The notes beneath the pieces were generated by a model. The model did not search any database, had not been told where the DNA came from, and was given only the letters and a program-made list of their open reading frames with translations. The position numbers and the translations under genes were made by a program. Positions 1-64,000 of a stretch of DNA of 64,000 nt are shown here, piece after piece; positions within the stretch are counted from its first letter, which is position 1; the number at the start of each line of letters is the position of its first letter. This DNA comes from Flagellimonas meridianipacifica (GTDB lineage: Bacteria; Bacteroidota; Bacteroidia; Flavobacteriales; Flavobacteriaceae): contig NZ_PVYX01000001.1 of the NCBI RefSeq assembly GCF_003001695.1, positions 1,364,001-1,428,000 on the forward strand, given 5' to 3'.

Positions 1-1297
1 TCTCAATTTCTTGATCAATCAATGTGGCAACGGTTTCCGAAAATATTTCTGATCGGAACAAATTGTCATTGCCGGCGCGAATTACATTGATTTGGGTATG
101 GTCTTTCTTCAATATTTCCATACCGTACACAAAGGAAAAAGCTATGCCTTCCAAAGCAGCACGAAGAATATGCCCCTGACTATGTGTATTGAGATTCAGA
201 TTACTGATATGACTACCAATTGTTCTATTGTCAAACATCCTCTCGGCGCCGTTCCCAAAGGGAATGAGTTGAAGGTTGTCCGCACCTATTGGTATTTGGG
301 AAGCATATGAGTTCATCACCTCATATGAATTTTCACTGAGGTTCAATAGGTCTTTTAACCATCGGTATTGGATTCCACATCCGTTTATGCAAAGTAACTT
401 TCCAATTCTTGGTTTTTCAGGGGAGTGATTCACATGGGCAAAATTGTTCAATTTAATGCCTTCAGAAGCCTTCAAACTATCCGTAACGGCATACAAAACC
501 CCAGATGTTCCGCCTGTGGTTGCTACTTCACCAGGCTCAAATACATTAAGAGATAAAGCATTATTGGGCTGGTCACCAGCTCGATATAAAATCGGAGTCC
601 CTTTTTGTAAACCACTTTCCGCAGCGCCCTTATCCGAAACTTTGGATTGAACACCAAAGGTCTCTACTATTTGTGGGACAAGATTTTTATCTATTCCGTA
701 GTGTTCAAGAACCATTTGGGCAGGCTCTGAATTTTTAAAATCCCACAAAATACCTTCAGATAAACCAGATATTGTAGTAGTGAAATCACCTGAAAACTTG
801 TAGGCTATAAAATCTCCAGGCAACATAAACTTATGAATCTTATCGTAGTTTTCCGGTTCGTATTGTTTTACCCAAGCCAGTTTTGAAGCTGTAAAATTGG
901 CCGGAGAGTTCAGCATGTGTCCCATACAGCGATCTTCGCTAATATTGGAAAAGGCTTGTTCACCAATAGAAACAGCTCTACTATCGCACCAAATGATAGA
1001 ATTCCGAATCACATTTCCATCTGCATCAACTATGACCAAGCCATGCATTTGATACGCGATACCAATACCGTTAATGTCTTCGGCCTTGATTTTGTTTTCA
1101 TTTAAAAGCCGCCTTGAAGCCGTGCAAATGTGTCTCCACCATACTTCAGGGTCCTGTTCCGCCCAATCCGTTTGATTGCTCACAATTTGCATCTCCTCAT
1201 TGGGTTCCTGTAGGGTACAAATGGCCTTGCCTGTATTGGCATCCACTAACGAAGCCTTAATGGAAGAACTTCCTATGTCAAAACCGATGTAGAACAT
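1..1297 (-). CDS. xylB: Xylulokinase (FGGY family), 3' end outside the window
   Basis: Phosphorylates D-xylulose to xylulose 5-phosphate in the cytoplasm, feeding the pentose phosphate pathway. Reading the minus strand from the ATG at 1297 gives about 432 residues with no stop before the window edge; the family is usually about 490, so the C-terminal ATP-site end is missing. Visible are the N-terminal phosphate loop (FYIGFDIGSSSIKAS), the sugar-site motif GIAYQMHGLV, IIWCDSRAV, the aspartate-containing RAGDQPNNAL, and TTGGTSGVLYA. MHG and the Asp of AGDQ favour xylulokinase over glycerol kinase or gluconokinase, although FGGY substrate calls from sequence alone are imperfect. A decayed GH3 fragment lies just upstream, consistent with a former xylan/xyloside locus. 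xylA would be expected nearby but is not in view. Confidence 0.88.
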   Translation of the reverse strand, partial: MFYIGFDIGSSSIKASLVDANTGKAICTLQEPNEEMQIVSNQTDWAEQDPEVWWRHICTASRRLLNENKIKAEDINGIGIAYQMHGLVIVDADGNVIRNSIIWCDSRAVSIGEQAFSNISEDRCMGHMLNSPANFTASKLAWVKQYEPENYDKIHKFMLPGDFIAYKFSGDFTTTISGLSEGILWDFKNSEPAQMVLEHYGIDKNLVPQIVETFGVQSKVSDKGAAESGLQKGTPILYRAGDQPNNALSLNVFEPGEVATTGGTSGVLYAVTDSLKASEGIKLNNFAHVNHSPEKPRIGKLLCINGCGIQYRWLKDLLNLSENSYEVMNSYASQIPIGADNLQLIPFGNGAERMFDNRTIGSHISNLNLNTHSQGHILRAALEGIAFSFVYGMEILKKDHTQINVIRAGNDNLFRSEIFSETVATLIDQEIE

Positions 1298-1347
1298 GCT
1301 GGTTTGGTTGCTTTTGGTTACAATATTTTAAAAGATAGGGGTATTCT

Positions 1348-1539
1348 CTAAATTTTTACCTTACTTCCTGAAACAATTAGTTTTTTAACTGCCACGGAAC
1401 CCTTTTTTACCCGGTCTGCGGATGGTTGGGCACCGCCAATTGAAATTTCATACTCCTCAGGTTCCACAACTTTCTCGCCTGGCACCTTGAAGCTATTCGC
1501 TTTAATGCAAAAAACTATAGAAATGTAGCATGAACAATA
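1348..1539 (-). pseudogene. Remnant of a GH3 glycosidase C-terminus (fibronectin III-like domain)
   Basis: The 328-base gap between the xylulokinase and the next gene contains no intact gene. In one minus-strand frame it reads FKVPGEKVVEPEEYEISIGG followed by AQPSADRVKKG and a lysine-rich end, closing with a TAG at 1348-1350. The pattern VVEPxEYEIxIGG is typical of the fibronectin III-like domain at the end of GH3 beta-glucosidases and beta-xylosidases. The frame is blocked by stops immediately upstream (1540-1542 and again about 9 bases further), there is no start codon, and nothing else of a GH3 enzyme is present. I read it as the 3' stump of a deleted gene. Homology was judged by eye only. 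Confidence 0.55.
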
Positions 1540-1624
1540 CTATATTTCTTACGGACAACCCTATCCTAAGGTAAAGCACAAATGGGAAGTAGTTATTGAA
1601 CTTTTGAGCGCGATTGTTTTCAAA

Positions 1625-3190
1625 TCAGTCAAGCGGAAAAGTAAGATCATATACGTCTCCAGCTTCATTTCTTTGAATAAAGTAAAAGATACGATCTTGG
1701 TAATTTATTTCCTCTTCCCGCTTGGTAAGAGTAATTGATAAATTACCCATGTTGTTTGTAGCATTGATTGAAAACCCTTTGGCATTCAGGTTTTCAATCA
1801 CCCCTGAAGGGATTTCCAGATTTTGAAAAGGAATTGAGACAGAACTACTGTTGTCATCAATATAAAATCTCCTAAATAAAATTGGATTTGGCCCCGGGCC
1901 TTCTATGTCCTGAGTCAAAACATGACTGTCATAGTCTCCGGAAACGTTCACGATATCTCCTGTTTGATTGATGGTTAAACTTGGTATTAGTGGTTCAGAA
2001 AGACCTTTAAACGATGCAAACACTTCTCTTCCGTCATTAAAATCAATAAAAAGTCTTTGCCGCATTACTTCGTAATCCAGTATTATGGGAAAGCTGTAGG
2101 AAGTTGGATTTAACCCTCCTGATACGGAATATAGTTCGTGGTCATTGTCAGTCGAGTAACGTTCTATATTTAAATATCCATCCAAAAATAAGGTGTAACT
2201 TTCAGTATCAGGTGGAAGGTTATTCGTAACCCTATCTTCCTGAGATAGGGTGTTGAAATTGTTGAAACTAATCATAGTATCTTCAAATTCGGTCAAAATA
2301 AGATATCTGTATGAATCCAAATTTGATGTTGTAGGAGAGGAAGTGGAGTAAAGAAAAATGTTTTCTACTGCTTCTTTATCATAAGAGACGCTAGAACTAA
2401 GAAAGATATAATCTTTACTGTTGGCAGTAACTCTTGTATTAACAGGAATGTCACTTATATTCAAGTTGAAACTTTCGTTTCTCATAAAGGGCCTTCTATT
2501 TAGATTGAGAGTGCCCACTGCCTCCTCCACCGTCATAATTTCTATACCCGGCTCCAAACTAGCAAAAGACTGAGCATTGTTTATATTGGGAATTGTTCCT
2601 TTTCCTAAAAAGTATTGTGTGGCAACAATCTTTTGTCTGCTAAAATTTTCTGGCGCATAAAGTGTAATATCATCAACACTTTGAACCAACATGGAAGCAA
2701 CCAATTCGCCAGTTTCTTCAGAGTTTATTGCCAAGTAAACATCTAAATTATCGGTAGGGAGTAAGAACAATTCCAATTCTGTTGACCGGAATAATAATTT
2801 CTTTAATTCAAAGGTCTCACTCTCGCTTCCCTGATTATCACTGTCATCAGTTGATTGTACGGTGATAGTTGTTTCTCCAGAAGGAAAATCAAAAGGGTCG
2901 AGTTCATAAGAGAACGACTTTTGGGTTGTGGTAAACACTTCATCTCCATTGACCAAGATAGCTGTATTTACATTGTTCGAAGCATCCGTAACTGTGACTT
3001 CTAGAGTTGTCAATACCTCTATAAGGTCTTGAAGTCCAGCAATCCTAATGGTAGGTGCTGTTGTGTCCTCTTCGCCTTGGGTTGGTGGATTTGGATTGGG
3101 GTTTGGATTGGAGTTAGGTTCAGGTTGGTCAGAATCACTAGAACAGCTTAAACATATTGCTAGAAACAGCAACAGGGAACATTTTTTCAT
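1625..3190 (-). CDS. Large lipoprotein with an N-terminal Ig-like domain, unknown function
   Basis: 521 residues. The first 20 residues are a lipoprotein signal peptide ending in LSCSS (lipobox Cys at about 16), followed by a flexible Asn-Pro linker (NSNPNPNPNPP). Residues of about 45-130 look like a bacterial Ig-like domain (APTIRI...ITVQSTDDSDNQGSESETFEL), as in many Bacteroidota surface proteins. The remaining roughly 390 residues are beta-rich with no motif I recognise. There is no T9SS tail, so anchoring by lipid to the outer membrane is likely. It stands alone, transcribed away from moaE. The ATG at 3190 directly precedes a good signal peptide, so the start is secure. Confidence 0.75.
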   Translation of the reverse strand: MKKCSLLLFLAICLSCSSDSDQPEPNSNPNPNPNPPTQGEEDTTAPTIRIAGLQDLIEVLTTLEVTVTDASNNVNTAILVNGDEVFTTTQKSFSYELDPFDFPSGETTITVQSTDDSDNQGSESETFELKKLLFRSTELELFLLPTDNLDVYLAINSEETGELVASMLVQSVDDITLYAPENFSRQKIVATQYFLGKGTIPNINNAQSFASLEPGIEIMTVEEAVGTLNLNRRPFMRNESFNLNISDIPVNTRVTANSKDYIFLSSSVSYDKEAVENIFLYSTSSPTTSNLDSYRYLILTEFEDTMISFNNFNTLSQEDRVTNNLPPDTESYTLFLDGYLNIERYSTDNDHELYSVSGGLNPTSYSFPIILDYEVMRQRLFIDFNDGREVFASFKGLSEPLIPSLTINQTGDIVNVSGDYDSHVLTQDIEGPGPNPILFRRFYIDDNSSSVSIPFQNLEIPSGVIENLNAKGFSINATNNMGNLSITLTKREEEINYQDRIFYFIQRNEAGDVYDLTFPLD

Positions 3191-3339
3191 GAGGCTATTG
3201 GTTTGTAAGATTAAGATAACTAAACCTAGACCCTCTTCCTATACTTTTCTATTAAAACCTAATTTTCCCTTTTTAAAGGAACCTTAAGAATACTGTGCAA
3301 AGCGGATATTTGTTTCCTACCTTAGCAAAAAGCTTTTCT

Positions 3340-3780
3340 ATGGAGAAGAAAGTAAAACAGGTTTTTAAACAAGGAGCTATACCTCCAAGTTTCATTGCAG
3401 ATTCCATTGCCAAACAGCAGTCAAAAACACAGATTGGGGCCCACGACATTTTCTTGGGGCAAGTACGGGCGGATATCATTGAAGGTAAAACGGTCACTGC
3501 CATTGAGTATACTGCCTATGAAGAAATGGCCAATCTTAAGTTCGATGAAATCAGGGAATCTACTTTTGAAAAGTTTGATATCAACTGCATTCACATTTAT
3601 CATAGTATTGGTAAAGTAAGGGTTGGCGAGATTTGTCTGTTTGTTTTTGTTTCCTCTCCGCATAGGAAAACCGCCTTTGATGCCCTGCAATATGCGGTTG
3701 AAGAAATTAAGGCTGAGGTCCCGGTTTTTGGAAAGGAACTTTTTGAGGATGATTCCTATCAATGGAAAGTGAATACATAG
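3340..3780 (+). CDS. moaE: Molybdopterin synthase catalytic subunit MoaE
   Basis: Transfers sulfur from thiocarboxylated MoaD to cyclic pyranopterin monophosphate, giving molybdopterin. About 146 residues from the ATG at 3340; an in-frame GTG at 3295 would add a tail unlike the family. Family landmarks in order: GAHDIFLGQVRAD, IEYTAYEEMA, IYHSIGKVRVGE, FVSSPHRKTAFDA, and the active-site region EIKAEVPVFGKELFEDDSYQWK, which contains the two lysines expected in the pterin pocket. The usual HR(I/V)G motif reads HSIG here. moaC starts 4 bases after the stop, so the two are co-transcribed. No moaD, moaA or moeA is in the window. Confidence 0.93.
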   Translation: MEKKVKQVFKQGAIPPSFIADSIAKQQSKTQIGAHDIFLGQVRADIIEGKTVTAIEYTAYEEMANLKFDEIRESTFEKFDINCIHIYHSIGKVRVGEICLFVFVSSPHRKTAFDALQYAVEEIKAEVPVFGKELFEDDSYQWKVNT

Positions 3781-3784
3781 ACTT

Positions 3785-4213
3785 ATGGTTGATATTACAG
3801 AAAAAAAATCTACACATCGTACCGCGATAGCACAAGCCATTGTAAAGGTAAGTTCCCAGGATACCATTGAGGCTATAGAGTCTGGTTCAGTTCCTAAAGG
3901 CAATGTGTTTTCCATGAGCAGAGCGGCGGGATTTTTAGGAGTGAAGAAAACAGCAGATTTACTTCCGGATTGCCATCCGCTACCTGTGGAGTTTTGCGGT
4001 ATCGAGTTTCAAGTCGAAGATTTGGAGATTCAGGTTTTGGTGACCGTGAAAACTTTTTATAAAACGGGAGTAGAGGTTGAAGCTATGCACGGGGCCAGTG
4101 TGGTTGCGCTCAACATGTACGATATGCTAAAGCCGATTGATAAGGGTGTAGAGATTTATCATATCAAATTGCTAAAAAAAACCGGCGGAAAATCGGATAT
4201 TGACAATAGTTGA
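3785..4213 (+). CDS. moaC: Cyclic pyranopterin monophosphate synthase accessory protein MoaC
   Basis: Acts with MoaA to turn GTP into cyclic pyranopterin monophosphate, the first step of molybdenum cofactor synthesis. 142 residues. It begins MVDITEKKSTHRTAIA, the family's conserved MVD(I/V)xxKxxTxRxA start, but lacks the 10-15 residue FSHLDxxGxAxM lead often seen in proteobacteria. Other landmarks are SMSRAAGFLGVKKTADLLP with DCHPLPV, where the active-site Lys and His are expected, and VKTFYKTGVEVEAMHGASVVALNMYDM. It lies immediately downstream of moaE and ends before an unrelated small gene. Confidence 0.95.
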   Translation: MVDITEKKSTHRTAIAQAIVKVSSQDTIEAIESGSVPKGNVFSMSRAAGFLGVKKTADLLPDCHPLPVEFCGIEFQVEDLEIQVLVTVKTFYKTGVEVEAMHGASVVALNMYDMLKPIDKGVEIYHIKLLKKTGGKSDIDNS

Positions 4214-4288
4214 CTTTTGTCGAAAAAACTTCCAAACGAATTATTTTTTGTTCTAATTTTAGTTTGATTAGATAATTGGGCTTTAATC

Positions 4289-4588
4289 ATGAACAACCTC
4301 AAGCGCGTAATTGTCGATTATAAGAAACTCACTCCCGAAGTGCTAAAACTCTTGGTGGAAAAATATCCGGATGGTTATGGAGACAATGACATCATCAATT
4401 TCAAAAACCATAAGGGGGAGAGCATTGAGGCCGTTGAAGTGTCTACGGAGGACACCAAGTATTTGGTGAAAATCAGCTCCAAATTGGAGTATACCATGGC
4501 CAACTTTGATGATACTGAGGAAAGTGGTATTCCAGAGCCAATGGATAAACTACCAGATTCTGAGTTTTCCGATTCAGAAGAGGAGTGA
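4289..4588 (+). CDS. Small acidic conserved hypothetical protein
   Basis: 99 residues, cytoplasmic (no signal peptide). The N-terminal half, YKKLTPEVLKLLVEKYPDGY, resembles a small family widespread in Flavobacteriia whose function is unknown to me. The C-terminus is strongly acidic (about 12 Glu/Asp in the last 25 residues, ending SDSEEE). It starts 75 bases after moaC, so it may have its own promoter. Its end is 6 bases from the convergent threonine dehydrogenase gene. Confidence 0.75.
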   Translation: MNNLKRVIVDYKKLTPEVLKLLVEKYPDGYGDNDIINFKNHKGESIEAVEVSTEDTKYLVKISSKLEYTMANFDDTEESGIPEPMDKLPDSEFSDSEEE

Positions 4589-4594
4589 CCTAAT

Positions 4595-5545
4595 TTAAGA
4601 GGACTTGGCGCTTAGATTTTCCAACATTGCCTTAGTAGTGGCCGCCAAATCAAAATCGGGCTTCCATCCCCAATCATTCCTAGCTGCACTATCGTCAATG
4701 CTGCTGGGCCAAGAATCCGCTATTTGCTGCCTGAAGTCGCTAGCATAGGAAATCTCAAATTCCGGTATGTGTTCGCGAATTTGTCCCGCAATTTGTTTGG
4801 GGGTAAAACTCATGCTGCCCAAGTTATAGGATGATCGCACGGTAAGAGCATTGGAATCACTTTCCATAATAGTAATGGTGGCCCTAATGGCGTCTTCCAT
4901 ATACATCATAGGAAGTTGGGTGTCTTCAGAAAGAAAGCATTGATATTTTCCTGCGTTCAAGGCTTCATGGTAAATGTCAACAGCATAGTCCGTAGTTCCT
5001 CCTCCGGGCATGGTTTTCCAGCTAATTAGTCCTGGATAACGAAGACTTCTCACATCCACGCCAAACTTTTTGTGATAATACTCGCACCATCTTTCCCCCG
5101 ACTGCTTGCTTATCCCATATACAGTACTGGGTTCCATTATTGTGTTTTGAGGGGTGTTTTGTTTTGGGGTGTTTGGCCCAAAAACTGCTATACTAGAAGG
5201 CCAAAAAATTTTATTGATTTTCCCTTCTTTAGCTAGATTGAGGACGTTGAACAAGGAATTCATATTCAGATTCCATGCCCTCATGGGAAATTTTTCCGCA
5301 GTGGCACTGAGCATGGCTGCCATCAGATATACTTCTTCTATTTCATAATGCATGATTACGTCCTCAATGGCTTCATAGTTAGTGGCGTCCAATAGTTCAA
5401 AAGGCCCTTTCGACATCAAAGATTCACTACCTTCCCTGATATCACTTGCCACGATGTTATTGGCTCCGTGTTTTGCGCGAAGTTCCATGGTAAGTTCCGT
5501 TCCAATTTGGCCACAAGCTCCCAAGATGAGGGTTGATTTTTGCAT
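4595..5545 (-). CDS. tdh: L-threonine 3-dehydrogenase, SDR/epimerase-like type
   Basis: NAD-dependent oxidation of L-threonine to 2-amino-3-ketobutyrate. 316 residues with an extended-SDR fold: nucleotide loop LGACGQIG near residue 8, catalytic WPSSIAVFG and YGISKQSGE (Tyr and Lys of YxxxK), then RSLRYPGLISW and GGGTTDYAVDIYHEA. These last two are characteristic of the short-chain threonine dehydrogenases known from Bacteroidota and trypanosomes, and set it apart from UDP-galactose epimerases. It is not related to the zinc-dependent E. coli Tdh. 2-amino-3-ketobutyrate CoA ligase (kbl), the usual partner, is not in the window. It is divergent from the lipoprotein gene at 5611. Confidence 0.88.
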   Translation of the reverse strand: MQKSTLILGACGQIGTELTMELRAKHGANNIVASDIREGSESLMSKGPFELLDATNYEAIEDVIMHYEIEEVYLMAAMLSATAEKFPMRAWNLNMNSLFNVLNLAKEGKINKIFWPSSIAVFGPNTPKQNTPQNTIMEPSTVYGISKQSGERWCEYYHKKFGVDVRSLRYPGLISWKTMPGGGTTDYAVDIYHEALNAGKYQCFLSEDTQLPMMYMEDAIRATITIMESDSNALTVRSSYNLGSMSFTPKQIAGQIREHIPEFEISYASDFRQQIADSWPSSIDDSAARNDWGWKPDFDLAATTKAMLENLSAKSS

Positions 5546-5610
5546 TGAAAAAATAGATTATTTGCGTTATCGGGTAAAGATAGCCTTTCTTAAAATTTGT
5601 ACATTCGCTT

Positions 5611-6108
5611 ATGCGAAAAACAAGAGCAATCATTATCCTATTGGTTGTATTGGGCTGCAAAGAAAAGCAAACTGTTGGGGCAGACTCACAAAGTGAATCA
5701 CAAGAATTCAACTATCAAAAATTGCCTAAAAAATTGGAGGTAAGTGCAGAAGCTGCCATAATCTTGGATGAATGGCCAGAGTTTAAGGCATTGAACAGTA
5801 GTGTTGATGTCCTATATAAATCCACCAATAATGAGGATCTTAGTTTGGCCATTGACGATTTGTTGGAAAAAGAAAAAGAGCTTTCCGCCAGCACCTATCC
5901 CGAACCTTTTGATTCTTTTCAAATAAAAAGTAGGCAAAGGGTCTTTAGGACATTGCTTTTAAAAGTCAAGGCTAGTGTTTTGAATAAATCGGACACTACG
6001 GAACCCACGATCGAATTGCTTGAAGCTTATAATATTATTCGGGAACAGTTCAATAGTATACTTAGCAGCCAATTGGACACAAAACTAATTTTGGATGAAG
6101 AAGAGTAA
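5611..6108 (+). CDS. Small lipoprotein, unknown function
   Basis: 165 residues beginning with a short lipoprotein signal peptide (IILLVVLGCKEKQ, Cys at about 16). The mature part is predicted helical and charged, with a heptad-like stretch around DLLEKEKELSAS. It resembles no family I can name. The next gene starts inside its last codons (14-base overlap at 6095-6108), so the two are translationally linked. Confidence 0.7.
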   Translation: MRKTRAIIILLVVLGCKEKQTVGADSQSESQEFNYQKLPKKLEVSAEAAIILDEWPEFKALNSSVDVLYKSTNNEDLSLAIDDLLEKEKELSASTYPEPFDSFQIKSRQRVFRTLLLKVKASVLNKSDTTEPTIELLEAYNIIREQFNSILSSQLDTKLILDEEE

Positions 6109-6592
6109 ATTAATTTTAGTATTGGTATTGACCGTTCCCTTTTTGGGAATTTCGCAGGATTCAGAAAAATCTGCGATTGGCATCCTCTTGGATGCTTGGC
6201 ACAAAGCTGCTGCAGATGCCGATTATGAAGGGTATTTTTCCAAAATGACCGATGATGGGATTTTTATTGGTACGGATGCTACCGAGAATTGGCAGAACGA
6301 GGATTTTCGAGCATTTTCCAAACCCTATTTTGATAGGGGTAAGGCATGGGATTTTACCTCTGTGCAGCGAAATATCTATATAGGCGATTCCGGAAACATT
6401 GCTTGGTTCGACGAGCTATTGGATACTCAAATGGAGCTATGTCGTGGTTCAGGGGTTCTTAAAAAAGAAAATGGGCAATGGAAAATTGCTCACTATGTGC
6501 TTTCAATAGCTGTTCCCAATGAAAATGTCGCAGATTTGATAAAGCTTAAACAGAAAAAGGACAGTATCCTATTACTTCAACTTAAAAAATAA
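6095..6592 (+). CDS. Exported SnoaL/NTF2-like protein
   Basis: 165 residues. The signal peptide (LILVLVLTVPFLGISQ) ends near residue 20, so it is periplasmic or secreted. The rest matches the NTF2-like, SnoaL_3 type: an early helix with AAADADYEGYFSKMTDDGIFIGTDATENW, then FDRGKAWDF, and a terminal strand KKENGQWKIAHYVLS. Members are small alpha+beta barrels that bind ligands or work as enzymes; the substrate cannot be told here. It overlaps the preceding lipoprotein gene and ends 8 bases from a convergent TPR gene. Confidence 0.8.
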   Translation: MKKSKLILVLVLTVPFLGISQDSEKSAIGILLDAWHKAAADADYEGYFSKMTDDGIFIGTDATENWQNEDFRAFSKPYFDRGKAWDFTSVQRNIYIGDSGNIAWFDELLDTQMELCRGSGVLKKENGQWKIAHYVLSIAVPNENVADLIKLKQKKDSILLLQLKK

Positions 6593-6600
6593 GGAGCACT

Positions 6601-7302
6601 TTAATTCTGTTCTCCCTCAGCCGTTTTTTCCTTTCTTGCCACCAAGGCTTGCTTGCTCAGACTGGCCAAGTTAAAATTAGGTTCGATTTTTAAGGCTTCA
6701 TCAATGGATGCAATGGCAGTATCAATGTTGTTTTTATCCTTGTTGTAGACAACCAAACCCTGTAAATGGTAAAATGCCGCCTTTAATGCAACTTCATAGG
6801 GCTGTTGACGCTCGTAGAAAGCATATTTCATCTCATCTGTTGCATTGGCTATCCCATAATCTATATTGGTCGTGGCGCCCTCATTGTCACCCACTTGTAT
6901 TTTTAAATCAGCTAACTCATATGCCAAGTACGCAGAAGGAGTTCGGGTAAACAATAATTCGAAATGCTCGATTGCTCTTTTGGGTTGATTCAGGGCTTTC
7001 AATGAAACAGCTTTCACTTGAACGGCCAAGTCGGAATCATCCGTTTTCTTTTCGATACCAATGGTATTCAAAGCCTGTAAGTGTTGATTATTGTTCATGT
7101 ACACATAGGCCAGAGTGTCCTTTCTCTCTTTGGAAGGGGACAAGACATTCAGGTGAGTTAAAGCATTGATTATCCCATTTACATCTCCTTGTAAACGCAT
7201 TTCATTGTAGAAGGCTCTATAATGGTCCGCTAAATTGGTATTGGACTGGGCAAATGAGTTAAGCCCCATCAAAAACAATACTGCCCAAAGAATATTTTTC
7301 AT
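6601..7302 (-). CDS. Exported TPR-repeat protein
   Basis: 233 residues. Signal peptide MKNILWAVLFLMGLNSFAQ, then helical hairpins consistent with tetratricopeptide repeats, for example ALNQPKRAIEHFELLFTRTPSAYLAYELADLKIQVGD and AIASIDEALKIEPNF near the end. Such proteins are protein-binding scaffolds in the periplasm. No enzyme domain is present. It stands alone with its own leader. Confidence 0.8.
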   Translation of the reverse strand: MKNILWAVLFLMGLNSFAQSNTNLADHYRAFYNEMRLQGDVNGIINALTHLNVLSPSKERKDTLAYVYMNNNQHLQALNTIGIEKKTDDSDLAVQVKAVSLKALNQPKRAIEHFELLFTRTPSAYLAYELADLKIQVGDNEGATTNIDYGIANATDEMKYAFYERQQPYEVALKAAFYHLQGLVVYNKDKNNIDTAIASIDEALKIEPNFNLASLSKQALVARKEKTAEGEQN

Positions 7303-7415
7303 GTGTTCCCTTTTTTAGTGGGCCAAAACTAAAAAAATTATTGGTATACCTCTGTTAAAGAAGAGGCAAAGACCTATGGACTTTGCTTTTTTAAAGAAAC
7401 ATCTTTCTTTTTAAC

Positions 7416-7793
7416 TCAATAAATGGCCATGAAAGTAATATCCTTATTGGAATATTGTTTGAGCAATCTTGCATAAAACGCCAGACTTTTTACATCTTTT
7501 GCAAGACAGGATTTTAGAAAAGAGGTAAGCTGTTCATAAAAGAGGTTGACCGGCATTGTAGAAACAACCGTGTTTATGGTTTTTGGATCATACTCCCTAT
7601 CGTTCAGTACCACATCCATTTTTATCCGGTGCCGATGATAATCTATTTCGACATCTGCGGCATTATAGTATTTTCTTAAAATCGACTTGTGAAAGTCTTG
7701 ACATCTTGAGGTTATGTTATGGTTTGTACTACTTTTTGTAATCAAATTCTCCATCTCCATCAAGATTCTTGTCGCTAATCTTGAATCTCCCAT
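7416..7793 (-). CDS. Conserved hypothetical protein, cytoplasmic
   Basis: 125 residues from the ATG at 7793 (MGDSRLATRILMEME). The same frame stays open to a TTG at 7835, which would add 14 residues (SNTYFYTRLSDKV). I cannot decide between the two starts. No signal peptide, membrane segment or known motif is visible; the protein looks mixed alpha/beta with many charged residues. It is a single gene between the TPR gene and the epimerase, on the same strand as both but about 80-115 bases from each. Confidence 0.55.
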   Translation of the reverse strand: MGDSRLATRILMEMENLITKSSTNHNITSRCQDFHKSILRKYYNAADVEIDYHRHRIKMDVVLNDREYDPKTINTVVSTMPVNLFYEQLTSFLKSCLAKDVKSLAFYARLLKQYSNKDITFMAIY

Positions 7794-7913
7794 TACTTTA
7801 TCACTTAATCTGGTGTAAAAGTAGGTATTACTCAACTTAACTTACTTGTAATCAGTGTTTTGTTAACTTAAAATTATCTTAATTGTTGCGAAATGCCAAT
7901 TTTCTGTGGTCAA

Positions 7914-8723
7914 TTAAGAGACTATTGAAGTGTAGAATTTATGGGATTTGTTAATAAAATTCCTACTTTTTACAATTCCTCGAATACTTTTCGATGTAAT
8001 AGCCTCATATCCCGGTTTTGGAAGATTTCTTTTTATGGCTTCTTGGGTGTAATATTCTTTTTTGGTGGGATGTAAGGGATAGACCGCATTAAAAGTTTCA
8101 TCCCAATATTCATTCTTGATAATGGTATGGATTATATGGATACAGTCATCAAGATGAATAAGATTAACCGGGTCGTTTCCATTGGTCAATCCTTGCTTTT
8201 TGGAAAGCATGGTAACCGGATGTCTGTTTGGGCCAATCAAACCACCAAAACGGATGATAGTTGTTTTGAATCTTTGGTCTTTTTTCAATAGGTCTTCGCA
8301 AACCAATAACTGTTTTCCTGATTCGGTTAGAGGTTGCGGTGTGGCATCCTCCGTTATTTCACCCGCAATGTTTCCATAGACCGAAGTGCTACTTGCAAAA
8401 ACGATGTGTTCAACAGAACTGTCCATTAATTTTGAATGAAGAAGCTTTATTTTTTCCACATAGCTTTCGGCGTTTGATTTTCTTAGACGAGGAGGTACGT
8501 TGATTACAAGAACATCAACATTATCCAAGAAATCTTTTATTTCACCTTCAATTGAATCAGGATAAAGAGCTATTTGATAAGGCTCAATCCCACTTTGCTT
8601 GAGCAATTCCATTTTTGAAGCGGAAGTGGTAGTACCAAAAACCTTATAGCCCAATTCCACCAACTTCTGGGCCAAAGGAAGCCCTAACCAACCACATCCC
8701 AATACACCAACTGATTTATTCAA
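7914..8723 (-). CDS. NAD(P)-binding epimerase-like protein (YeeZ-like SDR)
   Basis: 269 residues. Rossmann loop GVLGCGWLGLPLAQ at residues 5-18, then GYKVFGTTTS, VLVINVPPRLR, ASSTSVYG (Ser/Tyr region) and RFGGLIGPNRHPV. This matches atypical SDRs of the YeeZ type, of uncertain substrate. The only start that includes the nucleotide loop is TTG at 8723; no ATG or GTG is available. That TTG lies within the last codons of the upstream M28 peptidase gene (8-base overlap), so translational coupling may replace a strong start. Confidence 0.82.
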   Translation of the reverse strand: MNKSVGVLGCGWLGLPLAQKLVELGYKVFGTTTSASKMELLKQSGIEPYQIALYPDSIEGEIKDFLDNVDVLVINVPPRLRKSNAESYVEKIKLLHSKLMDSSVEHIVFASSTSVYGNIAGEITEDATPQPLTESGKQLLVCEDLLKKDQRFKTTIIRFGGLIGPNRHPVTMLSKKQGLTNGNDPVNLIHLDDCIHIIHTIIKNEYWDETFNAVYPLHPTKKEYYTQEAIKRNLPKPGYEAITSKSIRGIVKSRNFINKSHKFYTSIVS

Positions 8724-10995
8724 ACTTTAAGGTTTTTATGATTAGAATGGCATCATTCAATACAAAAGGCATTGGAATGCTGTTTTTTGGTCGTTCTGGT
8801 ACTGTGAACAAGGGGTTGGTCAATAAATCGTTGCTAGATTCGTAAAAGGTAAGCTCCAAAACAGAATCTTTTGGAAAACTGAGTTCCAATTCTGTATAGT
8901 CATTATCACTTATAAAATGGGTGGCCAATCGCTGTTTTCTCTTTTCTAGGTAATAACTTGAAAAGGGAAGGTTGTTTATTTTAGCTGAGTTTAGGTGTAT
9001 CGGGTTTGTATAGGTATCCAACCGATTTACATCCCGCCTAGGTGTAAGGCACAGCTCCAAAACTCGTTCATTTCCTATGATTGTATCTCTAACGGTATCT
9101 ATTAATGGACTTTCTATGGCCTTTATCTGGGTATTCTTCACATAAGTGAAATTAGAACGGTATTTACTGGGAATGGTTCTAAATTCATCTGGTTCCGGTT
9201 CTTTTTTGTCTTTTCCCAAATATTGGCTGTTCCACTCAATCAGGGAATGATCATAAGTGGCCCAGATGGCTTCATCTTTATCAACATCATGAACATACAT
9301 CAAACTGCTAGGCTTTGGCCTTTCTTCCGTGAAATCGGATTGTATATGCCCCGAAATACTTAAAACAGCAAATAGGAATATGAACAGATAGGCAAATCGA
9401 TTCTTATTTTTTAATTGGGCCAGATAGGGGAGTACCAAAAAGAATAATAAGGTGCAAAATAGAGTTGAGGCAATGAGCATTTTCAAACCAAGGCCGACGG
9501 GAAACATCTTAATGAATGGGGCATAAATGAAAATCGCCGGAAGGCTCAAAAAAATCAATAGAAAAGGATTGGGTTTTTCTTGCTTTATGTAGACAAGTAA
9601 TGCCGCGAGAACTCCAAAAACGGGAATCACAAAAAAACTAGCCCCTTTTAGATAGAAAGCTACCAACCAACAAATTACCGTCCAAAGCAAAATGGGAAAT
9701 ACCAAAAGGTCTTGGGTTTTTGTCTTTCTGAACCTGTGATAGACCCAAAAACAAATGGCACAAGCCAAGAGAGTATAGATTGCAATATACGTATGACCGT
9801 TGTATGTGAAGCCGTGCAACATATCCTTAAATTCAGGATACCACCATGTAATAGCCGTCCAGGCAAAATATCCAAAGGCACCATTGATGATAAGAACAAT
9901 AAGGGCTGGCAATATTCCCCTAAGAATTCCCTGTGTGGAGAATTGCTTTTTTCTGAACCCATAAATAAGCAGACCCATAAACAAAAGGCTCACAATCCAT
10001 AGCATTGGGAAAATCCATTCGAATGGATAGGCAACGAGGCCGTAAAACGGAAGATTTACATAAATCAAGTCGTTCAGACTTTTAAGATTGGTCAAGTCGG
10101 CTTGGCTAAAATGGTCCAATAGTGGCATCAAATAGGAACCTTGATGGGCTAGTGTTTTTTTGTCCAATCGGTCATGAACGTCCAAAGCTGTGTGGTAGTC
10201 AAAATGATCATCGATAAAGGCAAAATTGAACCCCTCAATATCACCATCTTCTCTAAACACCGTTAAGTCTGTATCGTTGGGCAGCATTTTGTAAATGCTG
10301 TATGCCAAGGAGTTGGCAACAGGGAATTTGGGATTTGCTTTTATGAACTCATTAATTAACCGTGCATTGCCTCTATTGGTTTCTACTAGCATGTAACTTG
10401 GACCTCCGCTTCCTCGAGCCTCAAAGTTCAATACAAGTCCAACATCTTTAGCCCAAGGGTGCTCATTGACAAAAAGCTCAGCTCCATTGAGGCCAAGTTC
10501 CTCCGCATCGGTAATTAAAAGAATGATATCATTTTTTGGAACGCTTTCTTGGGCTAAATATGCTCGTATACCTTCCAAGATTGTGGCAACACCACTCCCA
10601 GCGTCACTAGCTCCAAAGGAGGAGTGAGGATGGCTATCGTAATGGGACATTAACAGTAGGGCTTTCCCTTCGGCAGTACCTTCAATACGCGCTAAAATAT
10701 TTTTGGCCTTGGTCAATGTTGAGTTATCTCCAAGTACAAATCCTTCCTGTAGGGATGTTTTCAAGCCAAGTTTTTTAAGCTCCGAAATAATATAAGCCCT
10801 TACTCTTTCGTGTCCTGGAAAACCTAACGAATGAGGTTCCTTGGATAGATTTTCCACATGGAATAGAGCGCGGTCCGTAGAGAATTTAGAAGAAGCTACA
10901 TCAATGTCTTTTTCATATTTTGGCATAAGGGACCTGAAGCTCCAATACACCGCTAGAAGCAGAAAAAAAAATGCCAGAGTTCCCGACCGTTTCAT
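8716..10995 (-). CDS. M28-family zinc peptidase with multi-pass membrane domain
   Basis: 759 residues. An N-terminal anchor (LAFFFLLLAVYWSF) is followed by an M28 aminopeptidase domain at about 40-300. Metal-site motifs are in order SHYDS (His118), GASDAGSG (Asp131), TDAEELG (Glu165/166), NFEARG (Glu192) and DYHTALD (His268). Then come about eight hydrophobic segments (roughly 325-545) and a C-terminal extramembrane domain of about 200 residues. The layout resembles ER metallopeptidase Fxna and bacterial membrane-bound M28 proteins. The catalytic domain probably faces the periplasm. Its last codons overlap the epimerase-like gene. Confidence 0.88.
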   Translation of the reverse strand: MKRSGTLAFFFLLLAVYWSFRSLMPKYEKDIDVASSKFSTDRALFHVENLSKEPHSLGFPGHERVRAYIISELKKLGLKTSLQEGFVLGDNSTLTKAKNILARIEGTAEGKALLLMSHYDSHPHSSFGASDAGSGVATILEGIRAYLAQESVPKNDIILLITDAEELGLNGAELFVNEHPWAKDVGLVLNFEARGSGGPSYMLVETNRGNARLINEFIKANPKFPVANSLAYSIYKMLPNDTDLTVFREDGDIEGFNFAFIDDHFDYHTALDVHDRLDKKTLAHQGSYLMPLLDHFSQADLTNLKSLNDLIYVNLPFYGLVAYPFEWIFPMLWIVSLLFMGLLIYGFRKKQFSTQGILRGILPALIVLIINGAFGYFAWTAITWWYPEFKDMLHGFTYNGHTYIAIYTLLACAICFWVYHRFRKTKTQDLLVFPILLWTVICWLVAFYLKGASFFVIPVFGVLAALLVYIKQEKPNPFLLIFLSLPAIFIYAPFIKMFPVGLGLKMLIASTLFCTLLFFLVLPYLAQLKNKNRFAYLFIFLFAVLSISGHIQSDFTEERPKPSSLMYVHDVDKDEAIWATYDHSLIEWNSQYLGKDKKEPEPDEFRTIPSKYRSNFTYVKNTQIKAIESPLIDTVRDTIIGNERVLELCLTPRRDVNRLDTYTNPIHLNSAKINNLPFSSYYLEKRKQRLATHFISDNDYTELELSFPKDSVLELTFYESSNDLLTNPLFTVPERPKNSIPMPFVLNDAILIIKTLKFE

Positions 10996-11116
10996 AGTAA
11001 GTTATGTTGGTAGCTAAATTTATGAAATTCTCAAAGGTTCTCACATTAGGCCTTAAAAATTTAAAAAATTCGCGGAATTTTCCTATATTTAATATTCAAC
11101 CTTAAATAATAACCCT

Positions 11117-11587
11117 ATGGCAATCAAGAGTTTTCAGGGTGCTCGGTCAAAGGAATCCGGGAAGAAAGAATTCAATGCACCTATTTTAGTAGAGGATTAC
11201 ATGACGAAAAAGTTGATTACTTTTTCTCCCGAACAATCCATTTTAGAAGTAATGGAAGCTTTTGCCAAACACCATATTTCAGGTGGCCCTGTTATGGATA
11301 AAAATGGGTTTTTGGTTGGGATTATTTCGGAAGCGGATTGTATGAAGCAAATCTCGGAAAGCCGATACTTCAATCAGCCTATTTTGGATAAAAGTGTTGA
11401 GAAGTACATGACCAAAAATGTACAAACCATACCTCACGATATGAGCATTTTTGACGCTGCGGGTGTCTTTGATAAGCACAACAGGCGTAGACTTCCGGTA
11501 ATGAAGAACGATATTCTAGTAGGACAAATAAGCAGAAAGGATATTGTTATTGCCGCATTGAAACTAAATGCGCAAAACTGGAAATAG
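11117..11587 (+). CDS. CBS-domain pair protein
   Basis: 156 residues, almost entirely two CBS domains (about 25-85 and 92-152): VEDYMTKKLITFSPEQSILEVMEAFAKHHISGGPV...GIISEADC and VEKYMTKNVQTIPHDMSIFDAAGVFDKHNRRRLPV...GQISRKDI. CBS pairs bind adenosine nucleotides and usually regulate a partner. No fused catalytic domain is present, so it would act as a free sensor. It is divergent from the M28 gene and convergent with the zinc-ribbon gene at 11593. Confidence 0.9.
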   Translation: MAIKSFQGARSKESGKKEFNAPILVEDYMTKKLITFSPEQSILEVMEAFAKHHISGGPVMDKNGFLVGIISEADCMKQISESRYFNQPILDKSVEKYMTKNVQTIPHDMSIFDAAGVFDKHNRRRLPVMKNDILVGQISRKDIVIAALKLNAQNWK

Positions 11588-11592
11588 CTTTC

Positions 11593-11946
11593 TTATTCCC
11601 GCTTCACAATCATATACCTGTCGTTTTCCAAGGGTAGATATCCAAAGTCGTATAAAAAGTAATACGTGTTGCCTTTTTTGGTGGTATATAGATTGGTAAA
11701 ATACTCAAAGTCAAAACCTTTGTCCATGAGTCGCATCTTGGTAGTTGTGGTTTTGCCATCTTTTAAAGGATGCCCACTTAGTATTCTATAATTTTTTCGG
11801 AGCTTGTTATTTATATTTCTTAGCAAGTTCTTGGTATCCTTGTTCATGCGATTGTTGTAGCTGTTTCTGCAGTGGTCTGAGCAGTACTTTTTATCTATCC
11901 TGCCAACTACTTTTTCGCCACACTCCAAGCAGGTTTTTTCCAACAT
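11593..11946 (-). CDS. Zinc-ribbon protein (DUF2116-like)
   Basis: 117 residues. The N-terminus holds a treble-clef or zinc-ribbon: CLECG near residue 6, then KKYCSDHCRNSYNNR, giving CxxC...CxxxC, as in DUF2116-type proteins. The remainder is basic (LRNINNKLRKNYRIL) and ends with an aromatic-rich portion (YYFLYDFGYLP). The family is widespread in Bacteroidota, and nucleic-acid binding is plausible but not established. It starts 9 bases downstream of the end of the pentapeptide-repeat gene on the same strand, so co-transcription is likely. Confidence 0.78.
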   Translation of the reverse strand: MLEKTCLECGEKVVGRIDKKYCSDHCRNSYNNRMNKDTKNLLRNINNKLRKNYRILSGHPLKDGKTTTTKMRLMDKGFDFEYFTNLYTTKKGNTYYFLYDFGYLPLENDRYMIVKRE

Positions 11947-11955
11947 GGTTAAGAT

Positions 11956-12528
11956 TTAGGTAACCACAATATCGTATTTTTTTAATAAACCGATACTGTT
12001 CTCCTTACTGAAGCGTGCTTTTTTGAGGTGATTTTTCTCCGGGTCTATCTCAAAGTTGAAAGCTGTATTAAAATCCACTTTCTCCAAAATAGTTTGATAA
12101 AATATGGCCTTTTCCAAATTGCAATTATGAAATGTGGAGCCCGTAAGGTTGGTTTCGGTAAAATCAGTTTGCTCAAAACTACATTCTTTAAAACGGGTTT
12201 TTGAAAGGGAAAGTTCAAAAAAAGAGGCAAAACCAAGATTACAATTGGTAAAACCTATGGATAAAAACAGGGTGTCGCAGTCTTCAAAACGAAGTCCGAT
12301 TAATTTGGAGTCTAAAAAGAAGCATTCCTTAAAAGTTGTGTGTTTGACATTGGCATTGGTCAAATCACAATCCACAAAATCACATTCCATGAAGGTTTGG
12401 TTGTCCAAAAAACCATTCGAGAATGTACAGTTACGAAAAACGCAATTTTCGTATTGAGCCTTTGGAAGAGGTGTTTGAGAGTAATCTTCACCTATATATT
12501 CCTTATCGGCAATAAACGGTTTTTGCAT
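11956..12528 (-). CDS. Pentapeptide-repeat protein
   Basis: 190 residues built largely of pentapeptide repeats with Phe/Leu at the central position of each five (CVFRN, CTFSN, CDFVD, CDLTN, TNLTG, STFHN, CNLEK, AIFYQ), covering about residues 28-165. These fold into a right-handed square beta-helix. Cys is unusually frequent beside the repeat core. Some relatives (Qnr, MfpA) mimic DNA and bind gyrase, but most have no known role and nothing here points to resistance. It lies 9 bases downstream of the Asp-box protein gene, on the same strand. Confidence 0.88.
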   Translation of the reverse strand: MQKPFIADKEYIGEDYSQTPLPKAQYENCVFRNCTFSNGFLDNQTFMECDFVDCDLTNANVKHTTFKECFFLDSKLIGLRFEDCDTLFLSIGFTNCNLGFASFFELSLSKTRFKECSFEQTDFTETNLTGSTFHNCNLEKAIFYQTILEKVDFNTAFNFEIDPEKNHLKKARFSKENSIGLLKKYDIVVT

Positions 12529-12537
12529 CGGGATGTG

Positions 12538-15500
12538 CTATTCTTTTAAAAGAATGGCTGGTAGTTTAAGTTCTTGAAAAAGGCTATTAAACTTAGCCAT
12601 TTCATTACCCACTATTGCCTTCTTTTCATTTTCGAATGTACTCCATCTGCCCAAAAGGTCTTTAAGACGTTCCTTGGCGCCTTCGGTCACTTTGGGGTCA
12701 GCTACATCGACAAACCCCTTGAGATGCATGAAATCAGCATTCAACTGGTTGTGAAAATTAATCACATCCTGAAATGTTTTCTGATTGGGCTGGATAAGTT
12801 TTTCTTCCCAGATTTTTATTCTTTTTACCAAAGAGTCACCAAGTTTGATGAGTTCCTTTGCATTTTCATTCTCCTTTAATAAATCGTCATAGGCCAAGAG
12901 TTGTTTTTTTGCTGAACGCATTTGGTTCACCGCTTCGTGCATGGTGGTAATGGCATTTTCAATCTGATTTAGCATTTGCTGCTGTTCTGAATAATCCGAT
13001 TGGCTCGCATTAATTTTTGGGTTTGCGAGCACCCTAGCTTCCGTTTCAACAGTTTCACCATCTAAAGTAAGGCGCAAAGTGTACGAGCCAGGGCCTACCC
13101 TTGAGCCATTGTAATTCCCGAAAACAAAAACCTTGTCTATGGCCGGTATCTGGTCCTTTCTGAAATCCCAAGCAAATCGGTTGAATCCTTTTTTTGATGG
13201 AAGGACAACAGGTTTTGGCGGTCCCCCTGGCCATGATTTAAAATCTTTGGGTTTTTTATTGGTAAGGGTTCGGATAACTTTACCATTTTGCAACACTTCA
13301 AGCTTCAAATCCAATGTATCCGCTTTTTTCGGGAGATAGTAATCAAAAATAACTCCCGTTTTCGGGTTTTGACCCAATCCTGGAATTGGCTTTTCAGGGC
13401 TACTTCCAAAAATGAGATAGGTGTCTTTTGGTGGAAATATGCTTAAACTGGTTTCGTTGCCAGTCGTATTTTGTATGGGTGATAAATCATCCAAAATCCA
13501 GAAAGAACGACCGGCCGTAGCTACAACAAGGTCGTTGTCTTGAATGATAAGGTCATTAATGGGAACCACAGGAAGATTCAACTGGAATTTTTGCCAGTTC
13601 AGACCATCATCGAAAGAAATGTAAAGTCCTGTTTCGGTACCAGCATATAGAAGTCCTTTTCGCTTTTTGTCTTCCCTAACCGCTCGGACAAAGGTATGTT
13701 TGTCTTCAATCCCGTTGGTGGTTTTTGTCCAGGTAGCACCGTAATCCGTGGTTTTGTAAACATAGGGTTTTAAATCCATAAACTTATATTTCATTACCGC
13801 TATGTATGCTGTGCTTGGATTGTGAGGAGACACCTCGATGCTGTTAATAATACTTTCCCCTAAATTGGGAGGGGTAATGTTTTCCCAAGAGTTACCTCCA
13901 TTTTTGGTAATGTGTACAAAACCATCATCGGAACCGGCGTAAAGAACTCCTTCTTCATGGGGAGATTCCACTAGATACATTATGGTGTTATAGTTCTCAC
14001 CTCCCGCGGCTTCATTGGTGTAAGGTCCGCCACCGGGACCTTGCTTCTCTTTATCGTTTCTGGTCAAATCCGGACTCACCACTTCCCAACTTTGTCCACC
14101 ATCTTGTGTTTTGAACACCACATTTCCGGCGTGATAAATGGTATTTCTATCATGCGGAGAACTAATGATTGGTGCATTCCAATTATATCTGAACTTAAAG
14201 TCCTTAGGCACTTTGCCCAAACCCAATTCGGGATATTCTTTAATCGGTTTGCCTTCTCTCGAAGCCTTTACCCATTTTTCAATAATACCTTGATAACATC
14301 CACCATATACCACTTCTGGATTATCTGGATCAAACGCCAAATAAGCGCTTTCACATCCAGCAACAGAATACCAGTCTTTCCAATCAATACCTCTATCATT
14401 GGTTCTACTGGCTATGGCAATTGCAGAATTATCTTGTTGCCCACCGTATACGTTATAAGGAACCAAGTTGTCGGTTATTACCCTGTAGAATTGTGAGGTA
14501 GGTTGATTTTGTTGGGTGCTCCAGCTTTTTCCTCCATTATTAGAGACGTTGGCTCCTCCATCATTGGAATTTATCATCTTGGAGTTATCAAAAGGATGTA
14601 TCCAAAGATGGTGGTTGTCACCATGTGGTGTCGGAAGCGGAGTAAATGTTTTGCCGCCATCAATGGATTTGGTTACAGGAGCATTGAGCACGTAAACCAG
14701 ATTCTCATCCTGTGGGTCTGCGAAAATCTCCATGTAGTACCAAGAACGGGCAATGTTGATTCGGTTGGAGTTGACCTGTTTCCATTTTTTTCCAGCATCA
14801 TCACTTCGATATACACCTCCTTTTTTCCCCTCGGCCTCAATTACGGCAAAAACGCGTTCTGGATTGGCTCTTGAAACAGAGATTCCTGCCTTTCCGAACT
14901 CCTTGGGTAATCCTTCTTTGAGTTGTTCCCAATTAGAACCACCGTCAACGGATTTATAGATTCCCGAATTTTCCCCTCCGGATTCAATTTTCCAAGGAAA
15001 ACGCTGGTGTTGCCACATAGCGGCATAAAGAATCAAAGGATTCTTCATATCCATAGATAAAGATGAAGCACCGGTAATCGTATCTACAAAAAGGACACGC
15101 TCCCAAGTTTCCCCACCATCAAGTGAACGATAAATACCTCGCTGTTCGGATGGGCCATACTGAGCACCTTGTGCTGAAATGAATATAATGTCAGGATTGG
15201 TAGGGTGAATAATCACATCGGATATATGCCGGGTTTCATCAAGACCTATATGTTTCCAAGTTTTGCCTGCATCGGTTGATTTATAAACACCATCACCCAT
15301 AGAAGTCATTACTCCCCGAGCAGCATGTTCGCCCATTCCCACAATCACAATGTTTGGATTGCTTTCTGAAACTGCTATTGCACCAACGGTTCCAGTGTTT
15401 AACTGGCCATCGGAGATATTTTTCCAGGTAATACCGTCATCCACAGTTTTCCAAATACCACCACCCGTTGAGCCCATATAATAGGTCATGGGTTGACCAA

Positions 15501-15684
15501 CCACACCTGAGGAAGCTACACTTCTTCCTCCACGGAAAGGACCTATATTTCGCCATTTGAGACCGTGAAACATAGAATCTTGGAGAACGACTTTTGGAGA
15601 GGAAGCATTCCTTTTACGTCGTTGTGCTTCATGACTATTGGGTATTAAGAATAAAAGAACTAAGAGAAAAGAGAAAGGTTTCAT
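12538..15684 (-). CDS. Large exported Asp-box (BNR/VPS10-like) beta-propeller protein
   Basis: 1048 residues with signal peptide [17 protein letters not shown]. At least eleven Asp-box turns are visible through residues of about 80-700 ([90 protein letters not shown] and a variant DGGKTFTPL). This indicates one or two large propellers of the sortilin/VPS10 or xyloglucanase type. A C-terminal region of about 300 residues includes a beta domain ([17 protein letters not shown]) and a helical tail. These are usually annotated as glycosyl hydrolases without proof. No T9SS tail is seen. The start lies 79 bases from operator O1, so TetR control of it is possible. Confidence 0.85.
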
Positions 15685-15760
15685 TTGAGTTGGAATTAGT
15701 CCTTTGAAAGATACAAAACCCTAATCGATTTGTTAAAAGAAAGATAAAATCAATTTTTTA

Positions 15761-15793
15761 TTTGGAACGAACGTTCTAAAATATATATGTTTG
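15761..15793 (+). promoter_or_regulatory. Bacteroidota-type promoter of the SDR-TetR operon
   Basis: TTTG at 15761-15764 and TATGTTTG at 15786-15793, separated by 21 bases, match the -33 TTTG and -7 TAnnTTTG elements of Bacteroidota. Transcription would begin near 15800, about 45 bases before the SDR start codon. Operator O1 overlaps the -33 element and operator O2 overlaps the expected start point, the arrangement of a repressed promoter. Confidence 0.65.
15763..15778. promoter_or_regulatory. Operator O1, predicted TetR-family site
   Basis: TGGAACGAACGTTCTA. The arms GAACG and CGTTC are exactly complementary around a central AA. It shares its pattern (GGAAy, central AA or AT, rTTCC) with O2 at 15797 and O3 at 16610. 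It covers the -33 element of the SDR promoter. Confidence 0.65.
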
Positions 15794-15796
15794 TAT

Positions 15797-15812
15797 CGGA
15801 ATGAACATTCCA
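15797..15812. promoter_or_regulatory. Operator O2, predicted TetR-family site
   Basis: CGGAATGAACATTCCA. The arms GGAATG and CATTCC are perfectly complementary around a central AA. Its centre is 34 bases from that of O1, roughly three helical turns, so two dimers could sit on the same face. It lies over the predicted transcription start. Confidence 0.65.
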
Positions 15813-15843
15813 AAATAAAAAACAACAAATAAAATTTAATATC

Positions 15844-16593
15844 ATGAAAAAATTAGAAAACAAAGTAGCCATAGTTACAGGAGCAACCAGTGGTATGGGA
15901 TTGCAAACTGCGAAAAAATACCTCGAAGAAGGTGCAAAAGTGGTTTTGACTGGAAGAAGTCAAGAAAAATTAGATGCCCTAAGAGGTGAATTGACGGGGG
16001 ACTACCTATTGGTAAAAGCTGAAGCCTCGAGCACCGAGGACAGTAAAGATTTGATTGCCAAAACCGTTGAACACTTTGGTAAAATTGATGTTTTATTTCT
16101 AAATGCTGGAATTTTCAGGGTCGAAACCATTGATGGTTTAACCGAGGAAATTTTTGATGAAGTCTACAACATTAACGTTCGAGGTCCAATTTTTACAGTT
16201 CAAGCTGCGTATGACCATTTAAATGAAGGTGCAAGTATTATCTTCAACACCTCGGTGGTAAATATGAAAGGATTTGGAGGGATGACTGCATATGCCTCTA
16301 GTAAAGCCGCCTTGCGTTCCGTGGTTCGCACCTTAGCCTCCGAATTTGGTCCAAAGGGTATTCGAGTAAATGCAGTCTCACCTGGCCCCATAGACACCCC
16401 AATTTATGGAAAACACAATGTGCCACAAGAAAACATTGATGCCATGGCATCAAATTTCCCGTCCATGGTTTCATTGGGTAGATTTGGGAATGCTGATGAG
16501 ATAGCCGCAACAGCATTGTTCTTGGCATCTTCTGATAGCAGTTACATCACGGGAGCTGAAATCCCAGTGGATGGTGGATTCGCACAGGTGTAG
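15844..16593 (+). CDS. SDR-family oxidoreductase
   Basis: 249 residues, a classical short-chain dehydrogenase: nucleotide loop TGATSGMG near residue 13, NAG motif LFLNAGIF, active-site Ser in FNTSVV, YASSKAALR (catalytic Tyr and Lys), and SPGPIDTP. Arg-rich TGRS after strand 2 suggests NADP(H) preference. The substrate is unknown. The gene shares a promoter region holding two TetR operators and is followed 38 bases later by the TetR gene. The usual reading is a stress- or xenobiotic-induced reductase under local repression. Confidence 0.92.
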   Translation: MKKLENKVAIVTGATSGMGLQTAKKYLEEGAKVVLTGRSQEKLDALRGELTGDYLLVKAEASSTEDSKDLIAKTVEHFGKIDVLFLNAGIFRVETIDGLTEEIFDEVYNINVRGPIFTVQAAYDHLNEGASIIFNTSVVNMKGFGGMTAYASSKAALRSVVRTLASEFGPKGIRVNAVSPGPIDTPIYGKHNVPQENIDAMASNFPSMVSLGRFGNADEIAATALFLASSDSSYITGAEIPVDGGFAQV

Positions 16594-16609
16594 TTTTTTT
16601 CGATAAATT

Positions 16610-16625
16610 TGGAACAATTATTCCA
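16610..16625. promoter_or_regulatory. Operator O3, predicted TetR-family site
   Basis: TGGAACAATTATTCCA, palindromic at 14 of 16 positions and of the same design as O1 and O2. It ends 6 bases before the ATG of the TetR gene, so a bound dimer could also block expression of the regulator itself or roadblock polymerase. Confidence 0.6.
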
Positions 16626-16631
16626 ATAAAA

Positions 16632-17213
16632 ATGCCACGAACAAAACAATTTGACGAAAACAAAGTATTGAACAAGGCTATGGAACTCTTTTGGGAAAAA
16701 GGGTTCCATGCCACTTCAATGCAAGATTTAGTTTCTCATTTAGGGATTAATCGGGCAAGCTTGTACGATACTTTTGGTGGCAAGGAAGAGCTGTTCAATA
16801 GGGCTTTTCAAGAATATCGAAATTCATCTGGGGATGCTGTAAAGGGAATTTTGGCAGCTGAACCTTCGGTGAAGAAGGGCTTTCATAAACTGTTTGATTT
16901 TGCCATTGAAGAGGCCGTTGGAGATACTTCCCGTAAAGGATGTTTCGTCGTTAATACGGCAACAGAGCTTATACCAAATGATGGTGCAATGCATAGTATT
17001 CTCCAAAACCATATGAACAGTGTAGAGGAGCTGTTCGCAACGCATGTCCAAAAAGGAATTGACAGAGGTGAAATCGATGCCTCAAAAAATGCCAAAGACC
17101 TTGGATTGATGCTTTTTACGTTTTATAATGGGTTCAGAGTGGTCTCAAAAATAGATTCGGACCCAAAGAAACTACAACGAATGGTTGCCGCAGCATTGTC
17201 CGTTTTAGATTAG
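16632..17213 (+). CDS. TetR/AcrR-family transcriptional regulator
   Basis: 193 residues. The N-terminal DNA-binding domain (about 1-55) reads VLNKAMELFWEKGFHATSMQ then DLVSHLGINRASLYDTFGGKEELF, the standard TetR helix-turn-helix. The C-terminal ligand domain contains RKGCFVVNTATEL, a signature of the AcrR/YxaF-like group whose members control neighbouring reductase genes. Three palindromes of identical design in front of the SDR gene and of this gene argue for autoregulated repression. No independent promoter was seen. The gene probably ends at the hairpin at 17226. Confidence 0.93.
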   Translation: MPRTKQFDENKVLNKAMELFWEKGFHATSMQDLVSHLGINRASLYDTFGGKEELFNRAFQEYRNSSGDAVKGILAAEPSVKKGFHKLFDFAIEEAVGDTSRKGCFVVNTATELIPNDGAMHSILQNHMNSVEELFATHVQKGIDRGEIDASKNAKDLGLMLFTFYNGFRVVSKIDSDPKKLQRMVAAALSVLD

Positions 17214-17225
17214 GGGTTAGATCCT

Positions 17226-17252
17226 AAACTTCAAGTGGTTTTACTTAAGTTT
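17226..17252. terminator. Bidirectional hairpin between the TetR and DUF6265 genes
   Basis: AAACTT (17226-17231) and AAGT (17233-17236) pair with ACTT (17243-17246) and AAGTTT (17247-17252) around a GGTTTT loop, giving 10 pairs with one bulge, followed by T residues on the plus strand. It overlaps the stop codon of the convergent gene. AU-rich, so only moderately stable. Confidence 0.45.
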
Positions 17253-17739
17253 TTACCCGTTCATACCGAAAGATAACTTCTCTTTCCTTCCCACTCTCGC
17301 TTACCAAAACATGAAAGTTGACATGGTCCTTGTCCATTTTTTCGATGGTCATTCCCTCAAAATACACTTTGTTATCTTCAATTTTCACCAACTTGAAATC
17401 AACGGTCTCATCTTTTTCTTCCCATCCTTTAAGGTCGCCATTAAAATGTTTCAGTTGAAGTATCAGCGTCTCATTTTGTTGTAAAATATGTCCTATTTCG
17501 TAGAAGGTAACCTCCCCATCGTTCATTAGCCTAAAAACAAACATCATTGAATTTCCTTGGGGTGGACTCCATATCTCTTCGGTCATGCCGCCAAAAGCTT
17601 CGCCCTTCCAGTGGCCAGCCAACAAGGATACTTCACTTAAGGAAGCTTTAGGAGATTCTTGGTTTTTTTCGAGTTGTAAAGTTTGCTGGGCACTTAGACT
17701 CATGGTCATCATTAGTGCCAAAAATACATTGGTTTTCAT
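17245..17739 (-). CDS. Exported DUF6265-like protein
   Basis: 164 residues. Signal peptide ending SLSAQQ, then a short linker and a lipocalin-like domain: LSLLAGHWKGEAFGG-type opening (here VSLLAGHWKGEAFGGMTEEIW), SMMFVFRLMNDGEVTFYEIG, and repeating strands (LILQLKHFNG, VDFKLVKIEDNKVYFEGM). This matches DUF6265, small periplasmic beta-barrel proteins of unknown role. It follows the SIMPL-domain gene on the same strand with a 33-base gap. Confidence 0.8.
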   Translation of the reverse strand: MKTNVFLALMMTMSLSAQQTLQLEKNQESPKASLSEVSLLAGHWKGEAFGGMTEEIWSPPQGNSMMFVFRLMNDGEVTFYEIGHILQQNETLILQLKHFNGDLKGWEEKDETVDFKLVKIEDNKVYFEGMTIEKMDKDHVNFHVLVSESGKEREVIFRYERVKT

Positions 17740-17772
17740 CGTTGTCTTTTTTAAAAGACGAACGAACTTCTT

Positions 17773-18471
17773 TTAATTGGACAAAGCAAACTTTACATTG
17801 ACCGAAGTCTGCACTTTGATTTGTTCAAAATCTATGTCGAGCGGCTCGGCTTCGGCCATATCCATGGCCATAGACTTCATTTCCATGCGAGGTGCTTGGG
17901 CCCTGGGGTAATAGGGTATGGAAGAGTCTACAATATGGATTGCATTACCAACTGTTTGGTTCAAGGGAGCAGTAAGGGCTTCAGCCTTTTTCTTAGCTTT
18001 TTTTACCGCCTTTGATTTTAATTCCAGTTCCAAGGCTTCCATTTTGGAATATTCTGTTTTTTCCAAATAGGTATTCGCAATTTTTAGTTTTTCAAGCGCT
18101 GCCAAGGCCTCTCCTGCCTCTTTGCCTGAGTATACCAAGAGGGAATAGCGTTTGCTTTTCAACACATCTTTTTGGCGTAGGAAATACTTCTTGAAATTGC
18201 TGCTCAAATCCTTGATGAATAATTGTTTGTCCAAATCAATTCCTAGTGAGCGAAATGCCTGTGCCATTTTATTTTCTTGTTCTTCAACCGACTTTCTTCC
18301 CTTGGAATCCTTTTCGGTAATCGTAATGCTCAAGTATATTTTGTCCGAGGTCACCAGTGTATCAACCCGGGCGGAAGTCTCTAGGTAGGGAATATCCAGA
18401 AAGCTTTTGGTCTGTCCATAAGAATGGAAAGTAATTACCAATAAAAATAGGGTAATGGTTAACTTTTTCAT
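17773..18471 (-). CDS. Exported SIMPL (DUF541) domain protein
   Basis: 232 residues. Signal peptide (LTITLFLLVITFHSYGQ), then the SIMPL domain with its typical oxidative-stress-protein-like pattern: IYLSITITEKDSKGR, an early helix EEQENKMAQAFRSLGIDLDK, and LELKSKAVKKAKKKAEALT followed by strand VGNAIHIVD. Function is poorly known in bacteria, with links to stress in a few species. Directly upstream of the DUF6265 gene and probably co-transcribed. Confidence 0.82.
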   Translation of the reverse strand: MKKLTITLFLLVITFHSYGQTKSFLDIPYLETSARVDTLVTSDKIYLSITITEKDSKGRKSVEEQENKMAQAFRSLGIDLDKQLFIKDLSSNFKKYFLRQKDVLKSKRYSLLVYSGKEAGEALAALEKLKIANTYLEKTEYSKMEALELELKSKAVKKAKKKAEALTAPLNQTVGNAIHIVDSSIPYYPRAQAPRMEMKSMAMDMAEAEPLDIDFEQIKVQTSVNVKFALSN

Positions 18472-18611
18472 TGAGGTCAGGTTTTAAGATAAATACTGTA
18501 ATGCTAAGTTACTCGATAGAGACCAAAGTCTGTGCCAGAAGTAAAAACATCTAAAAAATCATTATGTTCGTTTAGTGAGCTTTATGGCTACCTTAGTACA
18601 AATACCAATCA

Positions 18612-19910
18612 ATGAAAGAAAACCTGATAAAAAAAGCCATCGAAGTTTTGGAAAACAATTGGCAAGGCGGCTTCACTATTCCTGCACAGGGATTGTACCC
18701 TTTTCAATGGAAATGGGATTCCGGATTTATTGCAGTGGGGTACGCCCATTATGATATGCAGAAGGCGATAAAGGAACTGGAGACGCTGTTGGATGCTCAA
18801 TGGGATAATGGTTTCATTCCCCACATTGTATTCCATAATGATAGTGATACCTATTTTCCCGGGCCAGACTTTCACCAATCCCGATTGCATCCAAAAGCTT
18901 CAAAAAAATATCGTTCAACCGGAATGGTACAACCACCAGTTCTAGGTTTTGTTTTAGAACGAATGTATGATGTTGCAGAAGATAAAAGCACTATTTTGTC
19001 CCATTTGGATAGTCTCATTGATAAAGTTTACGATAATCACGTATACTTTTATGAAAATCGTGATATTCATAATGAAGGTTTAGTCTATATCTATCACAAT
19101 TGGGAGTCTGGAACCGATAATTCCCCCATGTGGGATGACATCTGGCCTACTATGGATTCGCCCGATTACGAATTTGAACGTAGGGACACTACCCACGTAG
19201 ACCCATCACAAAGACCCACAAAAAGAGAGTACGATCATTACCTGCACATCATCGAGATAGCAAAACAGCACGGGTATGACGATGCCAAAATTGCCGAACA
19301 TTCCCCTTTTCTTGTTCAGGACCCCTTGTTCAACGCCATGTTGTTACGTTCCAACGAAGCATTGATTAGATTATATGGATTGCTGAACAGAGGTGTGGAT
19401 GAAATAGCTTACTTACGGTCAAAGCATAGCTTGGGAATTGATAGCATGAACACTAAACTTTTTGATGAGAATTCAGGGGCCTATTTGCACTTTGATCTCC
19501 GTTCCAATAAATTGTTGCCTTACATTTCATCTTCCTCCTTTGCACCTTTGCATGCAGGAATTCCAACAAAGGAAATAGCTTCAAAGTTAGTGGAAACCCT
19601 TACAAATAAGTTTGGGGATAAAGGCAAACTTTTATGCGCTTCATTTGACCCTACACACGAAAAATTCAATCCGAAGAAGTATTGGAGAGGACCTATTTGG
19701 ATAAATATGAATTGGATTGTATTTCAAGGGTTGAAACGATATGGATTTAAAGATTTGGCCGAAAGAGTAAGGAAGGATTCAATTGAACTTGTTGCAAACC
19801 ACGGTTTCTATGAGTATTTTGATTGCAGAAAGAATCATCCAAATGCATATGGAGGGAATAATTTCTCCTGGACGGCAGCGCTTTTGATTGATTTATTGCA
19901 TTCAGATTGA
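18612..19910 (+). CDS. GH63-family glycoside hydrolase, glycosylglycerate-hydrolase-like
   Basis: 432 residues, no signal peptide, so cytoplasmic. The (alpha/alpha)6 fold is suggested by QWKWDSGF (Asp36), NWESGTDNSP (Asp169), GPIWINMNWIVFQGL and FYEYFD (Glu401). The spacing of Asp36, Asp169 and Glu401 is close to that of the catalytic residues I recall for mycobacterial glucosylglycerate hydrolase, and length is similar (about 446). Thermus mannosylglycerate hydrolase is a relative. Downstream are a symporter and a glycerate kinase, which fits release of glycerate plus a hexose. Alternatives in the fold are trehalase-like or alpha-glucosidase activity. Confidence 0.8.
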   Translation: MKENLIKKAIEVLENNWQGGFTIPAQGLYPFQWKWDSGFIAVGYAHYDMQKAIKELETLLDAQWDNGFIPHIVFHNDSDTYFPGPDFHQSRLHPKASKKYRSTGMVQPPVLGFVLERMYDVAEDKSTILSHLDSLIDKVYDNHVYFYENRDIHNEGLVYIYHNWESGTDNSPMWDDIWPTMDSPDYEFERRDTTHVDPSQRPTKREYDHYLHIIEIAKQHGYDDAKIAEHSPFLVQDPLFNAMLLRSNEALIRLYGLLNRGVDEIAYLRSKHSLGIDSMNTKLFDENSGAYLHFDLRSNKLLPYISSSSFAPLHAGIPTKEIASKLVETLTNKFGDKGKLLCASFDPTHEKFNPKKYWRGPIWINMNWIVFQGLKRYGFKDLAERVRKDSIELVANHGFYEYFDCRKNHPNAYGGNNFSWTAALLIDLLHSD

Positions 19911-19957
19911 TGCTTTCATACTAAGGAATAATTGTATAACCAACCAATACTACCTAA

Positions 19958-21562
19958 ATGAACTACATTGACTACATCATTATTATTGTATATCTGGTTG
20001 CCTTTTTGGGCATAGGGTATCTCTTCAAGGAAAACAAAAGTTCAGGAGATTATTTTCTTGGGGGCCGCAGCATGGGGTGGCTTCCTTTGAGTCTTTCCAC
20101 CATGGCAACCCAGCTTTCTGCCATTAGCTTTATTTCTGCGCCGGCATTTGTTGGACTCAAGGATGGCGGTGGACTGCAATGGCTCACTTACGAATTTGGT
20201 GTTCCCTTGGCCATGGCATTTCTTATGGTAGCTCTAATTCCGACCTTATATAAATCTGGAATTGTAAGTGTTTATGAATATCTGGAAAAACGTTTTGATG
20301 CTTCCTCAAGGTTATTGATAAGCTTTGTTTTTCAGATTAGCCGTTCGGTAGCTACAGGTGTAATGGTATATACGATGGCCTTGATTCTTCAGGCAACCGT
20401 TGGGGTCGATTTCTGGATTTCGGTTTTGATTATCGGTGTCATTACGCTCGTTTATTCATTTCAAGGGGGTATGAAAGCTGTTATTTGGGGGGATGTTATC
20501 CAAATGATCATTCTCTTTTTGGGAATCGTGATATGTTTGGCCTATGGTATAAGCGAATTGGGAGGATTTGATAATTTCTTGACCAATGTGGATAAGGAAC
20601 GTATCACTGCGGTGGATTTCACCAAATGGGGCTTTAATAATGCTGATAAAAATGACGAGTTTGGTTTTTGGCCCATGATTATAGGTGGATTCTTTTTGTA
20701 TGCATCCTATTACGGTACGGACCAAACTCAATCGCAACGACTGCTTTCTGCAAAAGGGATGCCTACCATTAAAAAGTTATTATTGGCCAACGGACTTTTT
20801 AGATTTCCTTTGACGCTTACGTATTGTATCATGGGATTGGTCCTAGGTACCTTGTTGGTCCAGGACTTAGGTTTTCAAGAAATGATGGAATCCGTGTATC
20901 AAGCCAATATAGATTCCTTGGAGGGAAAAAAAGCTGATTTAATGGTTCCTGTGTTCATTATTAATTATTTGCCAAATGGTATTATTGGGATTTTGATTGT
21001 AGCCATTATGTCGGCAGCCATGTCTTCTTTAAGTTCGACAGTGAATTCCCTTTCGGCCGTAACTATGGAAGATTTTGTGAAGCGCTTTAAACCGGAAATG
21101 ACCGATTCTAAATACGTGCTAACATCAAGACTTCTATCTCTTTTTTGGGGATTGGTCTGTTTGTTCTTTGCGTTTTTTGCTGGGAATATTGAGGGGACTG
21201 TAATTGAGGTAATCAATAAGGTGAGTTCTGTTTTTTACGGACCCATTCTTGCAGGTTTCATGTTGGCCATCATGACCAAGAAAACCCATGCTCTAGGCGC
21301 GAATATAGGAATTGTGGTAGGGGTTTTGTTCAATATGTACCTGTGGTTGTATGTACCTGAAGTATTTTGGTTCTGGTGGAATGCCATCGGCTGTTTGGTC
21401 ACTGTAGTTGTAGCCATGGTTGTCAGTGCCTTTATCAAGAGAAAGGTTAATGAAGGTTTGGAGGTCGTATATTCCCCCTCGAAAAAAGAAGTGGCACTTT
21501 TACTTGGATTTTTTGCTTTTATCGTGGTATTGAGCATTTATATGCCCAAACTTCTATCTTAA
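19958..21562 (+). CDS. Sodium/solute symporter (SSS family)
   Basis: 534 residues with about 13-14 hydrophobic helices. The N-terminal DYFLGGRSMGWLPLSLS with MATQLSAISFISAPAF is the SSS family signature, and YGTDQTQSQRLLSAK is the conserved loop before helix 8. Solute is taken up with Na+ across the inner membrane. SSS members of this sugar-related subgroup carry hexoses, sialic acid or other small polar solutes. It begins 47 bases after the GH63 gene on the same strand, so the transported compound is probably the hydrolase's substrate. Confidence 0.92.
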   Translation: MNYIDYIIIIVYLVAFLGIGYLFKENKSSGDYFLGGRSMGWLPLSLSTMATQLSAISFISAPAFVGLKDGGGLQWLTYEFGVPLAMAFLMVALIPTLYKSGIVSVYEYLEKRFDASSRLLISFVFQISRSVATGVMVYTMALILQATVGVDFWISVLIIGVITLVYSFQGGMKAVIWGDVIQMIILFLGIVICLAYGISELGGFDNFLTNVDKERITAVDFTKWGFNNADKNDEFGFWPMIIGGFFLYASYYGTDQTQSQRLLSAKGMPTIKKLLLANGLFRFPLTLTYCIMGLVLGTLLVQDLGFQEMMESVYQANIDSLEGKKADLMVPVFIINYLPNGIIGILIVAIMSAAMSSLSSTVNSLSAVTMEDFVKRFKPEMTDSKYVLTSRLLSLFWGLVCLFFAFFAGNIEGTVIEVINKVSSVFYGPILAGFMLAIMTKKTHALGANIGIVVGVLFNMYLWLYVPEVFWFWWNAIGCLVTVVVAMVVSAFIKRKVNEGLEVVYSPSKKEVALLLGFFAFIVVLSIYMPKLLS

Positions 21563-21633
21563 TCTAAATGTATTTGGATAAAAAAAGTCACCCTAAACCG
21601 AACTATATTTGAATCCTATTGCAATTGGGAAAT

Positions 21634-22650
21634 ATGAAAGTACTTACTTGTAGAATAGTTGTTTTTTGTCTTGTTTTATTCATATCTATTTCCGCTTTCG
21701 GACAGAATGATAACCAAATCTATATTCAACCTCCATTTTTGACTGCTGGAGATACGGTCGCGATAGTAGCTCCGGCTGGCATTCTTAAAAACCGAGAAAA
21801 AAGCATTTCAAAAGCGATGGAGATTTTATCTTCATGGGGATTACACCCTATTTTAGGGAAACATCTATATGCCAAGAACAATCATTTTGCAGGTACCGAT
21901 GCCCAAAGGGCGGAGGATTTTCAGAATGCCATGGACGACCCAAGTGTTAAAGCCATTTGGTGTGCTCGCGGTGGATATGGTTCCATGCGGATACTGGATA
22001 AACTGAATTTTTCAAATTTTGGGAAAAGTCCAAAATGGATAGTTGGTTTTTCAGATATTACCGCTTTTCATGGGAAACTTGATCAATTGGGAATTCAAAG
22101 TATGCATGGCATGATGGCCGCGGGCTTGGAATTAAGTGAAGAACTTTCTGATGATACGCAGGAAAACATCAATAGCCTGAAGAAAGCCCTTTTTGGAGAA
22201 GTATTACGATATGATTTGGATTCATCCCCTCACAACAAAAGAGGAATGGCAAAAGGGGTTTTGATAGGGGGTAACCTTTCCCTGCTCCAAGCCAGTCTCC
22301 AATCTGATGCTAACCTGGATACAGAGGGTAAAATTCTCTTTATTGAGGAGATAGGTGAGTACAGATACAGTATTGATAGGATGTTGTATAGTTTGAAGCG
22401 AGCAGGTTATTTTGATGGACTTGCGGCCTTAGTAGTTGGAGAAATAAGCAAGGTAAGAACCAATACAACTCCATTTGGGATGTCAAATGAAGAGCTTATT
22501 TTGGATGTGGTCAAGGAATGCGATTTCCCCGTACTTTTCCATTTTCCCGCTGGACATGGAGATGAAAATAGGACCATGATTTTTGGAGAGGAAGTAACTC
22601 TTGACGTGGGAGTGAAAAAATCCGTAGTAACCTTCGAGAAACAAAATTGA
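21634..22650 (+). CDS. LD-carboxypeptidase (S66 family), exported form
   Basis: 338 residues from the ATG at 21634; a TTG 15 bases upstream is unlikely. A signal peptide (IVVFCLVLFISISAFGQ) puts it in the periplasm, whereas E. coli LdcA is cytoplasmic. Landmarks: GDTVAIVAPAG, IWCARGGYGSMRIL, the nucleophile Ser in WIVGFSDITAFH, GGNLSLLQASL, FIEEIGEYRYSIDRML (Glu), and FPAGHGDENRTM (His). S66 enzymes trim the tetrapeptide of peptidoglycan to a tripeptide; a different amide substrate is possible given the cluster. Its stop overlaps the start of the glycerate kinase gene by one base. Confidence 0.9.
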   Translation: MKVLTCRIVVFCLVLFISISAFGQNDNQIYIQPPFLTAGDTVAIVAPAGILKNREKSISKAMEILSSWGLHPILGKHLYAKNNHFAGTDAQRAEDFQNAMDDPSVKAIWCARGGYGSMRILDKLNFSNFGKSPKWIVGFSDITAFHGKLDQLGIQSMHGMMAAGLELSEELSDDTQENINSLKKALFGEVLRYDLDSSPHNKRGMAKGVLIGGNLSLLQASLQSDANLDTEGKILFIEEIGEYRYSIDRMLYSLKRAGYFDGLAALVVGEISKVRTNTTPFGMSNEELILDVVKECDFPVLFHFPAGHGDENRTMIFGEEVTLDVGVKKSVVTFEKQN

Positions 22651-23801
22651 TGAAGTTTGTCTTGGCACCAGATAAATACAAAGGTTCACTTTCTGGCGAA
22701 GAGTTTTGTGATGCTGTTGAATCTGGTTTGCTTAAGGTATTTCCTAAAGCTCAGGTTTTAAAAAAGCCTTTGGCTGATGGGGGAGATGGAACCCTTGAGG
22801 TAGTCAAGCATTATCTGAACGCCGAAATTGTATCAACGACTGTGCAGGACCCATTGTTTCGGGAAATTAAATCGGACTATCTTTTTTCGAAAGACAAGGG
22901 GGTTGCCTTTATCGAAATGTCCGAGGCTTCGGGATATAAATTATTGTCCAAAACAGAGTTGAATTGCATGAACACAACCTCTTTGGGTACTGGCGACCTC
23001 ATTAAAGACGCTTTGGAAAAAGGTGCCAGAGAGATTGTTCTAGGAATTGGTGGTAGTGCAACCAATGATGGCGGAATTGGAATGGCTACGGCTTTGGGCT
23101 ATCAATTTTTGGACTCAGATGGAAATGAAATCAAACCTATTGGAAAGAATCTAAGTGCCATAAGCCGAATTGATGGTACAAATATTCATCCCAAATTACA
23201 GGGAGTAGAGTTCAAAGTGGCTTGCGATGTGAAAAACCCCTTGCACGGGAAAGAAGGAGCTGCCTTTGTGTATGGCCCCCAAAAGGGAGCAACGCCGGAA
23301 GATGTCATCGCACTGGATAATGGACTTCAAAACTTTGCAAAGGTGGTCCATAAAGAGTTTGGAATAGATGTACAAAACATTCAAGGAGCTGGGGCAGCAG
23401 GGGGAATGGGAGCAGGAGCAGTTGTTTTTTTGAAGGCTTCCCTTGCTTCGGGCATTGATTTGATTAAGGAAATGGCTCAATTCGATGAAGCGATACAAGG
23501 TTCAGATTGGATTATTACTGGTGAGGGTCAATTGGATAAGCAAACTTTATCGGGTAAAACGATTGCCGGTGTACTGCAAGCTGCCAAAAACTATCAAATT
23601 CCCGTGGCCGCTTTTTGTGGTTCGGTTTCGGTCAGTATTGAAGATTTGGAAACTATGGGACTGGATTATGTAACCTCTATAATCAATCAACCGGGAACAT
23701 TGCAGGAGGTAAAGGACAAAAGCTTTGAGAATTTAGTGTTGACCGCTTATAATTTTGCCAAAGTCTTGAGAGTGAAAGAAAATAATTCAATCAAAGGGTA
23801 A
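22650..23801 (+). CDS. Glycerate kinase (GarK/GlxK type)
   Basis: 383 residues. Phosphorylates D-glycerate, in this family usually to 2-phosphoglycerate, which enters lower glycolysis. Family motifs: LAPDKYKGSLSGEEFCDAV at the N-terminus, KPLADGGDGTLE, LGIGGSATNDGGIGMATALG, GAGAAGGMGAGAV and ITGEGQLDKQTLSGKTI. The ATG at 22650 shares its A with the stop of the S66 gene (TGATG), so the two are translationally coupled. The placement after GH63 and symporter genes is the main support for a glycerate-yielding pathway. Its last 15 bases overlap the convergent gene at 23787. Confidence 0.93.
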   Translation: MKFVLAPDKYKGSLSGEEFCDAVESGLLKVFPKAQVLKKPLADGGDGTLEVVKHYLNAEIVSTTVQDPLFREIKSDYLFSKDKGVAFIEMSEASGYKLLSKTELNCMNTTSLGTGDLIKDALEKGAREIVLGIGGSATNDGGIGMATALGYQFLDSDGNEIKPIGKNLSAISRIDGTNIHPKLQGVEFKVACDVKNPLHGKEGAAFVYGPQKGATPEDVIALDNGLQNFAKVVHKEFGIDVQNIQGAGAAGGMGAGAVVFLKASLASGIDLIKEMAQFDEAIQGSDWIITGEGQLDKQTLSGKTIAGVLQAAKNYQIPVAAFCGSVSVSIEDLETMGLDYVTSIINQPGTLQEVKDKSFENLVLTAYNFAKVLRVKENNSIKG

Positions 23802-24182
23802 CAAATCCGGTTCCAAAAAGTTCTTTTTGGCTTCAAGGGAAGTATAGATATCGAATCCGTAGTGGCTTGCCATCAAATCCTTGAAATTAAACTTTAGTCT
23901 TGGGTTCTCTATAATGAAGCTTTGGAAATCCGAGCAATTTGATTTCAACATAAAATGATAAACAGCACGTACGGCAGCAATGGTCAACGTTTTATTGAAT
24001 TTATCTGGAACACCAAGTTTGGTGGTGTACCCTTGAATTTGATTTACAATATTGGAAATTGCTTTATCAATACCGTATTGGGTAATATGAATCCAAGCCA
24101 ATCGAATATGGGCTTCATGTGTGAAAAGCTCTGGAGGCAATATGCCCGCTTCAAATTGTTTTTCGAACTCTGAATTTGTCAT
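23787..24182 (-). CDS. Conserved hypothetical protein, cytoplasmic
   Basis: 131 residues. No signal peptide. Mostly helical; the opening FEAGILPPELFTHEAHIRLAW carries His-Glu-His residues, and NKTLTIAAVRAVYHFM is a probable core helix. I recall similar small proteins in Flavobacteriia without assigned function. It ends inside the convergent glycerate kinase gene (15 bases) and starts 3 bases after the GNAT gene stop, so it is probably co-transcribed with that gene. Confidence 0.68.
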   Translation of the reverse strand: MTNSEFEKQFEAGILPPELFTHEAHIRLAWIHITQYGIDKAISNIVNQIQGYTTKLGVPDKFNKTLTIAAVRAVYHFMLKSNCSDFQSFIIENPRLKFNFKDLMASHYGFDIYTSLEAKKNFLEPDLLPFD

Positions 24183-24185
24183 CGA

Positions 24186-24785
24186 TTAGGGGTATTTTTT
24201 GTTCATTTTATATTCCAAAGACATTTTTACGGTTGGCCATTCGCTGTTTAAGATAGAAAAGATAACCGTATCTCTTATATTTCCCATCTTATCAATACGA
24301 TGGTTTCGGATAATTCCATCCTGTTTGGCCCCCAATCTCAAAATCGCATTACGAGAAGGAAAATTAAAAAAGTTAGTCTTAAACTCTACGGCAATAGCAT
24401 CCAAGGTTTCGAAAGCATGCTGGAGCAAGAGGTATTTGCTTTCCGTATTAATTCCTGTACGCTGAACCTTTTGGGCGTACCAGGTGTACCCAATTTCTAC
24501 TCTGCGATTGGGAGCATCTACACTGCAATACCTTGTGGAGCCCACAAGCTTGCCAGATTTTTTTTCAATAATAACAAAAGGTTGGGCGAGACCTTCGGAT
24601 TCCTGTTGTAAAGCAAAATCAACATATGCGTCAAGGCTATCTTTTGAAGGAACAGAAGTGTACCAAATTTCCCAAAGATTCCCATCCGAAGCGGCTTCCA
24701 AAATCTCTGATTTATACGATTCTGTAAGAGGAAGTAACTTTACTAGATTTCCTTCCAACTCAACTGGGTTCAACCATTTAGCCAT
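24186..24785 (-). CDS. GNAT-family N-acetyltransferase
   Basis: 199 residues from the ATG at 24785 (MAKWLNPVELEG); a TTG at 24806 would add 7 residues. RimJ/RimL-type layout: LVKLLPLTESYKSEIL, FVIIEKKSGKLVGSTRYCSV, the acetyl-CoA-binding stretch RRVEIGYTWYAQKVQRTGIN, then AIAVEFKTNFFNFPSRNAI and LGAKQDGIIRNH. The acceptor (protein N-terminus, amino acid or small molecule) cannot be predicted. Probably in a two-gene unit with the downstream hypothetical. Confidence 0.9.
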   Translation of the reverse strand: MAKWLNPVELEGNLVKLLPLTESYKSEILEAASDGNLWEIWYTSVPSKDSLDAYVDFALQQESEGLAQPFVIIEKKSGKLVGSTRYCSVDAPNRRVEIGYTWYAQKVQRTGINTESKYLLLQHAFETLDAIAVEFKTNFFNFPSRNAILRLGAKQDGIIRNHRIDKMGNIRDTVIFSILNSEWPTVKMSLEYKMNKKYP

Positions 24786-24878
24786 AACCGTGATTTTGAT
24801 AATCAAATATAATGTGATTTTAAAGTTGGTTGTTATCTGAATCTTACTTTTGAGATTATAAATCGTGAACTGTGCAAC

Positions 24879-25271
24879 ATGGGACAGAATATAGGATTGT
24901 TGACCTTAGTGGTGAGTGAGTATGATGAGGCCATTGAATTTTATACTCAAAAAATGGGTTTTGATTTAATTGAGGACACGGTCTTGTCTGAAGATAAGCG
25001 CTGGGTGGTGGTTAAACCAAAAGGCTCAAAGGGCAGTGGATTGCTTTTGGCCAAGGTAGCTAATCCGTTACAGGAAAAAAGCGTTGGCAATCAAACTGGA
25101 GGCAGGGTATTTTTGTTTTTGAACACAGATGATTTTTGGAGAGACTATAAAATTATGATTGAAAAAGGGATCACTTTTTTGGAAGAACCCCGGGAAGAAG
25201 CGTATGGGACTGTATCGGTTTTTGAAGATTTATATGGGAACAAATGGGATTTATTGGAGCTAAAAAAATAA
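24879..25271 (+). CDS. VOC-superfamily protein (glyoxalase-like)
   Basis: 130 residues forming two beta-alpha-beta-beta-beta modules: IGLLTLVVSEYDEAIEFYTQKMGF at the start, LLLAKVANP in the middle and FEDLYGNKWDLLELKK at the end. Metal ligands normal for VOC enzymes are partly missing at the first position (no His/Gln near LTLVV), while the terminal Glu is present in LLELKK. It may therefore bind a ligand rather than catalyse. Divergent from the GNAT gene, with its start 93 bases away. Confidence 0.88.
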   Translation: MGQNIGLLTLVVSEYDEAIEFYTQKMGFDLIEDTVLSEDKRWVVVKPKGSKGSGLLLAKVANPLQEKSVGNQTGGRVFLFLNTDDFWRDYKIMIEKGITFLEEPREEAYGTVSVFEDLYGNKWDLLELKK

Positions 25272-25282
25272 GTTGAGAATTC

Positions 25283-25699
25283 CTACTTTCTATCTTTAAG
25301 CCTGTACATGAACTTATGGCCACTCCATTGGTCATCCACTGCGGCTACTTTCGTGTCTACAAGCCCACAATCCTGACCTGCCTTCATAACGGCAAACTTG
25401 TCAATCTCCGTTGGAATTTTTGAAGACTTTTTAGGCCAGCTTATCCAAAGAATACCGTTCTTTTTCAAATTGGGTTTTCCTATTTCAAGACTTGATTCCA
25501 ATTCTTTGGGGGTTGTAGCAAAAATATGGATGAAATCAACTTCTACACTTTCTGAGGAATTAACCAAAACGACTTCATCTGGGAATTCATGGAAAAATTC
25601 AAAATAGGATTTAGGAGCATTAAAGACCTGAACCATAAATCCAGGTTTGATACCTAGTTTTTTAGCCAATGGGGTTCCAGAATAGCCGGCAGTACTCAT
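25283..25699 (-). CDS. DUF3052-like protein
   Basis: 138 residues, cytoplasmic. The N-terminus GYSGTPLAKKLGIKPGFMV is characteristic of DUF3052, followed by VDFIHIFATTPKELE and WISWPKKSSKIPTEID. These are small alpha/beta proteins common in Bacteroidota and Actinobacteria, with no firm function. Convergent with the VOC gene (11 bases between stops). Separated from the downstream LytTR gene by about 50 bases but on the same strand, and upstream of it comes nothing obviously related. Confidence 0.85.
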   Translation of the reverse strand: MSTAGYSGTPLAKKLGIKPGFMVQVFNAPKSYFEFFHEFPDEVVLVNSSESVEVDFIHIFATTPKELESSLEIGKPNLKKNGILWISWPKKSSKIPTEIDKFAVMKAGQDCGLVDTKVAAVDDQWSGHKFMYRLKDRK

Positions 25700-25751
25700 T
25701 TGGTTAGGAGTTTTAAGGAAAATACAAAATATTTAGTCTTGGAGTAACCTC

Positions 25752-26444
25752 TTATTGAACGGAAGTTATTTTCTCCAAAAAGCGCTGTTTGTAAGTTCGC
25801 CCAATTGGTATTTTTTTTCCTTGTACCAAAATCACTTCATGGTTCCAAGATTCTATTTTTGCCATAGCCACTATAAAAGACCGATGAATTCTAACAAAAC
25901 ACTTGGGGTCTAACTTTTCCAGGGTGCTCTGAAGAGTTTGTTTGCTCGAGATGACTTTATCCTGCAGATATACATGAACGTAGTCCCCTTTACTTTCTAT
26001 ATAAAATATCTCGCTGGGGGATACAGGAACGTTTTTTCGTTGGGATTTAAAATAAATGGGCTTTACAACATTTCGAAAATCAACGTTTTCTGAGGACAAT
26101 TTGTTGACTGCTTGCAAAAATCGGGGATACGATATCGGCTTCACCAGATAATCTACAATATTAAATTCATAACCCTGAAGGGCATATTGTGTGTAGGCTG
26201 TGGTTACAATTACCGAAGGTGGATTTATAAAACTTCTTAAAAAATCAAAACCCCGAATACTGGGAAGATGCAAATCCAAAAAAATAAGATCTACGGGATG
26301 GTCTTTTAGATTAACGTGGGCTTCCATAGCATTATAGCTGATTCCATCAAGCTCTAGATATGTAACCTGAGCTATGTAGTCCGCTAGAAGCTCTGCAGCT
26401 AGGGGTTCATCCTCTATGATATGACACTTGATTTTTTTCGCCAA
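25752..26444 (-). CDS. LytTR-family response regulator
   Basis: 230 residues. Receiver domain (about 3-120): acidic pocket IIEDEPLAAELL, phosphoacceptor Asp57 in LIFLDLHLP, Lys in DYLVKPISY. LytTR DNA-binding domain (about 130-230): IFYIESKGDYVHVYL, then FVRIHRSFIVA and IPIGRTYKQRFL. LytTR proteins bind pairs of short direct repeats. The start overlaps the end of the kinase gene by 38 bases, so the two are co-expressed. The nearest candidate target is the divergent exported-protein operon at 27682. Confidence 0.95.
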   Translation of the reverse strand: MAKKIKCHIIEDEPLAAELLADYIAQVTYLELDGISYNAMEAHVNLKDHPVDLIFLDLHLPSIRGFDFLRSFINPPSVIVTTAYTQYALQGYEFNIVDYLVKPISYPRFLQAVNKLSSENVDFRNVVKPIYFKSQRKNVPVSPSEIFYIESKGDYVHVYLQDKVISSKQTLQSTLEKLDPKCFVRIHRSFIVAMAKIESWNHEVILVQGKKIPIGRTYKQRFLEKITSVQ

Positions 26445-27486
26445 GATCTAATGCTAGTTCAACTGAAAATGATTCGGAAGAAGGTACAACTTCCAATGAA
26501 AATACCTTATACTGTAATTCAAGCTGCCTTTTTAAATTATGTAAACCTATTCCCTTTTTGTTCATGGTTCTATTGAAATCCAGGGAGTTGACAACACTAA
26601 AAAAGAGATGGTCCCCACCCGTTAGACGTAGTATAAGCTTGATTTCCTTAGTACCAATGTTTTCTGAAGCCCCATGCTTAAAAGCATTTTCCACAAGCGG
26701 AAGTAAAAGTAGGGGTGCAATGGAAATCCCTTCGAGGTTTTTAGATATTTCAGTTTCTATTTTTAACTGGGGCCCAAATCTTAATTTTTCCAAATCAATG
26801 TAGTTGCGAATTAATTCAACCTCTTTTGAAAGCGGTATATAAGTTTCTGGAATTCCATAAAGCATAAACTTAAGCAGCTCAGAAAGTTTAAGAATGACCT
26901 CTGGCGTTTTTTCCGACTTTTTTCGGGATAAAGCATAAAGATTATTGAGTGTATTCAAAAGGAAATGTGGATTTGTCTGCTGTTTCAAGACTTTAAGCTC
27001 TACACTTAATTTCTGTTTTTCCAATTCTTTCTCCCTGTTTTTGGCAAGAGCCTGTTTTTGCAACAAAACCAATGCAGTTCCTATACCGGCTACCCATAAC
27101 AAATCCATCATAGTTGATGACAGTCTAGGGAGTGTAAAAAGATTGCCATTTGATGCTAAATCACCCAATAGTTGGGATTGAACCACAAGAAATACGAACA
27201 ATCTGTAAAGAGCGGCGGAGGCTCCTAGTCCCCCAAGAAAAAAGAAAATTTTTGTAATGGTTCCTCTATTGGTTGGCAACACCCAATAAGCCACCCAATA
27301 GGTAAAAAGCATTTTTGGAATCAAGGTACCCAACTGACTTATAAGAGCCATACGTACTACTGCATAAGCCCCCATGTAGTCGTATTTGGGATAGGTCCAA
27401 AGATATTCGTGATATACCTTTATGAAAATGTAAATAGCCCAAAAGGCAACATGCCAAAGGAAGAAAATATTGTTTTTATCTCTCAT
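26407..27486 (-). CDS. LytS-type sensor histidine kinase
   Basis: 359 residues. Four hydrophobic segments in the first 140 residues form the sensor, with no periplasmic domain of any size. A short coiled linker (EKELEKQKLSVELKVLK) leads to the His_kinase box QQTNPHFLLNTLNNLYAL (His174) and an ATPase domain with LLLLPLVENAFKHG and KGIGLHNLKRQL. This is the usual membrane-sensing partner of LytTR regulators in Bacteroidota. Its signal is unknown. Confidence 0.94.
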   Translation of the reverse strand: MRDKNNIFFLWHVAFWAIYIFIKVYHEYLWTYPKYDYMGAYAVVRMALISQLGTLIPKMLFTYWVAYWVLPTNRGTITKIFFFLGGLGASAALYRLFVFLVVQSQLLGDLASNGNLFTLPRLSSTMMDLLWVAGIGTALVLLQKQALAKNREKELEKQKLSVELKVLKQQTNPHFLLNTLNNLYALSRKKSEKTPEVILKLSELLKFMLYGIPETYIPLSKEVELIRNYIDLEKLRFGPQLKIETEISKNLEGISIAPLLLLPLVENAFKHGASENIGTKEIKLILRLTGGDHLFFSVVNSLDFNRTMNKKGIGLHNLKRQLELQYKVFSLEVVPSSESFSVELALDLGEKNQVSYHRG

Positions 27487-27681
27487 TTAAGATTTAAAGC
27501 TATTAAAAAAGCTTGCAGCACCCCTTAACTGAAGACAAACGACCGGATTAGGTAGACCAATGCAGCAGTGGAGAATAGTCCAAACTGTTTAACTCCCTAA
27601 ATCACCAGTCTGTCATCTGTATATTATTTGTTTTCAATGTTTTACTTTAATTTATTGGATGCTAACCGGTATTATGGATTC

Positions 27682-29655
27682 ATGAATAAGACGTTTCTAA
27701 CTTTTTTGATGGTGTTTGGTCAAGTAATCAATATACTGGCTCAAGAACTGGATTATGATACTAAGGAGATGGAGATTGAGTCGGCCATATTGATGGAAAA
27801 CCGAAAAATTCAATTCTATTATCCCAAGGAAAAGTCAGATGCGATGGTTGCTTTTTATGTGCTGGATGGCAATTGGAATCACGATTTAGTAAAAGGTACA
27901 ATTGGACATTGGGTAAAATGGGATTTAATGCCCAAAGCAGTTGTAGTGAGTATAGATAATATGGGAAAAAGAACCCGAGATTTAACCCCAACTAAGGATG
28001 ATGAGCGATTTCCAGGAAGTGGTGGAGCCAATTTATTTCTTCAATTTATTGCTGAAGAACTACAACCCAAGATTGAAGCAGAATTTGAAAATGTGCAGTA
28101 CAAGGTTATCGTGGGCCATAGTTTTGGAGGATTATTCTCTTTGTTTACCCTAAAGAAGCAACCTGATTTGTTTGATGGCTACATTGCCATTAGCCCTTCC
28201 ATATGGTGGAAGGATAAATATATGTATGGAGATTTTAACACTTCAGAAAGTGATAAAAACCTGTTTGTGCATATAACAGCCGGCACTGATGATCGTGGAA
28301 ATACCCAAGCGAGTAAAGATTTTGTGGCTTGGTTGAAAAAGGAAGGAATTTCAAACAGCATGGAACTCCACTCTAATATTGTGGATGGGGAGGACCACTT
28401 CAGTAATGTGCCCATATCACTTCATTCAGCCCTAAAACTGCTATTCCCTAAACAAAAATGGAATTCGGAAGTAATCTCTGGCTACAATACTGGCGGCTTC
28501 ACAGAAATGAAAAAAGGAGTTGATAAGCTAAAACAAGACTATGGGGTTCGATTTTTGTTTCCGCTGGATACCTTGCTTTCTAAAGCGCTAACCCTTCATC
28601 AAGAAGGTAAGTCCAATGAAGCAACTGTGTTGCTCGACTGGGTACAAACCCAACAAGAAAGCAACTATCAACCATCGTATTATTCAGGATATATCTTCAA
28701 AAGTTTAAAAGACAATCATCGGGCAATGGAAAGTTATCGGAACGCCCTACGTATAGGAGGCATGCCCGATAGGATGAAGACGGTTATAGAACGAGAGATA
28801 AATCAACTTCAATCATCAGTAAAAAAAGCAGCAAACTTCTCCACGCAACAGGTTGAGACCTCCATAGCTTTTGAACCGAATGAGACCATAGCCTACGTTT
28901 CTAGGCATGTTGGAAAATGGGGAAGCAGGGAAAATCCACCTTCAAAAATCTATAAGTATCGAAGTAAAAATGATGTGTGGAAACTAGAAGGTTTAACAAG
29001 TTTTAGTCTAGAGCACACTCAAGATAGTGACTCAGATATTTTTATTTCCTATGATGGTAGGGAAGCTTTTTTCGTTTCAACGCGAACGTATGATGGAAAG
29101 GAAGATGCCAATCCAGATATTTGGAAAAGCACATTCCAAGCGGGTATTTGGTCCAAGCCAGAACCGGTCAGGGAGGTTAATTCTTTGGGCTATGAAGCTA
29201 GTCCCGTAACAGACGCTATAGGAAACCTATATTTCAGTTCCATTCGAGATGGAGGGAAAGGTTTGGGGGATTTTTATGTGGCCAAACGAAATCCGGATGG
29301 AAGTTATAGTACACCTGAGCTTTTAAAAGGAGAGGTTAATGGCACTTCTGGCGAATGGAATCTGATGGTATCGCCAAAGGCGGACTGGATTTTGTTCGAA
29401 TCTTCGGGTAGAGAGGGAGCACTATCAGGTTATGGAGATTTATACTTTTCTAAAAAGGAGGACAAAGGTTGGTCCAAACCCGAACATGTGAGAGAATTGA
29501 ATACTACAGGCTCCGACCTGAACATTCGCTATTTACCGAACTCTAAGAGACTATTTTTTATCAGCAGTGAGCAGCTTGAAAATATAGATGCAGATGTCTA
29601 CCAAGTTGATTTTGAAGTAATAGAACCGTACATAAACAAAATGAAGAAAAAATGA
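27682..29655 (+). CDS. Exported esterase fused to a PD40-type beta-propeller
   Basis: 657 residues from the ATG at 27682, which opens a signal peptide (TFLTFLMVFGQVINILAQ); starts at 27628 (TTG) and 27637 would add a poor leader. Residues of about 35-265 are an esterase D/IroE-like alpha/beta hydrolase with nucleophile GHSFGG (Ser147) and a late acid/His region (DGEDHFSN). A short helical stretch at about 300-380 looks TPR-like (YYSGYIFKSLKDNHRAMESYRNAL). From about 400 to the end, strands such as SDIFISYDGREAFFVS, DANPDIWKS and GSGLGDFYVAKR-type blades form a PD40/WD40-like propeller. First of four overlapping exported-protein genes. Confidence 0.82.
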   Translation: MNKTFLTFLMVFGQVINILAQELDYDTKEMEIESAILMENRKIQFYYPKEKSDAMVAFYVLDGNWNHDLVKGTIGHWVKWDLMPKAVVVSIDNMGKRTRDLTPTKDDERFPGSGGANLFLQFIAEELQPKIEAEFENVQYKVIVGHSFGGLFSLFTLKKQPDLFDGYIAISPSIWWKDKYMYGDFNTSESDKNLFVHITAGTDDRGNTQASKDFVAWLKKEGISNSMELHSNIVDGEDHFSNVPISLHSALKLLFPKQKWNSEVISGYNTGGFTEMKKGVDKLKQDYGVRFLFPLDTLLSKALTLHQEGKSNEATVLLDWVQTQQESNYQPSYYSGYIFKSLKDNHRAMESYRNALRIGGMPDRMKTVIEREINQLQSSVKKAANFSTQQVETSIAFEPNETIAYVSRHVGKWGSRENPPSKIYKYRSKNDVWKLEGLTSFSLEHTQDSDSDIFISYDGREAFFVSTRTYDGKEDANPDIWKSTFQAGIWSKPEPVREVNSLGYEASPVTDAIGNLYFSSIRDGGKGLGDFYVAKRNPDGSYSTPELLKGEVNGTSGEWNLMVSPKADWILFESSGREGALSGYGDLYFSKKEDKGWSKPEHVRELNTTGSDLNIRYLPNSKRLFFISSEQLENIDADVYQVDFEVIEPYINKMKKK

Positions 29656-30158
29656 AACAACTGCTTATTACAGCATTTTTAGGGATGTTATGTTTGCTTA
29701 CCTCGTGTTCGAATAAGAAGGTGTTTGATGAAGCGGAAGCACTAAAAGAGATTTATGCACTCCATAATGCACAACGAAAATATCATTTTGAAAAGGACTC
29801 AGTTTCCTTTGTTAATCAATTATCAGAGGATTACGTTGAAGTTAAGAATGGAATAGTATCCAGACCTAAACTAGAGGATAAGTTGAGTCGTTACCACAGC
29901 TATTTTTCCCAAGTAGAGTTTTTGAAATGGGACGACTTGCAAGAACCCATTATCCGATTTTCCGAAGATGGTTCCCTAGCATATACTGTTGTTGACAAAA
30001 TTGTTAAAGTATCTTATAAAGACGAAAATGGAAACCAAGCTATAGGAGAAACACACTTTGCTTGGACAGCAATTTATCGCAAAACCTCAGATGGATGGAA
30101 GATTGAATGTGCCATATCAACTAACGAACCGATTTCTGATAATGAAGAAAATGAATAA
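29652..30158 (+). CDS. NTF2-like lipoprotein
   Basis: 168 residues. Lipoprotein signal with lipobox LLTSCS (Cys at about 19). The mature part is a single NTF2/DUF4440-like domain: ALKEIYALHNAQRKYHFEKD helix, FVNQLSEDYVEVKNGIVSR, and closing strand FAWTAIYRKTSDGWKIECAIST. The ATG overlaps the stop of the esterase-propeller gene (ATGA, 4 bases), so translation is coupled. A ligand-binding or protective role is likely but unproven. Confidence 0.82.
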   Translation: MKQLLITAFLGMLCLLTSCSNKKVFDEAEALKEIYALHNAQRKYHFEKDSVSFVNQLSEDYVEVKNGIVSRPKLEDKLSRYHSYFSQVEFLKWDDLQEPIIRFSEDGSLAYTVVDKIVKVSYKDENGNQAIGETHFAWTAIYRKTSDGWKIECAISTNEPISDNEENE

Positions 30159-31098
30159 GATTCTTGTTTTTTGGATTTGGTCCGTTATGTGCGTTGGTTA
30201 TGGACAGACTCAAAAAGAGGATTACATCCTTAAGGAAAAAGATTTAATTCCCGAAGGAACTGCATACAATGCCGAAGCGGATGTAATCTATATTGGAAGT
30301 GTTTATAAACAAAAAGTGATAGGTATTGATTCTGTAGGTAGGGAATATAATGTGATAGAAAGCAAAGGCTTTGGGGTATTAAGTCCGATTGGGATGGAAT
30401 ATGTTGAAGATACCCAAACCTTATGGGTTTGTGGCGCGTTGGCTCCAATTGTGAATAAATCAGGAAGAAGTGAATGGGTTACAACCATTCTTTCATTTGA
30501 TATGAAGTATGGGAGTCTTAAAAAGAAATATGAGGATTTGGGTTATCAAACCCCAACGTTTTTAAATGATTTAACTGTAACTCCAGAAGGAGTGGTGTAT
30601 GCTACAGAAAGTGTGAATGGAGGAATTTTCAAAATTGATGTAACTACCGATACACTTGAAAAATGGGTAAATCTTGATGGATACACCTTTCCAAATGGAA
30701 TAGTCTATGACGTACTGTCTAATAATTTATTCGTCGCAGTGGATCAAGGAATAATAAAAATTGACCCCACAACAAGGAAAGTACGATTACTAGAAGCCCA
30801 AGATGATATAAAGGCAGGAGGAATAGATGGCCTTTCCATATATGAAGATTATTTTATAGGGCACCAAAGTACCAAGGTCAGCAAGTTCTTTTTCAACTCA
30901 CAAAAGACCAGACTAACTTCAGTTGAAATCCTGGATTCTGGGGACGAATTTGATTCCAGCACCACAGGCGAAATAGGAAACGGATACTATCATTACATAG
31001 TAAATTCACAGATTAGGAGTGGGGTAAATCAGAAGGAAAAACGCATCAAACCCTTAGATAGCCTTGAACCGGTGATTATTCGAAAGCTAAAACTCTAA
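30142..31098 (+). CDS. Exported SMP-30/NHL-like beta-propeller protein
   Basis: 318 residues from the ATG at 30142 (or 315 from 30151); either gives a signal peptide ending VGYGQ. Starts further upstream lie inside the previous gene and are unlikely. Propeller strands of the gluconolactonase/SMP-30 type: LIPEGTAYNAEADVIYIGSV, PIGMEYVEDTQTLWVCG, FLNDLTVTPEGVVYATES, FPNGIVYDVLSNNLFVAV and AGGIDGLSIYEDYFIG. The N...D and P-N-G positions resemble the metal site of that family. Overlaps the lipoprotein gene by 17 bases. A secreted lactonase or sugar-binding role is plausible. Confidence 0.8.
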   Translation: MKKMNKILVFWIWSVMCVGYGQTQKEDYILKEKDLIPEGTAYNAEADVIYIGSVYKQKVIGIDSVGREYNVIESKGFGVLSPIGMEYVEDTQTLWVCGALAPIVNKSGRSEWVTTILSFDMKYGSLKKKYEDLGYQTPTFLNDLTVTPEGVVYATESVNGGIFKIDVTTDTLEKWVNLDGYTFPNGIVYDVLSNNLFVAVDQGIIKIDPTTRKVRLLEAQDDIKAGGIDGLSIYEDYFIGHQSTKVSKFFFNSQKTRLTSVEILDSGDEFDSSTTGEIGNGYYHYIVNSQIRSGVNQKEKRIKPLDSLEPVIIRKLKL

Positions 31099-31126
31099 TG
31101 CCAACTTCCATGTAAAAACGAAAAGA

Positions 31127-31540
31127 ATGAAAACACAAAGTATTTTGATTTGCTTATTTATAGGTTTCATGTTTTGGGGAAATGCGCAGGACAATTCCAA
31201 GATATCTACTATGGATTTTGTTCAAATCTTGAATGAAAACCGGGAAGAAACGCTCTACTATTTTCAAAACAATTGGAAAATTCTAAGAGAAATGGCAGTA
31301 AAAAGGGGCTATATCCATTCTTTTGATGTTCTTGAAACTCCTTTTAGCGAGGATGCCCCATTTGAGTTGATTTTGATAACGACCTACGAAAACAAAGAGC
31401 AATATAATGCGCGTGAAGAACATTTTCGCGAACTGATTGATGAGAAGGGTAAGTTGGATTTAATGAATGATAAAAAACCAGGAGAGTTCCGAAAAACTTT
31501 GTTTAACAAAGAAAATGTAACTCATTGGGATTCGTTGTGA
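31127..31540 (+). CDS. Small exported protein, unknown function
   Basis: 137 residues. Signal peptide MKTQSILICLFIGFMFWGNAQ. The remainder is charged and resembles small dimeric alpha-beta barrel-like proteins (WKILREMAVKRGYIHSFDVLE, ELILITTYENKEQYNAREEHF), but this is only an impression. Last of the four-gene exported-protein run, 28 bases after the propeller gene. Confidence 0.68.
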   Translation: MKTQSILICLFIGFMFWGNAQDNSKISTMDFVQILNENREETLYYFQNNWKILREMAVKRGYIHSFDVLETPFSEDAPFELILITTYENKEQYNAREEHFRELIDEKGKLDLMNDKKPGEFRKTLFNKENVTHWDSL

Positions 31541-31574
31541 AAATGTTGGACTTGTTACCGGTCTGTACCCAATT

Positions 31575-32195
31575 CTAAGAGGACAAGTAGTCCTTTTGAC
31601 TTTCGTTGAGATAGATCGGGTAATGAAAATTGTCCAGCTTCCTTAACAGGTGCAATAGTCTTTTTTTCTCTTTCTCATTAAGACTTTGTGAAACTAGGTT
31701 TGCGGCCAATGGTGCCTTTTGGTAACCTCCCTCAACAGCCTCTTTTCCTTTTTCAGTTAGTCTTAAAAGCTTGCCCCTTTTATCATCTGGATTTGGAAAT
31801 TCTTCAATGATTCCCTTTTTCAGAAGTCTTTTTATTACCCCCATTCCTGATGATTTGTCGTAAGCCATCATCCGGATTAGGTCAGTTTTGCCCACGGCTC
31901 CAGCTCCATCAAGTATGGCAGTAAACGCAAACTCCATGTCGGTGGAGAATGGCAACCCTTCCAAAGCCATTTTAATATAGGTGTTTGAATATCGGCTCAA
32001 TCTTCCAATATGAGCGGCCAATTCTACTTCCATACTATGTCCCGTGATATGGAATTCTTCATCGGCTTCATCCGAAACATTATGCACTTCCATCCACTCC
32101 AAAAAGTTGTTGAGAGTACATGCCTTTTCGGGATTTTCTTCCCAAAAGGTACCTACCAACGAAACCAATACTTTGGTTAAGTTATACTTATCCAT
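31575..32195 (-). CDS. MarR-family transcriptional regulator
   Basis: 206 residues from the ATG at 32195. The winged-helix domain is at about 100-170: GKTDLIRMMAYDKSSGMGVI, KRLLKKGIIEEFPNPDDKRGKLLRLTEKG, the standard recognition helix plus Asp-x-Arg wing. It is longer than typical MarR (about 150) because of a roughly 60-residue N-terminal helical extension. It is divergent from a TonB-dependent receptor gene with only 86 bases between the start codons. Control of that receptor is therefore the natural inference. Confidence 0.9.
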   Translation of the reverse strand: MDKYNLTKVLVSLVGTFWEENPEKACTLNNFLEWMEVHNVSDEADEEFHITGHSMEVELAAHIGRLSRYSNTYIKMALEGLPFSTDMEFAFTAILDGAGAVGKTDLIRMMAYDKSSGMGVIKRLLKKGIIEEFPNPDDKRGKLLRLTEKGKEAVEGGYQKAPLAANLVSQSLNEKEKKRLLHLLRKLDNFHYPIYLNESQKDYLSS

Positions 32196-32238
32196 AAACA
32201 ACTATTTAACACTAAATTAATTATAAATACTATTTTTT

Positions 32239-32281
32239 AATTGTTTTTTGTTTAATATTTGCAGAAATAATTTAAACAATT
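32239..32281. promoter_or_regulatory. Inverted repeat between the MarR and TonB-receptor genes
   Basis: AATTGTTT (32239-32246) and AAACAATT (32274-32281) are exact inverse complements flanking a T-rich stretch with TTTAATATTTGC, an imperfect -7-like element. The distal arm touches the receptor's start codon. Candidate site for the divergently encoded MarR protein. Confidence 0.35.
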
Positions 32282-34648
32282 ATGAAAAATTTCCAACCAT
32301 TCGCATTTGTTTTACTCTTGCTTTTGCTATTCCAGTTTCATACTACACAGGCTCAAGTTACTGCAGATTTGTTTGGTAGCGTAACTGACAAAGTGGGACA
32401 ACCCATTTTTGGAGCATCTGTTTACCTCGAAGGAACCGAAAAAGGAGCCCAAACCGATTTTGATGGCAAATATAAAATTACGGGAATTAGTCCGGGAACG
32501 TACAATCTAGTGGTCAGTTATATTGGATACGAAACCCAGACCCAATATAATGTGATAATCCGCTCTAAAGGAACTCCCAATTACAATTTTGTACTTCAAG
32601 AATCCGCTCAGCAGTTAGATGAAGTTGTTGTCTCTAACGCAAACAAGATAAGTAGGCCTCGGGAAACACCTTTGTCTACCCAATCTCTTTCGGCTGTAGA
32701 AATAGCCACGTATCCTGGTAGCAATAATGATGTGGTTCAGGTAGCCCAGACACTTCCGGGCGTCTCTCCATCAATTGGAGGTTTTCGGAATGATTTGATT
32801 ATCCGCGGGGGTGCACCTAACGAGACAGTTTATTATTTGGATGGAATGGAAATCCCAAATGTCAATCATTTTGCCACTCAGGGAAGCGCAGGAGGACCCG
32901 TGGGACTAATTAATGTGTCCTTTATTGATAATGTAACCTTATCCACTTCAGCTTTTGGCTCCCAGTATGATAATCCTCTATCCGGCGTACTTCAGTTCAG
33001 TCAGCGCAATGGAAACAATAGAAATTTCAATGGTAATTTCAGAGTAAGTGCTAGTGAAGCTGCTTTGACCCTGGAAGGGCCTCTGTTTAAAAAAAATGCG
33101 GAAGAGTCTAAAACCACTTTCTTGGCTTCGGTAAGGCGAAGTTATCTGCAGTTTTTATTTGAGGCTATCGGTTTGCCTTTCCGTCCTAACTATTGGGATT
33201 ACCAATATAAAATCAACCATAAGATAGATTCGTACAATGACATAAGCTTAATTGGGGTGGGCTCAATTGATGATTTTTCAGTTGAGGCCCCTGAGGACTT
33301 TGATGCTGAACAACAAGCGCAGTTGGAGCAGGCCCCATTTATTGAACAACGGACCAACGCTATTGGTGTTACCTGGAAGAATAGATTCAAGGATGGTAGC
33401 GGATTTATGGAGACCACTTTGAGCAATAATACCCTGGTCAATGATTTCACTCGATTTGAAGACCCGGAAAATGAGACGGGAATCATATTCAGAAACGACG
33501 CAACCGAATCCGAGACAAAACTTCGATATGCAATAACGAAGTTTATGGGAGACTGGAAATTGACCTCTGGATTCAATTTTCAATACTCGGATTATGAAAA
33601 TGAAACCGTAAACCTTACCGATGGCATAGCCTTCAATACTGCTATCGATTTTTATAAATATGGTCTTTTTGCCAATGTGACGAGGTCCTTCTTTAATGAT
33701 AAACTGGATGTTTCATTCGGCTTTAGATTGGATGATGATACTTTTACAGAAGAGGACAACCTACTTTCTACTTTTTCCCCAAGGTTGTCCCTTTCTTATG
33801 AATTCTCAGAAAACTGGAGAGTTAATGGGTCAGTTGGCAGGTATTTCAAAATACCTCCGTACACCATCCTTGGCTTTAGGGATAATGACCAAAATCTTGT
33901 CAATCAAAATGCCGAGTATACGTTGAGTGACCATTTTGTTCTGGGATTGCAACATTATTTTGGTCCTTCGTCCAGTATTTCTTTGGAAGGTTTCTATAAA
34001 CGGTACGATGATTACCCAGTTTCCGTTTTGGACCAAGTTTCTTTGGCAAACAAGGGGGCCGACTTTGAAGTATTGGGTAGCGAGGATGTGGAAACGGTGG
34101 GAAGAGGTAGAAGCTATGGTGCTGAGCTTCAATTTCAGCAAAAATTATCGAATAACTTCTACGGAATTTTTGCCTACACTTGGTTCTATAGCGAATTTAC
34201 CGGATTTGACAGAGACGTTTTTTTGCCTTCAGTTTGGGATAGTCGCCATCTGATTTCTTTCACAGGAGGTTACAAATTCAAGCGAAATTGGGAGCTAAGT
34301 GCGCGATACCGTTTTGCAGGAGAAACTCCTTTTGTTCCCACCGATTTGGAAGCCACCTTGGCCAACTACCCGGAAGTGATTTTGGATTACAACCGTTTGG
34401 GAGAGGAAAACTTGAATGTTTTTAGCCAGCTCGACCTAAGAATCGATAAAAAATGGAATTTTGAAAAATTGTCTCTTGATGTTTTTGTAGAGGCACAAAA
34501 TGTGTTGGGTCAAAACATTCCACAACCTCCCGAATTTGGTCTAAATAGGGGGCTTGATGGTTCCATAGTGGAACCGCGAAGTCTGGTCGAGATTGAAAGT
34601 GACACAGGACAAATCATTCCAAGTATCGGTATTGTTTTGGATTTTTAA
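32282..34648 (+). CDS. TonB-dependent outer-membrane receptor
   Basis: 788 residues. Signal peptide ending FHTTQAQ. Residues of about 27-110 are a carboxypeptidase-regulatory-like domain (VTDKVGQPIFGASVYLEGTE, GKYKITGISPGTYNLVVSYIG), typical of Bacteroidota receptors. The plug follows (about 125-240: QVAQTLPGVSPSIGGF, DLIIRGGAPNETVYYLDGME), then a 22-strand barrel with frequent F/Y-ending strands. No SusD partner is adjacent, which leans towards metal, siderophore or peptide transport rather than glycans. Probably controlled by the divergent MarR gene. Confidence 0.93.
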   Translation: MKNFQPFAFVLLLLLLFQFHTTQAQVTADLFGSVTDKVGQPIFGASVYLEGTEKGAQTDFDGKYKITGISPGTYNLVVSYIGYETQTQYNVIIRSKGTPNYNFVLQESAQQLDEVVVSNANKISRPRETPLSTQSLSAVEIATYPGSNNDVVQVAQTLPGVSPSIGGFRNDLIIRGGAPNETVYYLDGMEIPNVNHFATQGSAGGPVGLINVSFIDNVTLSTSAFGSQYDNPLSGVLQFSQRNGNNRNFNGNFRVSASEAALTLEGPLFKKNAEESKTTFLASVRRSYLQFLFEAIGLPFRPNYWDYQYKINHKIDSYNDISLIGVGSIDDFSVEAPEDFDAEQQAQLEQAPFIEQRTNAIGVTWKNRFKDGSGFMETTLSNNTLVNDFTRFEDPENETGIIFRNDATESETKLRYAITKFMGDWKLTSGFNFQYSDYENETVNLTDGIAFNTAIDFYKYGLFANVTRSFFNDKLDVSFGFRLDDDTFTEEDNLLSTFSPRLSLSYEFSENWRVNGSVGRYFKIPPYTILGFRDNDQNLVNQNAEYTLSDHFVLGLQHYFGPSSSISLEGFYKRYDDYPVSVLDQVSLANKGADFEVLGSEDVETVGRGRSYGAELQFQQKLSNNFYGIFAYTWFYSEFTGFDRDVFLPSVWDSRHLISFTGGYKFKRNWELSARYRFAGETPFVPTDLEATLANYPEVILDYNRLGEENLNVFSQLDLRIDKKWNFEKLSLDVFVEAQNVLGQNIPQPPEFGLNRGLDGSIVEPRSLVEIESDTGQIIPSIGIVLDF

Positions 34649-34692
34649 ACGATTACATCCATTTACAAACGAAAGCAATTGATTACTGTACG

Positions 34693-34770
34693 ATTTTAGC
34701 GTTTTCCACTTCATAGGTTTGCCCTGTCGAATGATGAAGTTCGATAGTATTAACTGTTTAACGCTAAAAT
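34693..34770. repeat. Nested inverted repeats in the leader of ssb
   Basis: Outer arms ATTTTAGCGTT (34693-34703) and AACGCTAAAAT (34760-34770) are exact 11-base inverse complements. An inner pair, ACTTCAT (34708-34714) and ATGAAGT (34734-34740), lies inside. The whole element ends 8 bases before the ssb ATG at 34779. No run of T follows it, so it is not a simple terminator. Confidence 0.6.
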
Positions 34771-34778
34771 TAAAAATC

Positions 34779-35111
34779 ATGAATGCACTAAAAAACAAAG
34801 TACAGTTGATTGGAAATCTAGGAAATGATCCTGAAATTATTATCCTTGAAAATGGAAACAAACTGGCCAAATTTTCCATGGCCACAAATGAAAGCTACAA
34901 AAACTCAAAAGGGGAGCGGGTAACCGAAACCCAATGGCATAACGTAGTGGCATGGGGGAAAACCGCTGAAATAGTGGAAAACTATCTAACAAAAGGAAAG
35001 GAAGTAGCGGTTGAGGGTAAATTGACATCAAGGAGTTACGAAACCAAGGAAGGAGAAAAACGATACATCACAGAGATTCAATGTAAGGAATTGTTGATGT
35101 TGGATAAATGA
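34779..35111 (+). CDS. ssb: Single-stranded DNA-binding protein, short form
   Basis: 110 residues, one OB-fold: NKVQLIGNLGNDPEIIILEN, KLAKFSMATNESY, ETQWHNVVAWGKTAEIVENY, KGKEVAVEGKLTSRSYE and YITEIQCKELLML. Binds single-stranded DNA, normally as a tetramer. It stops at LMLDK with no Gly-rich linker and no acidic DDxIPF-type tail, the part that recruits partner proteins, so it is a secondary SSB rather than the replication SSB. The ATG at 34779 was chosen since residues encoded upstream (from TTG 34719) fall in a hairpin leader and do not match the family. A strong terminator follows. Confidence 0.92.
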   Translation: MNALKNKVQLIGNLGNDPEIIILENGNKLAKFSMATNESYKNSKGERVTETQWHNVVAWGKTAEIVENYLTKGKEVAVEGKLTSRSYETKEGEKRYITEIQCKELLMLDK

Positions 35112-35131
35112 TGTAACGTAAATCATCGATA

Positions 35132-35153
35132 AAAGGGAGCAAATGCTCCCTTT
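35132..35153 (+). terminator. Intrinsic terminator of ssb
   Basis: AAAGGGAGCA (35132-35141) pairs perfectly with TGCTCCCTTT (35144-35153) around a two-base loop and is followed by a T-rich tract. Confidence 0.85.
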
Positions 35154-35245
35154 TTCTTTTAAAATCAATGATTTAACGATAATTTATAATACAAAAAGGA
35201 AACCATTGGCCCAAATTATCGTCTATTTATAAAAGAAACGTAAAA

Positions 35246-35656
35246 ATGAAACGGAGTTATTTGCTCTTACTAGTTCTTCTTCTTGGTTTTGCGAAGCAAA
35301 GCCAGGCTCAAAGGACTACGACCAACTCCAAATTACTGCGTTTCTATGAGAATTTAGCGGAACGCGATGCCGCCTATGAACAAGGCCTCCAATTGGACCA
35401 TCAAGATGAGCTGGACTATTGGAACGATCAGGAAAACTTTGAACGTGAATTGGGAAAATCTAATTTTTCCTTCTATCTCGTATACATGAAGAGCAAAAAA
35501 GAAGCACACCGCAAGTATTTGAAGGAATGTGAGGGCTCTTGTGCCCATAGCGATGTATACTGGATTAAAATGAGAAACTATCTTTCAACACCGGACGCTT
35601 CAGACCTTTTTAAGGCAACCACAGACGTAGCTCAATCTACTTCCATTAAAAAATAA
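35246..35656 (+). CDS. Small exported protein, unknown function
   Basis: 136 residues. Signal peptide SYLLLLVLLLGFAKQSQAQ. The mature part is helical and highly charged (FYENLAERDAAYEQGLQLDHQDELDYWNDQENFERELG), with two Cys close together (ECEGSC) that could pair. It resembles no family I can name; similar proteins occur in Flavobacteriaceae. It has its own terminator, shared with the convergent small ORF. Confidence 0.72.
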   Translation: MKRSYLLLLVLLLGFAKQSQAQRTTTNSKLLRFYENLAERDAAYEQGLQLDHQDELDYWNDQENFERELGKSNFSFYLVYMKSKKEAHRKYLKECEGSCAHSDVYWIKMRNYLSTPDASDLFKATTDVAQSTSIKK

Positions 35657-35657
35657 A

Positions 35658-35679
35658 AAAACCGCCTTTTGGCGGTTTT
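35658..35679. terminator. Bidirectional intrinsic terminator
   Basis: AAAACCGCC (35658-35666) and GGCGGTTTT (35671-35679) form a 9-pair stem with a TTTT loop. A-rich on one side and T-rich on the other, it can end transcription from both flanking convergent genes. Confidence 0.88.
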
Positions 35680-35841
35680 CTATGCAACTTTTTTCAGCAA
35701 ATCATAGCAGGGACAACGCTTACATCGTTTGCTTTCTGACTTTTTATATTTTTTACAGCACCTGGTCTTACAGTTAGCAGGAGGTAGCTCTTTTAATATA
35801 GCTTTCTTTCCTTTTTTGCCGGCCTTTTTGTTTTTCCCCAT
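35680..35841 (-). CDS. 53-residue Cys/Lys-rich small protein
   Basis: Minus-strand ORF from ATG 35841 to TAG 35680-35682. It opens MGKNKKAGKKGKKAILKELP, continues PPANCKTRCCKKYKKS and ends KRCKRCPCYDLLKKVA. It has six Cys in 20-odd residues (C..RCC, then C..CPC) and about 18 lysines, so a metal- or cluster-binding, nucleic-acid-contacting peptide is suggested. The frame ends exactly against a strong convergent terminator and the composition is far from random, which argues it is real. It begins about 65 bases from the end of the ferritin gene (35906) on the same strand. Function unknown. Confidence 0.65.
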   Translation of the reverse strand: MGKNKKAGKKGKKAILKELPPANCKTRCCKKYKKSESKRCKRCPCYDLLKKVA

Positions 35842-35905
35842 CTGAATAAATCAGTGGGTCAAATATAGCTATTTTAAATTAATCTAAATAAATAGTTATT
35901 AACAT

Positions 35906-36427
35906 TTATTCACCGGCCGTGTCGGAAGCAGCGCTCTCTACGGTTAGTTGCTGTATATCTCTGTCAAACAGGTAAAGTCCTCCTTTGTCATCACCGATAA
36001 GGTTGATTTTATCCAAAACCGTCCTAGCCAAAGCTTCTTCTTCCAACTGCTCGGCTACGTACCATTGTAGAAAATTATGAGTAGCATAATCTTTTTCATC
36101 CAAGGTGATGTGAACCAATTCGTTGATGCTTTGCGATACAAATACTTCGTGTTCGAATAATTTTTGCAACATCTTTTGGAGGGTGCCAAATTCAGTTTCT
36201 GGAGCTTTTAAGTCGGAAACCACGGCATGACCGCCTCTTTCATTTACGTATTTCACCAATTTGAGCATATGCATACGCTCTTCATCAGCGTGTCCGTACA
36301 TGAAACCAGCTACACCTTCCAGTCCCTTTACTTCGGCCCAAGAGGCCATGGACAAATACACTTGTGATGACTCTGCTTCTATACGGATTTGCTTATTTAA
36401 AGCCTCTTCTAGTCTCTTTGATAGCAT
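35906..36427 (-). CDS. ftnA: Ferritin (FtnA type)
   Basis: 173 residues. Non-haem 24-mer iron storage. Ferroxidase-site residues are visible: IRIEAESSQVYLSMASWAE (first Glu), YGHADEERMHMLKLV (ExxH) and VAEQLEEEALART. It lacks the Met ligand pattern of bacterioferritin. A C-terminal tail of about 12 residues is acidic (ESAASDTAGE). The neighbouring small Cys-rich ORF downstream on the same strand could be co-transcribed. Confidence 0.95.
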   Translation of the reverse strand: MLSKRLEEALNKQIRIEAESSQVYLSMASWAEVKGLEGVAGFMYGHADEERMHMLKLVKYVNERGGHAVVSDLKAPETEFGTLQKMLQKLFEHEVFVSQSINELVHITLDEKDYATHNFLQWYVAEQLEEEALARTVLDKINLIGDDKGGLYLFDRDIQQLTVESAASDTAGE

Positions 36428-36497
36428 GTTCTTAATGTTTTATAACGTAAAATTACAAAACGCACTTGGTACTTAACGCTAGATTGATTCTTAATAG

Positions 36498-37337
36498 TCA
36501 GAATTGCACAGCCAATCCCATCGTTCCAGGACCAAAACTAAGATTCCAGCTTACTTTTTTTTGTTGGTCATTATATTTTTGGTCGTACTTGGAATCTAGA
36601 TACTTATCGATTGATTCCACTATAAAAATGCTCAGCACGGTGCCAAAAGCCACATCCGATATCCAATGAAATCCATCATTAACTCTAGCTAAACCAGGGA
36701 TTAAGCCTACAGTGTATATTCCTGCTTTTACCCATGGGCTTTTAAATTGTTTGGCAATGGCATAGGCGTTGCTGAAAGCTAGTATCGCATGTCCGGAAGG
36801 AAAGGAATCGTAATTGAAAACTCTATTTATGTTAAAAGGATCATACGTACTTGAGGAATCTCCACTTTTTGGACGCGCCCTTCCAATAATTCGCTTGCTT
36901 ACCTGCTGCAAAAAGCCTCCAGCGGTAGCCGAAGCTATTAAAAGCACGCCTGTTCTCCTAAGTTTTTCATTTTTGGTAAATAGGCCGGCAAGATAAACAC
37001 CACCAGTGAACATATAATTGTTCTCTGGATTACCATACTCAATTCCATAATTGACCAGAAAATCGGGAACATCATCTCTGAAACCATCTGCCCAATTGTC
37101 CAATTCATCATCAACAGTGAATAAAGCCAGAGTTCCAGCCGTCACATACCCAAAATTGGCCCATTGTTTTCCCTTCCAATGAAAAGGACGGCTGTAGGAA
37201 TGACCGATACCACCAAATACGTTACCCATATCATAGGTGAAATTATTCCAAAGACTCTCTTTTTTATCAATTTTTAACTCCTGTCCGTTTAATTGAATTA
37301 AAGTTAACATGAGCAGTAATAGGGGCAATGATTTCAT
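36498..37337 (-). CDS. PAP2-family phosphatase
   Basis: 279 residues. Signal peptide (SLPLLLLMLTLIQLNGQ), then the three acid-phosphatase motifs: KRIIGRARP, NYDSFPSGHAILA and ARVNDGFHWISDVAFG. These form the vanadate-type active site of lipid or undecaprenyl-pyrophosphate phosphatases. With a signal peptide and only a few hydrophobic stretches, it probably acts from the periplasm on lipid phosphates. Substrate not predictable. Confidence 0.9.
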   Translation of the reverse strand: MKSLPLLLLMLTLIQLNGQELKIDKKESLWNNFTYDMGNVFGGIGHSYSRPFHWKGKQWANFGYVTAGTLALFTVDDELDNWADGFRDDVPDFLVNYGIEYGNPENNYMFTGGVYLAGLFTKNEKLRRTGVLLIASATAGGFLQQVSKRIIGRARPKSGDSSSTYDPFNINRVFNYDSFPSGHAILAFSNAYAIAKQFKSPWVKAGIYTVGLIPGLARVNDGFHWISDVAFGTVLSIFIVESIDKYLDSKYDQKYNDQQKKVSWNLSFGPGTMGLAVQF

Positions 37338-37363
37338 AAGGTTGAATAAAATGAACAGTAAAT

Positions 37364-38266
37364 CTAAGTATAAATGTGTTGAGCTAAACGAAATGTATTA
37401 GCATGGGCTTCTATGATTATTTTTATTTCAGGAGAATATCCTCCACCCATACTACATTGGATGGGAATCCCCTTGTCAAAACAGGTCTGCAATACAAAAC
37501 GATCACGTTCTTTACAACCTTCCAATGTCATTCCCAAAGTGCCCAACTTATCAGTTGATAGTATATCCACACCACACAAATAGAAAACAAAATCAGGTTT
37601 TAGCTTTTCTAGAAGTTCAGGTAAGACGTTTTTTAGTTTGATTAAGTATTCATCATCCCTAGTTGCCTTTTCCAAAGCAATATCCAAGTCAGATATTTCC
37701 TTTTTGAAGGGATAGTTGCCTCTTCCATGCATGGAGAAGGTGAAAACAGCATCGTCATCTTGAAAAATTTCTGCTGTTCCATTGCCTTGGTGTACATCTA
37801 AATCTACAATAAGAACCTTGTTAGCTAGGTTTTTTTTGATAAGATATCTAGCTCCAATTGCTTGGTCATTAAGCATGCAAAAAGCTTCTCCTCGATTAGA
37901 ATAAGCGTGATGGGTTCCTCCAGCTATGTTCATGGCTACTCCGTGCTCCAGAGCGAACAGACAGCCCTTAATTGTTCCATCCGCGATGATACGTTCCCGT
38001 TCCACAAGTTCAGCACTTAATGGAAATCCAATCTTCCGTACTTCGCTGGGTTTTAAATTGAGTTGGGAAAGGTTTTGAAAATAGGTTTTATCATGGACAG
38101 CAAGAATTGCCGAATCATCGGGTAAAACAGGACTGAAGAAATTATCCTTTGTGCAGGTACCTTCATGTAACAGTTGCCTGGGAAGCAAGTCATATTTTTC
38201 CATAGGAAAGCGATGACCTTCAGGTAAGGGATGTTTATAAATGGGGTGATAGGCAATTTTTAGCAT
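37364..38266 (-). CDS. Histone deacetylase-family amidohydrolase
   Basis: 300 residues from the ATG at 38266 (MLKIAYHPIYKHPLPEGHRFP); upstream residues lie within tex. Zn-hydrolase motifs: AGGTHHAYSNRGEAFCMLND (paired His), VLIVDLDVHQGNGTAEIF (Zn ligands Asp and His), FSMHGRGNYPF and YLCGVDILSTDKLG (second Asp). Belongs to the HDAC/AcuC/acetylpolyamine amidohydrolase superfamily. Bacterial members remove acyl groups from small amines, acetoin-related proteins or lysine residues; which one applies here is unknown. It starts 7 bases after the end of the Tex gene, so co-transcription is likely. Confidence 0.9.
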   Translation of the reverse strand: MLKIAYHPIYKHPLPEGHRFPMEKYDLLPRQLLHEGTCTKDNFFSPVLPDDSAILAVHDKTYFQNLSQLNLKPSEVRKIGFPLSAELVERERIIADGTIKGCLFALEHGVAMNIAGGTHHAYSNRGEAFCMLNDQAIGARYLIKKNLANKVLIVDLDVHQGNGTAEIFQDDDAVFTFSMHGRGNYPFKKEISDLDIALEKATRDDEYLIKLKNVLPELLEKLKPDFVFYLCGVDILSTDKLGTLGMTLEGCKERDRFVLQTCFDKGIPIQCSMGGGYSPEIKIIIEAHANTFRLAQHIYT

Positions 38267-38273
38267 TTTGGTG

Positions 38274-40403
38274 TCAGTCTTTTTTATGCAAAGCCAATTG
38301 AATACGTTTTCGAGGTACATCTACATCCAAAACCTTAACTATAATTTGCTCATGAAGACTTACATGTTCATTTACGTCTTTAACATAGGAATCCGCTAGA
38401 TTGGAAACATGGATAAGCCCGCTTTCCTTTATCCCAATATCCACAAAACAGCCAAAATTGGTGATGTTATTGACAATGCCTGGCAGCAACTGACCTACTT
38501 GTAAATCTGTAATCTGTCGTATGTTTTGATTGAAAGCGAAAACTTTGGCCTTTTCCCTTCGATCTAAACCGGGCTTTTCCAATTCTTCAAGAATATCTTG
38601 TAAAGTGGGGATACCAGTATTTTCATCGCAGTAGCGGGCAATGTCTATGCTTTGGAGGATAGATTTGTTTCCGATTATTTTGGATAGCGGGATTCCTTTA
38701 TCTTTTGCCATCTTTTCCACTATACTATAGCTTTCAGGATGCACAGCTGAATCGTCCAAAGGATTTTCACCTTCTTTTATCCGTAGGAAACCTGCACCTT
38801 GCTCAAAAGCCTTCCCTCCAAGCCGAGGAACCTTTTTAATCTCTGTTCTACTTTTAAAAGCTCCATACTCGTTCCGATGGGCAACGATGTTCTCTGCTAG
38901 TTTTGGCCCAATGCCCGATACGTAACTGAGTAAAGGAACACTGGCCGTATTGATATTGACACCCACAGAGTTAACACAGCTTTCCACAACGGTTTCCAAG
39001 GAAGTTTTCAATCTGGATTGATCCACGTCATGTTGGTATTGTCCAACACCAATGGATTTAGCGTCTATTTTGACCAGTTCTGCAAGCGGGTCTGCCAGTC
39101 TTCTTCCAATGGAAACGGCTCCTCTAACCGTCACATCGTAGTTGGGAAATTCATCTCTGGCAATTTTTGATGCTGAATATATGGAAGCACCTGCTTCACT
39201 GACCACAAATACTTCAATGGGATTCTTAAAACGGATTCGTTTCACCAAGTGTTCGGTTTCGCGGGATGCGGTTCCATTACCAATGGCAATTGCTTCTATT
39301 TTATGGGCATCGACCAAAGAACTTATCTTTTTAATTGCCCCTGCAGAATCATTTTGTGGAGCATGTGGATATATGGTCTCGTTGTGTTTTAAATCACCCT
39401 GGGCATCCAAGCAAACTACTTTACAGCCTGTTCTAAAACCAGGGTCTATGGCCAAAATTCTTTTTGCACCAAGGGGTGCGCCAAGTAATAATTGTTTTAA
39501 GTTCTTGGAAAAAACCTGTATAGCTTCGGCATCTGCTTTTTCTTTTGCATTTTTTAGAAGTTCATTGGATAAAGAAGGAAATAAAAGCCGTTTGTATGCA
39601 TCCGCTATGGCCATTTCAATTTGTGAAGCACAGGCATTATTTGATTTGAGTATTCTCCTTTCAATCTTATCCAATGCCCTGTCATCATCGATTTCGATTT
39701 TGACGCGAATGAATCCCTCTTTTTCCGCTCTTGAGATGGCCAAAAATCGATGTGAGGGGCACCGATTCAATAGTTCACTCCAATCGAAATAATCACGAAA
39801 CTTCTGCGCTTTCTCATTGTCCTTTTTGGTTTTGATGACTTTGCAATTCAAAAGGGCATGTCGCTCCAATTGGTTTCGTAGCTGATTTCGTATATCGGTA
39901 CGCTCATTAATCCATTCTGAGATGATATGTCTAGCGCCTTCAAGAGCTTCATCTTCATTTTGAACTTGGTTCGTAAGGTATTTGGAAGCGATGAACTCTA
40001 TCTCATCACTTCGTTGTGTCATGATGATTTTAGCCAAAGGTTCCAAGCCATTTTTACGGGCAACCTCGGCTTTTGTTTTTTTACTTTTTTTGAATGGTAT
40101 ATAAAGGTCCTCTAGGCTATTGAGGTTCTCACAATCTTGCAATTTGGATTGGAGTTCTGGAGTTAATAGGCCTTGTTCTTTAATGGCTTTTATAATTGCC
40201 AACTTTCTTTTTTCCAAAGCTTCAAATTCAGCTTTGAATTTTACAATTTCCCCAATTTGAACCTCATCTAAATTGCCTGTACGTTCTTTACGATATCTGG
40301 AAATGAATGGAATGGTACAATCTTCATAGAGTAATGCAATTGTATTTTCCACACTTTTTTCAGAAAACTGTGTGCGTTTTAGGATAAAGCGGATGAGTTG
40401 CAT
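38274..40403 (-). CDS. tex: Transcription accessory protein Tex
   Basis: 709 residues. Domain order typical of Tex/YhgF: N-terminal helical region (SRYRKERTGNLDEVQI), YqgF/RNase H-like core (ILAIDPGFRTGCKVVCLD, IAIGNGTASRETE), helix-hairpin-helix (LLSYVSGIGPKLAENIVAHR) and a C-terminal S1 RNA-binding domain (VGQLLPGIVNNITNFGCFVDIGI...GLIHVSNL). Essential or accessory role in transcription and RNA handling, related to eukaryotic Spt6. Full length compared with about 770 in E. coli, slightly short. Confidence 0.96.
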   Translation of the reverse strand: MQLIRFILKRTQFSEKSVENTIALLYEDCTIPFISRYRKERTGNLDEVQIGEIVKFKAEFEALEKRKLAIIKAIKEQGLLTPELQSKLQDCENLNSLEDLYIPFKKSKKTKAEVARKNGLEPLAKIIMTQRSDEIEFIASKYLTNQVQNEDEALEGARHIISEWINERTDIRNQLRNQLERHALLNCKVIKTKKDNEKAQKFRDYFDWSELLNRCPSHRFLAISRAEKEGFIRVKIEIDDDRALDKIERRILKSNNACASQIEMAIADAYKRLLFPSLSNELLKNAKEKADAEAIQVFSKNLKQLLLGAPLGAKRILAIDPGFRTGCKVVCLDAQGDLKHNETIYPHAPQNDSAGAIKKISSLVDAHKIEAIAIGNGTASRETEHLVKRIRFKNPIEVFVVSEAGASIYSASKIARDEFPNYDVTVRGAVSIGRRLADPLAELVKIDAKSIGVGQYQHDVDQSRLKTSLETVVESCVNSVGVNINTASVPLLSYVSGIGPKLAENIVAHRNEYGAFKSRTEIKKVPRLGGKAFEQGAGFLRIKEGENPLDDSAVHPESYSIVEKMAKDKGIPLSKIIGNKSILQSIDIARYCDENTGIPTLQDILEELEKPGLDRREKAKVFAFNQNIRQITDLQVGQLLPGIVNNITNFGCFVDIGIKESGLIHVSNLADSYVKDVNEHVSLHEQIIVKVLDVDVPRKRIQLALHKKD

Positions 40404-40432
40404 GAACCAATATTGATTTGATTAACAAGGAA

Positions 40433-42508
40433 CTAATTTATGCCCTCACCATTCTCAACACCATCTTCGTCTGGGTTGAGGAAGACCAATTTGCCAGCTT
40501 TGTTCTCAGTCATCAAAATCATGCCTTCGCTTTCCACACCGCGCAGTTTTCTTGGAGCTAAGTTGACCAAAACCGTAACTTTTTTCCCAACAATTTCTTC
40601 GGGTTTGAAGCTTTCTGCAATCCCGGAAACTATGGTTCGTGTATCCAGTCCTGTATCCACTTTTAATACTAAAAGTTTGTTCGCTTTGGGCATTTTTTCA
40701 GCTTCAACGATTGTTCCCACTCTCATGTCCATTTTGCTGAAATCATCAAAAGTGATAGTGTCTTTTTGAGGTATAATCTCTTTTTCCATCTGCGTATTGG
40801 CTTGTTTAGTGGCTTCAAGTTTGGCCAACTGAGCTTCTATTTCCTTATCCTCTATTTTACGGAACAGGAGCTCACTTTTATTAATTTGGAGTCCTGAAGG
40901 TAAGAGGGTTTCTTTGGTGCCAACCTCATCCCATGAGGTCTCTACTGAGCTTGAACTAACATTAAGAATGTTTTTAAGTCTTCCTGACGTGAAGGGCAAA
41001 AAAGGTTCGCTCAATACTGCAAGCCCAGTAGCGATTTGAAGCGCTACATACATTATGGTCTTGGTGCGATCTTCATCTGTTTTAATAAGTTTCCAAGGTT
41101 CTTCATCTGCCAAATACTTGTTGCCCAAACGAGCTAGGTTCATCAACTCTTGACTTGCTTCCCTAAATCTGTATCTATTCAAAGAATCTTCCAAGATTTT
41201 TGGGTACTCCGATAACGAAATCAGAGCTTGTTTATCTTGTTCGTTTAGCTCGTTAGGTTTTGGGACTATACCGTCATAGTATTTATGTGTTAATACCACT
41301 ACACGATTAATGAAATTCCCAAAAATGGCAACCAATTCATTGTTGTTTCGCGCTTGAAAGTCCTTCCAGGTGAAATCATTGTCCTTGGTTTCCGGAGCAT
41401 TTGCCGTGAGGGTATATCGTAAAACATCTTCCATATCCGGGAACTCTTCTAGATACTCATGCAACCAGACCGCCCAATTTTTTGAAGTAGATAGTTTGTT
41501 CCCCTCCAAGTTCAAAAATTCATTGGCCGGGACATTTTCCGGTAGCACAAACTCACCATGTGCTTTTAGCATGCTTGGAAATATAATGCAGTGGAAAACA
41601 ATATTGTCCTTACCAATAAAATGAAGCAATTTGGTGTTCTTATTCTTCCAATAAGGTTCCCAATCTTTTCCTTCGCGTTCGGCCCACTCCTTTGTGGAAG
41701 AAATGTATCCTATTGGAGCATCAAACCAAACGTAGAGGACTTTCCCCTCAGCATCTTTTACAGGCACCGGAATTCCCCAGTCCAAATCCCGTGTTACGGC
41801 ACGTGGTTTCAAACCATCATCAATCCATGATTTGCATTGTCCATATACGTTGGGTTTCCAATCATTTTTATGCCCCTCTATTATCCATTCCTTCAGGAAA
41901 CCTTCATATCTATCCAAGGGAAGAAACCAATGTTTTGTTTTCTTAAGCGAGGGTTCGGTTCCAGTAATGGCAGATTTCGGATTAATAAGATCAGTGGCAT
42001 TCAAGGATGAACCACAGTTTTCACATTGATCACCATAGGCTTCATGGTGTCCACATACAGGGCATGTACCCACAACAAAGCGATCTGCTAGGAATTGCTG
42101 TGCTTCTTCATCATACAGCTGTTCAGTGGTTTCCTCTATAAAATCTCCCTGATCATATAGTTTCTTGAAGAAGTCTGATGCGGTTTTATGATGTATTTCT
42201 GCTGAAGTTCTGGAATAGTTATCAAAAGTAATCCCAAAATCAACAAAGGATTGTTTTATAATTCCATGGTATTTGTCAATAATCTCTTTTGGAGATACGC
42301 CCTCTTTTTTAGCCTTCATAGGAATAGCCACACCGTGTTCGTCACTGCCACAGATAAAAGCAACATCATGCCCTTTTAAACGGAGAAAACGGGCATAGAT
42401 ATCCGCGGGAACATAAACTCCTGCCAAATGACCAATATGTATTGGGCCATTGGTGTATGGAAGAGCTGCAGTAAGGGTATACCTAGTAGGCGTATTGTCT
42501 TGAGACAT
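40433..42508 (-). CDS. metG: Methionyl-tRNA synthetase
   Basis: 691 residues. Charges tRNA-Met. HIGH signature at 24-27 (PIHIGH), zinc knuckle [20 protein letters not shown] at about 145-165, the KMSKS-like KLSTS near residue 340, an anticodon-binding helical domain, and a C-terminal Trbp111/EMAP-like tRNA-binding domain ([36 protein letters not shown]). Length and domain set are those of the long dimeric bacterial form. It has a -7-like promoter and a palindrome in its leader. Confidence 0.97.
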
Positions 42509-42514
42509 ATTGAA

Positions 42515-42536
42515 GCTTAATTAAGCCTCAAAAATA
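42515..42536 (-). promoter_or_regulatory. metG leader: -7-like element and palindrome
   Basis: On the minus strand TATTTTTG (complement of 42529-42536) matches TAnnTTTG exactly, 20 bases before the ATG at 42508. Between them GCTTAATTAAGC (42515-42526) is a perfect 12-base palindrome. A -33 TTTG at the expected distance was not seen, so the promoter assignment is tentative. Confidence 0.4.
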
Positions 42537-42582
42537 CAGTTTTTGGTAGAAGCTGGGGAACTTATGCTCCTTAAATAAGAAA

Positions 42583-42631
42583 CCTCCGAAAGGGCATTCC
42601 TAATATGGGGTGGGAATAGCACAATCGGAGG
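42583..42631 (-). terminator. Hairpin downstream of the DUF1501 gene
   Basis: On the minus strand CCTCCGA and TCGGAGG (arms at 42625-42631 and 42583-42589) pair around a 35-base loop with a smaller inner pairing (ATTCC with GGAAT), followed by TTTCTTATTT. Likely a terminator for the DUF1501-DUF1800 transcript. Confidence 0.5.
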
Positions 42632-42662
42632 ATTCCAGAGTGTTTGCTTATTGGAGTAAGCT

Positions 42663-44375
42663 TTACATAATCATTACGGATTTACTCATTCTTTCACCAC
42701 CTACGGAAATTCGATAAATGTATTTTCCAGTGGAAAGACTATCTCTCATTCGCTCTCGAATGTTTATTTCTGCCGAACCTTCCAGCATCATTTCATTAAA
42801 CACCGTACCTACTTTCTGACCCAAAATATTGAATAATTCAATATCCACATGAGCTGCAAAAGGCATTTCCAAGTAAATATGGGGTGCTCTTGAATTTGGG
42901 TAGTACGGTCTATGTACAATTGCAGTTTCGATGTCTGGGTTAGGGTTCATACCATCTTCACTTGGAGGAGTATCTGGCAACGTTGGTGGGTCATTATCCA
43001 TTGCGATATCTGGGAAATCCACACCGCTACAATTGAATCCAAGGTTAACCGGGGCGTAAGGATGATCTAAAAGATGCTGCTCCACCAAAGGAATTGGCAC
43101 ACAGAGCCATTCGGCCAATACTGTGGCATATAAATCCCTAAAGTCCATGGTATAATCCAAGTTTCCACGACTATTTGGACTATCCAATGATGGGTGGTCA
43201 CCAACAAAAGCACTTCCGTTAAGACCAGAACCAAAGAAAAGAGTAGGAGCTGCCTTACCATGGTCAGTACCCAATGAACCGTTCTCAAAAATTCGTCTAC
43301 CGAATTCGGAGAAGGTCATACTCAATACCTGTTCGTCCTGTTGCGTGAAACCTAAGTCTTCATAGAAGTTGTTCACGGCAATAGACAAATTGGACATAAG
43401 ACGCTCGTGGGCCAAAGGTTGGTTACCATGAGTATCAAAACCTCCCATGGAAATCATGTACACTTTTGTACCTAGATTACCTTTAATCAATCGAGCCAAT
43501 AAAGCCAATTGTCTTGCAAAACCATTGTCTTGGTATTCTACTTGGTTTTGACCTCTTTCATACGCTTCGTTGATTTTTCCTGCATATTCATAAGTGGTAT
43601 TGGCCACACCTCTTAAGAAACGCAACTGATCGCCATACATACAATCGCCAAAAGGAGCGTTTGCGATGTCATAAAAGAAACCGGTCTCAGCAATTTCCTC
43701 CAGCTGATCAATGTTGTTCGTTACGAAAGCATAATTCGTTTCTTCACCTTGGAAAACCAAGTTGGCAATACTTCCAATTTGAATAGCTGCCGGGGCTTCT
43801 GGTGGATTGATAAGATAGTCAGGATAACATTGTTCAAAATGTCTACCCATCCACCCAGTGTTCAAACCAGAAAAACCTGTTGTGGTCAAATCGGTGTTTG
43901 CATAAATGTCCGAGCCCGTAAAGTGGGATAAACTTTGGTTTTGGTATCCAACACCATGAACGGCTTTGAACTTTCCTTCTCCCCAAAGGGATTCCAAGGA
44001 ATTCATATAGGTGGGTATACCAAAATCATCAGTAAGCTTTAATACTTTACTTTCTGGAATGTAGATGTTGGGACGGGCATTAGCATAAGTGTCATATTGC
44101 TGTACGGGGATTACAGTGCTTAAACCGTCGTTTCCTCCGGATAAGCGAATCAATACGAGAATATTATCTGTTTCAGCATCGGCAATCGCTGATGTCAAGC
44201 GAGATGGCGCTGATGCAGTCAATAAATTACTTCCAAGAAACATGGAACCAGAACCCGCTATCCCCAGGGCTTGGAGAAAGGATCTTCTGCTCCAGTTTTT
44301 GTGCTCCAAATCATGACCTTCATGTTCTAGGCCTTTATGAGGAGATGTATCGTGAGTGTGGTGAGTATCGCACAT
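42663..44375 (-). CDS. DUF1501 protein with Tat signal and T9SS C-terminal domain
   Basis: 570 residues. A His-rich N-region (MCDTHHTHDTSPHKG) precedes the Tat motif SRRSFLQALG at 29-38. The DUF1501 domain (about 70-450) contains LIRLSGGNDGLSTVIP, YMISMGGFDTHGNQ and FSEFGRRIFENGSLGTDHGKA, a sulfatase-like fold. After a Pro/Asp linker, residues of about 495-570 are a T9SS type A sorting domain (ELFNILGQKVG, LSTGKYIYRISVGGERMSK). So export is probably Tat to the periplasm, then T9SS to the surface. It follows DUF1800, its usual partner, by 11 bases. Confidence 0.9.
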   Translation of the reverse strand: MCDTHHTHDTSPHKGLEHEGHDLEHKNWSRRSFLQALGIAGSGSMFLGSNLLTASAPSRLTSAIADAETDNILVLIRLSGGNDGLSTVIPVQQYDTYANARPNIYIPESKVLKLTDDFGIPTYMNSLESLWGEGKFKAVHGVGYQNQSLSHFTGSDIYANTDLTTTGFSGLNTGWMGRHFEQCYPDYLINPPEAPAAIQIGSIANLVFQGEETNYAFVTNNIDQLEEIAETGFFYDIANAPFGDCMYGDQLRFLRGVANTTYEYAGKINEAYERGQNQVEYQDNGFARQLALLARLIKGNLGTKVYMISMGGFDTHGNQPLAHERLMSNLSIAVNNFYEDLGFTQQDEQVLSMTFSEFGRRIFENGSLGTDHGKAAPTLFFGSGLNGSAFVGDHPSLDSPNSRGNLDYTMDFRDLYATVLAEWLCVPIPLVEQHLLDHPYAPVNLGFNCSGVDFPDIAMDNDPPTLPDTPPSEDGMNPNPDIETAIVHRPYYPNSRAPHIYLEMPFAAHVDIELFNILGQKVGTVFNEMMLEGSAEINIRERMRDSLSTGKYIYRISVGGERMSKSVMIM

Positions 44376-44386
44376 AATTGTAGGGG

Positions 44387-45871
44387 TTATTTAAGTTGAA
44401 ATTCAGGTTCTCTTACCAAATACAGTAACAACAAGTATACTTGTGTGCCAGCGTCATCAAGGGTCATGTTCCAAGATCCTGTTTCGTAGACATTGTTGTC
44501 TTCATAAGGCTCCCGGAAAGCTATGATTGCCCTGTCGTAATCGGCATCGGTCAATAAACCTTTTGGTGTTAGCTTGTCTATTATGGCCCTTGCCACAACA
44601 TTTGGATCTGTTTCCGTTGCACCATTAGCTCCAGTGGCTTCAATACCAAAGGTTCTAAACTGCTCTGGATCCGATTGGAAGAAAGCTTGGATATATACTT
44701 CTGAAGTCAACCAACGACCAATAATAAAATTGGTGTTTATCCATTCCCTGTCTCTTTGCCAACCCGCCACATCGAAAGGATCAAACATTTCTTGTCCAAT
44801 CAATCTTGAAGAGTCAATAACGTTTTGGACTATGTTATCGTCATAGGTAAAATTGGTCTCTTTGATTAGGCCCAAATACAAGTCGAACGGACTTTTGATG
44901 ATTACTCCAATGGCATCCTCATCAAAAAAGTGCTGACTTTTAAAAAGCTGTCGCATTACTGGCGCTAATTCAAAGTTATTGGCAACAAAAGTTGCGGCCA
45001 ATCCTGAAATTATGGTCTGTGCATTACCCATTTCATCGTCTGAATCGGGATGCACAAAATATTCGTAAAGCTTTTTACATATAAAATTGGCTATTTCATT
45101 GGGACGTTCATTGAAAAGGATATCGATGGTATCATCATATCCCCAATTTCCAGTTTGCCCCAAAATGGTTTTATTATCCGTATTAAAGTCTTCGGGATTA
45201 AAAGTTACTTGGGTACAACCTACGTCTCCACGATTGGTATAACCGGATAAAGATTTAGCTGTCTCAATGATATCTTCTTCCGTGTAACCATTACCTTCAC
45301 CCAAGGTAAATAGCTCATAAAGCTCACGGGCATAGTTTTCGTTGGGATTGTTACCTCGGTTTCTAGCACCATCAAGGTAATACAGCATGGCGCTAGTCAG
45401 TCCAATTTCGCTAACAAAAGTTTTGAAATTACCTAGCGCATTTCTTTGTAGACAGTTGATATAGTAATACAAAAAGGAATTACAACGATAAACGTCAATC
45501 TCAGTCACAAAGTGATTATGCCAAAAGAAACTGAGTCTATCCCTTAGATTATTGTCTAAAAGGGCGTTTCCATAGGCAGTTTCAAACTCTTCCTGCTGTG
45601 CGCGACGCACTTGACGTGCAAGGTCATCGTCTGCAGGATAGTCATCGTTATTCCAATCCGCCCAAAGAGGCGCTGGAATTACGGGAGCAGCCAAGGCTTG
45701 ATCTACAAGATTGTCTACAAGAGCTTCTGCAGATTGTCCGACAGCAGCGTTAATGGTCTGGACCGAGGCACTAAAACCAAGCCTTCGGTACAAATGGGCA
45801 GCACGTAACTCATCCAATGGAGTTGTATACGGCGCCAAGGTTGAGGAATTACAATTGATAAAGTACTCCAT
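44387..45871 (-). CDS. DUF1800 protein
   Basis: 494 residues. Typical DUF1800 features: RAAHLYRRLGFSAS, FFWHNHFVTEID, NENYARELYELFTLGEGNGYTEEDI, QTGNWGYDDTIDILF and a DPFDVAGWQRDREWINTNF section. No Sec or Tat signal peptide is visible at its start (MEYFINCNSSTLAPY), so it may travel with the Tat-exported DUF1501 partner. The pair occurs together across many Bacteroidota and Planctomycetes, often secreted, with unknown substrate. First gene of the operon. Confidence 0.88.
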   Translation of the reverse strand: MEYFINCNSSTLAPYTTPLDELRAAHLYRRLGFSASVQTINAAVGQSAEALVDNLVDQALAAPVIPAPLWADWNNDDYPADDDLARQVRRAQQEEFETAYGNALLDNNLRDRLSFFWHNHFVTEIDVYRCNSFLYYYINCLQRNALGNFKTFVSEIGLTSAMLYYLDGARNRGNNPNENYARELYELFTLGEGNGYTEEDIIETAKSLSGYTNRGDVGCTQVTFNPEDFNTDNKTILGQTGNWGYDDTIDILFNERPNEIANFICKKLYEYFVHPDSDDEMGNAQTIISGLAATFVANNFELAPVMRQLFKSQHFFDEDAIGVIIKSPFDLYLGLIKETNFTYDDNIVQNVIDSSRLIGQEMFDPFDVAGWQRDREWINTNFIIGRWLTSEVYIQAFFQSDPEQFRTFGIEATGANGATETDPNVVARAIIDKLTPKGLLTDADYDRAIIAFREPYEDNNVYETGSWNMTLDDAGTQVYLLLLYLVREPEFQLK

Positions 45872-46043
45872 AGCAATGTTCGGCGTTAAATAGGTCCATA
45901 GTTTTGGGGCAACTATATGTCTAGCTTAGCGTTGGTGTGGTTCTGATAAAGAGCTCACAAATTACAATGTTAACGTTATGATAAGGGTCAAGCACCAAAT
46001 TTTTCGATGAAATGCATGCTTTTTTTTCTATTTTTCAAAATTT

Positions 46044-46403
46044 ATGGGTCAACATAACGCTTTTGGGCACCAAGGAGAACGAATCGCCGCGAATTTTTTA
46101 AAGGAAAAAGGATACCAAATCCTTGAACAAAACTATAGATATGATAGGGCGGAAGTTGATATTCTTGCACAAAAAGAGGGTACTCTGGTCGTGGTCGAGG
46201 TAAAATCCAGAACTTCAGATTTCTTAGAAGACATATCACAAGTGATCAATCAAGGAAAAATAAAAAGACTGGTCAAAGCGGCAGACCACTATATACAGGA
46301 AAACAATTTGGATGTAGAAGTACGATTTGATGTAATCATTGTAAAGGGAGGTTCTAAGGGTTTTGAGGTAGAACATCTAGAAAGTGCTTTTCACTATTTC
46401 TAA
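46044..46403 (+). CDS. yraN: YraN/UPF0102-family protein
   Basis: 119 residues. Endonuclease-like fold: GHQGERIAANFLKEKGYQILEQNYR, RAEVDILAQKEGTLVVVEVKSR with the D-ExK nuclease residues (Asp, Glu and Lys). Length is usual for UPF0102. Role in DNA repair is presumed from the fold but not proven. In this lineage it stands directly before an ACT-domain gene. Confidence 0.93.
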   Translation: MGQHNAFGHQGERIAANFLKEKGYQILEQNYRYDRAEVDILAQKEGTLVVVEVKSRTSDFLEDISQVINQGKIKRLVKAADHYIQENNLDVEVRFDVIIVKGGSKGFEVEHLESAFHYF

Positions 46404-46455
46404 CTACTTGTGTTATTTGTAACAATTTGTTATTTTTGTTTGAAAAGCCAATCAG

Positions 46456-47115
46456 ATGAAAACCATTTCCGCAGTTGTAGAACACTATATTAAGAAGAAA
46501 CCCTTCCTTCAAAGTGCCCTAGCACAAGGAATAATTAACCTTACTTCTCTATCCAGGCAGATTAAACCAGAGATTTCAGAAGCGTTGGGAAAAGACGTAA
46601 AGGACGGTGCCGTGGTGATGGCCCTTAAACGCCTTTCAGATGATTTGGAATTCCGTGCCACCCACCGTATCGTTAAGGTGCTTAAGAACATTGGGGAAAT
46701 TACAGTTCGGTCCAATCTTACCGATTACACCTTTCTTGCCTCAGATACCATATTGAGGCAACAGGCTCAATTATTGGAAGAGGTTAACGTGAACCAAGAT
46801 GTTTTTTACACTTCTTCAAGAGGGGTAAACGAAATCAACATCGTTATCAGCAATACCATGGATGGCGTGGTTGAAAAATACTTTGCCAATGAGCGGTGCA
46901 CACAAAAAGCTGAAAACCTCTCTTCAATCACGGTGAAATTACCAGCGGAAAATGTTTCGGTACCCGGAATCTACTATTTCATTTTTCAACGTTTGGCTTG
47001 GGAGGGCATCGTACTGTATGAAGTAATTTCCACGACCAATGAGTTTACTATTTTGGTGAATGAAGAACAGGTCGATGTTGCCTTTAAAACTATCAAAGAC
47101 CTGAAATCATTGTAA
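46456..47115 (+). CDS. ACT-domain protein, annotated elsewhere as aspartate kinase-like
   Basis: 219 residues. N-terminal part (about 1-85) looks like a helical DNA-binding or regulatory module (QGIINLTSLSRQIKPEISEALGKD). The C-terminal part (about 150-219) is an ACT-type domain resembling the regulatory end of aspartate kinases: ITVKLPAENVSVPGIYYFIFQRLAWEGI and FTILVNEEQVDVAFKTIKDL. There is no kinase catalytic domain, so the usual aspartate kinase label is misleading. Small-molecule sensing is likely. It follows yraN by 52 bases and shares its strand. Confidence 0.75.
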   Translation: MKTISAVVEHYIKKKPFLQSALAQGIINLTSLSRQIKPEISEALGKDVKDGAVVMALKRLSDDLEFRATHRIVKVLKNIGEITVRSNLTDYTFLASDTILRQQAQLLEEVNVNQDVFYTSSRGVNEINIVISNTMDGVVEKYFANERCTQKAENLSSITVKLPAENVSVPGIYYFIFQRLAWEGIVLYEVISTTNEFTILVNEEQVDVAFKTIKDLKSL

Positions 47116-47118
47116 TAC

Positions 47119-48024
47119 TCACTCCTTTATGGGTAGGTGTTTTTCATAGGTATTGTGTATGGCTAAAATCAAAAGGCCAAAAACAACCGCGGCTACAATT
47201 AAGACAGTGTTTACTATGCCATCCACTGAAAATGAGAGTCTGATAAGAATAGTGGAAATCACGAAGCCCGAATTCCGAATTACTTTATGGAACTTATCGG
47301 TATAGAAAAAAGATACCAACAATAAAATAACATCAACGATTATAAGAACGGTAAAGAATTCATCAAAAAAAACATTATTAATGTTTTTGATGGAGTCAAT
47401 TTTCTTGTTCCCCACGAAAAGGGTTTCATAGGACCAGCTGCCCAAAGAGTATATGGCAAGAACCAAAAGAATGGGCACTAGACCTATTGCAATTATCTTT
47501 TTTAAGCTTATAAATTTTTCAACATTTACCGCCAAGGTGGGATTTTGAGCGGACATCTTTTTTCGGTTGGTATTCAATCTATAAAACCAGTAAAGCAGAT
47601 AGAATAGCAAAAGCGAGGCGATGATATCGTATGTAAATTGAAGATCTTCCTTGAGGCTGAACCAATCAGAGCTTAACTTAAGATTGGATAAATCCTTGAA
47701 CAGCCTACGAATAATTATTAGACTTATTATCTCATATTGTTTACTAATATAAGTGGTGATTGATCTAGGTAGGTAAAAAATGAGCAGATATACCTCATAT
47801 AATAATATAAAAGAAAATGGAGTGTAGATGGCTCCTATGGGATTACCCAAAAGCTCAGATTGTATATTGAACAATGGCGTAAATTGGTTGACGTAAATCA
47901 AGACCAAATGCACGATAAAACTTAATATGGCAATTTTCAAGGTAAACCGCTCGAAGACTTCTTTGGTTCTATCTGAAAGTAAAAACTGGTAAAGAGAAGA
48001 AACCTTTTTTTGCACGGAGGTCAT
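47119..48024 (-). CDS. Multi-pass inner-membrane protein, unknown function
   Basis: 301 residues with about 6-7 hydrophobic segments (for instance FTLKIAILSFIVHLVLIYV, FILLYEVYLLIFYLP, IIASLLLFYLLYW, AIGLVPILLVLAIYSLGSW, FFTVLIIVDVILLLVSFFY, VLIVAAVVFGLLILA). Charged loops sit between them (RRLFKDLSNLKLS). It resembles ion-transport-like proteins of Flavobacteriia, but no selectivity filter or known motif is visible. Divergent from the large membrane-anchored gene at 48141 and convergent with the ACT gene (3 bases between ends). Confidence 0.75.
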   Translation of the reverse strand: MTSVQKKVSSLYQFLLSDRTKEVFERFTLKIAILSFIVHLVLIYVNQFTPLFNIQSELLGNPIGAIYTPFSFILLYEVYLLIFYLPRSITTYISKQYEIISLIIIRRLFKDLSNLKLSSDWFSLKEDLQFTYDIIASLLLFYLLYWFYRLNTNRKKMSAQNPTLAVNVEKFISLKKIIAIGLVPILLVLAIYSLGSWSYETLFVGNKKIDSIKNINNVFFDEFFTVLIIVDVILLLVSFFYTDKFHKVIRNSGFVISTILIRLSFSVDGIVNTVLIVAAVVFGLLILAIHNTYEKHLPIKE

Positions 48025-48140
48025 TGCTAAAAATAGGGATTATCATTTAAAGTGGGAAAATCACTTGGTGTAATGGGCTTTCCAACAGACTAAATTTGGA
48101 GGATTTTCGTTGTAATTAAAGATTTCTTGTACCCTTTTAC

Positions 48141-50120
48141 ATGAGAAAAAAAATCTTTTTTGGACTGTTAGCCGCTATGTTGATTTATGTGGGTTATCTG
48201 GTCTATCTTCTTGTGTTGTCCCCCAAGAACAACTTGCAATCCATTTATCTTATTCCGAAAGATGCAGTTTTTGTAGTTGAATCCGAAAAACCGGTCAAAA
48301 GTTGGAAAAAGATACGGGAAAGCGAAGCTTGGGAACATCTATTGAAAAACGATTATTTCTCAGAACTCACTTCCAATATCCAGGAAGTGGATACGGTATT
48401 CAATGATCAACGTAGATTGTTTGAATTTTTGGATGATCGTTCCTTGTTCATCTCAGTTCATATGATCTCTCCCAAGGATTATGGTATTTTCTATGTATTG
48501 GACCTAAAACGCATTGCCAAACTCAAATTGCTCAAAACGTATTTGAATACCTTATTGAACAACAACTACACCCTTAGTAAACGGAAGTATCATGAACATG
48601 AGATTTTGGAAATCTACGATCGCACAAGTAAGAAAACCATGTCTTTGGCCTTTATTAAAAATCAGTTGATAGCCTCTTACACCCATTCGTTGGTAGAAGC
48701 TTCAATAGACCAATACGAAGAGCCTGTTTTGGGGAGAAACCTGAACTTCATAGAAATCAATGAAAAAGTTGGGTTTGAAGATTTGTTTCGTGTGTATGTG
48801 CAATACAATTATTTGGATAACTATATCTCTGCATTTTCGGATAGACCCGGTGATTGGGTAAATCGGGTAAGTGAAAATTTTCTTTTTTCTGGGTTCCATT
48901 TCGACCTAGACAAAAATAACAGCCTGACTGCAAATGGATATACCAACATCAGCAATACCAATGAGAGCTATTTGGAAGCCTTGCAGAAGTCCGGTACAGC
49001 CAAAAGAAGTATTCCAAAAATTGCCCCTAAACGCACCGCACTATATTTAAGCTATGGGTTTGACAGTTTTTCTAAATTCTATGACAACTTTAAAGCGGTA
49101 CAACAGGATGACCCCAAACAGTTTGAAGATTACCAAACGGGTATTGAAAAGCTGGAAAAATTCCTAAAAATCAATATTGAGGAGCATTTTATCAGTTGGA
49201 TTGGTGATGAAATAGCCTTGCTTCAGATTGAATCCCAGATTTCGAAAGGTAAAAACGATATGGCCTTGGTATTAAAGACCAATGATAGTGACCATGCACG
49301 AACCAACTTGGGCTTTATCCTAGATCAAATCAGAAAAAAGACCCCGGTCAAATTTAAAACGGTGAGTTACAAACAGTACGAGATTAACTTCTTATCCATA
49401 AAAGGCTTTTTTAAGATTCTATTGGGTAACCGTTTCAAGGAATTGGACAAACCCTATTTTACCCTTATCGATGACTATGCGGTGTTCAGTAACAACCCAA
49501 ACACGATAAAGAGCATCATAAATGATGTTATAGAAAAGCAAACCCTGTCAACTTCGAAAGATTTTAAAGCGTTTGAGAAACGTTTTGAAAAAAAGTCAAG
49601 CCTATTTCTATACAGCAACGTTCCTGTACTATATAATAATATGTATGCCCTGGCGGATGGAAAGACCAAATCACAAATGCGAAAAAACAAGGACTTCATT
49701 ATTTGTTTTCCGCAGATTGGTCTTCAAATGAAACCTGAAGATGATGTATTTGAAAGCAGAATTGTTGTTGATTACAAGGATGTGGCAGAGGTGAAAGAAA
49801 GCTTTCAATTCCAGGAAGTGTCAAATACATCTAGGGATAAAGACCAAATTTCTAAAACCAAAGAAATCACAGAGGCTGTTTTTAATCTAAGACCTATTTA
49901 TCCCAATGATTTGACGGCCAAAACTTTCAATAGAAAGTATGCTAATGGAACCATCCGATTCGAAGTAGAACTTAAAGATGGACTCAAGCATGGGCGCTAC
50001 ACCGAATACCATTCCAATGGAAAAGAAAAGATGACCGGCCGTTTCCGAAAGGATATTCAGGTAGGCACTTGGAGGTATTTTGATGCCAACGGAGAACTGG
50101 TATTGAAAAAAAGATTCTGA
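48141..50120 (+). CDS. Membrane-anchored DUF3352-like protein with C-terminal MORN-like repeats
   Basis: 659 residues. One N-terminal anchor (FFGLLAAMLIYVGYLVYLLVL), then a long beta-rich region of about 550 residues with the DUF3352-style beginning YLIPKDAVFVVESEKPVKSWKK and repeated elements such as KFKTVSYKQYEINFLSIKG. The end (about 600-659) has YwqK/MORN-like repeats: GLKHGRYTEYHSNGKEKMTG and IQVGTWRYFDANGEL. Expected to face the periplasm from the inner membrane. Function unknown; common in Flavobacteriaceae. It precedes a serine hydrolase on the same strand. Confidence 0.75.
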   Translation: MRKKIFFGLLAAMLIYVGYLVYLLVLSPKNNLQSIYLIPKDAVFVVESEKPVKSWKKIRESEAWEHLLKNDYFSELTSNIQEVDTVFNDQRRLFEFLDDRSLFISVHMISPKDYGIFYVLDLKRIAKLKLLKTYLNTLLNNNYTLSKRKYHEHEILEIYDRTSKKTMSLAFIKNQLIASYTHSLVEASIDQYEEPVLGRNLNFIEINEKVGFEDLFRVYVQYNYLDNYISAFSDRPGDWVNRVSENFLFSGFHFDLDKNNSLTANGYTNISNTNESYLEALQKSGTAKRSIPKIAPKRTALYLSYGFDSFSKFYDNFKAVQQDDPKQFEDYQTGIEKLEKFLKINIEEHFISWIGDEIALLQIESQISKGKNDMALVLKTNDSDHARTNLGFILDQIRKKTPVKFKTVSYKQYEINFLSIKGFFKILLGNRFKELDKPYFTLIDDYAVFSNNPNTIKSIINDVIEKQTLSTSKDFKAFEKRFEKKSSLFLYSNVPVLYNNMYALADGKTKSQMRKNKDFIICFPQIGLQMKPEDDVFESRIVVDYKDVAEVKESFQFQEVSNTSRDKDQISKTKEITEAVFNLRPIYPNDLTAKTFNRKYANGTIRFEVELKDGLKHGRYTEYHSNGKEKMTGRFRKDIQVGTWRYFDANGELVLKKRF

Positions 50121-50182
50121 GGTTTTTCTAAGTCGATTGCCTTTCAATAATCACTAACTTCATGCACTTAAAAATTTTAAGC

Positions 50183-51334
50183 ATGAAGTCCACACTTTTT
50201 TTAGTTCTTATCTTATTTCTTTGGTATCCATTGCAGGCACAAGATTCCTATTTTCCGGAACGCAACGCGGAATGGGCAACAATCAAGTCCAAAAGGTTTT
50301 CATACGATTCGCAGGCATTGGCCAAAGCAATTGCCTTTGCCAATGAAAACGAGTATTCTGGTTCCAAAGATTTGCGTAGAGCGATTTTAAAAGGATTTGA
50401 AAGAGAGCCGTTTCATGAGATTTTGGGACCAACCAAAAAACGTGGTGGTCCTGCCGGGATGATTTTAAAGGATGGGTATCTGGTTACCTCTTGGGGAGAT
50501 ACCCGACGTGTGGACATGACCTTTAGTGTGACCAAAAGCTTTTTGTCCACTATGGCCGGTTTGGCTTTCGACAAAGGGCTAATTTCAAACACAGAAGACA
50601 AAGTGGGCCAGTATGTTTGGGATGGTACTTTTGATGGGGCACATAATTCCAAAATCAATTGGGAGCATTTATTGCAACAAAATTCAGATTGGAGTGGGGA
50701 ACTTTGGGGCATTAAAGATTGGGCCGATAGGCCTCCTCGAGAAGGAGGTCTGGACGATTGGAAATATAGAGAACTTCGCGAGCCTGGAACTGTAATGGAA
50801 TACAATGATGTCCGTGTTAATGTATTGGCTTATTCATTAACACATGTATGGAGAAACCCAATGCCCAAGGTACTCAAAGAAAATCTGATGGATGCCATTG
50901 AAGCTTCAACTACTTGGAGGTGGTTTGGCTATGATCACGCTTGGACTACCATTGATGGTTTAAAAATGAAGTCAGTGACCGGAGGGGGGCACTCTGGAGC
51001 AGGGCTGTTCATTAGCACAGAAGATATGGCTCGATTTGGGTTGTTGTTTCAGAACAATGGGGTTTGGAATGGGAAACGTATGTTAAGTGAGACTTGGATT
51101 GAAAAAGCTACCACACCCTCAGTACCCAATGTAAATTATGGCTATATGTGGTGGTTAAACCAGAAAGAGGGCAATCGCTATTGGGAAGGTGTGCCCGAGC
51201 ATGTGTTCTACGCCGCAGGTTTTGGAGGCAATTTCATTGTAGTGGACCAAGAGAAAGACCTAGTAATTGTGACACGCTGGTTGGAACCCAATAAAATTGG
51301 AAAGTTTGTAAAAATGGTTTATGATAGCATGTAA
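50183..51334 (+). CDS. Serine hydrolase (class C beta-lactamase-like)
   Basis: 383 residues from the ATG at 50183; the ATG at 50162 would add 7 residues before the signal peptide (TLFLVLILFLWYPLQAQ). Active-site motifs: SVTKSFLSTMAG (SxxK), YNDVRVN (YxN-like) and a late GGGHSGAGLFISTEDMARFGLL region. Typical of esterases, DD-peptidases and lactamase-like hydrolases in the periplasm. Nothing shows real beta-lactam activity. The gene is 62 bases after the DUF3352-like gene. Confidence 0.87.
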   Translation: MKSTLFLVLILFLWYPLQAQDSYFPERNAEWATIKSKRFSYDSQALAKAIAFANENEYSGSKDLRRAILKGFEREPFHEILGPTKKRGGPAGMILKDGYLVTSWGDTRRVDMTFSVTKSFLSTMAGLAFDKGLISNTEDKVGQYVWDGTFDGAHNSKINWEHLLQQNSDWSGELWGIKDWADRPPREGGLDDWKYRELREPGTVMEYNDVRVNVLAYSLTHVWRNPMPKVLKENLMDAIEASTTWRWFGYDHAWTTIDGLKMKSVTGGGHSGAGLFISTEDMARFGLLFQNNGVWNGKRMLSETWIEKATTPSVPNVNYGYMWWLNQKEGNRYWEGVPEHVFYAAGFGGNFIVVDQEKDLVIVTRWLEPNKIGKFVKMVYDSM

Positions 51335-51370
51335 TACAGTCTTACATGACCATCTCTCTTGGAGATTATA

Positions 51371-52471
51371 CTATTGAGCTTCCGAAGAGACCTCTATGGG
51401 CACAATATCGTCTAGAAATAGCACATAATCTTTTTGAGCTAAATGCATAAAGTCAGTAGCGCTTTTATGTCCAGGATAAGAAACAAAATGATGGCTCTTT
51501 CTGGCATTGCGCCAAAAAAGTGCCCATGTAATCCCAGAATGGGCAAGTTGTTGGTCAATAACCTTAGTCCACCAATCGGATATGCGTACCTTTTCCAGTC
51601 CAGATTCTGTAAGAGCGTATAGTTTTTGTTTTTCCTTACCCAATTGTGCGATGACCTTAAGCCCATCGTTCAAATTTTTTGAAAAGGATTTTGCCGTCCA
51701 ATGTTGATACAGGTCCATCCCTAAAATATCCACAACATCATCACCAGGATAGTATTCCAGATATGCCTCTCGATTATCGAAGGCATCAGGTGAATACGCG
51801 AACAACAGTTGGTCCACTGAAAATTCATGGGTAAGTAAATCAACGGTCTCACGCCAAAGCATTTTATACTCATCAGCCGAGCATTTGCCCTTGCCCCACC
51901 AGAACCAAGGTTTGTTCATTTCATGAAAAGGCCTGAAGATGATGGGTATTGGTCGGCCTTGGTCATCTTTTATGTCGTTAAAAAAACTGGCAATGGTAGC
52001 CAACCAGGTCTTGTAGGTTCTATGCAAGCGTCTCCCAGGCAGAAGTTTTTTTATGGGTTTACCCCTTCGATTCCAAGAATCTTCACCTGATATGGGGTTG
52101 CTGGCATGCCAACTAACTGTAACGATACCCCCTTTTTGATGTATTTTTTTTATCTGGTCTTGTATCAAAGCAAAAGGTACCGTATCCAGATTATATTCCC
52201 ATTCCAACTCTAAATGGCCAATATCAAAACCATGCACAGCAGGATGTTGGCCAGTAATCTCGTGTACATCGGTTTTAAAAAGCGTTCCGTCATTTTTCCA
52301 GCCAATGCCATAAGCTGTGGCGTCTTGATGACCAAAGGCATAGCCTTTTTTGGTAGTTTCCTGGAGTCTTTTGTACAGGTTTTGTGCTTCAGGACTTATT
52401 TTACGCGGTTTGGTTGTTCTGATACTGACGGTATTTACTTTTTTTAAAGATTTACATGACCCCATCAACAT
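51371..52471 (-). CDS. GH26 glycosidase, lipoprotein, probable beta-mannanase
   Basis: 366 residues from the first ATG at 52471. TIM-barrel GH26 with acid/base Glu184 in RPFHEMNKPWFWWG and nucleophile Glu289 in ALTESGL; also YAFGHQDATAYG and PGDDVVDILGMDLYQHW, matching endo-beta-mannanases. The ATG gives only MLMGSC before the lipid-type Cys. The same frame runs on upstream and reads KSPILKISLLCLSSIMLMGSC-like hydrophobic leader (stop at about 52610), so the real start is probably non-ATG, with CTG at 52528 the most plausible. GH26 cleaves mannans at the cell surface. Confidence 0.82.
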   Translation of the reverse strand: MLMGSCKSLKKVNTVSIRTTKPRKISPEAQNLYKRLQETTKKGYAFGHQDATAYGIGWKNDGTLFKTDVHEITGQHPAVHGFDIGHLELEWEYNLDTVPFALIQDQIKKIHQKGGIVTVSWHASNPISGEDSWNRRGKPIKKLLPGRRLHRTYKTWLATIASFFNDIKDDQGRPIPIIFRPFHEMNKPWFWWGKGKCSADEYKMLWRETVDLLTHEFSVDQLLFAYSPDAFDNREAYLEYYPGDDVVDILGMDLYQHWTAKSFSKNLNDGLKVIAQLGKEKQKLYALTESGLEKVRISDWWTKVIDQQLAHSGITWALFWRNARKSHHFVSYPGHKSATDFMHLAQKDYVLFLDDIVPIEVSSEAQ

Positions 52472-52643
52472 AATAGAGCTTAGGCACAGAAGGCTGATTT
52501 TTAATATTGGACTTTTGATGTAGTACAGGGCGCTATATTTTCTGTAATTAAAAATACTTCTTTTTGAATTGTCCGTTATGCTGAAGGTTTGGTTAAAGCA
52601 AACTTAAAAGAGGCATTCCTTGAACACGGATTGAGAATCAATT

Positions 52644-53351
52644 TTATTCAGCTAACAAGATATCAGAAAAGCCAAACTGTATTGATTTTGATGAGTCTGA
52701 AGGATTATTGTACGTTTTGAATATCTGTTCTCCAACTTCAAAAGCTACAGGGTATTGAAAAATAGGCCCATCAAAACAAAAAGTGTGGAATTCCCCATTC
52801 TCCCCGCAGGGGTCAACATCTTTGGGTAGTGCATCCATGAGTTCCAGGGATAGCTCCTTTCCCAAAAAAGACTTATCCAGCTTGGAGTTGTTGATGCAGA
52901 CAATGACCGCCTTAAATCCCAATTCAAGAAATTCTTGAAGCAAGACTTTGGTATCCTTTTTCCAAATTGGAAAAATAGGTTGAATACCAAATGGGCGAAG
53001 CATATCTTCTCGATACTTTTTCAAATCCTCAAGAAAAATATCCCCAAAAACGGTATGCGTATACCCTGCCGATTTAAGCTCCGAAACTTTGCTTTTCATC
53101 AAGGAATTGTACTCTTCCATAGACGGGTTTTCAGGAACCTGTAGTATATCCAATGAGATTCCAATGGCTTCAACTTGAGCTTCCAATACGTCTTTGCGCA
53201 AACCGTGCATGGAAACGCGGTTATAGTGTCCGTTTACCGTAGTTAAGAGACGGTCAATATTAGTATTTCGCTGCTGTATCAAATAATGTAGAGCCAGAGC
53301 AGAATCTTTCCCTGAGCTCCAATTGAAGTAGGTTTTTTGATTTTGGCTCAT
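52644..53351 (-). CDS. PP-loop ATPase of the diphthine-ammonia-ligase type
   Basis: 235 residues. The PP-loop SGKDSA at 13-18 binds ATP; then LLTTVNGHYNRVSMHGLR, YTHTVFGDIFLEDLKKYRE, IWKKDTKVLLQEFL and DPCGENGEFHTF, the latter specific to the MJ0570/Dph6 family. In archaea and eukaryotes the family amidates diphthine; bacteria lack diphthamide, so the bacterial substrate is unknown. The start overlaps the mfd stop by 4 bases, meaning coupled translation. Confidence 0.88.
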   Translation of the reverse strand: MSQNQKTYFNWSSGKDSALALHYLIQQRNTNIDRLLTTVNGHYNRVSMHGLRKDVLEAQVEAIGISLDILQVPENPSMEEYNSLMKSKVSELKSAGYTHTVFGDIFLEDLKKYREDMLRPFGIQPIFPIWKKDTKVLLQEFLELGFKAVIVCINNSKLDKSFLGKELSLELMDALPKDVDPCGENGEFHTFCFDGPIFQYPVAFEVGEQIFKTYNNPSDSSKSIQFGFSDILLAE

Positions 53352-56300
53352 TCGCTCACGATTGAGAAGTCCTTTTTTGGTACAAGCGGATTCAAAACCT
53401 GAAGAACTTGCGAAATGGTATTGATTCCATCAAAAACCAATAGCAACCGTAATCCATTACGGGTCTCTTTTTCCTTCAGTTGGCAAGCTCTCGGATTTTT
53501 TTGAACGTACTGTAGCACATGTGTGAAAGCAGGGCTTTGATAAAAATCGGATTGCTGGTCAGAAATAAAATACCCTAAGAACTTTCCTTTTTTGAGAATG
53601 ACTTTCTCCAATCCTATGCTATTGGCCATCCATTTTATGCGAACGGAATTCAATAGGTCTACTGCTTGACGGGGCAATTCACCAAAGCGGTCTACTAATT
53701 TGGTTTCAAATTCTTGCAAACCTTCTTTATTGGTTACTTCATTAAGTTGGGTGTACAAGTTCAACCGTTCCGTAATATTGTTTATATAATCATCTGGGAA
53801 AAGCAATTCAAAATCCGTGTCCAGTTGGGTTTCCTTGACATAGACTTTTTCTTTTTCACCCTCAACCTCATCGTACAATTCTTTAAATTCGTTCTCTTTT
53901 AATTCGTCAATCGCTTCGGTCAATATTTTCTGGTAAGTCTCAAAACCAATTTCATTGATAAAACCACTTTGTTCGCCACCCAACAAATCACCAGCACCTC
54001 GAATCTCTAAATCTTTCATAGCTATATTGAAACCACTCCCCAGTTCAGTGAACTGCTCCAAAGCTTCAATACGTTTTCGCGCCTCAGTGGTCATCACTTC
54101 ATAGGGAGGGGTGATGAAAAAGCAGAACGCTTTTTTATTACTTCGCCCCACACGTCCGCGCATTTGGTGGAGATCACTTAGACCAAAATTATTGGCATTG
54201 TGTATAAAAATGGTATTCGCATTGGTCACATCCAGACCACTTTCTACAATAGTGGTGGAAACCAAAACGTCAAACTCCCCATTCATAAAAGCAAACATCA
54301 ATTGTTCCAGCTTTTTACCCTCCATTTGGCCATGGCCAATCCTGATTTTAGCATCAGGAACCAGACGCTGAATCATACCTGCTACCTCTTGAATATTTTC
54401 TATACGGTTGTGGATAAAAAAGACCTGACCTCCCCGTTGAATTTCATAGGAAATGGCATCTCGGATAATCTCTTCATCCAAACGGATTACCCTGCTGTCA
54501 ATTGGATAGCGATTAGGTGGCGGGGTATTGATAATGGAGAGGTCACGAGCGGCCATTAAACTGAACTGTAAGGTTCTAGGAATCGGCGTTGCCGTTAAAG
54601 TCAAGACATCCACATTTTCCTTAATGGATTTCAATTTATCCTTGACCGACACTCCAAATTTTTGTTCTTCGTCTACAATCAGAAGTCCCAAATCCTTGAA
54701 CTGGACATTTTTATTGACCAGTTGATGCGTTCCAATAATGATATCGATTTTCCCTTGCGCCAATCGTTCCAAAATATCCCTTTTCTCTTTTGCTGTTCTA
54801 AATCGATTCAAATAATCTACGGTAACTGGAAGTTCTCCCAGTCTTTTTTTGAAGGTTTTGTTATGCTGGAACGCAAGTATTGTAGTGGGCACTAATATAG
54901 CTACTTGTTTGCCATTATCGACGGCTTTAAATGCAGCACGGATGGCTATTTCAGTTTTTCCAAAGCCTACGTCGCCACAGATAAGGCGGTCCATAGGGCG
55001 CTCGCTTTCCATGTCCCTTTTCACATCCAAGGTTGCCTTGCCCTGGTCTGGAGTGTCTTCATAAAGAAAGGAAGCTTCAAGCTCATGTTGCAGATAACTG
55101 TCCGGCGCATATTGAAAACCTTTTTCCATCCTCCTTTTGGCATATACCTTAATGAGGTCAAAAGCAATCTGTTTGACACGACTTTTGGTTTTCTGCTTCA
55201 GCTTTTTCCAAGCGGCAGAGCCAAGTTTATAGATTTTTGGAGCTGCACCATCCTTTCCGTTGTACTTGGAAATTTTATGCAATGAATGGATGCTTACATA
55301 CAAAATGTCCCTATCTCCATAAAAAAGTTTAATGGCTTCCTGTTTTTTGCCTTCCACATCTATTTTTTGAAGCCCACCAAATTTTCCAATGCCATGGTCA
55401 ATGTGGGTCACATAATCCCCAACTTCCAGTTTGGTGAGTTCTTTTAGGGTAATAGCCTGCTTTTTGGCATACCCATTTTTAAGGTGGAACTTATGGTAAC
55501 GCTCAAAGATTTGATGGTCCGTGTAGCATGCCAGTTTTAAATCCTGGTCCAAAAACCCTTGGTAGAGCGGAAAAACAAGCGTTTGATAATGTACGTCCTC
55601 ATCAACATCTTCAAAAATATCATGGAATCGTTTGGCCTGTTGTTCCGAAGCACAAAAAATGTAGTTCGTAAAACCTACTTCATGGTTTTCATTTAGATTT
55701 TCAATGAGCAGGTCAAACTTCTTATTAAACGAAGGTTGGGGTTTGGTTTGAAATGAAATGAAATCACCTTGAACCGGTTTCTGGGTCTCCCCACCAATTT
55801 GGACTAAAGTAAATTCCTGAAGTTGATTTTTCAAAAGCCCAGAAGTAACAAACAACTCCTCAGGTTTTGAATGTTTAAGCTCTCCTTGCAAGTTGGAGAA
55901 ACTTTCTTCCGCCTTTTCAAAAAAGGAATCTATTCGGTTGTAAACCAGATTTAGATTTTTTGAAAAAATGACGGTTTTGGGAGCAATGTACTTCAAGAAA
56001 CTTTCACGGGTTTCCTGCAAAAATTTGTTCTCCACATTGGGGATGATGGTAATACGCTTTACTTTTTCTGTAGACAGCTGCGTTTCCACATCAAAGGTTC
56101 GAATACTGTCCACTTCGTCCCCAAAAAACTCGATACGATAAGGCTCTTCATGCGAAAACGAAAAAACATCAACAATACCACCACGTACTGAAAACTCACC
56201 AGGTTCCGTAACAAAGTCAACCCGTTTGAATTGGTATTCGAAGAGGACCTCATTCAAAAAATCTAGAGAGAGGGTATCTTTCAGCTTAACTTTCAAGGTG

Positions 56301-56719
56301 TTTTTGTCCAACTGTTTTCGTGTGACCACTTTTTCAAAAAGCGCATCGGGATAGGTCACAATAATTGCTGGTTTCTTTCTCGAATTGATGCGATTGAGCA
56401 CTTCAGCACGTAACAGAACATTCGCGTTATCGGTCTCTTCAATTTGATAAGGTCTGCGATAACTACCAGGATAAAACAATACATCTTGCTCGCCTACAAG
56501 CAGCTCTAAATCGTTGAGATAGTATGCCGCTTCCTCTTTATCATTCAATAGTAAAAGAAAAGGGGTTTCGGCAGATTTAAAGATGCTGGCTAAAGTGAAA
56601 GAAAGGGCAGAACCCGTAAGTCCTTCTAGTGATATATTTTGGGAATGGGATATAGCTTCCCCTAGTTTCCTTACTTGGGGAGACTCTTCAAATCGATTGG
56701 AAATGGACGATAGGGACAA
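53348..56719 (-). CDS. mfd: Transcription-repair coupling factor Mfd
   Basis: 1123 residues. Removes stalled RNA polymerase at DNA lesions and recruits UvrA. N-terminal UvrB-like domains (VEDFSVRGGIVDVFSF-type: here PGEFSVRGGIVDVFSFSHEEP), RNA polymerase-interacting CarD-like domain (LEVGDYVTHIDHGIGKFGGL), SF2 helicase core with ICGDVGFGKTEIAIRAAFKA (Walker A) and VDEEQKFGV, LTLTATPIPRTLQ, and the TRG motif SGLDVTNANTIFIHNA. C-terminal D7 domain is present. Complete compared with about 1150 usual. It may be an operon with the overlapping PP-loop gene. Confidence 0.97.
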   Translation of the reverse strand: MSLSSISNRFEESPQVRKLGEAISHSQNISLEGLTGSALSFTLASIFKSAETPFLLLLNDKEEAAYYLNDLELLVGEQDVLFYPGSYRRPYQIEETDNANVLLRAEVLNRINSRKKPAIIVTYPDALFEKVVTRKQLDKNTLKVKLKDTLSLDFLNEVLFEYQFKRVDFVTEPGEFSVRGGIVDVFSFSHEEPYRIEFFGDEVDSIRTFDVETQLSTEKVKRITIIPNVENKFLQETRESFLKYIAPKTVIFSKNLNLVYNRIDSFFEKAEESFSNLQGELKHSKPEELFVTSGLLKNQLQEFTLVQIGGETQKPVQGDFISFQTKPQPSFNKKFDLLIENLNENHEVGFTNYIFCASEQQAKRFHDIFEDVDEDVHYQTLVFPLYQGFLDQDLKLACYTDHQIFERYHKFHLKNGYAKKQAITLKELTKLEVGDYVTHIDHGIGKFGGLQKIDVEGKKQEAIKLFYGDRDILYVSIHSLHKISKYNGKDGAAPKIYKLGSAAWKKLKQKTKSRVKQIAFDLIKVYAKRRMEKGFQYAPDSYLQHELEASFLYEDTPDQGKATLDVKRDMESERPMDRLICGDVGFGKTEIAIRAAFKAVDNGKQVAILVPTTILAFQHNKTFKKRLGELPVTVDYLNRFRTAKEKRDILERLAQGKIDIIIGTHQLVNKNVQFKDLGLLIVDEEQKFGVSVKDKLKSIKENVDVLTLTATPIPRTLQFSLMAARDLSIINTPPPNRYPIDSRVIRLDEEIIRDAISYEIQRGGQVFFIHNRIENIQEVAGMIQRLVPDAKIRIGHGQMEGKKLEQLMFAFMNGEFDVLVSTTIVESGLDVTNANTIFIHNANNFGLSDLHQMRGRVGRSNKKAFCFFITPPYEVMTTEARKRIEALEQFTELGSGFNIAMKDLEIRGAGDLLGGEQSGFINEIGFETYQKILTEAIDELKENEFKELYDEVEGEKEKVYVKETQLDTDFELLFPDDYINNITERLNLYTQLNEVTNKEGLQEFETKLVDRFGELPRQAVDLLNSVRIKWMANSIGLEKVILKKGKFLGYFISDQQSDFYQSPAFTHVLQYVQKNPRACQLKEKETRNGLRLLLVFDGINTISQVLQVLNPLVPKKDFSIVSE

Positions 56720-56804
56720 TCGAAAAAATTTGTGGCAAATATAGGATGGTAAATTGCTTTATTCAAAACATAGATTGCTTTGCCTTTCCGAAATATTCTG
56801 AAAA

Positions 56805-57803
56805 CTAACTGGGGTTTGGTCTTAAGAATACTTCAAAAGAGCCATCGGTAAGTTCTACGGTATATTTTTCTCCACTGAAATCTGCTTCGAGAACGAAACT
56901 AAATGTGCCAATGATACGCCTTAAATCATCAAGTTCTTCGTACAAAGTAACTTCCAATCCACCACTTACAAGTGGGCTTTGCAAGCCATCAAAGGTATTT
57001 ATACCAACAGTTGAAAAGTCTTCGTCAAAATCAGGTAATTGAAGCTGTATCCAGTTTAGGTCATAATTGCCAATACCGGTTATCAATTCTGTAGTAGATA
57101 AAAAAATCTGACTGGATTGCTCTGCTGGGACATGACATCCAAACTCGTTGTCCGCAAAAGAAAAGAGATTGTTTGAAAGGTCAGAATAAAATCCAGAAAT
57201 CAACTCAAAATCACTCGAAGCATCATGATTATAGGTGACTGCTCCAGCAGGAAAATTAGCTGTAATTGTAGCTTTCATGGACGAAGTAGGTCTTGTAGTC
57301 CCTTCATAGGTATCAAACTCCACCGGTACAAAGCGATCCTTACCATTCCAGTTATAGCGTTGCAAAGGAAGAAATAGGGTATCGTTCTTAATTTCATAAA
57401 TAGAATCTAAAGGGGATTCACATAAATCTGATTTTAGAAAAGTCAGAATATTATCCGAAACCGAAATTTCATCACTTTCAATTTCAAGTTTTTCAAACTT
57501 TCCTGTGAGTTGATTTTTTCGGTAATAGGAAATTGAACCCAAAGAATCCAATGTGAAACTCATAGCAACATCTTCACTGCCGAAATCTACATTTCTCCAA
57601 CTTCCAATCAGTGATAGGTCCGAAATGGTTTCGATAGTTTCATTTTCTTCAGAACCTTCTTGGTTTTCATCTTCATCATTTTGTGATACGGTCATTTGGT
57701 CCGGTTGTGATTCCTCTGTGTCTGACTCACAACTAATCGATAGGAAAACAAATGAAAACAACACAATTGCATATAAAGCTCTCAGGGTTTTAAAATTCAG
57801 CAT
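56805..57803 (-). CDS. Lipoprotein, unknown function
   Basis: 332 residues from the ATG at 57803 (7 residues shorter than the first possible start at 57824). Lipoprotein signal ends FLSISCESD, followed by a long Glu/Gln/Asp-rich spacer (TEESQPDQMTVSQNDEDENQEG). The first domain (about 70-170) has a lipocalin-like feel (LIGSWRNVDFGSED, FTLDSLGSISYY); the second (about 190-330) resembles DUF6252-type beta domains. Neither assignment is firm. It sits alone between mfd and pdeM, same strand. Confidence 0.7.
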   Translation of the reverse strand: MLNFKTLRALYAIVLFSFVFLSISCESDTEESQPDQMTVSQNDEDENQEGSEENETIETISDLSLIGSWRNVDFGSEDVAMSFTLDSLGSISYYRKNQLTGKFEKLEIESDEISVSDNILTFLKSDLCESPLDSIYEIKNDTLFLPLQRYNWNGKDRFVPVEFDTYEGTTRPTSSMKATITANFPAGAVTYNHDASSDFELISGFYSDLSNNLFSFADNEFGCHVPAEQSSQIFLSTTELITGIGNYDLNWIQLQLPDFDEDFSTVGINTFDGLQSPLVSGGLEVTLYEELDDLRRIIGTFSFVLEADFSGEKYTVELTDGSFEVFLRPNPS

Positions 57804-57863
57804 GAGGGTGAAAATTTTTAACAAAAGATAAGGTTTTACATAAAATAATCAGGGGTGTTACAT

Positions 57864-58496
57864 TTAAATCTTTACTACTTCATCTTCGACTATTACAAAA
57901 ACCTCATCATTCTTTTTGGGTTGAAGCACATGCGTTCCCGTAAATTTCCCAAAAGCAGGCAAAATCATTTGGAAATCTGTTTTAAAAAAACAAGGGAGTT
58001 TCAATCGTTGCCGCCCAAAGCCTTGAAGTCGTACCGCAGGGTGAATGTGCCCACAAAAATTGAAGTACTCTTCCCGTTCCGCAGGATGGTGGGTTAAAAG
58101 AAAATTTTCTAAAAGCAATTCCTCAAAAATAGGTATGCCCAATTGTTCGAACTTATGGGGAGAAATAATATCGTGATTCCCTGAAACCAATATAATTTCA
58201 GAAGGGGTTTTAGCAACCCAATTTTCAAATAGTTCCCATTCTTTGTTGAGTGAGGAATGGAACAAATCACCCAAAAAACAAATTTGAAATGGGTTGAAGT
58301 GGTTGACGATTTCATCCAACAAAACATAGTTTTTATGCACTGCTTTTCTTGGGACGGCAGCTCCAAACTTTCTAAAATGCGCCACCTTGCCCAAGTGGAC
58401 ATCGCTGATGAGTAAAAGCGACTTTTTTCTCCAAAAGACACCTCCAATGGGATGAAGAGTGAAGTGCTCATTTTTTATTTGAAGTGGTCTTGTCAT
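57864..58496 (-). CDS. pdeM: Ligase-associated DNA damage response phosphoesterase PdeM
   Basis: 210 residues from the ATG at 58496; a TTG at 58538 would add 14 residues. Calcineurin-like metallophosphoesterase motifs: LLISDVHLGKVAHFRKFGAAVP, CFLGDLFHSS, LVSGNHD and FCGHIHPAVRLQG. This matches the family of endonuclease-like proteins linked to the ATP-dependent DNA ligase cassette (TIGR04123). The cassette's ligase, helicase and nuclease genes lie at 59-64 kb on the same strand. One foreign gene separates it from the helicase. Confidence 0.92.
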   Translation of the reverse strand: MTRPLQIKNEHFTLHPIGGVFWRKKSLLLISDVHLGKVAHFRKFGAAVPRKAVHKNYVLLDEIVNHFNPFQICFLGDLFHSSLNKEWELFENWVAKTPSEIILVSGNHDIISPHKFEQLGIPIFEELLLENFLLTHHPAEREEYFNFCGHIHPAVRLQGFGRQRLKLPCFFKTDFQMILPAFGKFTGTHVLQPKKNDEVFVIVEDEVVKI

Positions 58497-58584
58497 TGGG
58501 GCCTCTGGATATTGACTAGCTATATTCTCTACTGCCAAAAGCTAATCATACTGGTAGCTTTAAGTAAAACAGACTGAACTTGAT

Positions 58585-59085
58585 TCAAATGCTGTTTCCG
58601 ATTAAAGGGTCAGGAAAGCTTTGGCAAAAAGGTTCAAAAACAAAGTTTTCTTGCGGCGTTCTAATTAGACATAAAAATCCACGTAGAAGAAAAACGCTCT
58701 CATCCTGAATCGTGATTCTATATTCGTAACTCCCTTCAGGAAGGTTTTCTCCTCTAAAGACTGTTGTCAAATTACCAGAAGCATAATCTTCGGACTCATA
58801 GACCATTTGGCCATTGAGCCGAAAAATTTCAACTCTATGATTTTCATACTGTTGAATATTGGCAATTGCGAAAAAATCGTTTAAACCATCATCATTTGGA
58901 GTAAACCAATTGAAAACTGTTATATCATCTAGAGTATCAAATTCAGGAAAATTTTCTAGGTTATTAACATTTCCATCAATTTGATTAGAACAACATATAA
59001 ATCCACCATCTGAGGAATCATCATTTTGACAGGAAAAAAGAATCAAAAAAAGAAATGAATAAGCACTGAACTTGGATTTAGGCAT
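58585..59085 (-). CDS. Lipoprotein made of a gliding-motility C-terminal (CHU_C) domain
   Basis: 166 residues. Lipoprotein signal ends LILFSCQND (Cys19). Apart from an N-terminal stretch with a CCxN motif, it is a single CHU_C domain: VFNWFTPNDDGLNDFFAIANI, VEIFRLNGQMVYE and LPEGSYEYRITIQDESVFL. Such domains normally end large secreted proteins as T9SS type B sorting signals. Here there is no cargo and an extra 24-residue tail (ENFVFEPFCQSFPDP). Being lipid-anchored it would not be an ordinary T9SS substrate. It lies between pdeM and the helicase genes of the DNA-damage cassette, with no evident link. Confidence 0.82.
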   Translation of the reverse strand: MPKSKFSAYSFLFLILFSCQNDDSSDGGFICCSNQIDGNVNNLENFPEFDTLDDITVFNWFTPNDDGLNDFFAIANIQQYENHRVEIFRLNGQMVYESEDYASGNLTTVFRGENLPEGSYEYRITIQDESVFLLRGFLCLIRTPQENFVFEPFCQSFPDPLIGNSI

Positions 59086-59109
59086 ATTTTGTTTTCAAAT
59101 AAAGGTATA

Positions 59110-61572
59110 CTATTTCTGCAGAATCTTGGTCATCCTCTTAATCCGATCAGCCAATTTTTCATTGGATAGTTTTTCCCGTAATCTATCGGTAATGATTGGA
59201 AAAGAAAAAGGCGTGGGGTTGGTGCATTGCTTCCAAACGATTTCCTGTTGGGCAATTCGTTCCAAGGCCAATCGCAAACGACCCTCCTCCAACTGGTGTT
59301 CAAAGGTTTCGGTAAAGGCTTGTTGAAACATGAGGTTGTCCGGTTCAAAATCACGGAACACATCAAAAAGCAATTGCGAACTGCTTTGCAGATGTTTCAT
59401 TTTGATACCTTTTTCAGGATAGCCCGTAAATACCATTCCACTTATTACAGCAATGTCCCGAAACTTACGTCTTGCCATTTCATTGGAGTTCAAACTCTTT
59501 TGGAGATCGGAGAGCATATAATCCGTACTAAATAAATTATTGTCAATCACAGCTTGTATATCGATTGGCTTATCCGAAAGCATTTCGAAACCATAATCAT
59601 TAAAGGCCAGCGAACAGGTAATCGGGGTCAAGAGGCTAATTCGGTAAGAAAGTAAACTACTCATTGCCTCATGGACTGCACGTCCTTCAAAGGGGTAAAA
59701 AATATGGTGGTATCCATCTCGGGTCTTAAACGTTTCAATCAAAAACTCATCTGGTTTGGGAACTATACTTTCTTCCCGTTGTTTCTGAAACATGGGTAAA
59801 AGCGCCTTGATTTCGTTCGATTGTTTTTTCATTTCTGGGTCTGCGGTATACAGTTCTTCTCTTAGCAGTTTTGACATTTGCGCCGAAAAACTTAAACGCC
59901 CTCCCATCCATGACGGTACCTTATTGGTCCGTTTGGTAGAGTTTCGTACATAGGCTTGCATACCCTTTATACGTATGAATTCCAGATTTCTTCCTGCAAA
60001 GGTGAATACATCCCCAGCGGTAAGCTTAGAGATAAAATATTCTTCGATGGAACCAATGTATCCTCCCTTCTGGTAACGCACTGCTATGGATGCATCACCC
60101 ACTATGGTACCTATTTGAAAACGATGGCGCATGGCGATGCCCTTGTTGTTCACCTTAAATTTACCATCAGATTCTACTTCCACTTTTTTGTACTCATCAT
60201 AGGTTTTCAAACTCTGACTTCCCATTACCAAAAAATTCAACAACCATTGCCATTCATCTTCAGTGATACCTTGGTAGCAAAAGGTTTGTTTGATTTCTGG
60301 GAAAATTTCATCCGGATAAAACCCATCAGAAACTGCTAGGGTTGTCAAATATTGAATCAGAACATCGTAACTGTTCAAAAAAGGAAGCCGGTCTTCCACG
60401 GCACTCTCCTTTACTGCCACCTGAAGAGCAGAAGCTTCAATCAATTCCATGGCATGGGTGGGTAAAAAATAAATCACACTTTCGTTGCCCGGTCTGTGGC
60501 CACTTCTGCCAGCTCGTTGTAGAAACCGAGCTACGCCTTTAGGCCCACCAATTTGGATTACAGTCTCTACGGGAGCAAAATCAACCCCCAAATCCAGACT
60601 TGAGGTACATACCACAGCTTTGAGACTTTCATTTCGAATGGCCTGTTCCACCCAAATTCGGGTCTCTTTGTTGACACTCCCATGGTGCATGGCAATTTCA
60701 CCGGCGTACTCCGGATGTTTTTCCAATATTTTTTGAAACCAGATTTCGCATTGACTTCTGGTATTGGTAAACAAAAGTGTGGTCTTACTGTTGTTGATGA
60801 TGGGAACCACCTCTTCCAGGAGATGAAGGCCCAAGTGACCTCTCCAGGGGAAGGTTTCCATTTGCTCAGGAATGATACTTTTTACGGTGATTTTCTTGTT
60901 GAGTTTGGCTTGGACCAGCACCGAATTTTCAAAAGCTTGTGAAGTAGGGCCCAAAAGGACTTCCCTAGCCTGTTCTAAATTGCCAATGGTAGCGGAAATA
61001 CTCCAAATTCGAAGGTCTTTACAAACTGTTTTTAAACGGGATAACCCCAATTCCATTTGAATACCACGCTTGGTGCCCAGGAGCTCGTGCCATTCATCCA
61101 CAACGATGGCTGAACAGTCTTGAAAAACTTTGGCATACCCTTTCGAAGCAAGCAAAAGTTGAAGACTTTCTGGAGTGGTAATCAACAAATCGGGCATGGT
61201 GGTTCTTTGTCGGGCTCTTTCTTTAGTGGATGTGTCCCCTGTTCGAATACCAACTGTCATTTGCGTCTCTAGGTCGTTGGCCACACGTTCTGCGGATTGT
61301 TTGATTTCTTGGGATAAGGCGCGTAGTGGGGTAATCCAAATGGCCTTCAATCCTTTTTTATGTTTGGTCTTATAATCAGGGTACTTATTTATGTGATTTA
61401 AGATAATAGGAAACCATAGGGCATATGTTTTCCCACTCCCTGTAGGTGCATTTAACAAACCGTGCTTGCCTCCAAGAAATGCTTTCCATGTTTTTTTCTG
61501 AAATGGGAAGGGATTCCAACCTTGCTGGGTAAACCAGTTTTCTGCTATTTCAAAAAGTTGTTTTTGTGTCAT
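59110..61572 (-). CDS. Ligase-associated DEXH-box helicase
   Basis: 820 residues. Lhr-like SF2 helicase: Walker A NAPTGSGKTYAL (42-53), TTPESLQLLLASKGY, DEWH at about 155 (VDEWHELLG), SATIGNLEQA, SSLDLGVDF and QRAGRSGHRPG. A C-terminal half of about 400 residues follows the Lhr pattern (winged helix plus DSH-like). Identified by the cassette position and length as the DEXH helicase of the ligase-associated response (TIGR04121). It would unwind damaged DNA for the nearby nucleases and ligase. Confidence 0.95.
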   Translation of the reverse strand: MTQKQLFEIAENWFTQQGWNPFPFQKKTWKAFLGGKHGLLNAPTGSGKTYALWFPIILNHINKYPDYKTKHKKGLKAIWITPLRALSQEIKQSAERVANDLETQMTVGIRTGDTSTKERARQRTTMPDLLITTPESLQLLLASKGYAKVFQDCSAIVVDEWHELLGTKRGIQMELGLSRLKTVCKDLRIWSISATIGNLEQAREVLLGPTSQAFENSVLVQAKLNKKITVKSIIPEQMETFPWRGHLGLHLLEEVVPIINNSKTTLLFTNTRSQCEIWFQKILEKHPEYAGEIAMHHGSVNKETRIWVEQAIRNESLKAVVCTSSLDLGVDFAPVETVIQIGGPKGVARFLQRAGRSGHRPGNESVIYFLPTHAMELIEASALQVAVKESAVEDRLPFLNSYDVLIQYLTTLAVSDGFYPDEIFPEIKQTFCYQGITEDEWQWLLNFLVMGSQSLKTYDEYKKVEVESDGKFKVNNKGIAMRHRFQIGTIVGDASIAVRYQKGGYIGSIEEYFISKLTAGDVFTFAGRNLEFIRIKGMQAYVRNSTKRTNKVPSWMGGRLSFSAQMSKLLREELYTADPEMKKQSNEIKALLPMFQKQREESIVPKPDEFLIETFKTRDGYHHIFYPFEGRAVHEAMSSLLSYRISLLTPITCSLAFNDYGFEMLSDKPIDIQAVIDNNLFSTDYMLSDLQKSLNSNEMARRKFRDIAVISGMVFTGYPEKGIKMKHLQSSSQLLFDVFRDFEPDNLMFQQAFTETFEHQLEEGRLRLALERIAQQEIVWKQCTNPTPFSFPIITDRLREKLSNEKLADRIKRMTKILQK

Positions 61573-61574
61573 GA

Positions 61575-61596
61575 ATTACGAGTGAAGCGAAGTAAT
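61575..61596. repeat. REP-like hairpin A, 3 bases before the helicase start
   Basis: ATTAC (61575-61579) and GTAAT (61592-61596) pair around a 12-base loop. A hairpin of the same geometry (5-base stem, 12-base loop) lies at 61925-61946 on the other side of the GIY-YIG gene. Confidence 0.4.
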
Positions 61597-61612
61597 CTGT
61601 TGCATTTTTTAG

Positions 61613-61906
61613 TCAAAATTGCCATTCCAAAGACAGGTCATGCCATTCCGGGTTAATTGAATTTATTAAAGCTTCTTTACGTTTCCTATTCCCAGCTTTT
61701 AGTTGCTTTTCTCTCCTAAAAGCATCTTTCACATCTCCAAAAGTTTCAAAGTACACTAAAAATGTGCAATTGTATCGTTTGGTAAAAGCGTTTGGATGAA
61801 TACCTTTTTTGTGTTCTGCTATTCTTCTTTCCAAGTCATTTGTAGCACCTACGTACAGCACGGTCTTGTTTTTATTGGTAAGAATGTAACAATATTCTTG
61901 GTTCAT
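61613..61906 (-). CDS. GIY-YIG-family protein (URI-like)
   Basis: 97 residues. Single GIY-YIG nuclease module: CYILTNKNKTVLYVGATNDL with ERRIAEHKKGIHPNAFTKRYN, and a tail FRREKQLKAGNRKRKEALINS. It belongs to the small stand-alone group very common in Bacteroidota, often in many copies per genome. Active-site Tyr, Arg and His are present, but the glycine of GIY is lost (YCYI...YVGA). It stands between the ligase (7 bases) and the helicase, an intruder in the cassette. Confidence 0.9.
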   Translation of the reverse strand: MNQEYCYILTNKNKTVLYVGATNDLERRIAEHKKGIHPNAFTKRYNCTFLVYFETFGDVKDAFRREKQLKAGNRKRKEALINSINPEWHDLSLEWQF

Positions 61907-61913
61907 TGCGCCT

Positions 61914-63548
61914 TCATTTATGGGATTCCTTCACTGCGTTCGGAATTAGTGACCTTAAATCTTCCAAAGTGTTGGCTTCTTCAATCTTTTTGTCCTTTCT
62001 CCACTTAAGAATGCGAGGGAAACGGGTGGCCACACCACTCTTATGGCGTTTGGACAGTGCAATTCCTTCGAATGCAATTTCAAAAACATGATGCGGAGTT
62101 ACACTTCGCACTGGCCCAAAGCGTTCCAATGTATTTTTCTTTATCCAAGCATCCACTTCCCGGAATTCAGTATCGGTAAGTCCGGAATAGGCTTTGGCGA
62201 ACGTGACCAATTCTTTTTCTCCATCCTCGTTGGTTTGCCAAAGTGCAAAGGTATAATCCGTGAAAAGGTTACTTCGTCTGCCGTGTCCACGCATGGCATA
62301 GGTAAGCACAGCATCGATGGTCAAAGGTTCAACTTTCCACTTCCACCAATCTCCTTTTTTACGACCCACCTGATACGGAGAATGGTTATGTTTTAGCATC
62401 AAACCTTCACTTCGCATTTCACGGGAGCGCGCCCTTTCCTTGGTGACTTCGTCCCATGATTTAAATTGGAGTCGTTCAGATAATAAAAACGAATTCTCGA
62501 TTGCTCGGGATTTGGTTTTTTCCTTATTTAGCTGTTCCAATAGCTGCCTACGTTCCAAATAGTTTTTACTTCGGATGTCTTTGCCGTCCCACTCCAGAAG
62601 ATCATAGGCCTTTAAAATAACCGGAGTTTTCTCAAGAAGGGATTTGGATACGGTCTTGCGACCAATTCGGGTTTGTAAATCATTGAAAGTCCCAATTTCA
62701 CCATTGGGATAGGGTAGAAGCTCCCCATCCAATACGGTTCCATTTGGGATGTTCCCAATAAATTTTTGAAACTCCGGATACTTGTCGGTAACCAACTCCT
62801 CACCTCGACTCCATATAAAGATTTCGTCATTGCGAACAATAACCTGTGCACGAATCCCATCCCATTTGTGTTCTGCAGACCAATTGGATACACTTCCTAA
62901 ATCTTCAGGTGTTTCTTCTAGGGCGTAAGCCAAATAAAAGGGGTAGGGTTTGGAGAGATAATCACTTTCTTTTTCTTCCAAAATCAAATCTTGAAAGGAT
63001 ATGGTGCTCGGGTTCCAATTGCCCATGAGTTTGTAAGCCAAGACGTCTTCATCCAGTTGCGTAGCTTTGGCCAATGCCTTGGTCATAAGTTTTTGACTTA
63101 CCCCAATCCGGAACCCTCCGGTAATCAACTTGGTAAAAACAAATCTCTCATAATAATTGAGCTGTTCCCAGTTATAAAAAAGATATGTCTTTTTCTCATC
63201 TTCAGTTTTGGGCTTTAAGGCAATCATTTCATCTAAAAAATGGGTTAATGATTTTTCGGTAGAATTTGTAGAAGATGGAATAATCAATGCAATCGTCTCC
63301 GCCAAATCCCCAACAATATGATAGCTTTCCTCAAATAGCCAAAGTGGAATATTCGCCAGTTCAGCAGCCCATTCCCTTAGTAAGGTGGTGTTTACGGGTC
63401 TTGGTGGTCTTCGATGGGATAAAATGGCAATGGTCCAAACCTTATCCGTATCATTTGCCATTACAAAATATTCGGCCAATGCTTTTACCTTTTCATTGGT
63501 CTTGTTGGTACTGTCCAACGTTTTGATGAGCTCTGCAAATCTTTTCAC
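61914..63548 (-). CDS. ATP-dependent DNA ligase (ligase-associated response)
   Basis: 544 residues. Adenylation domain with catalytic Lys228 in EHKWDGIRAQV, ILDGELLPY (motif III/IIIa analogue, here VLDGELLPY), LEWDGKDI, MSEGLMLKHN (RSEGLMLKHN) and WWKWK (motif V). The N-terminal 200 residues are the helical DNA-binding domain and the end is an OB fold. Matches the ligase of TIGR04120 type (about 530 residues). Its last residues (IPNAVKESHK) are encoded by a sequence able to form hairpin B at 61925-61946. Confidence 0.95.
   Translation of the reverse strand: MKRFAELIKTLDSTNKTNEKVKALAEYFVMANDTDKVWTIAILSHRRPPRPVNTTLLREWAAELANIPLWLFEESYHIVGDLAETIALIIPSSTNSTEKSLTHFLDEMIALKPKTEDEKKTYLFYNWEQLNYYERFVFTKLITGGFRIGVSQKLMTKALAKATQLDEDVLAYKLMGNWNPSTISFQDLILEEKESDYLSKPYPFYLAYALEETPEDLGSVSNWSAEHKWDGIRAQVIVRNDEIFIWSRGEELVTDKYPEFQKFIGNIPNGTVLDGELLPYPNGEIGTFNDLQTRIGRKTVSKSLLEKTPVILKAYDLLEWDGKDIRSKNYLERRQLLEQLNKEKTKSRAIENSFLLSERLQFKSWDEVTKERARSREMRSEGLMLKHNHSPYQVGRKKGDWWKWKVEPLTIDAVLTYAMRGHGRRSNLFTDYTFALWQTNEDGEKELVTFAKAYSGLTDTEFREVDAWIKKNTLERFGPVRSVTPHHVFEIAFEGIALSKRHKSGVATRFPRILKWRKDKKIEEANTLEDLRSLIPNAVKESHK
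61925..61946. repeat. REP-like hairpin B within the ligase 3' end
   Basis: ATTCC (61925-61929) and GGAAT (61942-61946) pair around a 12-base loop (TTCACTGCGTTC). Same stem and loop lengths as hairpin A at 61575. It encodes part of the ligase C-terminus. Confidence 0.4.
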
Positions 63549-64000
63549 GACACCTCTACATTTTCAGTTTCAGAAGCGCTGATTTCGCTGATTTCGCCTT
63601 CGTATTGGGTACTTTCAGTTCGGGCGTCGTATCCCAGTTCCCCCAGGTATCTGGAAAAAATCTCGGTGTAGCCGTGGGTGCAAATCACCTTTTCTGCACC
63701 GGTAGCTTTAATGCTTTCCAAAAGACCGCTCCAGTCACAATGGTCGCTCAGTACAAAACCTTTGTCAATGGCACGTCTTCTTCGGGCCCCTCGAAAGGCC
63801 ATCCACCCACTGGCCGTTGCGGTTACAAAAGGAACCATTTTACGTATCCAAGTACTTCCATGAGCAGATGGTGGGGCAACAACCATGTTTCCTCGAAGTT
63901 CTTCCTTTTTGGTTTCACGAGTTATCAAATAGGTTTCTGGCAAATCAACCAAAGGGCGTACAACGTTGGTCATATTTTCTACCGCACCATGTGTATATAT
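63545..64000 (-). CDS. Ligase-associated exonuclease (MBL fold), 5' part outside the window
   Basis: Only about 150 C-terminal residues are visible; the frame is open to the window edge and the true start lies beyond 64000. Residues TWIRKMVPFVTATASGWMAF, VLSDHCDWSGLLESIKATGA and VICTHGYTEIFSRYLGELGY are the C-terminal metal-binding part of the beta-CASP/MBL exonuclease of the ligase cassette (TIGR04122). The stop overlaps the start of the ligase gene by 4 bases, so translation is coupled. Confidence 0.92.
   Translation of the reverse strand: MYTHGAVENMTNVVRPLVDLPETYLITRETKKEELRGNMVVAPPSAHGSTWIRKMVPFVTATASGWMAFRGARRRRAIDKGFVLSDHCDWSGLLESIKATGAEKVICTHGYTEIFSRYLGELGYDARTESTQYEGEISEISASETENVEVS

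Follow-up and report, generated by a model that had tools for sequence, protein, structure and literature searches.

The window, by which we mean the whole stretch of 64,000 nucleotides from Flagellimonas meridianipacifica that was analysed, carries what we read, at a probability of about 80%, as a reduced flavobacterial operon for the uptake and use of glycosylglycerates. Mannosylglycerate (digeneaside) and/or glucosylglycerate would enter the cytoplasm through a Na+-coupled symporter of the SSS family, an inverting GH63-type hydrolase would split the glycosylglycerate into a hexose and D-glycerate, and a kinase would phosphorylate the D-glycerate, feeding lower glycolysis. On family knowledge the product of this last step would be 2-phosphoglycerate. 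Sugar-glycerate osmolytes of algae and cyanobacteria are the probable food, and relatives commonly carry a fuller version of the genes for their use. An earlier note on this DNA had proposed the same core of Na+-driven uptake, hydrolysis and glycerate phosphorylation, which is now supported by residue mapping, by the gene order in 80 loci and by published predictions of digeneaside degradation.

Four open reading frames make up the locus, all present, intact and on the + strand, in the order and with the families claimed earlier (ORF listing, Pfam): a putative GH63-type (MGH1-like) glucosyl-/mannosylglycerate hydrolase (18612..19910, 432 aa), an SSS-family sodium:solute symporter that is the candidate glycosylglycerate carrier (19958..21562, 534 aa), a predicted exported S66 peptidase of the LD-carboxypeptidase family (21634..22650, 338 aa) and a class II glycerate kinase (22650..23801, 383 aa). 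The ORF list gives TTG starts for the last two genes (21619 and 22647, respectively); these are probably wrong, and the ATG codons at 21634 and 22650 used here fit better. The final A of the S66 stop codon (TGA, 22648-22650) is also the first base of the kinase start codon (ATG, 22650-22652), a one-base overlap that bears out the suggested coupling of the two genes. Judged by eye, the N-terminus of the S66 protein looks like a signal peptide, and the GH63 protein, which has no hydrophobic N-terminus, is likewise judged to be cytoplasmic. The genes are presumably co-transcribed; scans for promoters and terminators performed no better than on shuffled sequences (15 vs 16.0 and 2 vs 5.7, respectively).

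The GH63 protein matches PF22422 (MGH1-like_GH) over model positions 1-356 of 356 with 299 bits (cut-off 27). Its best solved match is the Thermus chain 2z07 (E 7.6e-96), followed by MhGgH (6g3n/5ohc), the glucosylglycerate hydrolase of Mycolicibacterium hassiacum. Identity amounts to 170/406 residues (42%) with Thermus TTHA0978, which we take to be the mannosylglycerate hydrolase of T. thermophilus, and to 143/416 (34%) with MhGgH. Asp36, Asp169 and Glu401, the trio whose spacing the earlier note had matched to glycosylglycerate hydrolases, align with Asp43, Asp182 and Glu419 of MhGgH. Comparison with the characterised enzymes gave no grouping with trehalases, and 18 of the 19 catalytic or ligand-contact residues of MhGgH are identical, the sole mismatch being Gln434, which is replaced by Phe418 here and by Phe in the Thermus relative too. 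PMC6608630 names Tyr36, Trp40, Tyr88, Arg216 and Tyr375 as the direct glycerate contacts of MhGgH; all five are retained in the GH63 protein, and the glycerate-contact residues are unchanged in 81/81 aligned sequences. The residue mapping supports glucosyl-/mannosylglycerate hydrolysis without choosing between the two solutes, which, according to the same paper, the Thermus enzyme accepts about equally (PMC6608630). The protein scores 335 bits against the NCBIfam glucosylglycerate hydrolase equivalog NF047898, below its cut-off of 550, and is therefore assigned to the wider family only, not to that equivalog. Identity as a trehalase or alpha-glucosidase was considered and rejected, the only matches of that kind being weak and secondary (Trehalase, 55 bits; GH63 C-terminal, 40 bits).

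The kinase is assigned by PF02595 (Gly_kinase, 470 bits) and TIGR00045 (445 bits, cut-off 168), and its nearest solved relative is 3cwc (E 6.4e-91). It is present as a single copy in all 22 genus genomes searched, whereas GH63 occurs in only 4 of the same 22, so this enzyme must serve some other function as well. Neighbourhoods were fetched for 14 of the 18 GH63-less genomes among G001-G021 (G002, G007, G010 and G014 were left out), and in 13 of these a SIMPL gene is directly followed by the kinase gene. The kinase is genus-core and stays at the locus where the remaining genes are missing. This persistence, together with the weak Trehalase and GH63 C-terminal matches, would suit a hydrolase that acts on some other alpha-glycoside (trehalose, glucosylglycerol or a short glucan) beside a kinase with a function of its own. 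We regard that as quite unlikely, given the glycerate contacts conserved in every aligned sequence, the inactivity of MhGgH on glucosylglycerol and glucosylglycolate as reported in PMC6608630, and the fact that in loci from many genera a kinase of this family follows GH63, even when that kinase is only distantly related.

The counts of gene order come from the best 80 of 102 confirmed loci, fetched by similarity to the window's GH63 protein (61-94% identity), and therefore hold only for close relatives. Downstream of GH63, 71 loci have 6.5 kb or more of flank, and an SSS gene follows in all 71. This count takes every match at E 1e-8, two loci (L061 and L092) with the gene in pieces among them; under a half-length filter the SSS cluster is found in 76/80 loci. 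The kinase follows in 65/71 and is missing from the searched interval in six, L092 being scored as a miss because its kinase fragment lies nearer than that interval. The order is also kept in loci with a more distantly related symporter (23/78 at 45-62% identity) or kinase (9/70 below 45%). The neighbourhoods of relatives thus agree with the clustering proposed from the window.

Upstream of GH63, 56 of 65 loci have a divergent LacI gene and 54 a TonB-dependent receptor gene, assignments made by scanning a single locus (L031) for families and carried over to the rest by clustering; both genes are missing in 8/65, which makes them usual partners and not defining ones. The palindrome GCAAACGTTTGC, allowing at most one mismatch, occurs in 50 of 57 LacI-receptor gaps and in none of 50 shuffled sets. 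In the full set of the relatives, the receptor would serve passage of the outer membrane and the LacI regulator would act at the GCAAACGTTTGC site. GH63 itself is found in only 8/36 genus genomes and 20/149 family genomes.

The SSS protein matches PF00474 (SSF) with 163 bits and TIGR00813 with 249 bits (cut-off 184). At what we take to be the sodium-site positions of SiaT (presumably the protein in 5nv9), its residues A50, L53, A353, S356 and S357 are identical in 5/5 cases in the alignment. The best solved relatives are carriers of iodide, vitamins and monocarboxylates, with no known glycosylglycerate carrier among them, and a literature search found no published Na+-coupled glycosylglycerate carrier of this kind. 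Glycosylglycerate transport by this protein is suggested by gene order alone.

The window keeps GH63, SSS and kinase in the order and strand of the cassette. Where relatives have LacI and the receptor, it has a gap of 140 bases (18472..18611) between a divergent SIMPL gene and GH63. LacI, operator, receptor and the in-cluster GNAT acetyltransferase are missing here and in three members of the same clade (L023-L025). Relocation of the receptor and regulator was rejected, the best matches elsewhere in the genome being at 36% over residues 1-237 of 887 for the receptor and 35% for LacI. A search of the window for the operator within 2 mismatches found none, nor was there an operator-like site within 3 mismatches in the gap. 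Weak operator-like sites with 3 mismatches lie upstream of GH63 in L023 and L025, and are absent from L024 and the window.

With its receptor and regulator missing, the window copy may be decaying, a remnant whose genes are open and whose job is no longer done, and GH63 of this type is wholly absent from 28/36 genus genomes. We consider this unlikely: the reading frames of GH63, SSS and kinase are uninterrupted and complete, every mapped active-site residue is retained, the three genes are kept by all four members of the clade, down to 78% identity, and LacI and receptor are also missing in other lineages (L039, L061, L083, L088, L096 and L098). In this clade control by LacI is lost and, with the receptor gone, entry through the outer membrane would probably be by porins or another receptor. 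It is possible, and we propose it tentatively, that the SSS protein is a Na+-coupled glycosylglycerate carrier that in this clade works without receptor or repressor in an always-on, porin-fed scavenging route. Turnover of a solute made by the cell itself was rejected; no MPG synthase was found in the genome and no match to the GPG synthase model exceeded 70 bits (cut-off 262), so scavenging is likelier. Three ROK-family matches are possible kinases for the hexose.

The S66 protein has both domains of its family, PF02016 (Peptidase_S66, 138 bits) and PF17676 (S66C, 103 bits), and among solved structures it comes closest to P. aeruginosa PA5198 and mutants of that protein. It is the sole S66 peptidase detected in the genome. 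Among 36 genus genomes the window type occurs in 5, the usual genus S66 in 26, neither in 5 and both in none; the chance figure for this exclusivity, 6.7e-4, assumes independent genomes, an assumption that does not hold here, and in the second 14 genomes the other type was told by its 28-31% identity to the window S66 instead of by a separate search. As the two types never co-occur, the window S66 looks like a replaced housekeeping LD-carboxypeptidase. The earlier note had hedged that this gene might hint at an amide-linked derivative. On such a reading the peptidase would open, for example, mannosylglyceramide ahead of the GH63 step. The placement between SSS and kinase, found in the window, L023, L024, L028 and L031, and the overlap with the kinase start would suit such a role. 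We hold it to be highly improbable: the gene has this placement in only 4/71 related loci, the exclusivity is that expected when a cell-wall function is replaced, and nine genomes from other families carry relatives of it at 39-47% and have no GH63 match. S66 lies outside the conserved unit, an operon bystander, so the amide hint finds no support, and membership of the pathway was rejected. The genus displays a stepwise dismantling of the gene set, with the kinase retained and an unrelated peptidase inserted.

Several systems for the same solutes are known. The E. coli mannosylglycerate PTS system (mngA/mngB) and glucosylglycerate phosphorylase serve their use as food by means of other carriers and of enzymes from other families. 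Red algae have digeneaside as a solute, and the prediction of genes for it in Zobellia galactanivorans reportedly stems from Barbeyron 2016. PMC8072126 describes these predicted degradation genes and homologues in Maribacter dokdonensis 62-1, and a passage of PMC6298971 lists digeneaside among the predicted substrates of North Sea Flavobacteriia. LacI, receptor, GH63, SSS and kinase are all present in 5/5 Zobellia and 10/13 Maribacter loci (L040 and L041 have no receptor, and L034 is a short contig), and we infer that the published genes are this same set. They share organism family and solute class with the window, which differs in having no receptor, LacI or operator and in carrying S66 between SSS and kinase. 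Our literature search found no paper pairing GH63 with a glycerate kinase. Glucosylglycerate is named as an osmolyte in PMC5507952, and PMC11631117 counts it as one of the two main compatible solutes in Prochlorococcus NATL2A. MhGgH of Mycolicibacterium hassiacum (PMC6608630) is like the window enzyme in its mapped residues and unlike it in overall identity and at Gln434; it mobilises the cell's own solute, whereas uptake is proposed here. The Thermus thermophilus mannosylglycerate hydrolase (2z07, 4wva-c) is closer in identity and shares the Phe. As the pathway has already been predicted in related species, the window adds a rather ordinary new case, if one with a few unusual losses; the gene set marks flavobacteria that would be able to eat glucosylglycerate or digeneaside, and it provides candidates for the carrier, the regulator and the operator.

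The four plus-strand genes that the earlier note had proposed as an uptake-and-catabolism cluster are all present and intact, and Pfam and NCBIfam place them in the families MGH1-like GH63 hydrolase (18612-19910), SSS symporter (19958-21562), S66 peptidase (21634-22650) and class II glycerate kinase (22650-23801). Forty-seven bases separate the hydrolase and symporter genes, and 71 the symporter gene and the likely S66 ATG at 21634. As had been noticed, the S66 stop is coupled to the kinase start, with one base common to stop and ATG (TGATG, 22648-22652). A promoter and terminator scan found no terminator-like sites on the plus strand in the intergenic gaps of this run; the four genes may be co-transcribed.

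The kinship with glycosylglycerate hydrolases, first proposed from the spacing of Asp36, Asp169 and Glu401, held up on comparison with characterised enzymes. Among solved structures, the window protein is closest to Thermus TTHA0978 (2z07, E 7.6e-96) and then to MhGgH, the glucosylglycerate hydrolase of Mycolicibacterium hassiacum. We mapped 19 residues that section 3.5 of PMC6608630 gives as catalytic or as contacting the substrate or an analogue; 18 are identical to MhGgH, including the three acidic residues and the glycerate contacts Tyr29, Trp33, Tyr81, Arg201 and Tyr357. The sole mismatch is Phe418 for MhGgH Gln434, with Phe also in the Thermus protein, and this pattern is the same in 81/81 sequences. 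Printed alignments have Phe at this position in chain 6g3n and Gln in 5ohc. According to PMC6608630, MhGgH prefers glucosylglycerate, and the Thermus and Selaginella enzymes use both glucosylglycerate and mannosylglycerate about equally; Phe418 may tilt the window enzyme toward the Thermus type and settles no substrate choice. The NCBIfam equivalog model for glucosylglycerate hydrolase scores it at 335 bits, below the 550 cut-off.

The proposed grouping was borne out by the gene neighbourhoods of relatives. The named genomes scanned gave 102 confirmed loci, of which the best 80 were taken; by record title all 80 belong to Bacteroidota and nearly all to Flavobacteriaceae. Of these 80, 71 extend at least 6.5 kb downstream: all 71 have a symporter gene after GH63, though in L061 and L092 it is broken, and 65 also have a kinase gene downstream. 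The kinase is missing in L071, L083, L089, L092, L095 and L099, L092 being counted here though a kinase fragment sits closer in. At L088, a gluconolactonase-like gene (SGL, 13026-14018) occupies the usual kinase place, and the kinase is absent within the short flank. Upstream sequence of at least 5.5 kb is available for 65 of the 80 loci; 56 of these carry a divergent LacI gene and 54 a TonB-dependent receptor, eight having neither, three LacI only and one the receptor only. GH63 directly follows the receptor in the gene strings, leaving no space for an intervening SusD gene, except at L102, where a 447-aa ORF lies between them. A GNAT gene, an Acetyltransf_3 acetyltransferase (e.g. L026-L031), stands between GH63 and the symporter gene in 20 of the best 80 loci; L080 and L102 carry extra ORFs of 667 aa and 565 aa there.

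Symporters in 55 of 78 loci share at least 70% identity with that of the window, and the other 23 are of a second type (45-62%); kinase identity falls below 45% in 9/70 loci. Since the roles stay while the genes are exchanged, a functional link is favoured over shared ancestry alone.

In the LacI-receptor gaps the LacI-type palindrome GCAAACGTTTGC occurs exactly in 38/57 and with at most one mismatch in 50/57, compared with none in 50 shuffled sets; a second, overlapping half-site often accompanies it. The window has no such site within two mismatches, against 2.9 expected by chance.

A full-length GH63 of the window type is found in 8 of 36 Flagellimonas/Allomuricauda genomes, the window's own included, and in 20 of 149 genomes drawn from the family; the raw tally of the same search (19/59) takes in weak matches to other glycosidases. 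In six genus members (L011-L015, L022) a different glycosidase, encoded by a longer ORF (679-688 aa), matches this GH63 weakly at its C-terminus (26-32%). The window's own genome has one further MGH1-like match, weaker at 79 bits (L002, G000:C2:1465482-1466498); the ORF concerned, of 531 aa, probably encodes a trehalase judging by size and homologues.

The window and L023-L025 form one GH63 clade with full support (100/100), without LacI, receptor or in-cluster GNAT, and a genome search found no receptor or LacI orthologue elsewhere in the window's genome. In the window, a homologue of the in-set GNAT lies after the kinase (24186-24806, minus strand). The kinase is single-copy in 22/22 genus genomes searched and in 1/14 genomes from other families of the order. 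We compared 14 kinase neighbourhoods of GH63-less genus members: SIMPL, in the window the divergent gene upstream of GH63, is followed directly by the kinase in 13, and GNAT follows the kinase in all 14. In the exception, L106 (G011), SIMPL and the kinase are separated by three other ORFs, of 283, 283 and 643 aa, at the usual site of the set. The LacI-to-SSS block has thus either disappeared from one fixed site or never been acquired there, the window being an intermediate stage. Given how widespread the full set is, loss would be the simpler account.

S66 of the window type occurs in only 4 of 71 loci (best 80 of 102). Among the 36 genus genomes, five have this type, 26 another S66 (about 30% identical), five neither and none both; for the first 22, the other type also served as query. 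Queries of both types found the window S66 as the only one in its genome. Of the eight genus genomes with GH63, three are without this type: G031, which has the other one, and G023 and G035, which have neither. Relatives at 39-47% come from nine genomes in other families, all without a GH63 match. The simplest account would be that this copy has taken over from the usual LD-carboxypeptidase of the genus and that its place in the operon is accidental.

The families, active site, gene order and losses can be read from the sequence; beyond them we infer a route of import, hydrolysis, phosphorylation and hexose use. The outer-membrane passage of the solute in this organism might, at a guess, be through porins. 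The symporter would drive import with Na+; five positions, which we take to be the sodium site as known for SiaT, are identical by alignment. Among solved proteins, those most closely related to it transport iodide, vitamins and monocarboxylates, a range that includes anions; glycosylglycerates are anions too. GH63 would then release hexose and glycerate by inverting hydrolysis, as described for MhGgH (PMC6608630). The hexose may pass to a ROK kinase, three ROK-family matches being found, all outside the operon. Glycerate would be phosphorylated by the kinase, whose family product is 2-phosphoglycerate.

Degradation genes for digeneaside (mannosylglycerate) are described in Zobellia galactanivorans, with homologues in Maribacter dokdonensis, in PMC8072126 (after Barbeyron 2016), and digeneaside is among the substrates predicted for North Sea Flavobacteriia (PMC6298971). 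Titles and abstracts of the literature searched yielded no experimental test of the gene set. From our Zobellia and Maribacter loci we infer that the published digeneaside genes are the set seen here. A set of this predicted kind is already known; what is new is a further example with a reduced make-up.
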